64,000 nt of DNA. It comes from Dryococelus australis. Its lineage: Eukaryota; Arthropoda; Insecta; Phasmatodea; Phasmatidae. Under the pieces are notes generated by a model that saw only the letters and a list, made by a program, of their open reading frames with translations, was not told where the DNA came from and made no database searches. This document shows, piece after piece, positions 1-64,000 of this stretch. The stretch spans positions 212,177,047 to 212,241,046 of the forward strand of contig CM056995.1 in NCBI GenBank assembly GCA_029891345.1, given 5' to 3'. The position numbers were made by a program, and so were the translations under genes. Positions within the stretch are counted from its first letter, which is position 1. Each line of letters opens with the position of its first letter.

Positions 1-520
1 ACACCGACTTTGCATAAAGTATTAGAGCATAGTGTAGTTATCATGAAACATTGTCTTTTGCCAATGGGCCAGTTGTTTGAAGAGGCTCAGGAAACAAGAA
101 ATTAAGATGTCGGAAATCCTTGTGAGTTCTTCTGCCGAAAATCAAGTAGAAGTTTAAATATCAGTGATTTGCTATGTGGTTTTATTGTCGTCATATCCGG
201 TAATTACCCAAATTATGGACAATGAACGTTCGGGAAATTCACCCCGAAATTATAAGTTACTTGGAGTACTTACTCATTTCTGTTGAATCTGTAGTTGACA
301 GTGAATATGACAAAAGTGACCTGGAAGACAGCTGTGAAGACACGTAGTCTGGTAAAGTTTTTTAATTACCGTGTAGATTTTATTCACTTTTTGTATTACT
401 GAAATATTTGTATAACAATTATAGCTTCATACAGTGGGACATTGCAACACGTGCCCTTCTTCCTGTTGTAAGAACCCACTTACTAGTTCTGTCACAGTTA
501 CTGAAGTTCACCTTATGAGG
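1..520. other. anonymous AT-rich intergenic DNA
   Basis: No open frame of gene-like length, no recognisable repeat end and no RNA gene is visible here. The sequence is AT-rich with short simple tracts. I see nothing that can be annotated. Confidence 0.6.
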
Positions 521-744
521 AGGCAAGCGGGGTTATAGGGGGTTTGACTCACTGGTAACTGAATAAGTAAGAGAGATTATAAATAAATATATATTATCTG
601 AATGAAACAACAATTACTATAATTCACAACACATTTACTTTACACTGATTAACAGGAAGAAGTTATTATAGTGATTTACACTAAGACTTATCACTGACAT
701 TAAGGATGCAGATAGAATTAACTGCAATGGGAATGGGGTCTATG

Positions 745-1049
745 ACTCGATACCAGCATTGATCCCTACCGCTACGCGAATTATGCTCACCCTAACTCCT
801 GGACGGCTGGCCTCGGAACTCTCTGGCCAGTAGTAGGTTGGTGCCCTCGTCTTCAGCCTCAATCTCAAACTCAATACAAGTCGTGGTCTCGTCTCCTTCT
901 GGGAAGAAAAAAAAAGGGGGGGGGAGGTGGCACCGCCCTGCGGAGTCTCTTATATAGCCGGGCGAAGTAGGGCGTATTTACAAAACAAACGTGCCCGGCT
1001 ACCATCTATACTTCGCCCGACCTTAGGCGGTGAAGCGCCGCCACATGAC
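745..1049 (-). mobile_element. possible solo LTR or TATA promoter block
   Basis: Read on the minus strand, this block has a good TATA box (CTATATAA, complement of 950-957) followed by GC-rich sequence and a C/T-rich tract, as in LTR or RNA polymerase II core promoters. The minus-strand start TGTAGCG fits the TG start of an LTR. The five bases CTATG occur on both sides (740-744 and 1050-1054) and could be a target duplication. Against this, the other end does not read CA, so the boundary is uncertain. An 11-bp perfect inverted repeat (CGGGCGAAGTA, 959-969 with 1009-1019) lies just upstream of the TATA box. A host promoter is an alternative, but no coding exon follows. No partner LTR is visible in the window. 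Confidence 0.3.
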
Positions 1050-1059
1050 GCTACACTAT

Positions 1060-2379
1060 GCGTAAGTATCAATACATGTTCATAAGTAGTTGAATACAAA
1101 AATTAAAAATCTTACTCGATCCTCATACAAATACAGATTACAGATTTATATTTAAATAATCTATATGAGAATAAATAATATGTATATTATATATCAAAAC
1201 AGTTTATATATATAAGATAAACCGATTATTTATTGTTCGTTTGTTCAAAATGTGCACATAAAAATAAATAAATAGTTAAAGAATATACTAAATAATGTGT
1301 ATAGAAAATATAATATTATGACAAAAAGAGTGGACGTATTGATGAATTCTTGTGGTACACATCATGCCACCCGTAATTCTGAAGGAGTTTCTGGAAATTC
1401 TGTGTTATTGTTTTTATTGATTGCTAGATGATAACATATTTTTTTTTTTATATTCTTCCATGACGGTGAGACAAATTTTACGAGAAGCGCCTGTATTGTT
1501 TTCAAATCCCACCCCATTCCCATAAATAATTTACCCCTCAATAATTTACACAAAGTTCTGATTTCAGTTGGTTTTTATTCATGTGATGTATAAGTGTGCC
1601 AAATATGAAGTAGGCGTCGCAGTTAGGAGAGTCAGGAAGGATTTTTGGCCCCATGAGTAGTGAATCCAGCCCATTGTGCGCCGTAACGAGTAACTACGTT
1701 CACAGCACGAGACTCGGCTACACAACAGACAGTTATTTTACAGCGGAGGTGAAGTTTTGTTAGATGGTTAGTACTGATTGAGGGTTGCATAGATACGGAA
1801 AAATAGGCGCGGGCAACTCAACCTGTATATTTAGGCATAAAAATTTCGTTTTAGTTTTAAATCACAAATTCAATCATTACAAATTTTCTATAATAAGTAT
1901 AAAAATGCCAAAATTGAAACCATGTATGATTTTTTTTTTTGTTGTTAGCGTAGTTACAATCGTAGTGTTTTAAAAAATTGCCACGGTCTACTTCGCTCGT
2001 TATGTTTCTTCCGGAAAAAAAAAAAATAACGCCAGGTCACTATATTTTGCGCTGATATTTTTAAAAGTAGCAATAAAATACCTACGTTTCTATCAATGCT
2101 ACCTAAAAATGTAATTAATCCACTAATATACATGTAATATAAAATGTCATACAACATATTAGGTTATCGCCACATTTTAACTGCGGACCCTTTCTGACTA
2201 GCCGTCGAAAACACGATGCATCTCTCACCGTTTTGTTTAGTCATATTGAATACGAAATATATACTACATTTATAGAAAATATTAACGTTAAAAATTCATT
2301 GAATCAAAATTATAATGGTTTAAACTTTATCACCGTGTCGAATATTAATGGTATATGAGTTACTTAAAAACCGGTGAAA
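1060..2379. other. anonymous AT-rich intergenic DNA
   Basis: AT-rich sequence with short poly-T and poly-A runs and only trivial ORFs. No repeat family that I can match elsewhere in the window and no RNA gene is visible. Confidence 0.55.
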
Positions 2380-2440
2380 ATATTACTCTTCGGGTGATTT
2401 TTCAAAGGTTTGTTTCGAAAAAGTGTGAATAAACAATGAA
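2380..2440 (+). repeat. short fragment of palindromic-element arm
   Basis: A stretch with GATTTTTCAAAGGTTTG followed by an AAAAAG...GAATAAAC block matches the inner part of the left arm of the palindromic element near 7225-7275. It is probably a small decayed copy of that family. The match is short and was judged by eye. Confidence 0.35.
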
Positions 2441-2599
2441 TGTGCTTCTCTGAGAAGTCATCATTCCCTTCGAGTTCGGACACACGTGTTTTATTTTTCT
2501 TCAATTACGTCTCCAGTTTTATTACCAAATGTACCGCGACTACAGGCGATAAAACGTTTCGCTTTTCCAATTACTTGCAGGAAAACCAAATGCATTTAC

Positions 2600-2930
2600 G
2601 GTCCTTGCCTCGTCTTCCGCTGTTTATGTAAAACAGCTCTCCCCTCTGTTATCGAATTGTTTGGTAAAAGTTCCTGCAGAAGTTCTACTACCGGTGCTCT
2701 GGCGGCGAAAACATCTGCGCACTCGCAAAGCACTGGAACGAAACGCATCCGAGAAGGAAAATGCAATAAGGGGGGAGGGGGAGGGGGGATAGCCCGTTCC
2801 TCTCTCGCATGCAATACAGTTTCCATCTCCGAGTGAAGAGGTTGCCGCGCTGGCACTCCATTACTTGGAGGGAGACTTGAGGCTCGTGCTCTCACCCTTC
2901 CGGGCGAATGCTGTCCTGTGTTACGCTGGC
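2600..2930. other. GC-rich, CpG-containing segment
   Basis: GC content is clearly above the surroundings, with several CG dinucleotides and a poly-G run near 2770. Two overlapping open frames on opposite strands (about 116 and 99 codons) cross it, but neither shows a recognisable domain. Overlapping open frames on both strands are expected by chance where AT-rich stop codons are scarce. It could be a CpG island or part of an unknown repeat. Confidence 0.3.
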
Positions 2931-2949
2931 TTCACTATTGAAAGCCTAA

Positions 2950-3646
2950 AGACCCTGTCACACTGTCAAATTTTCGCCTTCAACTACATTTGACGGTAAA
3001 ATATGAAGACAAATTACGCCCATCAAATTTTTACTTCCAACAAATTGCATCAAATAATCTCGAACTTGTTCGAAAATGTGTCACACTGTCAAATTCTTTC
3101 ACTGGGATAATCTAATTTGGATTAAGTATTATTGAAACATTATTTTTTTTAGCAAGATATTCCTTTTGTATTTATATACAGGCCATTACAGGAAGAAATA
3201 TAACAATTGTTATAATTTATTTTCGCTTCTATACTTAATTCACATTTTATTTATCAGAATTTTCCTGCACAATGAAATTTAATGCCTATGACTTTGTAAT
3301 ATTATGTGCAATAATCACTTAAAATAGCATTCATGGTCATATAGTTTATACAGAAAATAATTATCGTCATAACCTACCTCGATTCCAGCAATTTTCGTTA
3401 TTTTAAAGCTTCGTGGCGTCAATTTTTGTCGTGCACTATTATCATTGACTGAGACCGTCAAACATCAAAGAAACTTTATAACCGGTCCAATCTTCAAATG
3501 TTTGATGTAAACTGAAGTCATACAACTTCCTCAGGCAAATATGGTGGCGTTTATGACGTTCCGATGACTTCATAACTGTCCATCTTTATTTGACCAAACT
3601 TATTGGAAGCAGTTTGACAGAAAACATTGTCAGTGTGACAGGGGCT
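2950..3646. mobile_element. PIF/Harbinger-like MITE
   Basis: A non-autonomous DNA transposon of about 697 bp. The left end reads AGACCCTGTCACACTG and the complement of the right end reads AGCCCCTGTCACACTG, so the terminal inverted repeats match at 14 of 16 bases. It is flanked on both sides by TAA (2947-2949 and 3647-3649). A 3-bp T-A-rich duplication is the hallmark of the PIF/Harbinger superfamily. A second internal CACACTGTCAAATT motif follows the left end. No transposase frame is present, so mobility would have depended on an autonomous relative. Superfamily assignment rests on the duplication length only. Confidence 0.65.
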
Positions 3647-3733
3647 TAACACCAACCATAAAATACGTCATGTGCATAATCATGGAGAGCTGCGACTTGG
3701 AACATATCGATTCCAGAACTGCGCAAGATAATT

Positions 3734-4253
3734 CCGGAATCGCATAACCCCGACAAGCAAGACACGACAGCCCCGACACGACACTTAAAACTAAGCAGCC
3801 AATGATACACAAGGTATATCTGAAGTAAGCCTCTGTCGTCTGACCAGCTATTTTGGACTAGAAAAGATTTCTATTTTAGTTGTGTGGTTTGGCACGACGC
3901 TCAGAGTGTACAACCTAGTAAAATGAAATTGTGATGCAAGCTTTCCATACAATAGCAAATACGCAGCTTAAAATAAAAACAATATTGATAATTACATTTT
4001 TTAAATCTTAAAAATAATAATTTTACCTTTGGATGCATTAGCGATAACACTTTGTCACCATCATGTATTCAAAATTTCCCTTTGAAACTAGCATAGGCTA
4101 TCAGCGCCTTCTAAATAGTTAAATAGAGAGCGGTGTGTCGGTTCTGTCGTGTCGTGCTGCAAATTAAGCAGTCACAGTGAAACTTTAATTGTCGTGTCAT
4201 TGCTGCTGTTTTTGTCGTGTCGTGTTGGGTTTATCACAGCTGTGTGATTCCTG
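3734..4253 (+). mobile_element. CGTGTCGTG-rich MITE, copy 1
   Basis: About 520 bp with inverted ends: CCGGAATCGCA on the left, and the complement of the right end reads CAGGAATCACA. Next to each end lie runs of the words CGACACGAC or GTCGTGTCGTG, giving GC-rich CpG-rich shoulders around an AT-rich core. The core (TTTCCATACAATAGCAAATA, AAGCTGCG-like and CTATTTAG-like words) recurs in opposite orientation in the copy at 17597-18104, which proves a dispersed family. No coding capacity is present. The target duplication is unclear, so the superfamily is not assigned. Confidence 0.6.
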
Positions 4254-4709
4254 CTTTAGTCGTGTGCGTGAGAGGTCCTATCGTAGTGCTTAAGAGGAAT
4301 GGTGGCATTTAATTTACTATGCAGGCACATGGGGCCACAGCCAAGCCGAGCAGAGAATCAAATTTGAACGAATTATGTTTTATGATATATAAATTTACAG
4401 AACATACAGGTGAAAGTGTACCAGCAGAAAGTTTTAAAAACTATCCACGGTTTAAAAAATGCAACAATTGAAAGATTTTGTCTATTTTCAAAACTAAATC
4501 TGTTACAGAAATCCATTTTGATGTTTGTAAATACAGCAAAAAACGTATAACATTATTTACCAACACTGCCAGCTAACGTCAGACTTGTAGACAAATTTAA
4601 TTGGTTAAAAATAACGCATACGAATTCAATTGTGAATCAGTATTACACAAGGTTTTAGGTCATGCGAATTACCTATTGTTATGTTCTGTACTCGGTTCAT
4701 ATGGTTTTA

Positions 4710-4943
4710 GGTTGTTCACGGTAAAGTGAGCACTTTTTAAGTCCCTCCCAACAGGGATTAACGACTAAAGAATATATCTTATTGTGGCCTTAGGTGTTAA
4801 CTTTTGAGAGTGGTGAAATGTATACACTATGTTTATTGGTCACATTGCAATGTTTATATTAAAAATCAGCAGGGAGATAAAAATTGGGTGAAAGTAAAAA
4901 TTTTAATGGGGCTTAAAAATTGCTCACTTTAATGTGAACAGCC
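4710..4943 (+). mobile_element. TA-flanked MITE, subfamily I
   Basis: A 234-bp element with TIRs of the form GGCTGTTCAC...GTGAACAGCC, flanked by TA on both sides (4708-4709 and 4944-4945). TA duplications and this size fit a Tc1/mariner-type MITE. The interior carries the subfamily I words CTTAG-ACGTTAACTT and GTGTTTATT. The left end is slightly mutated to GGTTGTTCAC. It is used here as the orientation reference for subfamily I. Confidence 0.7.
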
Positions 4944-4948
4944 TATAC

Positions 4949-5460
4949 GTGTCGGTGGTCCACCCCGCGCGAGTGGGCGAAGAGGAGGACAGAGAGTCGT
5001 TATATGATAGCAGCGGCAGCGCGAGCGATGACCAGTTGGCCGCGTATATATCAGTTACAAAAAGCGAGCCGACACGATAATCTCTCATGTGACGCACGCT
5101 GTCGACCCTGGTGGTATTGATTTCTGTGCATATTTGAAGAATGCTCTTGATTACTGACCTCGTTCTCTCAGCGTGACTTAGGGTACGTCAAATCTTCCAG
5201 ACGGTCAGGGCAATACTATAAATATCGCGCCAGGCCTCCAGGCTGGGAGTTTAGTTGAGTTATGTTTGTGTTGATGAGTGAATGAGTAGGTGAGTTCCGA
5301 GCGATAGAAGAACGAGCGGCGAGAGAAGTGACCGGCGGAAGGGAAGTTTACGACTGCGAGTATCGAGCAGTGAAGGACACGGCTGACAGGCTGGACTATT
5401 GGACTTGATGCTTGAGTGAAATGCATTATATACGATGGCAATACATAGACTGAACACGTG
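4949..5460 (+). mobile_element. possible solo LTR or promoter block
   Basis: A GC-richer block with purine-rich CGAGAG/GCGAGCG runs, a TATA box (TATAAATA, 5217-5224) and an initiator-like TTAGTTG about 30 bases further on. That is the arrangement of an LTR U3-R region or of a polymerase II promoter. The word ACGTG occurs just before the start and again just after 5455, but the ends do not read TG...CA, so boundaries are unsure. No exon or splice donor can be tied to it, which makes an LTR relic somewhat more likely than a host promoter. Confidence 0.3.
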
Positions 5461-6259
5461 TTAGTAATAAGTCAGTGATATTTCACTTTTTTTAAATTTG
5501 GTTATCTGAAAGAGCTTTCGAAAAGTGCAACCTTAATGCAGTCATTAGTTGTCAAATCATTATAGTTTTAAAATATAACACTCTGAAGTCTTAATTTCCC
5601 GAATTATGCAGCATACTAGGCTTTGCTCCTAGATATTTTTTTCCCAGTCAAATTGCATTTAATGCAATCTGTATAGTGTGCAGAAGATACTGATTCAGTA
5701 TGAGAGCGATTTATAAACAGGTTTGCGAATTTTGTTGAAAATAGAGGTCAGACTTGTCGTAAATATATTTTTGTTCATTTAAGCGAAACTGTTAACATTC
5801 ATTTAATAAATAGTTTAAACCATAAACAGTAGAGGAAAAGTTGTCTTAGTTCCTTTTGCAGCATCCCGCTCTTAGATTTTAATTCAACGCTTTGAACCCG
5901 ACTATAACACTCTTGAGTCGAATTTGATTGTTATATTTTGAAAACTGTAATGAATTGGTACAACTAACAACTGCATTAAGGGGACACTTCTCGAAATCTC
6001 TCTCAGAAAACCAAATTCAGAAATATATATATATATATAAAACTAAGTTGACTCGAACCTACAGGGACAATTAAGAAGAACGTTAATCAGAGATGAAATA
6101 TGCATTAAATAATGCGCTCACTATTTAATAAAAAGAGTAGAAATGGATACAGGTATTTTAGTGTTTTAAAAACAGTCGCGTGAATAAATAAGAAATCAAA
6201 TTTACTTCCTTTATTTAAATTTTTTTAAAGATCTCTATCCCTCACGGACTCAGATACGC
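5461..6259. other. anonymous AT-rich intergenic DNA
   Basis: AT-rich, with a short TA microsatellite near 6025. No gene, repeat end or RNA gene is recognised. Confidence 0.55.
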
Positions 6260-6880
6260 CCTTCAGCCGTAACATGTAACAATATATTTCGTTAAAGTGA
6301 ATTCACTATTACGCGCAACGACCCAGTACCGCAGTAAAACAACACAAGTTACGTATGAAGGGGGGAACGGAAAAACTTGTCGGGCTGAGAGTTCCAAGTT
6401 TACTCGTCCCTCTCCCCGATCCGACATCCACTCGGATCCATCCTCGATCCTCCATGCCTCTCGTTTTTCTTGGGCCGCCTTTCTCTGTCCGCATTTCACC
6501 GGAAGACTGCGCGATGTTCGAGTAATGGGAATTCCTCTCCGCTACCCTCTCCGGCGCTGTCCAGAGGCCGCGCAGAGAAAACAGCGGCCAACAATTCCTT
6601 CTGTCCACCGCAGCCTCCCCCCAACACCCATCTCTCGCACGTCGGCGGGCGAGACGAAAATCATTAGCCAGAGTGTTGTGGGATTGCTTCACAACCCTCT
6701 TACGTCGACATCGCGGCCTCTCTCCTTCAGTCTCCTCGTCGGCTATACCACTCGCGTTTATCGGGGCGATGCCACTGCTGGCCCGTGCGAAGGTCTCGCG
6801 ACACACACATTGCTCCTTCTCCAGTTCACGTGGTTTTTATCGCAGGGGGCTAACTATCCTGCATACCATGCCTATAGTTG
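6260..6880. other. GC-rich block with open frames on both strands
   Basis: The most GC-rich stretch outside the retroelements, pyrimidine-rich on the plus strand (CCTCTC and CCCTCC runs) with many CG dinucleotides. A 194-codon frame (6297-6881, plus) and a 165-codon frame (6309-6806, minus) overlap almost fully. Neither contains a domain, repeat or hydrophobic pattern that I recognise. Overlap of two such frames suggests stop-codon scarcity rather than a gene. It could be a CpG island, a first exon or part of an unknown element. Confidence 0.3.
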
Positions 6881-8310
6881 ATTCACGGCATCTTCGGCCT
6901 TTTCTGAAGCCCTGCTTAAGTTTTACTTCCAGGATATTCCTTAACTAAGTATGGATGGTTGCACCAGAGGGACAACGCACCGGATTCGTGCGCACTCTGT
7001 TGTAACAGTATTTGGTATAAGAACTATTTCTTACTAGGCGCTACCAACACACATATTTTCCTCCTGTTTTTATTAAAATTATTTGTATATGAAGCAATAT
7101 AATTTATAGATAAAATATGAATGACGTTTCAATTTAACAGAAAAAAAATTAACTTTTATGTCAACACAAGTATAAAAATCTTGTGATACATTGCATATGT
7201 TGGAAACATCAAGCACGTAATACATGGGGAGATTTTTCAAAGGTTTGATTTTAAAAAGCCGAATAAACTGCGAATAGACTATAGATGTTTCCTGCTCTTG
7301 AGAGAAATCTGTACAGGCTATTCACAGTAAAATGAGCACTTTTGAAAGCCCTGCTCGATATCTATTTGTATGCACATCGTGTATTCTTCCGCCATATATA
7401 AGATAAACATTGTCATGGGTGTCATCACTTTATTCATGCGTTGATCAAGTGAAACTGTAAAATTATTATAAAAGTAAATATTTAACAACTGTGGTCATTA
7501 TTACATTTCGATACATAAAAAAAATAAACACAAGGGGAAATAAATAATTTGAGTTGTCACAAAAGGTTACCTGACACTTTTTATTCGGCGTTAAGATATG
7601 GAACTACTTCCCATCCATGGTTAGGCTACCAACTCTACTGGACTCAAGCCACTGAGGGCGGCCGTTAAAATATATGCAGGTAGGGGCAGTGAATTTTTTC
7701 TAAGGTTGATTTCAAAAGTGCTCACTTTATCGTGAACAGCTTTTACAAAGAAAACCTAAAAATTAACCCTAGATCACTTCTGTCCAAAGTGACCATTATC
7801 ACCGACGCTTCCAAATCTGACATACAAATTCTCGGGTGGCTTCATTCGTTGCAAATTATACCTGTAACTGTAGCATATTATGCCATGCGATGAAAAATTG
7901 AGAATTAAACTATAGTCTACTCGCTGTTTCTTCACGCATTTTAAATCAAAACATTAAAAAAAAATCCATGTAATAAGTTTTTGGTTGTTTCCTAAATATG
8001 TCATAAAGCGATTTGTACTTGGATAAACATAAAAGCAAATTATGTTTGGTTAAAGTGAACTTTTCCTTATATTCCGTCATAAAATATAATATTTCATTTA
8101 TAACTATAATTAATAAAGACAGAGAGAAAATACATATGTTGGTAATGCCTAGGAAGAAAAATTTCTTATGCAACATATTTCCCTGGGTGCGCACGAATGT
8201 GGTACGTCGGTTCTCTGGTGCAGTTTTCTAAAAATTCTCTGTACTACAGAAGGAGGAATATCCTAGAAGTGGAACTTTAGCAGGGCTTCAGAAAAGTTAT
8301 AAGAAACCGT
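6880..8310. mobile_element. palindromic (foldback-like) element
   Basis: Two arms of roughly 415-430 bp (about 6895-7312 and 7880-8308) are inverted copies of each other, diverged but collinear. Shared words in order, read outward to inward: TTTTCTGAAGCCCTGC, CTTC-AGGATATTCC, TTCGTGCGCAC, ACTAGGC-like, CCAACA-A-ATTTTC, CTTTTATGT, TACATGG and TAGACTATAG. The spacer is almost entirely one TA-flanked MITE (7316-7741). There is no coding capacity. Partial copies of one arm lie near 34420-34610 and 2380-2440, so it is a repeat family. Long arms with no ORF resemble foldback or Mutator-like non-autonomous elements, but no target duplication was found. Confidence 0.6.
7316..7741 (+). mobile_element. 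TA-flanked MITE, subfamily II
   Basis: About 426 bp with ends GGCTATTCAC and GTGAACAGC. The TIRs are those of subfamily I but the interior differs, with TGCACATCGTGTATT near the left and TATATGCAGGTAGGGGCAG near the right. The flanking TA is no longer clean on the right (TTTTA). It sits at the centre of the palindromic element. Orientation reference for subfamily II. Confidence 0.65.
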
Positions 8311-8660
8311 AAATGGAGTATGCATATGCCACTTTGTGCTTTTTCTCTTGTGATTCAGTGCTGATATAACACAATATAACAGATGAGTATTTATTGTATG
8401 TTGTCCGTTAAAACGGTTCTGTTGCTACGTTCTCTAATGTCATCTTATATCTTGCAACCACTGGACGAACATAGCAAAAATTGATGTCTTAAATACATCT
8501 TTATAATCACACTGACATCATAATGGGTTTCTTTATTCTTGCTCCATAATTAAGGTTGTATTGATCACTGAAAACTTCAGTAAAAATGCCTGGAATGGCA
8601 GGTTTATGACACACTATAAATAACGTTCAATTTTTATTTTAACAAACTGCTTGAATGAAT

Positions 8661-8892
8661 AAGTGAAGAGATTTTGGCTGATTTTAACAGCGAGGTCTTC
8701 AGAGCCGATGAGGGTGATTGAGGTGAGTATGGAGAAGCGTCGGAATGAAGGGAGACCCCGAGAAAACCCGCTGACCAACGGCATCGTCCGGCACGATTCC
8801 CATATTCGAAAATCCGGTGACCCCACCGGGGATTGAACCCCGATCATCTTGCTGGGAGGCGAGCGAGCTAACCGCCCGGGCACCGCGGCCGC
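8661..8892 (-). mobile_element. tRNA-derived SINE, family A
   Basis: On the minus strand it starts with a tRNA-like head: GCGGCCGCGGTGCCCGGGCG, then GGTTAGCTCGCTCGCCTCC (A-box region) and GGGTTCAATCCCC (B box). The body follows with ATTTTCGAATATGGGAATCG, CATTCCG and CTCGCTGTTAA, and ends in CCAAAATCTCTTCAC. The same body recurs at 26367-26550 and 55717-55925, so this is a true family. It is close to full length. Such SINEs are transcribed by RNA polymerase III from the internal A and B boxes and moved by a LINE partner. Confidence 0.75.
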
Positions 8893-8899
8893 AAACCAA

Positions 8900-10286
8900 A
8901 CTGTTTGAAAAAATTGTTAACAAAAAAAAAAAAGTTTGCGGCCTCACCAAAATGTTACTAGTGCAGAATAAACAGATATTTTTGACGTAATCAACTGCAG
9001 ATATTTGTAAAGAATATTTCAATTATCACGTCAGTAGCGAAAGCATATTTGCCTGCAAAAGTTTGATGGATTCATATTGCAGTCATCGTTTCCTATACTT
9101 CTTCAGCGTCCGAATAAACGGTCGGTGCAACAGGTTGGGGCTGCCAATTACAGCTGCAATGGCGTTCCATTGTAACACTATACAATATGTATTACGAGCT
9201 GTAGTAAAGAAACGAAGAGTTTACGGACCTACATATTGATATCATGTGTTTTCTTTCTCCAGATGTTAGGAATGTTTCCCCGAATGATTAACATGCAATC
9301 GTGCAACATCCGGTATTCTTTTACCCCAGGTAATTGCCGAAGTCTGGGCATCACATGACGTAACGCCATTATCGCTTACAGAAATACAATTGTCTCTCAG
9401 TTAACAATGTTTTGGGAAGTCGAGAAAAAGAATATTATGCCAGTCCATGGCATCAAATATCTTTATGAAAGTGAAAATTTTCCTACTGGACTAGGACGAT
9501 GGGAATATCGGTTGCATTCTAGTCAATCTGGAGCAAGTGTTTATTCACGACAAAGCGACAATATCAAGTTTTGCACAAATAACACTCTTTTTTAAAGTAT
9601 AGTTTGTAATAAAATTTATGTGACGTTTTACATAGAATAACGTAAAATTCGAAGGACTGTAATTTAGTACAAGGTTTTAAAATAATATACTATTTATTTT
9701 GCGAGGCGGGTTGTGTACATGCGTCTTTGATTTTTAAAGTAGGGCGACTTACTGAGAAATCGTGAGAGAGGGTAAGGTAAACTGTAGGTCTTATATTCTC
9801 ATTGATCAGTTTATATAACAGAACTGAAACGCAACACGAAACCGTACGAATTATTTCTTCATCTCATATGCAGACTTTTTTCGTTTCCGTACCATAACTT
9901 CAGTTTCAGAGAAATTATTTACAATTCGCTAGTGTTGAAGATTTACATTTTACGATTTTATAATGTTTTGTGTACTTAATGTTATTCCGCTTTATATATA
10001 AGACGTAAAAGGCTGGACCCTATTGATATTTGAAAGTTTATATTATGCTCTTTGTGGAAAAAATTTACATCGATAATTTGGATATTATATCTGTACTACA
10101 AAGTAATGCCAATAGTTAAATCAATATAGTAGTATTTATTAAGATTGCACTTCACAAAAACTTAAATGAGCAGGAAACCAAATTAGAGTCTAAGGGGCGT
10201 TTGTGTTCTGTTGTGAAAGGGAGAATGAATAAAGGAAGCTCTGTAAAAACAACGGGGAGAGTGAGCAGCGTGAATTAGTTTGTATA
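8900..10286. other. anonymous AT-rich intergenic DNA
   Basis: Only short chance ORFs, the longest about 107 codons and overlapping the SINE. No repeat seen elsewhere in the window and no RNA gene was recognised. Confidence 0.5.
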
Positions 10287-10688
10287 GGCTGCTCAAAGTA
10301 AGATGAGCAATTTTGAAACTATCCTTTGAAAAATTTCACTTATTTTAACTGACACACTGACTAGTTTGCGCCCAGTGAAGTTGGTAACAACATAGGGAAA
10401 GTAGATATATTACTTAGCATTGTATTAACAGTGTTAGGAAAGCATTAGGATTACTGAAATTATGAATTTCGCTCTCAATATTTTGCTAAGCATGTAAATG
10501 TAAGAATAAGATAACTTGTAATTTATTTACTTTTCTAATAATTTCATAGTTTCACTTGACCGACGCACGAATAAAGTGATCAGGTCATTGACAATGTTAA
10601 TGTTACACGTGGTGGAAGACTACATAACGTTCACACAAGTAGATCTTAACCAGGGTTTTCAAAAGTTCTCAGTTTACTGTGAGCAGCC
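10287..10688 (-). mobile_element. TA-flanked MITE, subfamily II
   Basis: About 402 bp with ends GGCTGCTCAAAG and GAGCAGCC, preceded by TA (10285-10286). The interior is the reverse complement of the 7316 copy, with words such as TTTCACTTGACCGACGCA shared with the 54685 copy. The right TA has changed to TTTTA. Confidence 0.65.
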
Positions 10689-10699
10689 TTTTAAACTTG

Positions 10700-11885
10700 G
10701 CTCAGGACATTCATAAGCTGTTTGTATTGTCGTGCTGTCGGGCGGATGGGCATAAGACAAAGGAAAATATGCTATGTGTTGCTGAACGCGTAAAATTGCT
10801 CGACTCCCAATTTTTCGCCTTCTTCAGAAATTCGTGTCTCGCGTATTGTTTGTAAACAGCGTTGATAAAAAATAAAGCTTGTGTATCCACCTTTCCCCTC
10901 CACCAGAGTGTTGTGACGAGAACAAATAATATAATCTTCTTCCATTCTGCGACCCGCACATTCGTTATTAGCGGGCGAGGACAAACAGGAACAAAACAAC
11001 CCGACTGAATAGCTAAAACATTTTTAAATGTTATTTTTTTTTTTACAAAACTTGTTTATTGTGAACGTACAGCCGACAAGGCAGCGCATACTGAGATGTT
11101 TTAACATACCTCACCAAGTCTCGGAAGCATGTGCGAATTTTGTAATGTTTAGGACTGAATGCAATAAACATACTCATTTCCTTTCTGGTAGACGACACAA
11201 ATTAAACTTTTATTCACGTTATATAAAAATTGATTTAACAATATTACAGTTTCAGAAACCGCATATTAATAGAAATAATAATTTTCGGGAGCATCAATTA
11301 ATTGAGGGCTCATTTTAAAACAACAAGCATGATTTTGTATATGTTTCTCGTAATTTTCCAAAATATCATACTAGTTTCTGTTGCCACTAAACATTAATAT
11401 TCATTACATAAATGAAAAAATTACACCAAAATAAAATTCATATATGTTAAGCTTTAAACCATTATATCATGACTATCTTATGAGGCACCGCGATAACTTA
11501 AATATATTTAAACAATTTTCTATTTTTAAAATAATTTCTTTTAATTAATTTGTTTTGCTCTTTTGCCTGTTGATATGATAATAATATATCTCGATAGGAG
11601 GCCAAATGAATCGAGCAGATCTTCCAAATTGTGGGTTGAAATAGAAAAGTTCAAGGTGCCTTCATTACATAAACCAAAGTATTAGTAAAATTTGTCACAT
11701 TTCTTTCTGATGACACTTGGCAAGGCAGCCACGAAATACATATGACGTGATGCATTTTGTCAGGGCACTTCAACTGTAAAGCCTCATGTTACAAAGGAAC
11801 ACGAAAACCCACGTGCTCATGGACCACTGCAGGCATATAAATGAAGAAAAAAATATATTTATGGGAACTTTAACGACGCCATAAC
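10700..11885. other. anonymous AT-rich intergenic DNA
   Basis: Contains only short chance ORFs, including one of 96 codons at 11028-11318 with no recognisable domain. No repeat end or RNA gene was found. Confidence 0.5.
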
Positions 11886-11888
11886 ACG

Positions 11889-12010
11889 GGGCAACGGTGA
11901 TAGAGCGGTTAGATTGCTCGCCTCCTGCCAAGGAGAACCGAGTTCAATCCCAGGCCAGGTCACTCCCAGATTTTCGCATGGTGAAATAGTACCGGACGGT
12001 ACCACCTTGT
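11889..12010 (+). mobile_element. tRNA-derived SINE head, family A, truncated
   Basis: A tRNA-like head (ACGGTGATAGAGCGGTTAG, then GCTCGCCTCC) is followed by a B-box region (GAGTTCAATCCC) and the start of the family A body (CCCAGATTTTCGCATGGTGA, then ACCGGACGGT). The sequence leaves the family soon after, so it is 3' truncated. The next MITE begins about 100 bp downstream. Confidence 0.65.
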
Positions 12011-12109
12011 TTGATAATTGCATATTCGATAGGTCGCTGTGGATCGAGAGTCACAAATACGATACGAAATGCATTCAAAATCAATTTAAACGATCTTGAA
12101 AATTAAATA

Positions 12110-12520
12110 CTATTAAAAAAAGATCACTTTTGAAAGCAATACTTGAGAGCTACTTGTATGCACTTCGTGTATTTTCCCGCGTTATATAAAATTAACATTG
12201 TCATGGGCCTCAACATTTCATCCATGCGTCGGTCAGGTGAAACTGTGAAATTATTGAAAAGCCAATATGTTACAAATCTGGTCAATTTTACACCTAGATG
12301 CATTAAAAAACAGAAAGCTAAAGAAATTATTTAAGTTATCACAAATGGTTACCTCACGCTTTTTATTCGACGTTAAAATATTGAATTATTTTCCATTCAT
12401 AATTACCATCTTTACTGGGCGCATCTCACTCAGTGCGCCCATTAAAATATATGCAGGTAGGGGCAGTGACTTTTTTCTAAGGTTGATTTAACCAGTGCCC
12501 ACACTATCTTGAACAATCTT
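12110..12520 (+). mobile_element. TA-flanked MITE, subfamily II, decayed ends
   Basis: The interior matches the 7316 copy well: CACTTTTGAAAGC, CTTCGTGTATT, TATATGCAGGTAGGGGCAG. Both TIRs are eroded (CTATT-AAAAAAAGATCAC on the left, CTTGAACAATC on the right), so the TA flanks cannot be read with confidence. This is an older copy. Confidence 0.6.
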
Positions 12521-14206
12521 TAACAATAAAATGAGAAATGTATCACAAAGAAAATTTAATTTGTACTGTTTACTATAAAAGTATACCAAACGTTCGTAGT
12601 CATCGAAGCTCTAAAGCACTGATAGTTAAAAGAGAGTCGCTAAAAGGTTCGTTTCGTTTCTGGTATCCACATTAATCACAAACATCGTAAAATATTACAA
12701 CATAAAAGTTTGGAATCAAAGTTAGTTTTTTTTTTTTTTATTTATTAAAAATAAGATTTTTACCCAGACTAGGAAGAAATTGAAAACGTTTAGTATTAAC
12801 ACTGCTAAGCAAAACAGGTACAATGCCACTACCATAGTTTTTTCTAACCAACTCCATGTGATCTCTAGTGAGTTACTTCGACTTCACCTCAGTATCGGAA
12901 GGTTCCGGGTTTGAATCCTTGATAAACCATGGCTTTGTGTGCCATTTTCAGAAGTAATATAAGCCTACGTGTCATGTAAGTCGCTTACCAGTTAGCCGGA
13001 ATGATATTATTAGAGAAACTCGGATATTGTGTGAGTTCATTTGACGGTTAGTCTAAACTTGACAGATGTGTATACTTCCCAGCCACTACAATTTGTTCAT
13101 TAGAGTATTTTGACGTGAATACGTCTTAAAATTTTTAATAATAGTGGGAGGCAATTCAGAAAATCCGATGATAACAAAATCGGGGGATACAGTTTGGCAT
13201 TGCAGCTCCGAATATATCGTCTACATTCAAAATTCAGTTACACCATTCGATTGCCAAAGGATCAAATAATATGTTACGTTGAGTGAGGACTGCGAAGCAT
13301 CTCTCAAGGGGGTGAAAAGGGGGGGAGGGGGTGGGGCAATTTTGAGTTCGTTTCGCCGCGTCTTGTAATTTCCGCGTTGTATAACATTTGACTAGGATAA
13401 GCTACGACGCTAGTTTAAGTTTTAATAGACAGCTCTCATCAAAATCAATCGATTAAGTTTATAAAAACATTTGTATAGCGTAGTTATGGCAAAATTGTAT
13501 GCGTTTAATGTAAAAAATAATTAAAACTTTACACAATTTCGGCCTAGAGGCCTACTCGTCAAAAAGCCAAGTCGAAATACAGAAGTTGGAAAGAGCACCT
13601 CAAAAGCTATCCAGTGATACCCATAAAACTCCATATGATTGAGTGAAGCGGTTCCGGGAACGTAAAATAAATATCAAGGCGTCCGAGCGGGTCAACGTAC
13701 ACGTATTCACGCTAAACAAACGACCGTGTCCCCAACACAGCCAAACCCAATTATTTTTATACACGTGCATGACTGGTTCACAGCTCTACAGGACGTGTCA
13801 GGAAACGAGTGGCACAATCTCTAAAGTATAAGTGTGAAAAGACTAGACTAGCGCCACTCCAACTCTCAAAGTTCTGAGTATCTAGTAAAAATTTACGGAA
13901 CGTTTAAATATAGTCAAAATTTTACTGCTCCTGTGGTTTACATCCCTCGAGTGAACTACTCTGTAACTGGTAAACAACATTTTGTTCCTGTATCAAGGAT
14001 TTCGAAACTACGATGTTAATCTTATTGGCGCAACGTCGGTCTAACTACAAAAAAAGAAAATAAAAAATTGTAGATATATTTTTAGAGTAGGGGCCCAGCT
14101 CGTTACCTTTCTTTTTAGAATTGTCACGTGCCTAGAATAGTTACTATGTTACAAATTTTTACCGTACAAAAACTGGGAAAAAAAAAAAAAAAAAAAAAAA
14201 AGATGT
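12521..14206. other. anonymous intergenic DNA
   Basis: AT-rich with a poly-T run near 12730, a poly-G-rich stretch near 13320-13335 and a poly-A run just before 14200. A tRNA-B-box-like GGTTCCGGGTTTGAATCC near 12900 hints at a decayed SINE head, but no A box or body is clear. No gene is recognised. Confidence 0.45.
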
Positions 14207-14890
14207 GAAATTAACTCAACATTGGATATAGTTCTATCCACTAAGCCACTTCGGCCCCACTTGGAATCGCTCTATCCATTGAGCCAATGCGGTTACACTT
14301 GGAATCTCTTTATCCAATGAGCTACTAAGGCCCCATTTGATACATATATATCCACTTGGTCACTGTGGCCTCACTTGATATAGTTCTATCCACTAAGACA
14401 CTGCATGTCCCACTTTACATAGTTCTATCCACTGACCCACTAACGCCCCACTTGGAATCGCTCTACCCACTGAGACACTGCGACCCCACTTGGAATCTCT
14501 CTATCCACTGAGCTACTAAGACCCCATTTGATATGTATCTATCCACTTGGCCACTGTGGCCCCATTTGATATAGTTATATCCACTAAGCCACTGCATGCC
14601 CCACTTTACATAGTTCTATCCACTACCCACCAACGCCCCACTTGGAATCGCTCTACCCACTGAGACACTGCGACCCCACTTGGAATCTCTCTATCCACTG
14701 AGCTACTAAGACCCCATTTGATATATATCTATCCACTTGGCCACTGTGGCCCCATTTGATATAGTTCTATCCACTAAGCCACTGCGGCCCCATTTGGAAT
14801 AGCTCTATCCACTGGGACACTGCGGCTCCACTTGGAATTTCTCTATCCACTGAGCCACTAAGGCCCCACTTGGAAATTAACTCAACATTG
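14207..14890 (-). repeat. 38-bp minisatellite with A-box-like units and five-unit higher-order repeat
   Basis: About 17.5 tandem units of 38 bp. On the minus strand a unit reads like a tRNA 5' half: GCAGTGGCTCAGTGGATAGA, followed by GCGATTCCAAGTGG. TGGCTCAGTGG is an exact match to the eukaryotic A-box consensus (TGGCNNAGTGG). Units fall into five types that recur in fixed order every ~190 bp: the variant CACTTTACATAG starts at 14411 and again at 14602. The array is bordered by an 18-bp direct repeat, GAAATTAACTCAACATTG, at 14207-14224 and 14873-14890. The likely source is the head of a tRNA-derived SINE or a tRNA. No complete tRNA cloverleaf is present. Confidence 0.85.
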
Positions 14891-15190
14891 AAGCAAAACG
14901 TTTTAAGTAAACAAAAATTATATTCCTTTACCTTCATATCTCTACGAAATAATCTCTATGCATTAATACAAAACTTTTCATAGAAAAAAGTAATTAAAAA
15001 TGAGTTCTTAGGATAAAAGGTAACGAGTGCGTAATCCAACCTTTCTGAAATTCGAACTTGACCTGTATTTTACCCTGAGGATTCGCTCTGCAAAATTTGA
15101 AGAACTTCTGTTGAGGTTCAAGGTACTTAGAGGTATTAAAGATGGACGGACAGACAGACAGATATCGTCTCCTTATTATATAGTAGATAA
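14874..15190 (+). mobile_element. possible non-LTR retroelement 3' tail
   Basis: Downstream of the satellite the sequence ends in GACGGACAGACAGACAGATA, then CTTATTATATAGTAGATA. The GACAGACAGACA run followed by a TTAT-ATAGTAGAT end is typical of RTE-like LINE 3' ends in insects and of the SINEs that borrow them. There is no reverse transcriptase reading frame. The start is unknown; the satellite may lie inside the same element. Confidence 0.3.
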
Positions 15191-15199
15191 TCATCGATA

Positions 15200-15625
15200 G
15201 CTTAATTCTTTGTAACCCGAATGATTGAGCTATTTTAACTTTGTTAGTTTCTTAAAATTGCTAACAGATTTTTTTTATTATTTAAGTTGTAAAAATAATA
15301 CCATAGAAATGGATGTGCATAAAATCAACTACTTAAAATACTTCCAAATATAATAATATAATATCAATTATTTTTTTATTTATAACCAGAGTAATTATTA
15401 TTCATATCTCGCATCTTTGAAAGACGTGTCTTCTATTTCATCCAAACTGAAAAAAACGCTTAAATTTTGATTACAATAGTGTTATAATAACCAACTTTTA
15501 AAAATATTAAATAATTAAATTATAGGAAAACAGTGTATGGTGTTAAAAATGTAAGCTTTATTCTTTCATGTATAACTATAATCGTATATTTCTAACCATT
15601 TTGATAGTGTGTGTATTACTTACTA
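15200..15625. other. anonymous AT-rich intergenic DNA
   Basis: Very AT-rich sequence with no ORF of note and no recognisable repeat. Confidence 0.55.
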
Positions 15626-15627
15626 TA

Positions 15628-15863
15628 GGACATTTACAGTAAAGCAATCATTTTTGAAAGCCCTCTCATTTGGAATAACTTGTCAATAAATATTTTTAAT
15701 TGTAGTCTTAGACGTTAACTTCCGAGCGTGCTGGAATAAACACAATGTGTTTATTACTTACATTGCAATATTTATTTTAAAAAGGCAGTAAAAAGGATAA
15801 AAAAAAGGCTGAAAGTAAAAAGTAACTAGTGCATCAAAAGTGCTTACTTTATTGGGAACAGCC
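15628..15863 (+). mobile_element. TA-flanked MITE, subfamily I
   Basis: A 236-bp copy with TA at both flanks (15626-15627 and 15864-15865). The right end GGGAACAGCC is well kept, the left end is mutated (GGACATTTACAG). Interior words GTAGTCTTAGACGTTAACTT and TGTTTATTACTTACATTGC match the other subfamily I copies. Confidence 0.7.
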
Positions 15864-15869
15864 TATAAT

Positions 15870-16430
15870 GAGTTCTGCATGTTGTACAGTCTGGTACAGT
15901 GTTCCATTGGAAGCCACTGTTCCTCTACCTGGATCTTGTCTGCATAGTCGCAGTGACATAAAACTAAGTTCATTATTTTAAAAAGTGCAGAAATTTCGTA
16001 CTAAGTAGGGAACGGACTGAGAAATAACCTTTCTGGTCGCAATATCTTTTCTACCGGAAAGCTCTTACCCTCTTTAAAAAACTGTCAGAGGGGAGTGAAT
16101 TGTAAAGTGTGAAAAAACCAAATCTCGGGCTCCAGTAAATCCTGGCTGTACGATTGATGGAGCTGTCGAGCTTACGCTGGATGGAGCAAGAGAAGACACT
16201 CAGTCAGTTTGTGGAAGGCAAGAAAGACTCGCCAATTTTTTTGCACAAAAAACAGTCACAATCAGAAAATATTCCGTGAAAATCCAATTCGGCGACTTTT
16301 TGTAAACATACCTTAACCGTTTGTATGAGATTATATAAGTTGTGGTTATTTTGTACATTGGAAAATATCAGCAGAGAAGTGACAACACAACGGATCAGAG
16401 TAGAAACTAATTTTCTCTTCGAATCAGCAT
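15870..16430. other. anonymous intergenic DNA
   Basis: No repeat or gene is recognised. A chance 88-codon minus-strand ORF (16204-16470) runs into the start of the retrotransposon LTR and has no visible domain. Confidence 0.5.
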
Positions 16431-16849
16431 TGTTAAATTTTTCAGAGTCAGTGGAATCACCCAGGTTCATTAAGTGATGGAGGTTTTAATTAAATGAAGT
16501 AGTTAATAATAATTTCATAATTTATTTCGAAACGCTAAAAATATAATGCTCAATGTGTCACAATAAGTGGATATCTCTCGATATGTACCATTAATCCATA
16601 TGATACAACTTACAATCACCACAACGAAGCAAATGCAATCAATTAACTAAAATCAGTCCCAGTAAACTTTGTATCAAAATGTTATGAATTATTTTACAAA
16701 TAATATGTCCATGATTGGCAGTTCCAATATTTACAATAAAGTACGTATCACATATTTATATAGCCCCACCTTAATACAGTCCACATTCCACCAGTCAGCA
16801 ATGTTCCAGAGAGCTCCTAGCTCACCTATGCACATAACAGACTAGAACA

Positions 16850-17547
16850 TATCAAAATGACACCAGTACCCAGACGAAGGCCATAACTGGTCTCAGTTAC
16901 TTGAATTAAAAATACATTTATAAAAAAATCAAAACTTAAAATTTATTGCGTTATGACATTTAAAAACAACTTAAAATTTAAAACAGAGGCTTAAAATTAT
17001 TTTGTTAAAGTTTAACAGAAAAGATTACGTTATAATTTTAAAATGTCAAAAGTTAAAATTCCTCTGCCTCCACCCTTGAACCCTCGCCCCGCCGACCTCT
17101 CCGGATACAGAGGGGCCGACGGTTGTGAGGTTTCCTTACTATGTTTGATGTCTGTGTCGGTGTTGTGTTGGTGTCAGTGTAATGTTGTTTGTATAGGATG
17201 TTGTATAGTTTAAGTGTCGTTTCTTCAGTTTATCTGTTCTTGTGTGAATCTGTGTTTTTGATGTCTGTGTGGGTTGTTCGACATCAATATACTGAATATT
17301 ATTGTTTGTATTGATACGTGCTGTATTATTTGTGAGGGCTTAAGAGGAACATTTAGTAATTTAGTTTCGAAAATTATACTATTAGTAATTATTATTTATA
17401 CTCTCTCCACTATCTAGATTGGTAGGTTTTCTTTGATTAGTGATTAAATTTTAATAAGGAAAATGTTTCTAGAAACCACTGCCAGTCGAACATTACTACT
17501 ACTGGAATAAATAGGTTAACAATTTTGAAGGATTACTACGGTAACAA
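16850..17547. other. unidentified ~0.7-kb insertion in the 3' LTR
   Basis: The two LTRs align up to the CTATGCAC word and again from the AATCCTCTCGATGAG-like word, but this copy has about 700 extra bases between them. The insert has an AT-rich left part with repeated AAAACTTAAAATT-like words, a GC-rich centre (CCGCCGACCTCTCCGG) and a GT-rich right part (GTGTCGGTGTTGTGTTGGTG). No clear terminal repeats, target duplication or ORF can be read. Confidence 0.45.
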
Positions 17548-17596
17548 TCCTCTCGATGAGTACCGCGCATTCTTGTCCGTCAACACCGCACTTACG

Positions 17597-18104
17597 CTGG
17601 AATCACATGGTCCCGACCAAAACAGCACAACACGACCAAAAACGCAACCACGACACATTTCAATCTGACTACTTGTATTTACAGCACGACCGACATCACG
17701 CTCTCGGCATTTAACCTAACTATTTAGAAGGCACTAATTGGCTACGTTAGTTTCAAAGGCGGTGAAAAAGAGGGAAATTTGTCATACATAATAGTCACAA
17801 ATTGGTATCGCTAAAACATACAAAGGTAAAATTATTATTTTTAAGAGTTAGATACAGAAAGTTTCAATTTATTTTTCTTTTAAGCTGCGTATTTACCATT
17901 GTAGGGAAAGCGTGCAATACAATTTCGTTTTGCAATGTTGTACATTCTGTGCGTCGTGCCGCACGACACGACGAAAAATAAAAATAATTTCTAATTGAAA
18001 ATTGCTGGTCGTACGACCGAATCGGTCGGACCTACGACGATCGATTTTGTATTTCATTGGCTGCTGGCCGTCGTGTCGTGCGCATCGTGTCTATGTGATT
18101 CCGG
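17597..18104 (-). mobile_element. CGTGTCGTG-rich MITE, copy 2
   Basis: About 508 bp, inverted relative to the copy at 3734-4253. Ends read CTGGAATCACATGG and, complemented, CCGGAATCACATAG. The core shares GCTGCGTATTTACCATTGTA-like and CTATTTAGAAGGC words and the CGTGCCGCACGACACGACG shoulder. It lies inside the 3' LTR of the gypsy element, between parts that are contiguous in the other LTR, so it inserted after that element. Bases around the ends (TTA left, TAA right) do not form a clean duplication. Confidence 0.65.
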
Positions 18105-18545
18105 CATAACAGTCGTCGGTCATCATCTCGCAAACTCCGCCGTCGTCCACCCGATGTCCCACGCTTCACAAGATTTCACCCCATTTTTGCAGTTCAGCCA
18201 GATGGCTACCACAAACACTGACTGGTCTCCGGCTGCGGGGGGTATTTCAAGTTTTTTCGGCTCTAGTGCAGAATGTTCTCCAAATGCCGCGCAGAACACA
18301 GCAAATGGATACCCAGGAAATTCTTGCTCATCTCTCCAAATCGTCGATTCCTCCAGCAGAGGGAGAGAAGGGCTGTCATGCCAGCCAGATCGGATGTCAA
18401 TAATTCCAGCAGCCGCGGGGCGATGGGGTGACGTAGTGGTGAGCTGATCTGCCTGTGAGGAGGAGGGTCGAGATGGGTCACCCCCCCCCCCCCCGGCACA
18501 GCACGGGAACACACATAACCAGGTAACACTTAACCGCACGTTACA

Positions 18546-18560
18546 ATGTCCCCTGTTATG
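18546..18560 (-). other. polypurine tract upstream of 3' LTR
   Basis: Immediately upstream of the 3' LTR on the minus strand lies AACAGGGGACAT, a short purine-rich run. Its position next to the LTR start TGTAACG is where plus-strand DNA synthesis is primed in LTR retrotransposons. It is short, so the call leans on position. Confidence 0.45.
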
Positions 18561-18609
18561 TCTGTTCGTCCCGAATATACTCTCCAACAACTGGACCTTT
18601 CTAGATCGC

Positions 18610-19340
18610 CAGTCGGCTGATATGGACAACCTTAGGCTTCGCCTGAAAGCCCTGTCGACAAATCCGGTAGACCACAACATTGATCCGTTCCAGGATCCTT
18701 CACAGGCCTTCCCGACTTTTATTTTGCTTCGGGCAATACTCTTACTTCCTTTGGAGGTTACACAGTCACGCCAGGTGACCTTGAAAAACCTATTCAGGAA
18801 TTCTCCGATCGTAACGTTTTTCATTCTATCACTGTTAATTATAAGGAGCTGTCGGGAAAAACTGGCGGATGTCAACTAACCTCCGTTGTAGTTGGCTGAC
18901 AAACTCTAGGGTGGCTGAAACTTTTTCCCCTGTACGTTCGAACAGTAGCTTACAATGGTGACGCAGCTCTCTTCTGAACAGTATCCTTGAAGGTGTTACA
19001 TTTCTTGACTCGCGAACTGCAAAACTATATGCCAGGAAAAATAAGGGTACCTTGGAGTCTCAATCCTTCTGGTTGTCTTACACGAAGATCACCAAATTCT
19101 GTTATAGCTTATGCTTTAGCCTCTCACCATTCCATCCGACTGAGGGTGTAATGCTGTTGTACGACTTTACTTCATTCCTAAAATCATCATTACCTCTAGG
19201 AAAAGAATTTCTTCTATAATTCGTCCTTGATCAGATTGAAGCTCGAGTGGTACTACATACCTGGAGTAAACATATTTTACAAGTGCATCAGTGTTTTCTC
19301 TATATATTTACAAGATTAGCTACCAACAGAATACATAATT
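18610..19340 (-). pseudogene. pol: gypsy integrase, catalytic core 3' part and C-terminal domain
   Basis: Integrase inserts the cDNA into the host genome. On the minus strand the second half of the DDE core is visible: VVPLELQSDQG (around 19226-19257) carries a core aspartate, and TTALHPQSDGM (19128-19160) is the conserved stretch before the catalytic glutamate. Downstream come RINVVVYRI (18661-18687) and KPKVVHISRLA (18607-18642), the C-terminal domain motif common in Ty3/gypsy integrases. Stops and frameshifts separate these blocks. The upstream half of the core lies 1.4 kb away because of an insertion. Confidence 0.82.
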
Positions 19341-20720
19341 TTTATGCATGTTGGGTTGAAGTGGCAAACAAAATAAGCACCTTTTGAATGGAGCTTAAAA
19401 TATTAATCAAATAAAATAATCCAGTGGTATAAATTAAAATAATCACATACCAGGCAGGTGGATTTCTATTATATTTAGATATGAAATTTAGGGTTTACAA
19501 AATGTAACTGGCATAATCAAAACATTTATTAGCTATGGAAATTGATAACTATAAAGATTTAAAATACTTTAAAAAGATGGACCTCCAAACAAAATGATAA
19601 TAATATATTTTTATAATTACATTCGAACAAAAAATTATTTGGTAAGGCTATAAAAATAAAAAATTATTTCGAAAGTTAATGCCACGAAGGCTTACCAATC
19701 CGGAACTTACAAGGTTGAAGGAAGATGAGATTCTCGAATTCACAAAAGTTGATGATAGTTAAAGGTAAAAGGTTAAAGGGTGTTGAACCAATCACAGTGA
19801 GACAGCGAAAAGCAACGGAAGGCGGGAAAACAGAAAACCAAAATGCCGCTATGCTCGCGATGAAAACAGGGAACAGCGAGCACTGGAAATAAAGATGTAT
19901 CAATCTCCATACCAAGAAACTGAAACTACTATTCTGGAAAACTGCAAAAATGCGACCTCTGAATAAGTCCCAAAAGAACATTTTTTAACTGTTGAGCTGA
20001 AATGCGGGAAGGGAAAATTCACCCATAGGGCATATACCCATAACAGAGGGCACGAAAAACATTAACATGGCAGTATGAAGTTAAGATAACTATGTTGCAC
20101 TGCTGCACTAAACTAAATACAGAACTTTAAGTAAAACTTCCAGAAAGACTACATCTTGGACACAAAAACCGATATTACAACCACGTCACGTAGCTGGCGT
20201 GCAGCCAGTCGGCTAGTTGAAAATAAAATGCACTTGGGAAGGGATGCTGCTTGCTCAAATGTAAAGTACCTAAGCTTTATAAATAACCACATCCACAAAC
20301 GACAGTCTTGAGGCGTTTGTTGGGTAGCAACATAATTAAAAACCGTTTATGCCAGGGAAACATTACCAATGCATTATAAGTACAAAGTACAGGGGTGGTT
20401 TTGCATATGAAGCTGTAAAAAATGTGCTACATGTTAGTTTTCAACTGTTGAGAAAATCTGCAAGGGTTGTACTGCTGCCTATATGGGGACGGAATCTTGG
20501 GAGAAGTGGAGCTTAGGTAAACGCTAGGCCTGGAAGATTGTATTTGTATCATAGGAAGGCTGTGAATAAATTTGAATAAATTAAATCCGCAAAACTATCA
20601 TCTCACTAAAAAAAACCTCTAACTGAAATAAAAATAATATCCCAAATATGAATAAAATTGACACAATAAAATTTTTAAATTAACAATAAAATATTGGGAA
20701 AACTATCAAAACCTTTAAAA
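19341..20720. other. unidentified ~1.4-kb insertion in integrase
   Basis: The integrase sequence stops near 20721 (NQEAA motif) and resumes near 19300 (LVKYVYSR-like), though these lie about ten residues apart in related proteins. The 1.4 kb between is therefore an insertion. It is AT-rich at both ends with a less biased centre. It has no ORF above 101 codons and no terminal repeats or target duplication that I could identify. A short AAATAAGCACCTTTTGAA word near 19372 faintly recalls the MITE end. Confidence 0.5.
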
Positions 20721-21380
20721 CTGTATATCAGCTCCCATGGCAGCCTCTTGGTTTGGACCTGGTATTACCTCGTGTTACTTTGTGAAGTAGTCTTACACTA
20801 TTAGAAGATACCAATCCCCTCCTCTCACGGACTGGTAATGTTCCGAGAACATCCACTTCCTTCTTCTGAAATGGGGCGCCAAAACTGTATTTCTGAAGGG
20901 GATATAATCCTTTAGTTGTCGGACCCTACCTCGGGGCACAGGCATCTCACAGATTGCACAATTTCTCAACATCCTCCCAGAAAGCAGACAGTAGAATGTG
21001 AGTCGTACTATGTCGAGAGTCTTATTTACAGCGAAATGACCACATTGCTGATGTGTTATGCTGTTCTCTCAGCACTTCTAGGATTCAACCCTCTGGTAGG
21101 ACGAGTTTGATTCCCATCATTACTTCCCCAGTTCCTTTTACACACACCATTCTCCAGTACAAGGGAATTCCACCGTGCCCAGTAGCCTTGATTGTCGGGC
21201 CTAGACTGGACATCTCTTTCAATCTTGGTCCACACCCAGCATCTTTTCACTCCAATATTGGATGCAAGGTGGGGTCAGTTAGCTGGTTCTTTCTGATTCC
21301 CTTATCACCCCATGTATTTCTCCCATTGTACGATACAGAGACTTGAATACTTATCCTTCTTACGTTCCATGGTACAAAAC
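20721..21380 (-). pseudogene. pol: gypsy integrase, zinc-binding region and core 5' part
   Basis: Minus-strand fragments in order: WNSLVLENGV near 21170 (the segment before the zinc-binding domain), LVLPEG near 21110, GPTTKGLYPLQKY near 20900-20930, then VDVLG (20842-20855), which carries the first catalytic aspartate of the core, and DYFTK followed by NQEAA (20727-20812). The spacing and order are those of Ty3/gypsy integrase. The HHCC zinc-finger residues are partly lost. The frames shift several times and stops are present, so no product is possible. Confidence 0.78.
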
Positions 21381-21399
21381 CCATTTCCTCTTGGCATTC

Positions 21400-21800
21400 A
21401 CAATGACGACAGAATAGTTCGCGTGGTCTCCTGGATAGTGCATTAGCATTGCCATAAAGGCGTCCAGACCTGTGATGTATTTCAAAGTATTCTTGCAGGT
21501 GCTAAAGCCACTGAGTGTTCTAACCTTCGGGGTTCTTGAAATTTAGTAGCCAGGGTAATGAAGCTTCGACTCAAGACGAAGTGTCTGACATGAAAGGTAT
21601 GGGTGAAAATATGCAATTGGTTTCACCATTGCCAAAATTTCCCGGTGTGTAACACAGTAGTTTCTCTCAGGCTTGTGTAGAAACTTAATTGAAATATTCC
21701 AGTAGCCACTTCTTTCCATCCTGGATCTGAGGTAACACAATACCGCAAGCCTACAATACTAGCATCAGTATCCGGAATTAATCTACCTTTCTACTCGAAA
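21400..21800 (-). pseudogene. pol: gypsy RNase H
   Basis: RNase H degrades the RNA strand of the RNA-DNA hybrid during reverse transcription. Minus-strand motifs: DTDAS (21759-21773) with a catalytic aspartate, NYCVTHREILAMV (around 21630-21660, with the conserved glutamate), WLLNFKNPEG near 21540 and NALSRRP (21426-21450) at the end of the domain. These follow the reverse transcriptase at normal distance. Frame changes between the motifs show decay. Confidence 0.82.
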
Positions 21801-22149
21801 AGCTCAACACTGTGGGAGGTATCAGAATTTCCTTTAGTCTCTTAAAAGCAACATACCCCTCAGGGGTCCAATAAAATTTTCTTTTCGTCTCCGACAATTC
21901 ATGCAGATGCTTGGCGATCCTGACAAACCTGGGAACAAATCGACGGAGTGGGTATATAATTTTTAGATAAAAATCTATTTTTGATATAATTTATATTTAT
22001 TGTGAGATTGGGGGAAAAACTGTGTAAATGTTTATGTTTTGATATAAAGGCAAAGGCAACGAATATTAACCTTTTCACTGGAAACAACCCAGATCCCTTT
22101 TTGACACCATTATGGGGGGGGGGGGGAGGGTCTCAGCTGTTTTCAAACC

Positions 22150-22780
22150 TAAACACCTACATTCAGGAAGCACTGAGGCAAAGACCTCGTCCTGTGTGTG
22201 TTGGCAAACACTGTCATAATGTCATCTAGGTACACCTGGCAAATGTCTAAGTGCAGAACATTTTCCATTAGTTGTTCAAATGTGGCAGGGACATCACATA
22301 GCCCAAAGAGCATAACATTGAATTGCTATGTTACTTTCACTTGGACACAAAGGACAGTATTTCCTTTGTCTTATGGGGCCACCTTAAATTGCGATTACCC
22401 CACGCTTCATGTCGAAAGTAGAAAAACACCATGGACCTGCTAGGCTATTCAGTGTGTCGTCTATCCTTGGGAGTGGTTAACAATATTTCTCTTTTATATT
22501 AGTAAGTTGGCAGTAATCAACCCAAAATCTCACTGGGAAATCTTTCATTTTAGCAAGCACAACAGGAGAAGACCATGAGTGACTGATAGCTCCATCATAT
22601 CTAAATTCTTCATATCTTTCAGTATACTGCCAACCACCTCATATAAAGATAGTGGTAGTTGCGTTGGTGGCTGCATTATTAACCTGGTAGTCCCTGTGTC
22701 GATGTGATGTCATGCAACATTAGTTCTGCCATGGTCATTTGGCTCAATGGAGAAAGCACCCCAATTTCTCTGTAGTAATT
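22150..22780 (-). pseudogene. pol: gypsy reverse transcriptase
   Basis: On the minus strand the order of motifs is that of a Ty3/gypsy reverse transcriptase. SWSSPVVLAKMKD lies near 22560, a DY block and LPRIDDTLNSLAG near 22450, CFSTFDM near 22420 (first catalytic aspartate region), MLFGLCDVPATFE near 22290, and the active-site box YLDD at 22221-22232. A premature stop lies close before the FGLC motif and others interrupt the 5' part. A poly-G run near 22115 adds a frameshift. Not functional. Confidence 0.87.
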
Positions 22781-23199
22781 CCAAGACATTATTCTCTTTT
22801 CGCCAGTTGAGGCTTTCTATTGTTTTAGTTAGCAGTTCCCCAAAAGTATCTGGTAGAGGACATTCGATATTTTGTGGAATAGATGCTTTAAGTACATTTG
22901 GAAGTAATTGTGAAACCTACTTGCATTTCCCTATTGTGGCCTCCTCAAGACAGATAACACTGTCACACAGATTAATCATTCTTACTAGCAAATCGTCCTA
23001 GATAGGAGAAAAGTCCTTGCTAAAATTAAACCATCTTGTAGAATGCCACCTTTCTGGGCTTGTTCGATTATGCTCAACACCTGACAAATTTTCCCTGGAA
23101 TCTGCATGAAGTGAAAATTTTGCTAGAAAAAGCGAGCACAATCCACTGACAACACATTACTTGGAATTTCATTGGTGGAGATAAATCTTGTTGTTTGTA

Positions 23200-23310
23200 C
23201 TACCATCTCGGTAATGCCTGCACAGCACCCCCATTCGAGAATCGATACAGCACCTCAGCTTATGTAACACATCAAGTCCCAAAAAGGCATTCGTATTCTA
23301 TTTTATTTAT
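23200..23310 (-). pseudogene. pol: gypsy protease, C-terminal part
   Basis: AFLGLDVLHKLRCCIDSRMG on the minus strand (about 23225-23290) matches the conserved end of retropepsin-type proteases, with the pattern (I/L)LG-D-L and ID-G. The catalytic D-T/S-G upstream is not clearly preserved. It lies between the gag zinc knuckles and the reverse transcriptase, as expected. Confidence 0.6.
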
Positions 23311-23639
23311 GCTATGTAAAGATCATGCTCTATGTTAAGATTCCCGAACTTTTAAATTACCCTCCTCTTGTCTCTGACTGATGCGGTATCGCCCATTACT
23401 GTAGTAGAATAGCAGTGATCCATGCTCTCATCGGACGATAGCTGGGGGAAGGCCCGAGAATTTCATGTCTCACCACCATTATAGTCGCTCATGTGTCCAC
23501 GACCATCTGAAAATAAATATCACCCAGTATCTCCTCCATCAGTATTACCTCCAAGCCCTGTTTCAAATAATGCACCTGCAAGAACATTCGGGCATTCCCT
23601 CAGGCAATCACGACCTTTACCCCCCAGGACCAGTGATTA

Positions 23640-24745
23640 CAAGTTTCTCTAATGTGTTGCACTCTCACCTGCCCCTCGCTGCATGCTTCCTGGTTGCTGC
23701 AACTGTAGCATCTGCCAAATACAGTTGGCTCGCAGGGGCCCCAGCTGTCTACACGACCAACACTCAAGCAGTCAGTTTGAGGGGGGGGGGGACGGTAAAA
23801 CCTCTGTAGCAGACTTTGGAAAGGATGTCCCTCATGGTCGCCTGTAATTCCTTCAGTGTCCTCTTAATTCTGCCATCCTCTTCGTTCAGCATCATTACCA
23901 ACACTGGACGTCGGGGCCCTGAGGACCGCCTGGCTGACTGCACCTCCAGGTGCAGGTCCTGCTCAGTACAACCGCGAGTTAGTATGCCTTCTGCTCGTTC
24001 GTCCAACCATTCAGGGTGGCAACAATCTCATACTGGTGTCTGTATTCGCATCAGGGTGTCTTTCCATCGTTATGTGGTACGCTTGATGGTGATGCCTTTA
24101 GCTACCCCTGACTGAGGCGTAGTCACAGTGCAGAGTTGCTGGGCATCTCCTGAAATGGCTTTATTCGCAGTGACTTCTTAATCCTCCTCGCTGCCTCATT
24201 TGTCATCTTGGTGGGGGTCGATTTCAGTTCATCCTCAGCTTCTGCATGTCTTCTTCTCTGCTGCTGTAGGAATTACTGTCATTTCATCCTGAGGGCGACG
24301 CTTACTTCCTGTTTTATTTCCTGCTCAACATTGACCACTCTATCGTTTACACTGTCAATTCTTTCACTTACACTTACTATTTTCTCGTCTACCATTTCGT
24401 TAACCTCGTCAATCTTCTAATATACGGTTTTGACCACAGCAGTAACATCTTTAATTTTCTTATTTACATTTTCGTCTACACTTAACCAGTTCACTAACAA
24501 TACTACTTTTGCTATGTACAGATTCACAAACACCTCTAATTTGGCTATTTACATTTTCATTAAAACTATCTGCAACATTATTTATCTGGATATTTACTGA
24601 TTCCCTAAATTTACATATTTGACTATTCACACTATATATTTTGCATTTATGTGACTACTTAGTTCCTCAATTAAAGCACGCAGTGTTTTCACTTCTGTAG
24701 CCAATTTTTAAATTATCATTCGCAGTTGAACAATCATAAATAGGC
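23640..24745 (-). pseudogene. gag: gypsy gag: coiled coil, capsid segment, zinc knuckles
   Basis: Gag forms the particle and binds the RNA. The 5' part (24745-24200) encodes heptad-like stretches such as VNDRVVNVEQEI and NNVADSFNENVNSQI, indicating a coiled coil. A capsid-like segment follows with QYEIVATLNGWTNEQKAY (around 24000-24055). At the end two zinc knuckles are seen. CWSCRQLGPLRANC (23721-23762) has the C-X2-C-X4-H-X4-C spacing but proline in place of histidine. CYSCSNQEAC (23681-23710) is a degraded second one in a shifted frame. Multiple stops and shifts make this a pseudogene. Confidence 0.75.
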
Positions 24746-24840
24746 AGCCTAATGCTATAACCACTCGATAAGAATATCTTAATAATTAATTGCCTACTGC
24801 GTGTCCTATTTTTCAATTATATTACTGAAAGAATGCCGCC

Positions 24841-24858
24841 ATCCCACTTTTGACACCA
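24841..24858 (-). other. primer binding site (tRNA-Leu type)
   Basis: The minus-strand sequence TGGTGTCAAAAGTGGGAT begins one base inside the 5' LTR. It would pair with the 3' end of a leucine tRNA ending CTTCTGACACCA, with one mismatch in the middle, judged from the general form of such tRNAs. The site fixes the LTR boundary and the strand of the element. Confidence 0.75.
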
Positions 24859-24859
24859 A

Positions 24860-25752
24860 TATTAAAATTTTTCAAAATCAGTAGACTTAGCAAGGTTCTT
24901 TAACGAATCGAAGTCTTAAGGAGTTTTAATTTCCTAATTTATTTAGAAGTACTACAAAAAACTAGTCAATATTTCACAGTAAATTGACATCTCTTGTTGC
25001 TTACAATTAATAAATCTCATCAATACGATTCGCAATCCCCTCAACGAAATTAATAGAATCAAATAACCAAAATCAGACCCAATAAACTGTGTATGAAACC
25101 TTATAAGTTAAATTCCATATTTGACAGTTAAAATATTTGCATTAAAATCCGTTATCACGCATTAATACAGTCCCACAGTAAGTCTACATTCCATCAACCT
25201 GTATTGTTTCAGAGTGTGTGAGTGCCTCTATGCACAGTAGTCCTCTACTCGTCGGGTAACACGATTTCTCGTCCGTTCACAACTCACAAACATTCGTCGG
25301 CAGCCATCCCGCAACCTCCGCTGCCGCCCGTCTTCTCCGCTGATGTCTTACGCTGCAATAGACTTCGCTAGACTGCTCCACTTCAGCCAGATCACTACCA
25401 CAAAGACCGACTGGTCTTCTGCTGTGGCGGGTATTTATAGAGTCGTCTGCTGTGGTCCAGAATCTCCTCCTAATGCCGTGTTGCGCAGAGAAAAAGGATT
25501 GCCATAAAATTCTTGCACTTCCTCCAAGTCGTTGATTCCTCCACAAGGGGGGGGGGGGAGGAGTGGCTCTGATGCCTGCCAAGTCGGCTGTCAATCATTC
25601 GCCCAACCGCCGGGTTATGTGGTGACGTATTGGTGAGGGAATCTGGTAGGGATAGTGGATGGTCGAGGTGTCACCTCCCTCACCGCCGCATCGCGCATAA
25701 CCAGGTAACGTGGAGACCGCGTCCAGGGCGGGAGTCCTCGTCTAACTGTACA
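24860..25752 (-). repeat. 5' LTR of the gypsy element
   Basis: About 893 bp, uninterrupted. It is collinear with the 3' LTR but clearly diverged, so the insertion is old. On the minus strand it begins TGTACAG and ends next to the primer site. A GGGTATTTATAGAG word near 25427 and a poly-G run near 25550 lie inside. No clean target duplication was found beyond 25752. Confidence 0.8.
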
Positions 25753-26366
25753 TTTATTACAATTATAGTTCGCGGATCCTGTTCTGTAGTAGAAACAAAG
25801 GCACTGGTGTCGAAACTCTATGTAGATTTGCCGATACAGACATGATCATACACACAGTTATGTTGGCAGTACAATCTAGTCTGAAATTTTTTTATCATAC
25901 CAACAGTCCATCTGATTGCTATCTCTGCACTAACCATAGACTAAATATGAGGTAGACCGATCTCGCTGGCTGCGCACAACCAGTCTCCGGGTCCCAACAT
26001 TGAACTGCTTTTCTGCCAACACGTCCAGCGAAAACAGCGTGGTTTGGATTTTAGGTTAGAACACTTATTTGTAAACAAGTGCTTAGAATTGTTTCTATAC
26101 TTCCTCTAACCAGCTTGCAATGCCTTTTGATTAAATTCATAATTGTAAAGGTATTTAAGTAATACAATAGTGTTTGTCACTTAATAATTGAGATGTAAAC
26201 AAACACGTTCATCACTGTTGACCATGTGACTTTGACAGTTGTGTAGGTTTGGGGTAGGTCAATGTTTTTAAACTATATCTTCAGTGAGTCTTGTAGACAA
26301 TTCGAAACTAAGAAGCGCTGTGTTCCAGCGTTTTCCTTTTAGCTTACTTTCCAAAGTGGGGGAGGA
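25753..26366. other. anonymous intergenic DNA
   Basis: Flanks the retrotransposon. AT-rich, with no repeat or ORF that I recognise. Confidence 0.5.
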
Positions 26367-26550
26367 AATGAAGAGATTTGGGCGGCTCTTAACAGCGAGG
26401 TCTTGAGAGCCTACGGGGGTGAAGCGAGGTGAGTATAAAGCAGAGCCGGAATGAAAGGGCGGGGGAAACGTGAGATCCCCGATAATACCCGTCGACCAGC
26501 GGCATCGTCTGGCATGATTCCCACACGCGAAAATACGGGAGAGGCCACTA
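26367..26550 (-). mobile_element. tRNA-derived SINE, family A, head missing
   Basis: The minus strand carries the family A body: ATTTTCGCGTGTGGGAATCA, then CATCGTC-like, CATTCCGGCTCTGC, CTCGCTGTTAAGAGCCGCCC and CAAATCTCTTC. The tRNA-like head is absent, which fits 5' truncation during target-primed insertion. Family membership is clear from the 8661 and 55717 copies. Confidence 0.7.
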
Positions 26551-26619
26551 CTTTACAAAGGAATTATAATCTTATGAGATCACTTTTCAGCCCATGTGTC
26601 TGTTGTGATTCCCCCCAAA

Positions 26620-27105
26620 GATCTGAATCCATGAACCGAGTTTTACCAAACTCTGTGCACCTATATACAGTATTTAGTAAGTACATCCGACTTTTATAGT
26701 TTTACACTGTGAAGTGTACTCATTTTCAAATTAGCGGTTATTTAAAGTATAGGATGTGATATATATCGGGAACAATTTAACCCATTTAAAGCAAATTTGA
26801 AGTGTTGACTTTGCATCATGTAAGCATTGCATTAAAGAAGGACATTTCCATTGGTCTGTCACTTTGGAATATATAGCACAAAATGAAAAATAAAGCTTTT
26901 ACATCATATCTCGGAAGTTTCTTAACCGATTTCTGCCAAATTTAGTCTGTAATAAGGTGGCAGACAATGCAAACATGTGAAATTTAAATTGATAAGCGCA
27001 CTTCATTTATTCAAATGGCCATAAACATATTTTACGTTTATTTTCTATATCAACCATACTGTTCCACCAATTTCGACCAAACATGGTAAACTGGCTCTCC
27101 TTCAA
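26620..27105 (+). repeat. dispersed AT-rich repeat, single copy
   Basis: Matches the array near 40 kb in order: TATTTAGTAAGTACATCCGA with TTTTATAGTTTT, CATCATGTAAGCATTGCATT, AAAATGAAAAATAAAGCTTT, ATATCTCGGAAG with a following AACCGATTT, and CAATTTCGACCAAA. There is no coding potential and no terminal structure. The superfamily is unknown. Confidence 0.55.
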
Positions 27106-27440
27106 CTCCTCTGATCAGCGCCTGTTCCCGAGGCTCGCATCACGCAACTGCCGAGTCGTAAGACGCGGGTCTGTGAATCCGGAGTGCCTGGACCAGTAGC
27201 CGCTCGAACACGCTTCTCGCAATATGCACGGCCGCCTCGCGCAAGCCTAACTGCACGATTCGCAAGCACTGGACTCCAGGGCAGCCAACTTACTCTGCAA
27301 ATTGTCAGCTCAGCATACACCATTTCCGGGGCCTGCATTTCCTCAGTCGCGAGAAAGGAGACAGAACATAGGACAGCGACAAATATAGAGCGCAAAAATA
27401 TTCCAAACCCGACAGAATTATTTGAGAAATATTTCTTATA
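27106..27440. other. GC-rich, CpG-containing segment
   Basis: About 300 bp of balanced to GC-rich sequence with many CG dinucleotides. Overlapping 85- and 97-codon frames occur on opposite strands, with no recognisable domain. It could be a CpG island or part of an unknown element; no splice or promoter arrangement stands out. Confidence 0.3.
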
Positions 27441-28783
27441 AACTTTTAATATTTACTTGTATAAGCAAAAATACGTTATATACAGGAGTTTACCAAACCC
27501 CAGATACAACTTATATGGTAGCATTGCATCACGATTTATCAACACAAAGTCATCTACGATTGTGTAAAACAAATTCGGCATAGAGGTGAAGTAAAGGTAA
27601 CATAGCTGCAATGTGAATCGGCCTTAGACTTGAGACGACACCCTAAAGTAAAACGTTACCTATAAAATCAATCTTCTCTCGTGTACGCCTTCATAATTCC
27701 CTTGCCTGTGGCTTCAAAACACGGAAAATACCTTCAGGTAGACAGGCGCCTTAATGATCTATATCGTGAGAATATTGCGTGCAGTCTCATACTTTTTGCT
27801 GGTGCAAATAATGCCTTAACGATTAGAGCCACCGGGGATTCGGAAAGTACGTATTGTGTGGCAGTTTTTTGTACGTAACACCATTCACAATCTTGCTACT
27901 TTTTTGCGAGGTCTGTGCTGTTGACATGTGAGAGTGTGATGCGGCAGGCAGAAGGCTGTCGAAGATAAGGCGGAGGCAGCGTGTGTTGTGATCTGTTTTC
28001 AATTACCGGTGCTGCGTGAGCCGAGCATCTGTCTGCAAGTACGATCTCCCATTTTCCTGCGTGGTCGATACACGGAGGCGTCAAGCAGCGTGAAGATTGA
28101 TCAAATCTTGAATCTTGTCGCAGTGTGGTGCAGTACTTGATGGTGCGACTGAACTGGTAATGGAAAGGGAGGTAATACGGTTTTCGATACTGAAAACCGG
28201 CTATATTTATATAGTGTATGTATTTTTTAGTATATATATTTAAAAAAAAATTTTTATTTTTTATTTTTGCGATTTTTTGGTTCAAGGTCAAAGGTCATTG
28301 GAGTTAAGGTAAAAGGTCAAAGTTAAAGTCACCGACATCGTATATGGCTAAAAAGATGGCTGACAGAACCAAGCTGACTGATGGTCAGGTCTGACTCCGA
28401 ACCCTTGACCCTCTGTAACGATTTGGCATACCCTACGCCTATAAACCAATATGGTCGCCACTGCTCTGACCTCGAGAAGCAAGCCTCCTAAATACTTCCG
28501 ATGGATCGAAAATTGCCTTTCTGCGGCTCTTTTTTTTTTTTTGCAAGTGGGTGGCTCGGTGCTTTTCTGATGGAAAGACGGGGAATTTTAAGTTGAAAAA
28601 GGGAAATTTAATGAAATAAGGGAAATTGTGAGGGAAAATAGTAGATTTTGAGAGGAAAAAGGAAATTTTTAGGGGGAAATGGCCGCCGGAGGACCGGAAT
28701 GACAAAGCATGAACAGCTCCGTGCCCCCCCCCCCCCCCGCCCTTGGTGACAACTCACCATATTCTTTCTACTTAGATTATATG
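27441..28783. other. anonymous intergenic DNA with AGGTCA repeats
   Basis: No gene is recognised. Near 28285-28297 two AGGTCA words are separated by one base, with a further AGGTCA near 28314. This is the DR1 layout bound by nuclear receptors, but it may be chance. A poly-C run of about 14 lies near 28724. A chance ORF of 131 codons (27896-28291, minus) has no domain. Confidence 0.4.
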
Positions 28784-29021
28784 GGCTGTTCACTCTAAAA
28801 TGAACCCTTTTGAGGCCCAAGTTACTTTTTTATTTCAACCATATTTTATCACTTAACTACCTTTTTTTTTAAATTAATACTGCGATGTAAGTAATAAACA
28901 CAGTGTGTAGGTTACACAGCACTCGGAAGTTAACTTCTAAAGCTAACATTTAAAACATATTTATTGACTATTATTCCAAATGAGGGGACTTTCGAAAGTG
29001 CTCACTTAATCGTGAATAGCC
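28784..29021 (-). mobile_element. TA-flanked MITE, subfamily I
   Basis: About 238 bp with ends GGGCTGTTCAC and GTGAATAGCC, followed by TA (29022-29023). The interior is the reverse complement of the 4710 copy, with GTAATAAACACAGTGTG and GGAAGTTAACTTCTAAAGC. Confidence 0.7.
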
Positions 29022-29029
29022 TATACAAA

Positions 29030-29330
29030 CCGAGAGGAACATAGTTTTGTTTGGCACTCGTGTTTGCCGGGCAGTTCGTGGTTCTCGGATGAACGGATTG
29101 CGTTCGCGTAGAGACATTGTGACTTGCCGCGGCGGATGTGGTTCTGGAGCGGCGCAGCTCCTGTTGGCAGCCCTCGCCGAGGGGTCGGCGCCTAGCCGCG
29201 GAGTGTCCGCCTCACAGACGCCATCTGCGCTAGAGCTTGCCAAAACTACCGTTCGCGTCGCCAGCTCGCGCTCCAATCAGCGTCCTACTGGTGGGAAAAA
29301 CTCAGGCCGTGTCCGAAATCACAAATCCGT
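29030..29330. other. GC-rich, CpG-dense island
   Basis: A block with many CG dinucleotides (GCCGCGGCGG, GGCGCC, CGTCGCC) directly after a MITE. A 97-codon plus-strand frame and a 101-codon minus-strand frame overlap. Neither has a domain I know. It could be a CpG island near an unannotated promoter, but there is no TATA box, exon or splice site I can defend. Confidence 0.3.
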
Positions 29331-29348
29331 TATTTTGTAATTTGTCAT

Positions 29349-30700
29349 TACGTAAGTTTCAATTCGGACGTTGTCGACGGTCAATTCTCACGCATTTTAA
29401 ATTTAAGGTCAGGCTTCGCCATGCATGGGCGTATACGGTGTGGCGGTGTTTTCCAACACATACAGGACGAGTTCCTTGTCTCAACTGCTTCCTGAATGTA
29501 GGTGTTTTAAGCTGGAAAACAGCTGAGAGCGCCCCAATGATGTCAAAAAAGGGATTTGGGTCAGTTCCAGTGAAAAGGTTTGAAAATTATTTGTTGCCTT
29601 GGCTTTCATATCAAAATATAACCATTTACATAGTTTTTCCCCAAAATTTACAATCAATAAACGTCATATAAAAATATAGTTTTCCCACTGATTACATTTA
29701 GTATAAAAATGTATAAAAAATAATTATGTTTAAAACTTCCTCCAAACTCTACATTTTTACGAGATTGCATCTCTTTCCAGCGATAGGCAGGTTACATATA
29801 ATTATTTTGCTTTAAACCATACTTAACAAGGCTCCCCCCCCCCTCTTTTAAAATGTCGACGGAATAGCAGTTCCTGCCCAAGTGAAAACCCTCTGCTTTC
29901 TCTTCCGAACCTGGGCGAGACACCTGTAGTTATATATTTTTTGAAATAATCTAGAACATTACATAATGATCTTCACTCTTTCGATACCCAGAAGTCCTGG
30001 AAGGACACCCTGGTGGTGCGTGACTGGCTGGCTGGCGTCACGTGGTCAAAGTGACGTACGAGGGAGGGGAAGGCAGTCATAGTTTCCGTAGGCGGCAGCG
30101 GCCCCGCGGCGCCCATACTTGCAGGCCAGCAGGCCCGCCCAGCGGACGTGAGGCGTGGATCTCGTCAAACTCACCCCCGTCGCAGCGAAGGTAAGCCGTC
30201 CCAAAAGGGCCAACATTTTCTCAACTTCATATGGCACCGTCGGTTTTGATTTTCGTTCGATATGCACGGTTAGCCATCACAACGAACTCAAAGGCTAAAT
30301 TCTGACAAAGAGATCTAAGTCATTTTTGTGATAGCATTTTCAAAAGATTATTTTTTGTTTAAGACTGAACGCATCTACATTTTCAAACCATTGAAATTTT
30401 GATTTTAAAATTTTAAATGAACTTTCTAATTATTTATAAATTGTCACTATTTTATAAATAATGAAAACATATATTTTAAATTTAAAAATTACAATTTGGA
30501 TGGTTTAGAAATCTATAGTAGTAGATGAGTTCGATCTGTAACAAAAAATCTTTAGTTGAAAATACTAACACAATAAAAGACTGAGAGATCATTGTCCGAA
30601 TTTAACCTTTGATTTCCTATACGCCCATACATGGTGAAGGCTGGTCTTAACAGTGAAAATATTATTAAATCTAAATGTCATCCATAAAAAGGACGTAATA
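29349..30700. repeat. inverted repeat arms of unknown element
   Basis: Arms of about 85 bp at 29349-29435 and 30618-30700 are inverted copies, best conserved in the words GCATGGGCGTATA and complement TATACGCCCATACATGG, with ATTACGT at their outer ends. The enclosed 1.2 kb contains the GC-rich segment at 30001-30260. No ORF or target duplication was found, so this may be a deletion derivative of a transposon or two opposed repeat copies. Confidence 0.35.
30001..30260. promoter_or_regulatory. CpG-rich segment, possible promoter or first exon
   Basis: A compact CpG-rich block containing CACGTG (E-box), TGACGTA (CRE-like half site) and GGCGGCAGCGGCC. A good splice-donor-like GCGAAGGTAAGC lies on the plus strand near 30185. 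Together these could mark a short untranslated first exon. No coding exon follows in the window, and chance occurrence in GC-rich DNA is quite possible. Confidence 0.2.
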
Positions 30701-31233
30701 TTTCTAAAACCATTACTGAATTGCTGCAAATATATTAATAAGTAAGATAATGATAAATTATGAACGACTTTTAAAAAAATGGTCCGAATTACATAAACAG
30801 TGCACAACACTTGATTCCTATTTAATGCATGCCATTTAAGATTTATTTCTTTTAAAAAATGTTTTAGTTAAGCATTCGCGTATGTGTTTTGAACGCCATA
30901 ACCAACATGGTGCTAAACTTGTAATTTTGTAATTCGACTAACATCCGCCACATACAGAATACGAAATACCAAATTACCAAATGTATCACAATTTTTGTAA
31001 GCATAATCGGGGAATACAATCATTTTATCAACGGAAACTGTAGTTTCGACACGGTCTCAAAACGCTTATCTTTTTCAAGATGTCGTAACGTCACTGAACA
31101 AAACACTTCGCACAATAAAAATTTGTAAACATTTTACTGAGAAATATGTACCTCGACAAAAAGAAGGCCTACAACAATATCATTTGTTAAATAAATAATT
31201 CAGAACTATACAATAACATTATTTGTAATACAG
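30701..31233. other. anonymous AT-rich intergenic DNA
   Basis: AT-rich sequence with no recognisable repeat, ORF or RNA gene. Confidence 0.5.
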
Positions 31234-31277
31234 CAATCTCACGGTTAATTAGGCTCTTTTGAAAGTCGTGCCTAGGA
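31234..31277 (+). repeat. possible left remnant of a TA-flanked MITE
   Basis: CTCACGGTTAATTAGGCTC followed by TTTTGAAAGTCGTGCC resembles the first 45 bases of the TA-flanked MITE, with several changes. The matching right end (GTAACCGTGAATGACCTA) lies beyond the 3.06-kb element, at about 34385-34403. The MITE would thus have been split by that element. Weak by-eye match. Confidence 0.35.
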
Positions 31278-33062
31278 AAGTAGTAGGGTCGGGTGGGCCC
31301 AAAATCAATGGGTATTCCATATTTTTTTATATCAAAGAGTTAAATTACTGAAAGTGTTGATTAAATTTATTGAAAGGGTTAAATCGAATGAAAGGATTAA
31401 TCCGAACTTAATCCGATCAAAAATTTTAAATCCGATTTTAATGAGATCATTTTCTTAAACTGATACATGTATAGTTTGGTACAAGAGTGTAAAATTGTAA
31501 AATCCTTTTATTTGCTTAAGAATGTGTTAAAGACATTTAAAATACGTTTTATGCATTTTGAAAACGAATTACGAAATATCAATTTCGAGGGGGAGGGGGA
31601 GGATTTGCTATTTATACCCTCACCACTCTCCTTTGTCGAAAAAATTTGTTTTCTAGGAAAATCGATTTGTAAATAAGTTCGAGTATATACACATTTTATG
31701 GTAGAGAGTGTACCTAAAATCTCGATTGGGAAGCTTTTGAATTGAAAAGGTGGTTATAAGTAGATTTTAGTGTCGTAGGCAAGTATTCATGTAAAATACG
31801 TATATTTCTCTGCTATAATCATAAATTAAAAAAACAGATTGAAATAATGAATATGTATGTATGTGTCGTCTCTTCCATCGTAATAGCTGAAACTTAGGTA
31901 AATAGAATGATACTTGTTTGAAAAAATGGTGACCTTTCAATGTTTTAAAACAATTTTTTGCAAGTGAAAATAACTCTTGTACGAAAATATGCTTATTTTC
32001 CTGGAAATACTCTAATAAGTTTACTGGAAAACGGGATAAAGTTTAGTGCATTAAAATTCATTTTTTTGATTAAGATATAAAATTTGTTCGAATTTTATCT
32101 GGGATTAAGATTTCGGGTAATATTTAGTATCAGGGAAATAAATTTCGATCGGCGGGGCTCGTGAAATTTAATTTTGCTGTAAATAAGACAGGTTAGCGCA
32201 CTTAGAAGAGTCCAAACTTCGCTGCACGAGGGTGTGTGACTTTGGATCTACAAGGAGTGGGGATCGGGGCTGTGTAGACCAAGCAATTCTCAAGATATCC
32301 GATAAACACGTTCTTGGGCTGTGTAAGGGGAGGGGTGGTTGGCCTTGGGCAGGACATCTCTTTTCAGGCGTAAATGAACTCTGTTTTTTTTTCGGGGGGT
32401 GGGGGGAGATCACCGAAGACGCACTCAGGGGTGTTGTTCCGTGACCTTGTCTTTTCACACAAAGTCGTCTTTATGAACAAGGGGGGAGGGAGGGGGAGTG
32501 AGGAGCGACGTGACCACTTCTCACGGATTTCCGCCATCTTAGTTGTTCGCCAACCTTCACACTGCATAGATGCGGCACTGGAACTCTCTACTTCACCGGC
32601 CTTCGGAGTGTGATAGCTGCGATACTCGTTAAGCGATATTATATGCTCTGGGGTTCAGATCTCATTCACAGTCTTCTTAAAATATAGTGTGAAATATTTT
32701 TTTAATAAGTCTTTAATTTACCGTGTGATAGTGCGTTTATCATGTAAACCCCGTTTCTGTGTTCGGTATACGAAACTTCGTAGCATTTTCAAATCGGGTT
32801 TTTGTTACCAGTGGGGTGAATTTCACAGACTTGACGGAAAAAAAATAATGTAGTGCGTCCGTTATTTGTAAATAATTCACTTTTACACATTGAAGTACTT
32901 GTAGGACGAATAGTGTAATCAAGTCATTAATAGTAGCTTGGTAATTAAATAGGTTCTGTCTGTCGTAAATTTCAACTGAACCGCGGTAAACGTAACAGCT
33001 TTTAAGCAGGCGCACGTCATACGATCCAGTCATTCATTGACTGACCTCCGAGGTGGACGGAT

Positions 33063-33255
33063 GTGTTTTGGGAGAGCTCCTAGTTCGATTTAATTACTTG
33101 TATTTCTATTGTGTCTGTTTAAAATTCAATATACGAGTTTGTGTTGGACGTTTGTGTTGTGTTTTCGGAGAGCTCCTGGTGCGATTTAAGTACGTATTTG
33201 GTCTTTTTTTTTTTTTTTTCTATTTTCACCTCAGTCTATAATCAAACGAAGGTTG
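33063..33255 (+). repeat. 96-bp tandem direct repeat
   Basis: Two units begin with GTGTTTTGGGAGAGCTCC and GTGTTTTCGGAGAGCTCC, 96 bases apart, each followed by a TCGATTTAATTAC-like word. It lies inside the 3.06-kb TIR element. The second unit runs into a poly-T run. Confidence 0.6.
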
Positions 33256-33889
33256 TAAGTTGACGTAACTCCTATATCCAAGTCAGTGCTTCGCTGAGCG
33301 AAAGGACATATATTAAACGTTTTCTTTTTTATACGTGTCAATAAATTAATTTCTTTTAACGTACACATCACATTTATAAAGTTCCTCACCAGTCTCACAG
33401 GCAGACGGACCTGTAAGGTATGTGTGAGAGGCGTCAAGTAGTGTCATATATCTTGTTATTGTTTTCGTTAGCCGTTTAATTTATAGGAACATTTTTTATT
33501 TATTTTATGTAGAAGTCGTTCATTCATTTATAGACACCTGGAGACACACATAATTGTGATATCGATGTAATTGTGTTTCTTCGTTATACTTCTTTCGTGT
33601 AAGTTATATTCCTAGCATTCAGCTCGGGGTAGACTAATTCATCTCTTTACGTCTAATTTATATTCATTATGTAATAATTTCATATTGGACACTCACATAT
33701 TTGCACTTGTTTCTTTATGAGACCAGGTAATTATACTTCTCTCTCATGTTATTTATTCATAGGTAGAACACCCTCAAATTCTTTAACGTTGAACTGTATT
33801 CCGAATAAGACTATCTTTCAAAGTCGCTTATCTATCAACACCGCCTACGAGCAAGATCACTACCAAGCAAAAAAAAAAAAATACACTTA

Positions 33890-34036
33890 TGCCACACTTG
33901 CAGAAAACGCGCCATATATGTATACACACACGTGTGTGTTCGTGTGTGTATATATATATATATATATATACACACACGACTGAGGTGCGGCGTGTTGGTA
34001 TGTATATATATATATACCAACACGCCGCACCTCAGC
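33890..34036. repeat. CA/TA microsatellite with perfect GC-rich palindrome
   Basis: Alternating ACAC, GTGT and TATA tracts lead into a palindrome at 33980-34035. Its arms are 21 bases, perfectly complementary, and begin CTGAGGTGCGGCGTGTTGG. The 14-base centre is TA-rich. A CACACG/CGTGTG pair extends the stem outside a small mismatch. It would form a very stable hairpin. Confidence 0.85.
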
Positions 34037-34419
34037 CGTGTGCGAGAGCTCACAAGATGACGACGTACCAGAGCTCCTGCTCCCCACAACAAAAAAGAAA
34101 GAAAATAATTAAAATTACATCTTAGTACACACACTTGCACTAAATACAAAAAAACTTATACATTTAATCTTTTCAATAAATTTAACCATTTCAATAAATT
34201 AAACCCTCTCAATTTAATTAACCCTTTCAATCAATGTAACTCACCCTTTGATTTCAAATTAATTAGGTATATTAAAGAAAAAGGCGGCCTGCCTTTGTAT
34301 CTAGAAACTCTCCCCCCACTCCCACCGGTTCCTACTACTTGGATCACTCTGTAAAACTTCAGCTGGTCTTTAGACAAGTTGTAAGTAACCGTGAATGACC
34401 TATACTGCAAACAAAAATT

Positions 34420-34610
34420 CTACTTCCAGAATATTCCTTCGCCTTGAGCGAACAAAATATATCCGAGTCTAGAAAATGACACCAAAATTACAACGCACCG
34501 CATTCGTGCGCACTTTGTTTAAGCATATTTTTACATAAGAACTAAATCTTACTAGTCTTTGTCAACACACCTACTTTCTCTCTGGTTTCGTATATATCAA
34601 TAATAAATTA
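34420..34610 (+). repeat. partial copy of palindromic-element arm
   Basis: Matches the left arm of the element at 6880-8310 in order: CTACTTCCAGAATATTCCTT, ACAACGCACCGCATTCGTGC, GCGCACTTTGTT, CATAAGAACTAAATCTTACTAG, CAACACACCTACTTTCTC. Only one arm is present. This third copy confirms a dispersed family. Confidence 0.6.
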
Positions 34611-34623
34611 ACATAATTAGAGA

Positions 34624-34905
34624 CAGCAGTGGTGCAGTGGTTAGGACGCTTGCCTCCCACTCGGACGGGTTCATTCCCAGATTTTCGCATGTGGGAATCG
34701 ATGGACGATGTTGCTTACCAGCTGGTTTCCTGGGGTTCTCATGTTTCCTCCTTCTTTGTATTCCAGCGCCGCACCATCCTAGCGTCTCATTTTATGTCAT
34801 GTCCGAGGAAAATGGGGCATATACGGGTCCCAGCTTGAAAGCCCGTCGCTAGGAGGGTGTCGCCTCAATCTGGGTGCAGACCCCACACAGCATTATAATA
34901 TATAT
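34624..34905 (+). mobile_element. tRNA-derived SINE, family A relative
   Basis: A tRNA-like head (AGCAGTGGTGCAGTGGTTAG, CGCTTGCCTCCCACTCGG, then GGGTTCATTCCC) leads into CAGATTTTCGCATGTGGGAA. From about 34720 the body differs from other family A copies (CTTTGTATTCCAGCGCCGCA, ATGTCATGTCCGAGG, GTGTCGCCTCAATCTGGG). It shares the head and early body but has another tail, which suggests a subfamily or a chimera. Confidence 0.7.
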
Positions 34906-34909
34906 TGGT

Positions 34910-35337
34910 AAAATATAATTAAAAGTTCAATTTAATCAAAAACAATATACCTCAATTTTACCAGTAGTATGCAGAGCTTGTGAAACATGATATATATATA
35001 TTAACACATATATATAAACTATTTGAAACCCTGTTCATAAGAATTATGCCCTGAAAGTGAAGCTCGTGACTAGTGAAGTTGAAGGAGAAGAAAATATGTC
35101 CGCCAAGTTAACTGATAGAATTGAATCCAATGTTATGCTGTAGAAAGTATTTGAGTTAAAATTCCGTTACATATAAGGGAAGTTAATTACCTCTACATGT
35201 AAGGTAAAATGACCTCTTAAATGTAGAGTAAATTTACATAACAAGTAATGTACTATTCCCTAATCATACGGGAAAAATACCTGCCAAAAAAGGGGTGGAA
35301 TGCCATACGAGTAAGGGGAAACTAACTATATTGTATA
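34910..35337. other. anonymous AT-rich intergenic DNA
   Basis: AT-rich, with TA runs near 34990-35025. No gene or known repeat. Confidence 0.5.
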
Positions 35338-35384
35338 ATATTCGTCAGCGGATGTAGGTAATAAAAGAATCCGCTGACGAATAT
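35338..35384. repeat. perfect 16-bp inverted repeat (hairpin)
   Basis: ATATTCGTCAGCGGAT at 35338-35353 is perfectly complementary to 35369-35384, with a 15-base A-rich loop. It lies 10 bases from a minus-strand tRNA-like sequence. A role is unknown; it could be an element terminus or an RNA stem. Confidence 0.85.
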
Positions 35385-35392
35385 GAACCGGA

Positions 35393-35488
35393 ATCTCAAC
35401 ATTACAACCCTCGACACTTGCTGGTGGGTGGGCGCGAACCATGGTCAGTTCTCCGATGCCCTACCCATTACTCCACGGCGACAGCGTG
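35393..35488 (-). mobile_element. tRNA-like SINE head or tRNA pseudogene
   Basis: On the minus strand: GCCGTGGAGTAATGGGTAGG (A-box region), CATCGGAGAACTGACCATGG, then GGTTCGCGCCC (B-box-like) and CACCCACCAGCAAGTG. Spacing of the two boxes is tRNA-like, but the acceptor stem does not close and there is no obvious anticodon arm. No SINE body of family A or B follows. Best read as a SINE head of a third type. Confidence 0.5.
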
Positions 35489-35489
35489 A

Positions 35490-37740
35490 CGTCATTAGTG
35501 AATATTAGTGTGTTAAAGTATTGTTTCTTTCACCCATCCCCCCACTTAGCTGATGAGAATTCTGAACAGATGCACACTTCGTAAGGTAATTTTCCCATCC
35601 ATGTCTGGGATTTTTCACTGCCACGTTCGTGAATTCTACTCCAGAGTGCGGTTATTTTACCTTACCTGCAAGAAAAACTATGTTTCCCACACAAGTTTGC
35701 GAATGTTACCTTACACTTGTCAGGTTTTTCCCCATTATTTTTTAAAGTGTAGAACTATGTTTGAGGCTCTATGTGGCAAAATCGACGAATTAACTAAAGA
35801 GGAAAGATATATAAAATAAGATAATTCTCTACTTCTGGCTATCTTTGAGAGTCTTCAATAAAATAAAGACAAAAATGTGTATAGTAGTGCTTCATTTTTG
35901 GATGTGCGGGTTTTCGCGCCTTTCACAGAAAAAATTCTACAGTGAAAGTATCTCAAATGGTCATGAATCTTTTTCTAGTTCTGATTTTGTTGCATCTAAT
36001 AACCTAAAAACTCAATCTAAGGTACCATATGGTAAAACCACGCTGACATCACAAGCTTTTTAGACGCGGTTTTGTGCGCAATATAGTAAAAATGATTTTG
36101 TTAAAAGGTGTGTTCTAAATTATAAGGATTTTTTTATTCTCTACAGGGAAAGAAAATTACATTTATTAAGCTATTTAAACATTATAATAGATAAAGCTCT
36201 ATCTCACTATAATTTTCATTTGGAACTTACCCTTATTGGGTTTGAAATTAATATTATTATAGTGTTTGTATTTGTATTGCCCCACTTTGATAGCGCTTCT
36301 GAAAAGAGTTATTAGGTATTGTGCGTATTTGGATATGGGTTATTACTGCGGAGTAGTTGTTAACGAACTAAGTGGTCATATAAGTAACTTGTATACTGGA
36401 GTTAAAGTTAGTAGAAAAATTGTAGTAGAAAGACCACATTAACAAGAGATCAATAATAACCAACACTATAGTTATAGTTAAAAATATACTACTACTGCTA
36501 AGAAAACTACCAACCAATAGAGCAGTTCAATTATTGAGGAGCGTTTAATTATTACGATTAAAATGTTTGTGAGGAAACGTGAGCAATGTATGTTCATATT
36601 TAAAAAACACGTGCAGTTCAAATTCAAACGCTCAACTCAGAATATAATTATCATCACAGTTGACATTTGGCGGCTTAAGGTAGACTTTTCACACTAGGGA
36701 AAATATTATTCAATGTACTATAAAAATATTTAACTTGGTCCTACTCCATTAATCAGTAAACAGCTTTTTTAGCCTCTGCTTCTCGGGCTGATAAAATAAT
36801 TAGGTAGATGCATTAGCTGTCTACATCTGAAGGAAGTGTGGGCAAATTTTTCAAGGACGATTATAGAGAAGGGGTTATGCAGAATTCTTGACAACTAAAT
36901 CAAAAAAAGTCGTATTACATCGAACTGCTGCCATCTGCGTCTTGTTTCAGTCTTTACTTATCTGTAACTGTAATTCTTCTGGATCAAGAAGTTCTAGTAA
37001 CTCATGATAACAATTTAACTGTTATCAGACAGGATATGCAGCAATTCAGATAGCCTCTTGATAATGATTACCAGGTCATTCTTCTCTTACACCACGCGCA
37101 CACCAGCGACCTAAAATAATGTCCCGAATAAATCTTCATTATAGGATCCCCAATAAATAACAATGTTCAATATATTTTCAATAAGTTGCAGGATCCAATA
37201 TGCCGACTTAAAACTACAAGAACAGATAATTTTTCAACAGAGTTTAACAGTTTCAGTTATGAATTTGCAATAGCACAATAAGCGAGGCACTTTAAAAATT
37301 CACATGCAAAATATTACGTATTGTGCTATGCTGCCAACTATCGACCAATGTTCATAGTTAAATATATTTATTTTAGCAAACTCATTGAATATGATTTCGT
37401 AAAATCCTGTAATAAAACATTAAATTACTTTTACAATGCTGAAAATATTTCGGTATGTGGTCATACTCAACTCTAATACTGCTATTTAAGACGTAAAAAA
37501 TAAAATAAACAAACATATGCAAAACATTACAGGCGCATAGAAATGTCATGCAAATAGTAAATATAAATAACAAATTTGCAGTGGAAATAAAATAGAACTA
37601 CTAAGTGGGCAGAAATACCATTTTATCATATATTAAATTTTATTAACATTTATTGGGTTAGATGTAACAATTTGCTGTTTGTTTGCTCAATTCTTTTTAT
37701 TTTGATTCATATATGCAATTTGTGGGAAAGTTGTTTTAAA
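35490..37740. other. anonymous AT-rich intergenic DNA
   Basis: More than 2 kb of AT-rich sequence with chance ORFs of at most 88 codons. I see no repeat matching other parts of the window, no splice pattern and no RNA gene. Confidence 0.5.
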
Positions 37741-37930
37741 TGTGTGTATATTTGTCCATTTGTTTCGTTACTTTTGTATTTAATTAATTTGTGTTTGTTC
37801 ATGTGTATTTGTCAATTTATTTATGTGGATTTGTCCATTTGTTTCATTACTTTTGTATTTAATTAATTTGTGTTTGTTCATGTGTATTTGTCAATTTATT
37901 TATGTGTATTTGCCAATTTGTGTTTTTTTT
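37741..37930 (+). repeat. 79-bp tandem repeat, about 2.4 copies
   Basis: Units begin TTTGTCCATTTGTTTCGTTA at 37751 and again, with one change, at 37830. Each contains GTATTTAATTAATTTGTGTT and GTGTATTTGTCAATTTATTT. The third unit breaks off near 37915. A (AAAT)n and (TTA)n tail follows near 38000-38030, as at a LINE 3' end, so the repeat may be part of a non-LTR element. Confidence 0.75.
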
Positions 37931-38039
37931 TTGTATGGTTGGTTGTGTGTCATCCTGTTAATGGTTTACGCAGTTGGGTGGCAGATAAAGCCCAAAATAA
38001 ATAAATAAATATTATTATTACTATTATTATTGATTGTGG

Positions 38040-38650
38040 TTTTAGTTCAGTATTTTTCACTGTCGTTCTGTTTAAGCAAGTCACATATTTAGTTTAAGGG
38101 GAAATATTAGACGCCATATTTGCTTGTAATCTGCGTGCAGAGCTATCTACCAGATACGAGGCAGATACAAACGAGATTGCACGCACGCAGTTCACGAGTT
38201 TCCTACTAGGTAACACTATCATCTTTTAAATGTGGCAGAAGCTGCAAAACGTAACAAAACAGAAGTGTAGCACGGACGCTGTTGCCAGTTCTCCTACAAC
38301 ACACTCCCGACTGGCGGGCGGCGGTTCCTCGGTTCGCGCCATAGAGAATAAAAGAAATCTATTGCGCTGATCATTCATGTCTTAAAACTTTCAAACATCG
38401 TGTAAACCAGTACAAAATACAGACATGACACACAAATATGTTTCATTCCAATTTAATAATATATTCTTTTATACGTTTACATATATAATTGTATACACTT
38501 GTACCTTCATACGAAATGACATATACGGAGGTAGTTAAATACTAATCCAAAATCGAAATAAATATAATTTTTAACGTACGTGTTCTAGGCATAAACGTGT
38601 ATATACATTCTTGAGTTTATTAGACTCTAACAGACTAATGTAATGATTTT
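38040..38650. other. anonymous intergenic DNA
   Basis: Contains a short GC-richer patch near 38300-38345 (GGCGGGCGGCGGTTCC). No gene or repeat recognised. Confidence 0.45.
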
Positions 38651-38735
38651 CGCAAAGTGATATCGCAACTTGAAATGTCCTGTTCGAATACGGCTTCTAC
38701 ATTTACATTAACATACGTAGTTATAGACTTTTTTC
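38650..38735 (+). repeat. dispersed repeat, copy 1
   Basis: GCAAAGTGATATCGCAACTT followed by GAAATGTCCTGTTCGAATAC recurs with few changes at 42717-42800. Only about 80 bp is shared. The family is unknown. Confidence 0.55.
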
Positions 38736-38739
38736 ACAG

Positions 38740-39985
38740 TGTAGGGATGTTGGATATGCATCGTAGGATATAACTGGTGTACAAATAAGTTTTACATTTT
38801 TTACATTTCCGAAATATAAAGTTTTTTTTACAATAAAAGGACAAGAAACAATTCTATTTCCTTTGATGAATTATAAACTAACTTGGTTAGTTTGCAGTTA
38901 ATTTCTAAACCCATCTTTTCTTCTTTTGGACCACTGAATGTCCTTCAATCACATGTAAAAATTAACCCTGCCTTACACATACCACTGCATAGTACACTTG
39001 TATGATGTAGCCTATGTGACACCGAGACACTAAACTGTGATACATAAGTTTTTATGTGTATAAAACGAAACGAAACCGGTCTGAGTTGCCGCCAGTTTGA
39101 ACAGTGCACTTTTATTTTGGAGTTAAGATCTCGCATAAACTGTCTCACAGTCAGTATTTCTGTATGCTGGGGGGGGGGGGGGGTTATTTATGTGAGCGTA
39201 TATGCATTTCAGGCCAGTGATTTCTTTGTAAAAGTTAATTTTTAGCAATGTTAAGTTAACCGCAAAATAGCTACAATTAAGCGTTTCTTCGTTATGGTGC
39301 CTTATCAATTATCATCAAAGCTTAAATAAATTTGAAAAGCGCGAGGAGTGTGACCTGGGGCACATTTACAACTGTATATAGTCAAGTCGAAGTGACTGAT
39401 AAATATAAATACTATCGCAAGCAAAACATTTATTCTTTTGCCATGTTTTTGTACAGTATTATTTATAAAGTTAGTAATTTGAAGATATTTGCTCCGACTG
39501 AAATATAAATCTACTATGCAGCTGGTCTCTGATATCCGTCTATGGCTAACAGAAGTGCAGTTGTTATAGGGTGATGCTTCCTAAATCCTAACTGGGATTC
39601 AGTTAACAGATTATATTTGCTTACTTGTTAATATATTTGTCAGTAGGAAGTCTCGACCACCATTCACATTTTTGGAAAACCATCGAAAAGTTAAATTTAT
39701 TTTTAGAGGATTGGGGGTAATGAATAAAGCCGGAGTAGATACTTAATGAAACAAAAACATTTGTATACATAGTGTATGTAAGGACTTTCTGTTTTCAAAT
39801 GACACAAGTAAGGATGATGTATTATACTTCATCCGACATATCTGTGATCCTTCATTATTTCACTTGAAAACTTATGGTATTAAACTTGCAAGTGTAACTA
39901 TTATTAGCCTACTTTCCGAAGGAAACAAAGACTTTCCTGTTCGTATGTATGTATGTATGTGTATGTGTGTGTCTACATGTGTGTC
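38740..39985. other. anonymous AT-rich DNA with short simple repeats
   Basis: Holds a 13-14-base G run near 39170 and a TATG/TGTG microsatellite near 39945-39985. No gene recognised. Confidence 0.5.
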
Positions 39986-39989
39986 CTCC

Positions 39990-40431
39990 CTTTTCCATTT
40001 TTTAAAGCGTCGAGCGGATTTAACAAAACTCGGTTTATATATAGTACATACTTAGTAAGATCACCTGAATTTTATAGTTTTCGACAACGCCAAGAACTTC
40101 CTTTCAAAATGGTGGTCATTTTATTATTTAGGGTAGTATGTCATATCTCGGGAGTTATTCGATCGATTTAAACTATATTACGTATGCTCGCAGAACATCA
40201 TGTAAGCATTACATTTTGAAGTTGACTTTGTTAGACCGCAATTTTGAAAGATATCCTAAAATGAAAAAATAAAGATTTTACGTAACATATAGAAGACTAT
40301 CACAGCAATTCTCTCACAATTTGGCAAGTAAGTTATACTATGACAAATCAGATAAACGTACATAATTGAAATTGCTTAGATACTTCTTTCAAAATGGTGG
40401 CCATACAAACATTTTAGGTTTATTTGGTACT
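39990..40431 (+). repeat. diverged repeat array, left part
   Basis: Contains two units marked by CAAAATGGTGGTCATTTTAT (about 40105) and CAAAATGGTGGCCATACAAA (about 40390). Intervening words ATATCTCGGGAG, CATCATGTAAGCATTACATT and AAATGAAAAAATAAAGATTT also appear in the copy at 26620-27105. The array resumes after an RTE-like insertion. Confidence 0.55.
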
Positions 40432-40490
40432 AGCAGCCCACCATCGCTTCGCTCAGGTTTTAAGGAGTTATTGAAATGCATACCTAATAT

Positions 40491-40868
40491 GTGACTACCC
40501 GTAAATAATACCTGCGACTAACTGTGATTAGCCGTGACTACCTGCGGCTACCCGTGACTACTTTCGACTACCTACGACTACCTGTGACTACCTGCGACAA
40601 CTTGCGACTACCTACTACTATCTGAGACTAATTGCGACTACATGTGACCACTTGCGACAACTTGCGACAACTTGCGATTACCTGCGACTTCTTACGACAA
40701 CCTGAGACTACCCATCACTACATACGACTACCTGCGAAAACCTGTGACTACCCGCGTTTAACCTGCGACTACTTGCGACAACCCGTGACTACTTGCGACT
40801 ACAACGACTAACTGCGACTAATTGCGATTACATGTGACCACATGCGACAACTTGCGACTACCTGTGAC
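40491..40868 (+). repeat. 10-bp minisatellite
   Basis: About 37 units of the type CTACCTGCGA, with variants CTACCCGTGA, CAACTTGCGA and CTACTTGCGA. It lies within the RTE-like element, between its 5' motif and its 3' module. Unit length is steady with only occasional one-base changes. Confidence 0.85.
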
Positions 40869-40904
40869 ATTTTCTTGTAACATTGTTTCAATTTATTTTA
40901 ATGG

Positions 40905-41235
40905 CTTTGGTAGAGCATGTTTATAAAACAGCCGTAGCTCATTTTTCTCCGACTTGTTTTATATTTTGGAATTTCTCAAGGAATTTTTTTTAAACTAATC
41001 ATAGCATATGTCCATCTGGAAGAATGTAGTTTTCTAACAGTGAAAGAATTATCATAATCAGCCCTGGTTTTGGTAGAGCATACTTAGAAAACAGTCAAGT
41101 AGCTAATTTTTCTCTGACCTGTTTTACAAATTTTAAAATTTTGCAGGTTTTTTAAAAACTAAACATAGCCTTTGCCAATCTGGAAGAATGTAGAATTTTA
41201 ACAGTGAAATAATTATAAGAATCGGACCTGTAGTT
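40905..41235 (+). repeat. 164-bp tandem duplication in retroelement tail
   Basis: Two modules begin TTTGGTAGAGCATGTTTATA and TTTGGTAGAGCATACTTAGA, about 164 bases apart. Both contain a CTGGAAGAATGTAG word and an AACAGTGAAA-AATTAT word. Only the second continues into the ATCGGACCTG 3' end. Duplication of the 3' module is a plausible route to recognition by a LINE reverse transcriptase. Confidence 0.7.
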
Positions 41236-41305
41236 TCCGAGATCAGCCGTTTCTTATAATCAACAAACTCACTTTACCTATGAAACATATTATTAGTATA
41301 TATAA

Positions 41306-42420
41306 ACTATACCATTAAACCCATTTCGACCAATTTTGTATGCTGAAAGTGTCTACTACAAGCATCAATGTGCCATCACATATCCATATTTGTCAGCCAG
41401 TTTGTAAGTTAGTGCCACATGGAAAAAAAATGTTTTTATGCCATATCTCGATAAAAAAAAATTAGCCGATTCATACGAAATTTGACAACCAAGTAGTACT
41501 CCTTCATATGATGTTCAATTATATGTTACAGGTTTCTCAGAAGCTTGTTTTCTATATGGCGGTCATATAATTAACTTAGCTTATAATGTTATATCGTCGA
41601 AATTATGTAATTAAGTAGATATTACAACTATCAACTGTGTCTACACGGATCATATTTTGTCCGTCATTTTGTAAGATAGCGTCATATTAATAAATCATTT
41701 TTTATGTAATATATCTGGTAACAATTGGTCTATACTAACCAAATTGGTCAATTAGTGCAAACTCTGAAATTTAAGTATGTCAGGCACCTATTTCAAAATG
41801 GCGGCTCTATAAATATTTCAGCTTAGTATATTTTATGAATGAACCATTTTCCAACTTAACTTTGTATGCTGGCAGTATCAATTACAACCATCAAATTTGT
41901 CAATACAGATCTTCATATCTGCCATTTTGTAAGTTAGCCCACAATACAAATTAAGTTTTTGTCATATCCCGGGAAACAATCAACCCATTCGTACCAAAAT
42001 TTGGCACATAACTGGTATTGTGGTATGGCATATAATTATAAGAATTTTTTCAGTGTAAAAGACATGTTCAGAATAGGGGCTATAAAATATTTTAGTTTAG
42101 TGTGCTATATATACGAATTTCTGTAATCGATTTTAGCATTACTTTGTATACTGGTGGTATACAATCATCGAATGTGCTAATACATAAAATCTTTGTCCTC
42201 TATTTGTAAAGATCGTCACATAAAAAACATGGTGGTTTTATGTCATATCTCAGAAACTAATAAACCGACTTTTACCAAATTCTGCACACAAGTAGTGCAA
42301 TGGTAGGCCATGTAAACTTAAGGGTTTTATAAGTGGCTGAGTCACTTATTTTCAAAATGATGGCCCTGTAAATATTTTAGTCTACTAAACCCTGTCATTC
42401 GAAACATTAGACTGATTAAA
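41306..42420 (+). repeat. diverged repeat array, right part
   Basis: Four further units of about 240-290 bp, each marked by a conserved word like CAAAATGGCGGCTCTATAAA (near 41560, 41800, 42065 and 42355). Each also has a GTCATATCTCGG word, an ACCAAATTTGGCAC-like word and a GTAAGTTAGCC-like word. The units are too diverged for a clean consensus by eye. Coding potential is nil. Confidence 0.55.
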
Positions 42421-43597
42421 TTCGTAGTTGATGCTTGACCGACCTTCATAATGAAGGTTTGATTGCACACTAGCTTATGGTACGACTACTGTTGCATACG
42501 TTTCTGGTTTCACCTTTAATGATATTGCTTCAACCAGGCTACAAGTCCTACCTATCATCACAGCTTTTAAGAAATTATTTAAAAATTAATTGCAACCATG
42601 TTGAGGAAAATATGCTCATGATTTATATCAGAAACTTCTTATTTGTGTTGACTAAAAATCTAGTGATAATTTACATGCACTTCTTAAACTACAACAAAGT
42701 AATATAAATATCCCTGCAAAGTGATATCGCAACTTGAGATGTCTTGTTCAAATACGGCACCTATATTTACTTTAAACATTAATATACTTAACGATTACTT
42801 GTTTATGTCAAGAGATTGTAAAAATGCCTTGCCTATAAATGTGCAGTGTGTCAAACAATATAGAAACGCTCTGAAGACGCGAATCTATTTTAGGATGTCT
42901 TACGCATGCTTTCAATGTTTAATGAGTAGGATAACATGATTTTGTGAAAAATATTCCGCGCCATCTACAGTTCAATATTATATGTGCGCAACTTCAGCGT
43001 TCCTTTGTTTATTAGACATTTGTCTTGCATAGAAAACATCTGTTAGAAGACCAAGTCAACCGCATTCAGGTTAATCTAGGAATATACATCGATAATTCGC
43101 TGGCTTGAAACCAGCACCCGTTAAAATCATCCATTTATTGAAGAGAATCTAGTTGAAGTATTGTGGAAATACAGCAAACCACGATATTTTTTTTGCGAAA
43201 CGCTGGCATCTGCGCTAATTAGTAGATACAGACATTGGGCTGAATAAAATATTTCTGAAGCAATATATTATACAAACATACGACGAAATATGTGATGTTA
43301 ATTTTCCTTTCACGCTTTGTTAAAGTTGTCAGTAAATATTTAATTTATAATATTTCACTACATTACATAAATAATATATCCATCCAAAGAGTTATTTGCA
43401 AATCTGAGTATCAACAATATGGTATGAATATAGATATAGGTCCCGATCAAGACTCACATCAATTATTTAAAATCCACTTCGATATTATTTCAGGTTTTAA
43501 AGTAGTCTTGAAAATACTAATGTGGACTAGAATTATAATATTTCTAAAATACATTTCGTAAATCATTCTGTGTGAAGGCAGTTTAGAGTATTGATTA
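42421..43597. other. anonymous AT-rich DNA with repeat copy 2
   Basis: At 42717-42800 lies the second copy of the short dispersed repeat (GCAAAGTGATATCGCAACTT, then GAGATGTCTTGTTCAAATAC). The rest shows only chance ORFs up to 89 codons. Confidence 0.45.
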
Positions 43598-44416
43598 AAT
43601 GGCGTAGCCAGAAATTTCTCAAGAGTGGGTTTACACAATGACTGAAGGAAGGGAGGTAGGTGCTAATGTATGTGTTAAGACCAGGGTATTAACTGAAATT
43701 ATATTTTGGAATGTGTATCAGTGGTGCTGACGTATGTGTTAAGACCAGGGTATCCACTGAAATTATATTTTGGAATTCCCTAATATTCCATGTTTTCCAG
43801 ACAGAATCTTACCAATATCCCCTACCTGTTTTCTGAACCGAAAAATTAAAATGCCATATTTTTCTACCACTGACAGAGAAAAAATACTATTAGTGAAGTT
43901 GAATTAAATTATACTTGAACACGCCAATCGAGCAGTGCCAATATTTTATTCAGCTCATCAACAATTCTCGCGATACACGCTACTGACTTCACTGGAGTAC
44001 CCATTACAAACACGCAAATACTTTATTTTGTACGTATAGGCCCTGTGATACTTGGCAAAGTTGTATTATTGCTAGGTCACAAATTTCAAATTGGAAATTT
44101 TAAAATGCATATGCTCATAATTACACCATCCTGCATTCGCACTACTAACAAATTTTGCAGAGTAGCAATTATTTACATTTTCCCTGACGTAGGGGGGAAA
44201 TTCCCTGACATGAAATTCCCTGACATTTCCCTGAATTATTAGAACAAAACTTACTTAATATAGCTTAATAACATGCATAATAGTTTACAGCAATTATGAT
44301 TTTATCGAAATGAAAGGCTTATTAATAATTTTAATTCTAATAGTTGATATCCGTATGATAAAAAAATGGAGGGGGATGTTACAACACCCATAGCCCCCGC
44401 CCTGGCTACGCTACTG
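43598..44416. mobile_element. hAT-like non-autonomous element
   Basis: About 820 bp with inverted ends: TGGCGTAGCCAG on the left, and the complement of the right end reads CAGTAGCGTAGCCAGG. Ends of the form CAGTGGCGTAGCC are common in hAT-type elements of animals. The left CAG is mutated to AAA. Flanking 8-mers (GTATTGAT and GTATATTG) are only similar. Inside is a 64-bp tandem duplication and a repeated ATTCCCTGACAT word near 44200. No transposase frame. Confidence 0.5.
43662..43776 (+). repeat. 64-bp tandem duplication
   Basis: GTATGTGTTAAGACCAGGGT followed by ACTGAAATTATATTTTGGAA occurs twice, starting 64 bases apart, with very few differences. It lies in the left part of the hAT-like element. 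The high similarity suggests a recent event. Confidence 0.85.
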
Positions 44417-45103
44417 GTATATTGGTATATGCAGTGCATGCAGTTTCAAATATATGATAATGTATTTTCTGTTTGTCATAGTGTGAAAGCAATTCTGATT
44501 TGCAGGATTTGTGGTATACGGTACAAATACTGAATTTCATTAGACATAAACAATAAAAGGGAAGCATTCTGTGTGCACTCTCTGCCAGAACATTGTCACT
44601 TCATACCAACTTTAGAAAAGCCGATTTACTGTTTAAAAAGTGCGGGAATATCTCTATACAATACACCACCATAATGTTTCTGAGATCACAGCATTAGTTT
44701 ATTTAAATAACGGAGAATTCTTATACTAGATAACAAATACAAATAACAGTAAGGAGCAAATAATAATAATCATTTGCTCTACGTATAAGAGTTTCTGCTG
44801 TACGTTCTTGCCAATACCTAGTCATTTTCTTTCGTAAACAAGCTAGAGAAACCACATATAAGGTGCCATTTTGTAGAGCACGAACGTAATCTGAAACCAA
44901 TATTAGCTTACAGTTTTTCGACTAAGTTGATTTTGAGCAGTGGACACTAGAAAGCGAGCTGGCAACCAGAACTGGCAACACTGTTCGAAGACATCACGAG
45001 TACAGTCCCTGTAGTTCCGTTGCGTCGTGCACAGCGCAGCAGTAAACAGAGCTATCTTTACGGCAAACGATATGAAAGCCGCGACTATATCGTTAATGGC
45101 GTA
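44417..45103. other. anonymous AT-rich intergenic DNA
   Basis: No gene or repeat recognised. Confidence 0.5.
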
Positions 45104-45334
45104 GACTGTTCACACTAAAGTGAACACTTTTTGAAGCCCTCTCATTCGGAATAATAGCCAATAATTATATTTTATTTTAGTATTAAACGTTAATTTCAGA
45201 GTACGATGGAAAATACACACGATGTTTACTATTTACATGGAAATTTTTACTTAAAAATGTGGGTAAGGAATAAAAAATGCTAAAAGAAAAAAGTAACTAG
45301 GGCCTCAAAAGTGCTCACTTTTCCGCGAACAGCC
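45104..45334 (+). mobile_element. TA-flanked MITE, subfamily I
   Basis: A 231-bp copy with ends GACTGTTCAC and GCGAACAGCC, flanked by TA on both sides (45102-45103 and 45335-45336). Interior words TAATAGCCAATAA, AACGTTAATTT and GTGCTCACTTTTCCG place it with the 4710 copy. Confidence 0.7.
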
Positions 45335-45339
45335 TATAA

Positions 45340-48300
45340 AACGTTTATGTCTTGGCAGAGCTTATATCTCATATGAACCTATGACATTTTTTTCGTTGAA
45401 GAATAAGCAGCGGTGTTTTTATATAGCGTTTTATAAAGAAACTGTAAAACATATAATTTTCTTCAATATTCAAAAATTTTGTTTATAATTATTTTAATTA
45501 TTTTTGCATGAAATACATTAATTCGCATAACTAGAGAGAGACACATATCTAACACTCCCCCTTAAGTGATAACGGGAGTGTTTATTTGTGTGTTAAATTG
45601 TTTTACCCCGTTTGGCTAGACTCATTTTATAATTGCTATGGCAACGTGTCTTCCTCATATCGTTCTCGGGTCTGTCCAATGACAGGTGAAAATTTTGTAT
45701 TTACTTTCTTAACAAAATTTCTACATGAGAATTTTTTCTCTGGTAAAATTCTGTGTTAAAACCAGGGAGCTGGTGTTTCTTCCCCTGGTTAGCTATTTTA
45801 AAAAAGATAATAGTTCAACGAGTTCGGAGCATTTTCTAAAGTAGGCGAATCATGGAACGAAGATGGGAGGCCAATCTGAGAAGCAGAAAGATGAAAGCCT
45901 GTTGTATGATTCACGTGAGATCACCATGTCTCATTCTATACTGTTACGGCGCTAAAGACAGACGCGGGTAATAAAGACCCGTGTGCCTAACTAAGGAAGA
46001 ACCTCTAGAGTAGAAAACTGTTCTTCGAGGTGTTGTATATTATTTTCCTGAGGCCCAGCAGTTAATCGACGGAGAACTACAGCTACTTTCACGAATCAAT
46101 ACCGCTGGTAGAGAAAATTCTCCCGTTCTCTTTTGTTAGCATTTTGATGGAACAATAACTCAGATTATTTTTGGCTGCCTTTTTTCCCCTCCAATTAATA
46201 AGACTAGATCGTGTTCTTATTGACTCAGTTGCTTTAATAAAATATTTTAATTTCGAAGCAATTTTCTGTAGCGTCTATCTTGAGTATAGCTTTACCAGGC
46301 TAATGTCACACGCATATTTTTGACAAGTTATTTTTCACAATTTAATTATTATTTTTGTCTACCAAAGTCTGAATTTTATGAATTTTTTTTGTTACTGCAA
46401 TGTATTTCCTACGAGTACACCTGGTCATAATTTGATGCTAGTTTGTTTTTATTTCCACAAAGTTGTTCTATTATTTATGAAATTCAGTGGGGTTTCTTTA
46501 TTGACAGAGTAATTTGTCTAATGTTCTTCGATGTATATGTGAGTTCGAAGATTTAGAAATCAAATAGGCTACAATGAGGTTTCAGTGCATATATCTAGTA
46601 TATCAGTTACTATACTGTATTTAACACACAGCTATGTAATCATGAGCCGAAAAAGTGCACAGCTAGTTCAGTACTTTTGCTTGCCAACACAACAACTATA
46701 ATAATCCTTTACACCTCACCAGAGCACAAACAATTTTACTATCCTACTGAAAAAATCTTAGAGGTCCCTACTGACAGGTTTTTAAATGTTAGAAACGCAC
46801 AGGAAATGTAAATAACATTTTTCAATATCTTCTGATAGTTGTGTTGCAAATATTGATGATTTGGTGTCCCATTATATAGATTGGTATGCAAAAACGTAAC
46901 TACTATATTTAATTACTAGATAGTGATGGCGTTAGTGCACATAGATGATACACAAAAAGTGTAAGAGACGTTGGACAGAAAAAATCCATTACTCTATGTT
47001 TATACTTACACCTGTACAACATGTAGACTTTACATATGATGCCCTTCATAAAATTGAAAACCAATTATTTTTAAAAGTATATTTTGCAATAACATATATA
47101 AATCATAATCAAAATTTCCCAAACATTTTTTCAAATTGAATTAAAGAGGGTTGAGATAATAAAAGCAAAAGTTGTATGAAAATTTAATTCGGAAGCGGTC
47201 ACAAATCAATTTATGGAAACGTTTAATAATACTAAGCAATAAAAACATTTCTTAGTGTGGTTACACTTTACAAAATCGACATTTTATCACTTACACGAGA
47301 GAGTTAACTTTTACTATTTGTGTGTACCAGAACAGAACATTTTTGACTTTGTTATGTTATAATGGCAATATTATAGAATCAAATTTTTTGAAAACAATAT
47401 AGTCTATTATGTCAACAAGTTTAATGATGTGTGACGCATTTTTTCTATCATCGAATATCTGCAAGAAAAATGAAGAAATTAGCAACAGATTTTCAAATTG
47501 AAATTATTTAGCGAAGAAGGCAATGTGCTGTTTTATGTATAATAATGCAAAATATTGCATCGTTAAAGAAAAATCGTGTAGCATGTCTGGATTACAAGCG
47601 AACATGTAACGTTCTTTTGTGATGTATCACCTTAACACTGTGGTTTTAACATAGCTACCTACGGATGAGGAGATAAAGTAGTGAAATTCGTACCCAAGCT
47701 ACAATGGGCGATAATTTTTTGCAATGAACAGGAAGGTAATCTAAAAAGAAAATAACTCACGTTATTGAACGGAGAGAAGTATGGTTATGACACGCACGAT
47801 ATAACTGGCATTTGGTATTAAACTGGGATTATAACCGAGCGCCACGGACATGGTTTACGATTATTTAATATTGCAGCAGTCACAAAAATATCCTGAATGT
47901 GTAGTGGAACTGGGACTTATATCCTCTGTTATCAAATGTTTGCCGATGAGGACCTAGGCAGTGGAATGTGTATATAAATATAAAGCTCAAAGCTTTAAAT
48001 CTGTCGGGTAAACATACGTTAACGCGTGTTGATGGCCTTCTTGGCACACGCTATCAGCCATATTGTTGCCTTGTCTTGCACAGAGAAATACGTTCTCAAA
48101 ACAATAATGTTAGGTTTTGCTACGAGAAAACTTATACCTTTTTTAGAGGTTCGAAGAAAGGGTAAACAAAATATTCATGGCTACGTCTTTAACATACGAA
48201 TATTTCGGGACTCGGTGATATGGTTTCGTAAGTTCCCCTGAATAGAACTTTTCAAAAAAATTACAAAAAAAAAATCTTACTCTCTTTGGTTGGCAGGCCT

Positions 48301-48834
48301 AAATTTTTTCGGCGATGTTCGCACATAATGTTAACATCTGCGACGTATGTTGCATTTGAATGATGATTAAGCCGATCACTCCCAAGTGTTTTAAGAATAA
48401 TTTCCTTTTAGCATTTGTTGACGCTTTATGTTTTATGTACCATGGTAATGTAGAAAAAGCGGAATACATGTTTTATGTACCATGGTAATAAATTACAGAA
48501 TAGGTTTTCGAACAGTCACCATTCCAGCACACTCTTCTTGAATTACATAAAAAGACTTAAATTGTTTTCATTTTTTGCTACAATTTTTTTTCGATTACAT
48601 GATCATTAATATACAATTACATACAGCGAACCACAAATTTACGAAATTAACAGACTATGACATCAAAATTGGATATACTACTAGTTGTTTATGGCAGTAA
48701 GAATGTATTTTTCTGTGATGAATGGCTTTATCTGTGGCTGAGGACACGGACGTGCATTCAAACAACGGTGATCCAGGTATGAATGTTGAGGAAATCATGA
48801 TGGCGTGTATACGTCTTTGTTATAACTAAGTATA
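45340..48834. other. anonymous AT-rich intergenic DNA (3.5 kb)
   Basis: The longest stretch without a recognised feature. It is AT-rich and its chance ORFs reach at most 71 codons. A short hairpin-capable ACACTCCC...GGGAGTGT lies near 45556-45580. The word ATGTTTTATGTACCATGGTA occurs twice near 48428 and 48468, about 40 bases apart. I see no gene, tRNA or repeat ends. Confidence 0.45.
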
Positions 48835-49061
48835 GGATATTCACGGTAAATTGAGCACTATTTGAAGCCCTCTCATTTGAAATAATAATCAATAAATATG
48901 TTTTGTTGTAGACTTAGACGTTAACTTTCTAGTCCGGTGAAATATATACATTGTGTTTATTACATGGCAATATTTATTTTAAAAATTGATGAAAAGAAAA
49001 AATTGATGATAGGATAAAAGTAACTAGGGCCTCAAAAGTGATTACTTTACCGTGAACAGCT
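48835..49061 (+). mobile_element. TA-flanked MITE, subfamily I
   Basis: A 227-bp copy with ends GGATATTCACGG and CCGTGAACAGCT and TA at both flanks (48833-48834 and 49062-49063). Interior GTAGACTTAGACGTTAACTT and TTGTGTTTATTACATGGC match subfamily I. Confidence 0.7.
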
Positions 49062-49089
49062 TATAATCCTACTGGAGATGCTCCCAGCA

Positions 49090-49163
49090 TTGAAACGAGA
49101 AAGTTATTACTCTCAGTAAGAAACGAATATATATATATATAATTATTACTCTCAGTAAGAAAC

Positions 49164-49234
<71 letters not shown>

Positions 49235-49346
49235 TTACTCTCGGTAACAAACGAATATATATATATATATATATATAACGAATATATATATATATATATA
49301 TATATATATTCGTTTGTTACTGAGAGTAATAACTTTCTCATTTCAA
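49090..49346. repeat. (TA)n tract in a 39-bp inverted repeat
   Basis: Arms at 49090-49128 and 49308-49346 are near-perfect complements (TTGAAACGAGAAAGTTATTA then CTCTCAGTAAGAAACGA). Between them lie long TA runs and two more copies of the arm word ATTACTCTCAGTAAGAAACG. It may be a very small TIR element whose centre has expanded. Minus-strand open frames rich in isoleucine and tyrosine here are artefacts of TA repeats. Confidence 0.75.
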
Positions 49347-49379
49347 TAAATATATATATATATATATATATAAAATCAT

Positions 49380-50199
49380 GACCATTGTAATGAACACAAT
49401 CTTTTCTTGTAACAATAACAGCACGAGAACAACGCTCTGTAATACACCGTGGCCAATAAAAATGTCTTTGCGCTTGGTTGTATTGCCAGAAGCAGTTTAA
49501 GAGACCACGTAATGTTTTTCTCAGCAACGAACGATATCACCAACTTGCGAGGGTTTCATTTACTGCACCCTGTTTTTCTGCTGTGTACATTCAGCGTGGA
49601 CAATCTTTTCAAACGCCAATTTACTGTACAGTGTGACTGGAAGTTTTGAAATATCGATGGAGAATTCTCTGATAGTTAATATAGCAGTGTTTCCTGTGGG
49701 AGACAGCACTCGCTAACAGCGTTTTCTCCATCGCAAACCTCCACACATGCACGTTGCAGGTAATAAGTTGCCCTGGCCTAAGCAGTTAACTTTTTCTATT
49801 GCCCCTTCCTATTTCATTTTCAGCTTTTCGTCTGATCAGTAGAGTGCATTTGATCTCCAATACAGTTCAGCGTTGTACGTCGGCGGCTCAGCACACAGTT
49901 TCACCAAAATTTTTGTGGCAGTACACCATGGAATAATGCAACAATAATAATTATTTTATGATTATATTTAAATAATACAAACACTTAAGAGAAGTTTCAG
50001 ATTTCCTATGCGCAATAAATCGATCATGCAGTTATTTTTCGCGCTACTGGGTAGTATAATCCTCGATTGGTCGAACTGTGTACACATAGTTGGGTAAGGC
50101 AGATTTCTACTACTTCAGGCGCTCTTATCAGAAAGGAGCTTGCATCTCAGTGGTGCTCTCATCTATGAATAAATATATTTATACAGTTTGTTTTCATAT
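49380..50199. other. anonymous intergenic DNA
   Basis: No gene or repeat recognised. Confidence 0.5.
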
Positions 50200-50207
50200 T
50201 GCACAAT

Positions 50208-50774
50208 CAGTGGCGAGGTGTGCTATAATTTCATGGACAAGCTACTGTGTGCAGGGGACAGTAGTGTCATTGGTCTCCCCAATAAATGGGGAGGGGGGTC
50301 AGGAGGTCCTCCCCCGGGAAAATTTGGATTTCAAAGTGCAAAATGGTGCTATTTAAACAATTTTTTTTCGTACCTAAATATAAACTACACAGCTTGTAAA
50401 AATATTAATATTTTTTACCATAAAATTTGCCCGAGTGAAAAATTAAATAAAGACAATACGATTCGTGTTGTGCGCGTGAACTTGCTCACACATCGATCTA
50501 GTTACTCGTCGGCCGGGAAACCATTGCGACCTCCTACCTGCTGAAATCATTACTTACAGCGCTTCCAAACATCTTGGTTTTGCTAGCCAACGAATTGTTT
50601 TCTTATAATGTACAGTTTTGTTTCCCGAATAGAATGTGTACCGCATGAGTGAAAAGTTGTCTTAAAGTAGCCTAAATATAAGTTGGAATTGAATATTTAT
50701 TTTAAATATAACATTGCCAGGAAACTGTCTGGGCAAGGACTGCTTATCTTGATTGTCCTAACGAGACGCCACTG
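50208..50774. mobile_element. hAT-like non-autonomous element
   Basis: A 567-bp element beginning CAGTGGCGAGG and ending GACGCCACTG. It is flanked by 8-mers TGCACAAT (50200-50207) and TGCATAAT (50775-50782), seven of eight identical. The 8-bp duplication and CAGTGGCG ends fit hAT. The left part has a GGGGAGGGGGGTCAGGAGG stretch followed by a CCTCCCCC stretch that can fold. No transposase frame remains. Confidence 0.72.
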
Positions 50775-50782
50775 TGCATAAT

Positions 50783-51316
50783 TGTTTTGTGAATACTGCA
50801 GTATCGTTTATTCCATAGACGCAAGGTAAGCAATGCTTACCCTATACCTCCGTCACCAACCGCGTTCCTTCAGCAGGGTAGGCAGTCGTTCTGTTTGCGT
50901 CCTCCAATCCTACATGTTTCCTTGGAAAGTGGATGAAAGTATTCGGGAAAACGGGAGTTTTCTAATAATTTGTAATATGCTCTCTAAATAATATTCGATT
51001 TGATTATTATTACATTCATTGCCTTTCCATTTTTATAACTAATGTTAGGTATTATAAAACGGTAAACATGTGGAGGATAAGCAAAGATGGAAGTTGCATT
51101 TGTTAGTAGAAATTGCCTGCCCTGTAAAAAAAAAAAAACTCACTGCACGCCACTGCTGTAGTCTCATTTTAAATGTAACTAATTTTTATTCAAGAACGTG
51201 GGAGCATACTTTAACAACCTACGAAGAAAAGCACTTAAAGATTACTTGCAAAGTTCAGAAGAATTATTCAATAAGAGTCATAAGCAGTTTGGTGAATTTC
51301 AATTAGAGTTTGCTGG
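50783..51316. other. anonymous DNA with possible hAT end
   Basis: Near 51135-51160 the sequence AAACTCACTGCACGCCACTG reads, complemented, CAGTGGCGTGCAGTGAG, a form typical of a hAT end. No matching left end was found, so only a solo terminus is suggested. Confidence 0.35.
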
Positions 51317-51510
51317 TGTGGTACGGTCGCGGTGATTCAAAGTGACCAACGTTGCGCAGTGATAAAACATCGAACTTGCATTTTGGAACACCTGGTCCAG
51401 ACATCCTGATATCAGCTCTCTGTGGTCTTCCACCATCACTTCAGGCGAACGCCGAGATTATTCCTTAATACCGGCCATTGCCTACTGCTTCCAGTTCACA
51501 CCTGTCGCTT
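51317..51510 (+). mobile_element. tRNA-derived SINE, family B
   Basis: A decayed tRNA-like head (CAACGTTGCGCAGTGATAAA, then GAACACCTGGTCC) is followed by CAGACATCCTGATATCAGCT, GTGGTCTTCCACCATCACTT and CAGGCGAACGCCGAGATTATT. These words match a SINE body known from Orthoptera and related insects (CCGGCCATCCTGATTTAGG with a GGCAAATGCCGGGATGGTTC-like word), recalled by form. A copy on the other strand lies at 56640-56890. Confidence 0.65.
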
Positions 51511-51519
51511 ACACTGTTC

Positions 51520-52120
51520 AAAAGTCCGTGGATTCACGGAATATTTTACGGAAATGTGGAGCTAAGGGGAATGGTGCGTGGAAGCAGTATATTTATCCGG
51601 TAACCGATTCAAGTCGTTTTCCAAAGGGTTTATCGAAATTTTTGGTTCGTCAAGACGTAAATAATAATTTTCAACACCTTTCTACGTTGTTTGATAATCA
51701 CCGAGTTCACTATTCTGGTGTCACTAATGGAAGAAAAGAAAGAATTTTTTTTTTTTGCTGATCTTCAATCAGTGCTCCGAGAATAACGAACGCAGTGAAT
51801 ATGTAACAATTTAAGAAGATGTTCAAATTTGTTATTTACGTCTTGTCGATCCAAAAATTTCGGGAAATACACTGTAAAACTAGTTGTGACAAAAATTATA
51901 TACATATACGGTTTTCATGCACTATTCCCCTTAACATACGGAAACGCATTCCGTAATGAAGAAAAACGGAAACGAGTTCCGTGCATACCAAATGCGGAGC
52001 TACATGCAGCGTGCTTCGCCACTGGAAGAAAACCAATGTCAGGATATTATTGCCACTTAAACAGGTTTTCTTTGAATGTAAGAAAGTATCACCAGCCACC
52101 TGTAATAATTAGCAACGCCT
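51520..52120. other. anonymous intergenic DNA
   Basis: Two chance ORFs of 77 and 97 codons without known domains. No repeat recognised. Confidence 0.45.
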
Positions 52121-53699
52121 AAAAACACTCAAACACTACTACACTGAGAAGAAAATGGTTGAAGAGCCATCTAGACTTTTAGAATAGGGACAGACATCTA
52201 ATTGGTTGAAGATAACAGCTAAATATTATTAACATACTGGTACCAACAGAACTGTTTGTTGTATTACTCTCTGTACTTGTATTTTCGGTTACTACAGCAA
52301 CTACAGCACTGCGTTGCTACTGCAAAATAGATAGTACCACTAACAGAATATCTTCAACAATAATTGTATTGTCCCCACAACTAGTATTGTAATAACCTAC
52401 ACTGAGAAAAACAATTGTTTCAGTATACCAATTATATTTGTTTGCGTAGCGTATGTTTAAGCTAAATGATATTTTGCTGGTACAACCAAGCCTAGTTCCT
52501 TCAAATGAATGGAATTTGTTCACAAATCCAAATAAGTTAATTTGAACAAGTTTGGTGTTTCAGTATGTTAAACAAATATTTTGTATAAACATATATATCG
52601 ATACAATTTGTCAACAAAATAAAATGTTTAGTTACGTACGATATTGTTTAAATAAAGAATTTATGTGCAGTGAGTGACCAATGAATTTATTGATGAAATA
52701 TTAGTGTCGAAATTTATTATTTGCTTGAGTTTCGCCTTCTTCGTTATTTGCGCGTGTTCGCAGTAGTAGTCCATTTTGAAGTTATAAGTCTATGCACACG
52801 GTTGTGTTAGAATGGTTGATGAAATAACCAAGTAAAATTTTTGAAGACTGGAATTTCACTGAGCTTAGAGAGGTATTCCCAGGTAATTTAATTAATTATT
52901 ACACAATTGCGGGGTTTGTAATTAAGTGTTGTGTAGCTGTTCAGGTTTACGTGTTAGGTATATGCACACATTTCTAACCTCGGTCAGTATCTAAGTTAAG
53001 TGTTAAATTAAATTGCAACACATTCAGTAGAAAAGCTAAAGACAGATAAGTTTTGGAATACGTACATATAACTTCTATGTACACGCAGCATTCCTATCGC
53101 CACGTGTTCAAACATTTATGAATATCTAAACTATATAAAAACGAAAATTGACAAAATCATGTTAGTGTTAGTAATACTGGAATATTTTACGCTACATATA
53201 ACAATTTTGTACTGGTATTTGTACAAAACATGTTCAGTAAAGAGTCCATGGCTCTTGGATAAATACACCCAAAGGGCAACCCACAAATAAACGTGTGCAA
53301 ATAACCTCGAAAAACTGCAACGTAATAAAACCAACGGTTTGGTTGGGCGAACGAAATAACTGGCACGGGCAACAAAATATTTGGGAGAGACAACAGAAGA
53401 TTTGGTTCAACAAAACAAGGCAAATGTTTGTTGCAAACAAATAAACCAACACGTTAATTTGTTTCAAAAACAACATATTTCACTGTCCCTATATAAACAA
53501 ATGATTTGGTTTTCACAAACTAATATTTTTGAACAAACATCTCTTTTACATTGTGAGAGAATATGTTTTGTTGCTGCTACCTTCAAACCCGATTAGAGAA
53601 CTATTCAGTACTATCAACCGAAAATGCTATTACGTTATTACAACTCTGGTTGTTGTGGGAAAAAACTAAATATTGTAAATATTGTTGAAGTTGTTCTTT

Positions 53700-54183
53700 T
53701 GTAGGTTCTATCTTCTGGGTTTGAGCCGCGTCATGGATTTCTTCTCCAACATTTCGGCAGTTGTTGCATCTGCCACCATCAGGGAACAATACCTGACCAA
53801 ATAAGAACAGTCGAAGGAAGAGGCCCTATTATATTCTGATTTATGGAGGGCTGTTTCCTGATTGGTTGCGTTCTTCGGCCAATCACAGGCTGTCTTCTTC
53901 CTGATTGGCTGAGGTGGTTGGCCAATCCTTGAGAGGGTGTAGTCTCTACATTGATTGGCTGGCCTCTCTGGCCAGTTGCAGTCTGTCTTCCTCCTGATTG
54001 GCTGAGGTGGTCGGCCAATCCTGGCGAGTCTGTGTTCTCTGCTCTCACATCACAGAATTTCAGGTAGTCTATAAAGAGATTTGCCATATTTTGTTTAACT
54101 TGTATCCATCTTCTCTGTTGACGTTATTCGGATGTTTTAATATTTCTATTGATTTTCTAATAGTTCTTGGTCTATAAGTTCGT
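53700..54183 (-). pseudogene. Penelope-like element, 3' end (GIY-YIG C-terminus and UTR)
   Basis: On the minus strand, YRPRTIRKSIEILKHPNN then VNREDGYKLNKIW (about 54084-54182) matches the C-terminal end of the GIY-YIG endonuclease domain of Penelope-like retroelements, with the diagnostic I-KHPNN-NREDGY pattern. A stop follows about four codons later. The 5' side is lost exactly where the inverted arm begins. Downstream on the minus strand are CCAAT/ATTGG repeats and ATGTTGGAGAAG, which resemble the 3' region of such elements. No reverse transcriptase remains. Start of the tail near 53700 is approximate. Confidence 0.7.
53840..54035. repeat. ~93-bp duplication rich in CCAAT/ATTGG
   Basis: CTGTCTTC-TCCTGATTGGCT with GAGGTGGTTGGCCAATCC occurs twice, about 93 bases apart. 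In all there are at least four ATTGG and three CCAAT words in under 200 bp, so the block reads as CCAAT boxes on both strands. It lies in the 3' part of the Penelope-like fragment. Confidence 0.75.
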
Positions 54184-54439
54184 ATGTTGTATTAATGGTA
54201 CAGTGGTCTGCGGTAGCAACCATACGTATAGTAACAAATACAATCACAGACATGAATACAACAAAGAGTTCTGTTGGCATTACTGTATGTGTCAACAATA
54301 TTTAGAAAGTACCTATAACCTTTCATATGGTTGTCCGTATTTTAACATTCTAGATAGTTCCTACAACCACATATTTTTCTGAAGGAAGAACTGTAAATCT
54401 TGAGTGCATTACTAAGATGCAAACAACATATTTACAGTG

Positions 54440-54680
54440 TAGAATATTACAAGGGAATGAGTTCCATACATCCTGCTCCAGTAAAAATTTTATTTTCTTA
54501 AACACTGTAAAATGCGCGCATATCAAAAATTGACTTTTTTTTTCTTTCGTAAATCATCTTTCTAAACCCGAAATACAGAAAATTTTCGATGCAAATTTTC
54601 GGAGTCGTTCCGTGAATTCATGTAAATTGATGTGAAATTTGTGGGAAGTCCGTTATTGCGGAAGCTAACTGTCAGTAATT
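54440..54680. other. short anonymous AT-rich DNA
   Basis: Nothing recognised between the inverted-arm element and the next MITE. Confidence 0.5.
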
Positions 54681-54684
54681 TAAC

Positions 54685-55098
54685 GGTTGTTCACGAAAAT
54701 GTGAGCACTTTTGAAATCAACCTTTGAGTCACTGCCCTTTACTTGCATATATTTTAACGGGCAAAATGAGTAACGTGTGTACAGTAAAGTTGGTAAGGAT
54801 GGAGGGAAAAGTAGTTCCATATATTAATGTCGAACAAAAAATGTTAGTTAACCATTTGTGATAACTTAAATTATTTCTCTCGCTTTTTGTATTTTTTATT
54901 GCATCGAAGTGTAAAAATGAGCAGATTTGTACAATATTTACTTTTCTAATAATTTCACAGTTTCACTTGGCCGACGCATAAATAAAGTGATGGGCCGATG
55001 GCAATGCAAATATTACACAAGGCTGAATAATACACTATGTTCATTCACGCAGATCTTAAGCAAGGTCTTCAAAAGTGCTAATTTTACCATGAACAGCC
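54685..55098 (-). mobile_element. TA-flanked MITE, subfamily II
   Basis: About 414 bp with ends CGGTTGTTCACG and CATGAACAGCC, followed by TA (55099-55100). Interior words ACTTGCATATATTTTAACGG and TTTCACTTGGCCGACGCA are the complement of the 7316 copy. Confidence 0.7.
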
Positions 55099-55104
55099 TA
55101 TAGA

Positions 55105-55715
55105 AAATGGTGATCTTTTTTTCTCGATATGTTACTGCTTTTTTTATTATTAATAAATTTAATATATGTTATTACAATGTTTTTAATAATTAGAGATGTT
55201 ACTGATATAATTGTGGTAAATGCACTTACTTATTCTGAAATATTCGAATTTTTTAATTTGAAGTTAAATTTACTATTATATTCAAAAAGTTAATTACCTC
55301 ATCAATAGTTATGAAATATATAAGAATAGCCATTCTACATTTACAAAGTGTCAGTATTCACCAACAAAGTTCCAAATCCCAAATGACGGTGCTTTGAAAA
55401 ATGAAAGTTCAATTGTAATATGCATACAAAAAAAAAAGTAGTTCCAATTATTACATGAGGACCATGGAAGCCTATTGCTACAAAAAAGTCTTGAACGATA
55501 GATTGAGCCTCTAATTGTGAAAGATGCTTCTAAATATTCATATGCTTGTACCAGGGTAAAATATCGTCCTATAATAATGGCGATTACGAGGTTTTGATTT
55601 ATTTCTATTATGTTAGTTATTTCTGTGCCATCTTCGAAAACACTCGTTTGTATCTATACTTTCCCCCTTCTCTTGTTAACAGTGCTTTAGTCTTACGCCA
55701 TTCCTCTTAGGCTTG
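55105..55715. other. anonymous AT-rich intergenic DNA
   Basis: No gene or repeat recognised. Confidence 0.5.
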
Positions 55716-55716
55716 G

Positions 55717-55925
55717 CAGGGGCCGCGGAGGTTAAGTGGTTAGAACACTCGCCTCCCACCTAGGCGTATCGTGTTACATTTTCGGTGGGGTCGCTCCCGG
55801 ATTTTCGCATGTGGGAATCGTGCCCTCGCCCTTTCATTCCGGCGCTGCTCCATAATCACATCACTTCAACCTTATCGGCTCTCAAAACCTCGATGTTAAT
55901 AGCCGCCCAAATCTCTTCACTCACT
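55717..55925 (+). mobile_element. tRNA-derived SINE, family A, near full length
   Basis: Head: GGGGCCGCGGAGGTTAAGTG then GTTAGAACACTCGCCTCCCA (A-box region), with the B-box region decayed to GTGTTACATTTTCGG. The body follows: CGGATTTTCGCATGTGGGAA, TTTCATTCCGGCGCTGCTCC, ATCGGCTCTCAAAACCTCG and CCGCCCAAATCTCTTCACTC. It gives the best view of the family A 3' end. Confidence 0.75.
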
Positions 55926-55929
55926 TAGG

Positions 55930-56625
55930 TTTGACCGAGATAGAAATGTTCCCTCCTCGCCGAAATGAAACATACGTCTTCTACGATTCAGCTCGAGAAA
56001 AGCTTCTGAATTTCAAATTTAGCCATTTAAAACTTTAATGTTGGAATTATTAAAGCTCCCGCATTCCTGAAGGGAGGTAAGTGGCATGTATCAATGGCTC
56101 AAGGTCGTTTCAGAACCTAATATAATTTTCTGGATAGTAAGGATATCTTATGTCTTCGTGACACGACGTCAATAACTACTTGATAAAAATACCAAATTAT
56201 TTGTAGACACAAAAACAATTTCTACACAACGTTTGGTATCAGCTAAAGTATTTATTAAAGTCGCAAGGGTGTCATGACAAGCAAACACGATGAAATCCGA
56301 CATCTGAACTACATGCGATAATTTTTTAACTTTCGACTATTTGGACTTAAACTTTTATCTCAATATTTATAATTTTAATACCGGCGAACAGCATACAAAA
56401 TTACCAAGAAGATATTCCCATAAAATTCTGATGATGTGGACACTTATTTTGAAGTGTAGTAGTAAATGTTATTTTTATTTTGAGGTTTGTAAGAAAATTA
56501 TACATTTGAAATTCATATTGTTCCTTTCATTATTTCTCAAAAATAAATTTATTGTATTTCGATACTTTATTTAATACATTTTTCATATCATAACAAAATA
56601 AAAGTAATATGCTGCAACTGTAAAA
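55930..56625. other. anonymous AT-rich intergenic DNA
   Basis: Chance ORF of 77 codons only; no repeat or gene recognised. Confidence 0.5.
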
Positions 56626-56639
56626 AAGTAATTTTACGC

Positions 56640-56890
56640 TACTGAACGTCCTTAACATCTCGTCGACAGCGAGGTCATGACAAAGTGAGCAAGTTGCTGA
56701 GACAAGCTGGAACGAGGAAGGAATCGGCAATGGCGTTTGTTAGGGAACAACCCCAGCATTTTTGTGGAAAGATCTCAGTAAACCGTGGAAATCCGACATC
56801 ATGATGGCCGGATCGGAATCAAACTCAGGTCGTACGTAATGTGAGTATGTATAATTCCTCGGCCGTATGTGGCAAGCCCTTGCTCTATAA
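56640..56890 (-). mobile_element. tRNA-derived SINE, family B
   Basis: On the minus strand: GGCCGAGGAATTATACATAC (head), GAGTTTGATTCCGATCCGGC (B box), CATCATGATGTCGGATTTCC, ACGGTTTACTGAGATCTTTC, AACGCCATTGCCGATTCCTT and CATGACCTCGCTGTCGACGA. The layout is that of family B at 51317-51510, here with a longer tail. The tail word GACCTCGCTGT is shared with family A. Confidence 0.7.
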
Positions 56891-56899
56891 GACTGAAAA

Positions 56900-57325
56900 T
56901 AGATTTTTCAATATTTCTGGTTGTATGTCCTATGATGTAGGTATTTAAAGCAATAATTACATAACTTAGACAAGTAAGTTTTTTAGTCTCAAACAGTAAA
57001 GGAAATTACACGGCTTTACTATCAACGATAAATTATCCCGTTTTACTAACTCACGCGTTAACGTAAATGATAAAATATTTTCTTCCAATATTTTTCCCCC
57101 AGCGTGGAACGAGTATACAATAAGCGAAACAATTTTTATATTCATATTACTATTTTTTACACGGAAAATTTCATGTACTGCGTTTGAATGAAGTATCGTA
57201 TCAAAACTGATGCTGTTCGGATTACATGAGAGTTTTGCGTCAGGCTCGAGATTATTGGAGCAAATAATTTCTACTTGCGAAAATAGCGAGTTGGTTTTAT
57301 GTTTTTATTTTACAGTATGATGAAT
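56900..57325. other. anonymous AT-rich intergenic DNA
   Basis: No gene or repeat recognised. Confidence 0.5.
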
Positions 57326-57329
57326 TTTA

Positions 57330-57600
57330 TTTCCACCCAGTCGTGCCAACTTTTCAAGGACGGGGAATTTCTTGCGCCAAATTTCAGCGCGATCGCCGGC
57401 CGCTCCGCAATTTTCCCTCCCTCGTGTTGTCTCACCGCCCTCGAGTCATAAGAAACTCTCCTCCGACGGTTTTTTACCCTTCCACCACCCTCTCTATGGA
57501 CATTCTCGCTCCCAACTTCTACGTTATTTTCTCCGGCGGCCGGCAGGCGAAAGCTCAAACACCGTGGCCGTTGGGAAATCACCAGTAATTTTTTTTTCTC
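57330..57600. other. GC-rich segment, open on both strands
   Basis: CpG-containing and pyrimidine-rich, with overlapping frames of 81, 80 and 102 codons on both strands. None shows a known domain. Comparable in style to the blocks at 6260-6880 and 29030-29330. Confidence 0.3.
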
Positions 57601-57783
57601 CCAACAAAACATGAACATGCCCTCAAGCTTCGACGTGGGTGCAGTTGTTCACATTTGTCTCGCTGTTACCGAATTGAACTTCTCGCGAAAGTTAAGTTAC
57701 TTAACTTGAGTTAGATTAAAACAGTAGAAGTCCTTTTCTATGCGTCAATCGCACTACTGCAGCTTATTGAACACATCTACGGG

Positions 57784-58662
57784 ATGCTAGGAAATTCCCC
57801 TTACCAACTTCTAGGACTTGTAGAGGGGACTGAGTAGACTATCCTTTGAATAGGAACCCATGTCCGGAAACGTACCGTTGCCGTGCTACAACCATTTCAA
57901 ATCAGGTGTACCACTCGTTCATTTCTGCTGAGGGAAAGAGCAATGTCTCGGATGTGCATGTGTTGGTATGCAACCGGGTAGGCAGTACATTACTTCAGAC
58001 AATCACCTGATAGTACGCGACGTCTACTCTGCCTCGAGCCCCATTCACGCGTATTTGTGTCTCCGATTAACATGGTTGAGTACACGTTTGCGGAATACAC
58101 AGACATTATCCTTGTGTATGGCACAGCTAAAGGCAATGGGAGAGCAGCTCGTCGGCTGTATCAAGAGCGTTATCCACAGCTTCCATTATCCACAGCTTGC
58201 GACACCATCGCATACCATTGTTGCCACAGTTACACAACGGCTCCGAGAACAAGGTACCTTCACCGCCGACAGGAAGGACTGTGGTGCTCCAAAGAGACGC
58301 TGCACTCCCGAATTGGAAGAGGTTGTACTTCATCACATTGAACAGAGCCCGTCAACGAGTACGCGATCAGTTGTGCGTGTATTGTGTGTTGCTCCCAGTA
58401 TAGCGTGGGAGGTTCTGCATGAGCAACAACTACATCCTTGCCACCTCCAAAGGGTACACATTCTTGGGGTCCAGCCGGTTTTGCACCACGTGTTGACTTC
58501 TGCACGTGGTTCCTGCACCGCTGCACCGACGAGAGCCGCTTTGATTTGAAATTGTTGTAGCAAGGTAACGGTACGTTTACGGACATGGGTTTCTGTTCAA
58601 AAGATCGTCTGCTCAGTCCCCTCTACAAGCCCTAGAAGTTTGTAAAGGGAATTTCTGAGCAT
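57784..58662 (+). mobile_element. non-autonomous transposon with 120-bp TIRs and DUF4817 transposase remnant
   Basis: An 879-bp element whose first and last 120 bases (57784-57903 and 58543-58662) are inverted copies. Shared words include AACTTCTAGG-CTTGTAGAGG, GGACTGAG-AGAC, ACCCATGTCCG-AAACGTACC and GCTACAAC-ATTTCAAA. Between them lies the N-terminal part of a transposase that runs directly into the right arm; the catalytic domain is deleted. The outermost words may be ATGCT on both sides. Target duplication is unclear (a TA lies at the left). Confidence 0.75.
58072..58553 (+). pseudogene. transposase N-terminal domain (DUF4817/HTH), broken
   Basis: The frame at 58072 encodes MVEYTFAEYTDIILVYGTA then KGNGRAARRLYQERYPQ, the DUF4817 helix-turn-helix found in many insect IS630/Tc1-mariner-related transposases and their fossils. 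A short duplication (CCACAGCTTCCATTAT with CCACAGCTT, near 58174-58198) shifts the frame. It resumes with VATVTQRLREQGTF, then ADRKDCGAPKRRCTPELEEV and a second helix-turn-helix-like stretch STSTRSVVRVLCVAPSIAWE. A second shift near 58465 leads to APRVDFCTWFLHRCTDE in another frame, after which the TIR begins. The DDE catalytic residues are absent. Confidence 0.78.
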
Positions 58663-58669
58663 ACTGCAT

Positions 58670-60220
58670 AAAAGTTTCGCATCACTTGGAGTACTGAAAT
58701 AGTCGGATGGTCACGACCCAAGAGAAAGTAAGGGCTGAAAATACACACTGCCTGTACACTACACAGTACAGAATACTGTGCCTGTCATTCCAGTGTCTCT
58801 TTGTCACGCGTCTACTGCCTCAGCGAACACAGCCTACTTCATGAACAATCAAATCACAGGTGGTGCAAAATTTTTTTTAATGTATGTTAAATATACTTTT
58901 TAAAACAACAAACAAGTGATCACAAGTAAGAACTTCATTCTGAATTCTCTGTTTTGCTCCTCAAAAATATTTTACTATTACTTCCAATTCTTCCAGCTGC
59001 AATACGTTACACCAAAAAAATTACTTACGTCGTACTAATTTGCTATAATTTGCTATTAATTTAACTTTGGGAATTTTATAACTCGTACTTTCGAGTCAAA
59101 TAGATTGGACTTACAGTCATAGTTGAATGTTAAATCAATAAATATAGTCTCAGTACTCAGACATGCTTTCTAAGCGAAGTAACAATCTTCATTCGACAAA
59201 AGCAGTCATTTTGTAAGCATTTTATACTAACATTTAGATTATTAGGGACAACGGAGCATACAAACGTCAGTGAATGGCCGATATATTTGTTCTAAAGCAC
59301 GCAGTAAATATGCGAGTGTACTTCAAGATGCCAAGAACCGGCGTGTATTCTGTTTAGACTGCCTGGACTGGCGCGATTATTTTGAAGACGATTCGATAAA
59401 AACGTATTAAGCGAATTAGAAGTAACATCTGTATGAAATATTTTCATCAGAAAGGGAACCGAAATATTTTTTATGTGGCTGTCTTTTTTTTATATTTGTA
59501 GTGCGTCATCCGTATTGAAGGTTTTTTTATATCTATTAACGAACACAATAACGAATAGATTGTACTAAATAACAATAATATCGTATTAAACTATTCATAT
59601 TTAGGTAGCAAAATTTAGGCTTATAATTTACTACAAGCAAGCTGCCCATTTCTGTAAGCTCTGACAATATTTACAAATAATTACATTACATTATTTCATT
59701 TTCTGAGCTCCTTGTCAAAATTAATGATAGAGATTAACATTTTGTACTTTTAAATTCCTGAAAATCTGTGAAATAGTGAAATACATCGGTTTCCTTGCGA
59801 CACGCTGAAGAATAAGTTAAAATTATTTCCGGGGTTTCCATGCTGTCAGAAGAAGTAAGAGCTGGTATTTTATGGCATGCCAGGAAGTCATTACTGGCAT
59901 CAGGGACATTTGTTTAACCTGTACAGGGGTGTTAGAGAGAGGGAACCAAATTGGTGATATCCTTTAATATGGGAAACTGATCATCCCCCTTCTCCACCCC
60001 CTGGGAGGTGTGTTGTGTTTGGCTGACAGATTCTCCCACCCCTTTTGAGGTGTTCTGTGATTGGCCTTTGCTTGTGGGGGTACCTTTTCGGTGGGCAAAG
60101 CACCCATGCAAAATTCGCGGAACTTAGAATTTTTTTTAGGACGTTTGTAGTGCGGGGGCTAGGGGCGGTGTAAGGGGGCGGTAGGCTTGGACTAGGAGTG
60201 CCAAGGAGGTGGTCAGTCGT
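58670..60220. other. anonymous intergenic DNA
   Basis: AT-rich to about 59900, then a G-rich stretch (60145-60190, AGTGCGGGGGCTAGGGGCGG) before the tandem-repeat region. No gene recognised. Confidence 0.45.
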
Positions 60221-60224
60221 TGGT

Positions 60225-60690
60225 TCTAAACGCGTAGAAGGTAATTAGGCATAATTATATGTAATCACATAGTGAGTAAATGCATGAGTAACAGAGTAAT
60301 GAACATTGACATATACCGAGAGTAAGTACATGTACCGAGAGTAATTACATGTCCCAATACTAAGTACAAGTACCGAGAGAATAATTACACACTAAGTACA
60401 CATATTTACCCATCGGCTGCCGAAACACTACTGACGAGGGAGGTGAGGTTCTACTGGGTTTGAGACCCACCGAAGGTAAATAGATGCAATTGGGGTAAGT
60501 AATTGAATTATTAGTAATTGCACTATAAGTAATTGTATATTGAATAAGTGCATGTACTGAGAGTAACTATATACCGAGAGTAATTACATAGCAACCACAC
60601 ACTAATTACACATCCTACACAGACCACTGCTCATTTCGAAACTGAGGCGCGAATCGCTAATATGTTTGTGTTATACGTTCGCTATCTTGG
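60225..60690 (+). repeat. irregular repeats of CCGAGAGTAATTACATG type
   Basis: The word ACCGAGAGTAATTACATG and close variants (ACCGAGAGTAAGTACATG, ACTGAGAGTAACTATATA) occur at least five times, at irregular spacing, mixed with TAAGTAATTG words. A GGGTTTGAGACCC word at about 60457 looks B-box-like. The stretch grades into the regular array downstream and is probably an older part of it. Confidence 0.55.
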
Positions 60691-61115
60691 TTGGGTTCGA
60701 CTCCTGCCAAGGAAAGTGAAGCCTAATTACATATATACTGGTATACTATCTGATTCGATTCTCCACGAAGATAATTAAACCGTAAATAAATTTCTTATGC
60801 ACCAATCCTCTGTCCGACTCCCGTCGAGGGTTAGGAAAACATAAATATATTCATACTGACCAAAACCTTGGTTCGATTCCAGTCGAAGGTAATTAATGTA
60901 CGATTATTTTTGATTGGATTAGTCCTAGTTTCGAAACCCATAAAGGTTAAAACATAATTATATTTATACTGAGACAGCGATTGTTCTACCCCCATCGAGG
61001 GTAATTCAAGCATAAATACATTTTTACTGACTAGTCCATGCTTCAAATCCCAGTGAGGGTAATTACATGTGTACCTAGTTATTCCTTAGTTAGACCCCTG
61101 TCGAGAGTAAGTAAA
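60690..61115 (+). repeat. ~59-bp tandem array with B-box-like motif in each unit
   Basis: Seven to eight units. A motif like GGTTCGATTCC starts at 60694, 60752, 60811, 60870, 60928, 60983, 61042 and 61091, so spacing is 58, 59, 59, 58, 55, 59 and 49. Two (60694, 60870) match the tRNA B-box consensus GGTTCGANNCC exactly. Each is followed by a GTCGAGGGTAATTA-like word and CATAAATATAT-like AT-rich DNA. No A box is seen at tRNA spacing. A source in a tRNA T arm or SINE head is likely. Confidence 0.75.
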
Positions 61116-61119
61116 TCGT

Positions 61120-61930
61120 AATAAAGTTATACAAACTGTAGAAGATAAATAAAGAATAATTACAGGGGGTAATTACATTTGAGTAAGTACACATAATTAA
61201 ACATCCAACCTCTACGAGAGCCAATACCACACTGAATGCCAACACAGAGTTATGATCCCCCAAAAAATAATTCAAAGTAATTGTATATCTAGCTAGAGTA
61301 AATACGTGGAAATTATAGTGATAAAGTATACATCTGAAGAGCTTGGAAGCAGGAAGCAGACTGAATTAAAAACACAACTTTCGATTACACCCCCACCATT
61401 ATGAACGTCAAAGAAGGGGAAATATTGTAAAAAGTACTGTAGAATTTGCCAAACACTGTGTTAAAGATATGTGATTTTAATCTTAATTGTAAACAACTCT
61501 TTTAATCTAATTATATCATTCAAATAATAACTCCACAATCGCGCCGATACCATGTATGTCTACTTTAACAAAGAACAAATACAGAGGAACTCATAAACGC
61601 CTAGTGGAGATTCCTTAAAGCTGGGCGAGAGTATTGGAATTTTTCCCGCTACAAGTGCTGCGCAGCGCGGAGACTAGAGTCAACCGGCAGACGCGAGAGA
61701 AACAGAAGCACCGATGACGCTTCCTAAAGAATTGAAGGAAGTGGTAGGGAGGATGAGGGCCGAGCATAGTTCCATTGAATACCAGCAGACGCGAGGTGAT
61801 GAGGTGGGGAAACGAAACTCCTTCTCCAGCTGTCGAAGCTAAAACATCGGGATCCTCTCTCAGAAAGGTGGGTGGAGAGGCGAGGAAGGCAGTCGTACTG
61901 CTCGTGGTCTCTCCCTCACCCATCTCTGTG
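61120..61930. other. anonymous intergenic DNA
   Basis: The first 200 bases still contain GTAATTACATTTGAGTAAGT words related to the preceding array. The rest has a chance 102-codon minus-strand ORF (61615-61923) without a known domain. Confidence 0.45.
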
Positions 61931-61936
61931 TCTATA

Positions 61937-62352
61937 GGCTGTTCACGGTAAAATTAGCATTTTTGAAAGTCCTGCTTAAGATTTAATTGTATACACGTTG
62001 AGTATTCCTCCGACTTATGTAAAATTAACTTTGCTTTGTTCCTCATCACTTTATTCATCCGCCCGTCAAATGAAACTGTGAAATTATTAAGAAGTAAATA
62101 CTTCACATAACTGCTCGTTTTTACACTTCGATTCATTAAAAAAATAAAAAGCGAAATAAATAATTTTAAGTTATCATAAATGGTTACCTAACACTTTTTA
62201 TTCGACGTTAAGATATGGGACTACTTTCCATCCATCGTTACCAACTTTACTAGGCGAATATCACTCAGTGCGCCCATTAAAACATATGACTGCAGCGGCA
62301 GTGACTTTTTTTAAAGGTTCAATTCTCAAGTGCTTACTTTATCGTGAATAGG
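61937..62352 (+). mobile_element. TA-flanked MITE, subfamily II
   Basis: About 416 bp with left end GGCTGTTCACGG preceded by TA (61935-61936) and right end CGTGAATAGGC. Interior TGTATACACGTTGAGTATTC, CCGTCAAATGAAACTGTGA and CAGCGGCAGTGACTTTT align with the 7316 and 12110 copies. The right flank is eroded. Confidence 0.7.
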
Positions 62353-62359
62353 CTTTAGC

Positions 62360-64000
62360 ACACATCGTCTACCGCTTGTAAGCTGACAAGCAGGGTAAGG
62401 GAATACACCACGGAGAATCATGCACGAATCTTTCAGTGAAGCAAAAATAGCATCCCGCCAGACACACTCCTACATAAATGTGGATCCGACCCCGAAACTT
62501 AAATTAATTGTTAATTTTTAATGCGTGTGTTTGTGGATGTGTGCACCAACGATTGGTAGTGTTGAATTGTGTATCCCTTCTTTTTGGAGGACCAAAACGG
62601 TTGAAGCTTCGCAATCTATAACACTATGTTACAAGAAAAATTCCTTACAGATGCCTAATTGGAGTATGCCAATAAAAGCATAAAAAACAAGAAAAGAACT
62701 TTCAAAAATAATTAAATTTATTTATTACATAATAACATTTGATTTAATTACATCCTTGTGTTACTCCAAATAAATTAATTGCTTCAGTTAGAACAATATG
62801 GAATTGAAAAACGTGGTGTCCTTGTATGATTCAGTTCGTTAGTTACGAAAAATAAATGTCGACAACATTCGAACCACCGATCTGTGTTAAATTAAATATT
62901 TTTGTTACCATACTTATTTTTCCATATAGCAAGCATGGATTCAATTCAGAAAACAAACTCTGAATTAGAACAATTTGCATTAAGTGACATTCTCTGTAGG
63001 TCTATACAGATATAAACATTTGTGTATGCATTGCGACATCCTACAGTACAAACACTCCGCAAGTCATGTACATATTCTGCTACATGCACTAATACTTGTT
63101 AATCTGAAATTCTTTGAATCACTTTCTATCCCCAAGTTCAGGGGGTGGTCCAACCCCCAACCCTCGCTGACAACAACTCATTCCATTCCCAATCGACATT
63201 CCCTCAGAAGAATTATTTACAGTGGAAAGGACACAGTGCGGACTCTGGCGGCATATCCATTAGGCAGACCCAGAAACATCCATAAAATATTAAAATCGGA
63301 GAAAAGATCATAAGACCTTGGCGACTGAAGAAGCGACGAACCTCATCTTCAGCTTCGTCGAAGACAAAGCCAATGTCTCGTGATTTCTTCTGCTATTATT
63401 AAATTTTCTAAAAAAATTGCGACTATTTTTTGTTTTAAGCAGTAGATGTCGTTCGAGATGGTGGTCAAAGGTCAACGTCAAGGTCGCATGACATCACAGT
63501 TCCCAGTATTGTTGCGAAAAGTATCATTTAACTGGTTATATATATATATTTTTATTTATTTATTTATTTATTTATTTAATGACAGTATAGGTTGGCTGGC
63601 TCAGTTGCTATTCAGATTGTGAAGAGTGAACATTTGCTGTGGAGAATTTACTCTTATTCGATTATGGAAATTAATCAGAAATGTTATTTGTGTTGATACT
63701 GCATGAAGATCTTTTCTACCATAAACTGTCCATAGCACAAAGCTGGTTGTTATCAGACTTTACTTTGTACTATGTTCACATGAGAAAAGTTTAAATCTCA
63801 GTTTTGATGTCGCAACAACTTGAAAATACATCTTGCATCATGTAAGGGTCGTCCTGCACTGCACATTAAGCGATATCTGTGGGCAGTACAAGATAAATGT
63901 GAGGTTTAACTACATATGTTTAGAGCAGATCTTTCCTCACACCAAGACAATCATACAAGTAATGTGACAATACGTTTACATATGTATACTACTCAAAGAG
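62360..64000. other. anonymous AT-rich intergenic DNA
   Basis: A 109-codon plus-strand ORF (62984-63313) has no recognisable domain. A GGTCAAAGGTCA word near 63463 resembles a DR1 half-site pair. A (TTTA)n microsatellite lies at 63545-63580. No gene or repeat end is recognised. Confidence 0.45.

Follow-up and report, generated by a model that had tools for sequence, protein, structure and literature searches.

The 38-bp tandem array described here, from contig CM056995.1 of the phasmid Dryococelus australis, is almost certainly the central minisatellite of a family of non-autonomous Helitrons in this species. The array is not free-standing; it is the middle of one Helitron copy of ~1.1 kb, which is non-coding, and the list of open reading frames (ORFs) for the window (the whole stretch of 64,000 nucleotides that was analyzed) contains none of at least 120 amino acids that overlaps the element. 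This assignment moves the feature from an odd RNA polymerase III (pol III) satellite to a well-understood class of transposon, and it accounts for how a ready-made five-unit higher-order repeat comes to sit at numerous unrelated sites across an insect genome of 3.4 Gb.

Organization and dispersal of the array

An earlier note on this DNA described a 38-bp tandem array at 14207–14890 in which five unit types recur in order every ~190 bp, and both observations are borne out. Tandem Repeats Finder (TRF), which the note had proposed as a check, recovers both periods, one of 38 bp at 14222–14875 (17.2 copies, 74% matches) and one of 190 bp (3.4 copies, 88%). The array was cut into 17 units, with all 16 spacings falling between 37 and 39 bp, and, starting at the element's 5' end, the unit types run A B D E A B C D E A B C D E A B D. 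Units five positions apart are 88.4% identical, those at lag 10 are 82.8% alike (7 pairs) and those at lag 14 are 87.7% alike (3 pairs), with the remaining lags at 68–78%. The lag-5/10 value was not matched in any of 20,000 random reorderings of the units, nor the best-lag value in any of 5,000. A tree of the 17 units, likewise proposed in the note, agrees in part: types C and E are grouped strongly and type A moderately, but 7 of the 12 inner branches have weak support. The span originally given takes in, besides the array, a perfect 18-bp direct repeat (18/18 bases) on both sides. The minus-strand fold of the array is strong (z of -5.0 versus 20 shuffles), which may be attributable to repeated, partly self-complementary units without function.

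A search for the repeat run across the D. australis genome (3,415,067,245 bases in 646 contigs), another of the checks suggested, places copies on 15 contigs among the matches listed, with at least 83 matches when 40 of 7,352 first-look candidates were scored. Forty loci, including the window copy, were fetched; they were picked by similarity of their arrays to that of the window and are not a random sample. The array is flanked by a 3' (left) arm in 37 of these 40 loci, by a 5' (right) arm in 38 and by both arms in 36; L023 lacks the right arm, L036 and L052 lack the left arm, and L035 lacks both. Across the 20 long loci, sequence common to the group extends no farther than about 200 bp leftward and 400 bp rightward of the array, and beyond these limits there are scattered matches, mostly among 1–4 loci (6 and 14 at two points that were sampled). 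Array spans among the 40 loci range from 498 to 2,224 bp, with the 1,723 bp of L017 representing two copies. An in-situ minisatellite at a unique site, also considered, is ruled out by the arms shared among copies. The parts of the window copy are listed in Table 1. In this copy and several others, an A run on the plus strand (14178–14201 here) replaces about 30 bp of the 3' arm.

Table 1. Parts of the Helitron copy in the window, from its 5' end to its 3' end.
Feature	Position	Strand	Basis and remarks
Whole element, decayed non-autonomous Helitron copy, 1,099 bp	14087..15185	-	Arms in other loci; end alignment
5' terminus	15162..15185	-	Consensus TCCTATATAATAAGTAGACGATCT after host A; decayed here
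5' arm, about 310 bp	14873..15185	-	91.9% identity to the family arm consensus
Internal direct repeat, 5'-arm side, GAAATTAACTCAACATTG on the plus strand	14873..14890	.	Motif borders other arrays too
Array, 17 units of 37–39 bp	14225..14872	-	TRF, unit cutting, typing
Internal direct repeat, 3'-arm side	14207..14224	.	Perfect 18-bp repeat; recurs in other copies
3' arm, 138 bp here versus about 155 bp in the consensus	14087..14224	-	72.9% identity
Place of the 3' hairpin, consensus CCCGTGAC...GTCACGGG	14096..14132	-	Decayed in the window copy
3' terminus, consensus CTAG then host T	14087..14090	-	Here CTAC then T

The history of the array can be followed through 904 full units from the 40 loci, aligned to a consensus derived from the window and thus biased towards it; the majority unit differs from the window consensus at one base. 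When units of the other loci are typed by the five types of the window, the order A, B, (C), D, E, A accounts for 298 of 602 typed neighbors at 39 other loci, against a shuffled mean of 22% and a maximum of 27.6%. In 25 of the 40 loci, lag 5 outranks every other lag from 1 to 8, and a different lag is best in the remaining 15. Because the five-type order recurs in other copies, the five-unit block predates the dispersal of these copies. The block-of-five structure behind the earlier claim of growth by copying five-unit blocks is supported. Local re-growth came later, as seen in the period of 4 in L033 and the near-uniform arrays of L043, L045 and L035. In the proposed mechanism, the Rep/helicase of an autonomous Helitron would act in trans to copy the element from its TC end to its CTAG end, and the copy would be pasted elsewhere with its ready-made array of divergent units riding as cargo. 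Between transpositions, slippage or unequal exchange would lengthen, shorten and re-homogenize the array, at first in blocks of about five units and later, locally, with other periods.

Three loci have unusual structures. At L017:4243-6387, two element copies lie head to tail with zero bases between them (GGA/CTA), as if one copy had inserted at the end of the other. At L035:1567-3845, an array of 57 38-mer units carries neither arm and has an assembly gap on its right; it starts some 110 bp behind TCCTTACTACTATATAAATGCG, a sequence resembling the 5' end of a different Helitron family, and this locus suggests that the 38-mer array is common to more than one Helitron family. At L052, which lacks the left arm, a tandem array of 25-bp units (427-1651, about 49 copies) directly adjoins the 38-mer array on that side.

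Helitron termini and insertion sites

Published Helitron marks are TC and CTRR ends, a 3' hairpin and insertion between A and T, as set out for insect Helitrons (PMC6544945). The family examined here is identified as a Helitron by its TC and CTAG ends, its insertion between A and T without duplication and the 3' stem of its consensus, all of which correspond to those marks. On the minus strand, a host A precedes TCCTATATAATA... at the 5' end, and the 3' consensus closes with ...CTGGGTCCCCTAG (...CCCCTAG) ahead of a host T. CTAG is present in 16 of the 17 listed copies aligned to the last base. Counting only ends that align through the final consensus base, the adjoining plus-strand host base is A at 17 of 18 left ends and T at 21 of 22 right ends, the lone C being the head-to-tail junction of L017. 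A cruder, ungapped placement yielded A at 9 of 14 left ends and T at 12 of 15 right ends, in part through misregistered ends. The 3' end of the consensus folds into a stem of -8.6 kcal/mol, matched by 5 of 200 shuffles, and the longest perfect 3' stem in single copies measures 3–8 bp (17 copies); the palindrome just inside the 3' end is present in the consensus and weak or lost in many single copies. The window copy has itself lost the exact end signatures and the hairpin: its 5' terminus reads TACTATATAATAAGGAGACGATAT and is preceded by C instead of A, while base 14086, which follows its 3' end, is A on the plus strand and thus reads as T in the orientation of the element. We take the 5' end of the family to be similar to that of bat Helitrons.

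Empty sites were sought by joining the host flanks of 24 copies. Two of these, L019 and L021, are usable, and both lie inside another repeat; two further joined copies matched nothing beyond their own locus. Paralogues of the L019 and L021 sites span the junction ungapped in five of six printed alignments and with a gap in the sixth, although these paralogues are just 70–79% identical and most lack the A–T pair themselves, and in L019 a T precedes the left end. Neither comparison reveals a target duplication. The repeat that hosts these two Helitron insertions belongs to a dispersed family, represented in the window by five or more copies (4699-4952, 15639-15867, 28780-29025, 45102-45338 and 48831-49065).

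Two other transposition routes were weighed against the Helitron assignment. One idea took the 18-bp repeat as a target-site duplication, which would make the feature a minisatellite retroposed by LINE machinery; the 18 identical bases at both edges of the window array are what such an event would leave. The same motif, however, borders arrays at unrelated places, and the arms outside it are also common to the copies, so the motif is internal to the family, the idea is refuted by the shared arms, and retroposition is practically out of the question. The duplication that LINE machinery leaves around tRNA-derived SINEs is correspondingly absent, and the repeat offers a clean case of a false target-site duplication exposed by comparing copies. 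A Helentron/HINE (DINE-1-like) element in place of a canonical Helitron would share the general plan of constant ends with central tandem repeats (PMC7492417, PMC4067079), yet it too is very unlikely. Sub-terminal inverted repeats are given as a mark of Helentrons (PMC4067079), and those published for mite HINEs measure 12–15 bp, whereas the consensus ends of this family share no exact inverted word of 7 bases or more. Its insertions fall between A and T and not within T-rich or TT sites, and it has a CTAG end. The canonical Helitron thus remains the preferred reading.

tRNA likeness of the repeat unit

The earlier note held that every unit contains an exact A box. This is too strong: the exact box TGGCTCAGTGG is found in 1 of 17 window units and 191 of 904 family units, and the degenerate form TRGYNNARNNG in 9 of 17 (array shuffles give a mean of 0.9 and a maximum of 6) and 556 of 904, while a shuffled consensus unit holds the degenerate box in 1,507 of 20,000 cases. 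Within the window array, GGATAGAG occurs five times and GATTCCAAG six times. The family consensus carries TGGCTCAGTGG together with a complementary GCTC/GAGC D stem, and an A box with a perfect 4-bp D stem is seen in 1 of 17 window units and in 26 of 20,000 consensus shuffles. A tRNA-like segment in the unit, also claimed, is supported. Compared with tRNA D-arms, the unit consensus reaches a best score of 28, which is equaled by 3 of 1,000 shuffles in a post hoc comparison on a small, mostly bacterial set (one human tRNA-Arg gene and 15 of the 20 E. coli tRNA genes in the stretches retrieved). On this comparison the unit outscores shuffled sequence, with an E. coli Arg tRNA as the top-scoring match, but the match spans about 20 of its 38 bases. 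Judged from these comparisons, the tRNA likeness is probably real but a fragment.

Whether this likeness reflects function or origin is a separate matter from the carrier. The suggestion that the array is a functional run of pol III A boxes, serving as a TFIIIC or pol III decoy or barrier, would fit the frequency of the degenerate box in the window and the family and the D-arm likeness of the consensus, which exceeds that of shuffles. On sequence grounds it nevertheless appears highly improbable, and the array is most likely without promoter function. In PMC11811891, TFIIIC is described as anchored by the B box, with the A box binding at low affinity; no B box was found in the array, and the B-box-like GTTCGAATT of the 5' arm consensus precedes the A boxes, which is the wrong order. 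The exact A box is confined to the minority of units given above, and conservation across the 904 units puts the A-box stretch 9th of 38. D-stem pairing in these units shows no covariation beyond column expectation, with observed and expected values of 0.53/0.54, 0.57/0.55, 0.81/0.81 and 0.76/0.75 at the four pairs, and the D stem is no better than shuffles in the window units.

That the 38-mer originated when a Helitron captured part of a tRNA or SINE head is compatible with the Helitron reading and is the most plausible of these alternatives, though still a doubtful one. Helitrons are known to capture host fragments (PMC12628747, a review), and the A box and complementary D stem of the family consensus, as well as its rarely equaled tRNA score, would be expected of a captured piece. 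Weighing against capture are the limited length of the likeness, the post hoc test on so small a tRNA set, and the shuffled consensus units that also combine an A box with a D stem. ARAGORN predicts 0 tRNAs in the window, the Rfam tRNA model has no match at 14100–15000 at E up to 10, and no SINE with this tRNA-like head was found at the window places examined; the A and B boxes in a tRNA-related head that characterize tRNA-derived SINEs are likewise not found together here. A bolder version, in which the 38-mer is a captured tRNA/SINE promoter module shared by distinct Helitron families, as L035 hints, with A-box cores useful to the transposon, is very improbable. If it were true, the A-box cores might load pol III factors or open DNA for rolling-circle copying.

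Related elements and other features of the window

The earlier note knew of no described satellite of this design, but satellite-like arrays inside non-autonomous Helitron or Helentron elements have been described in oysters (PMC7492417) and reviewed (PMC12628747). The present elements form a putatively new Helitron family of this known kind, with an internal satellite-like array. Cg_HINE of Crassostrea gigas is likewise a dispersed, non-autonomous rolling-circle element with constant flanks, a variable central array and no target duplication. It differs in its Helentron-type ends, sub-terminal inverted repeats and oligo-T targets, where the family in D. australis has TC...CTAG ends and inserts between A and T, and in its monomers, mostly of 140–180 bp rather than 38 bp (PMC7492417). 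DINE-1/HINE elements are also non-autonomous, with tandem repeats in some copies, but they are described as having sub-terminal inverted repeats and T-rich insertion sites (PMC4067079). The insect Hel1 Helitrons share the ends, the 3' hairpin and the insertion between A and T, and they include Daus_Hel1Aa of the same host, listed with 667 bp, 1,326 copies and an average divergence of 0.077. Daus_Hel1Aa may belong to the same family; the terms "tandem repeat" and "minisatellite" are absent from the main text that describes it (PMC6544945). Tandem repeats from the tRNA-related regions of SINEs are reported for Hydromantes Hy/Pol III and Xenopus Satellite 1 (PMC9659126), and reptile satellites have been tied to a part of a SINE (PMC10702118). 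These satellites come from SINEs, whereas the family described here has only a D-arm-like core and a Helitron as its carrier. Among the open-licence papers listed in our searches, none described a phasmid Helitron carrying a 38-bp array.

Elsewhere in the window, a Pfam scan of six ORFs found no family, protein searches with two ORFs gave no match, and a scan for viral-contig patterns found none. A four-copy dispersed repeat family lies in both orientations at 7329-7754, 12117-12531, 54740-55104 and 61950-62366, and a separate 10-bp minisatellite, TACCTGCGAC, occupies 40509-40868 (36 copies, 69%). The region at 57784-58662 looks like a short inverted-repeat transposon, with 121-bp inverted repeats (88%) around an ORF that has relatives in Periplaneta and Dryococelus, including a DUF4817 protein, in a protein search.
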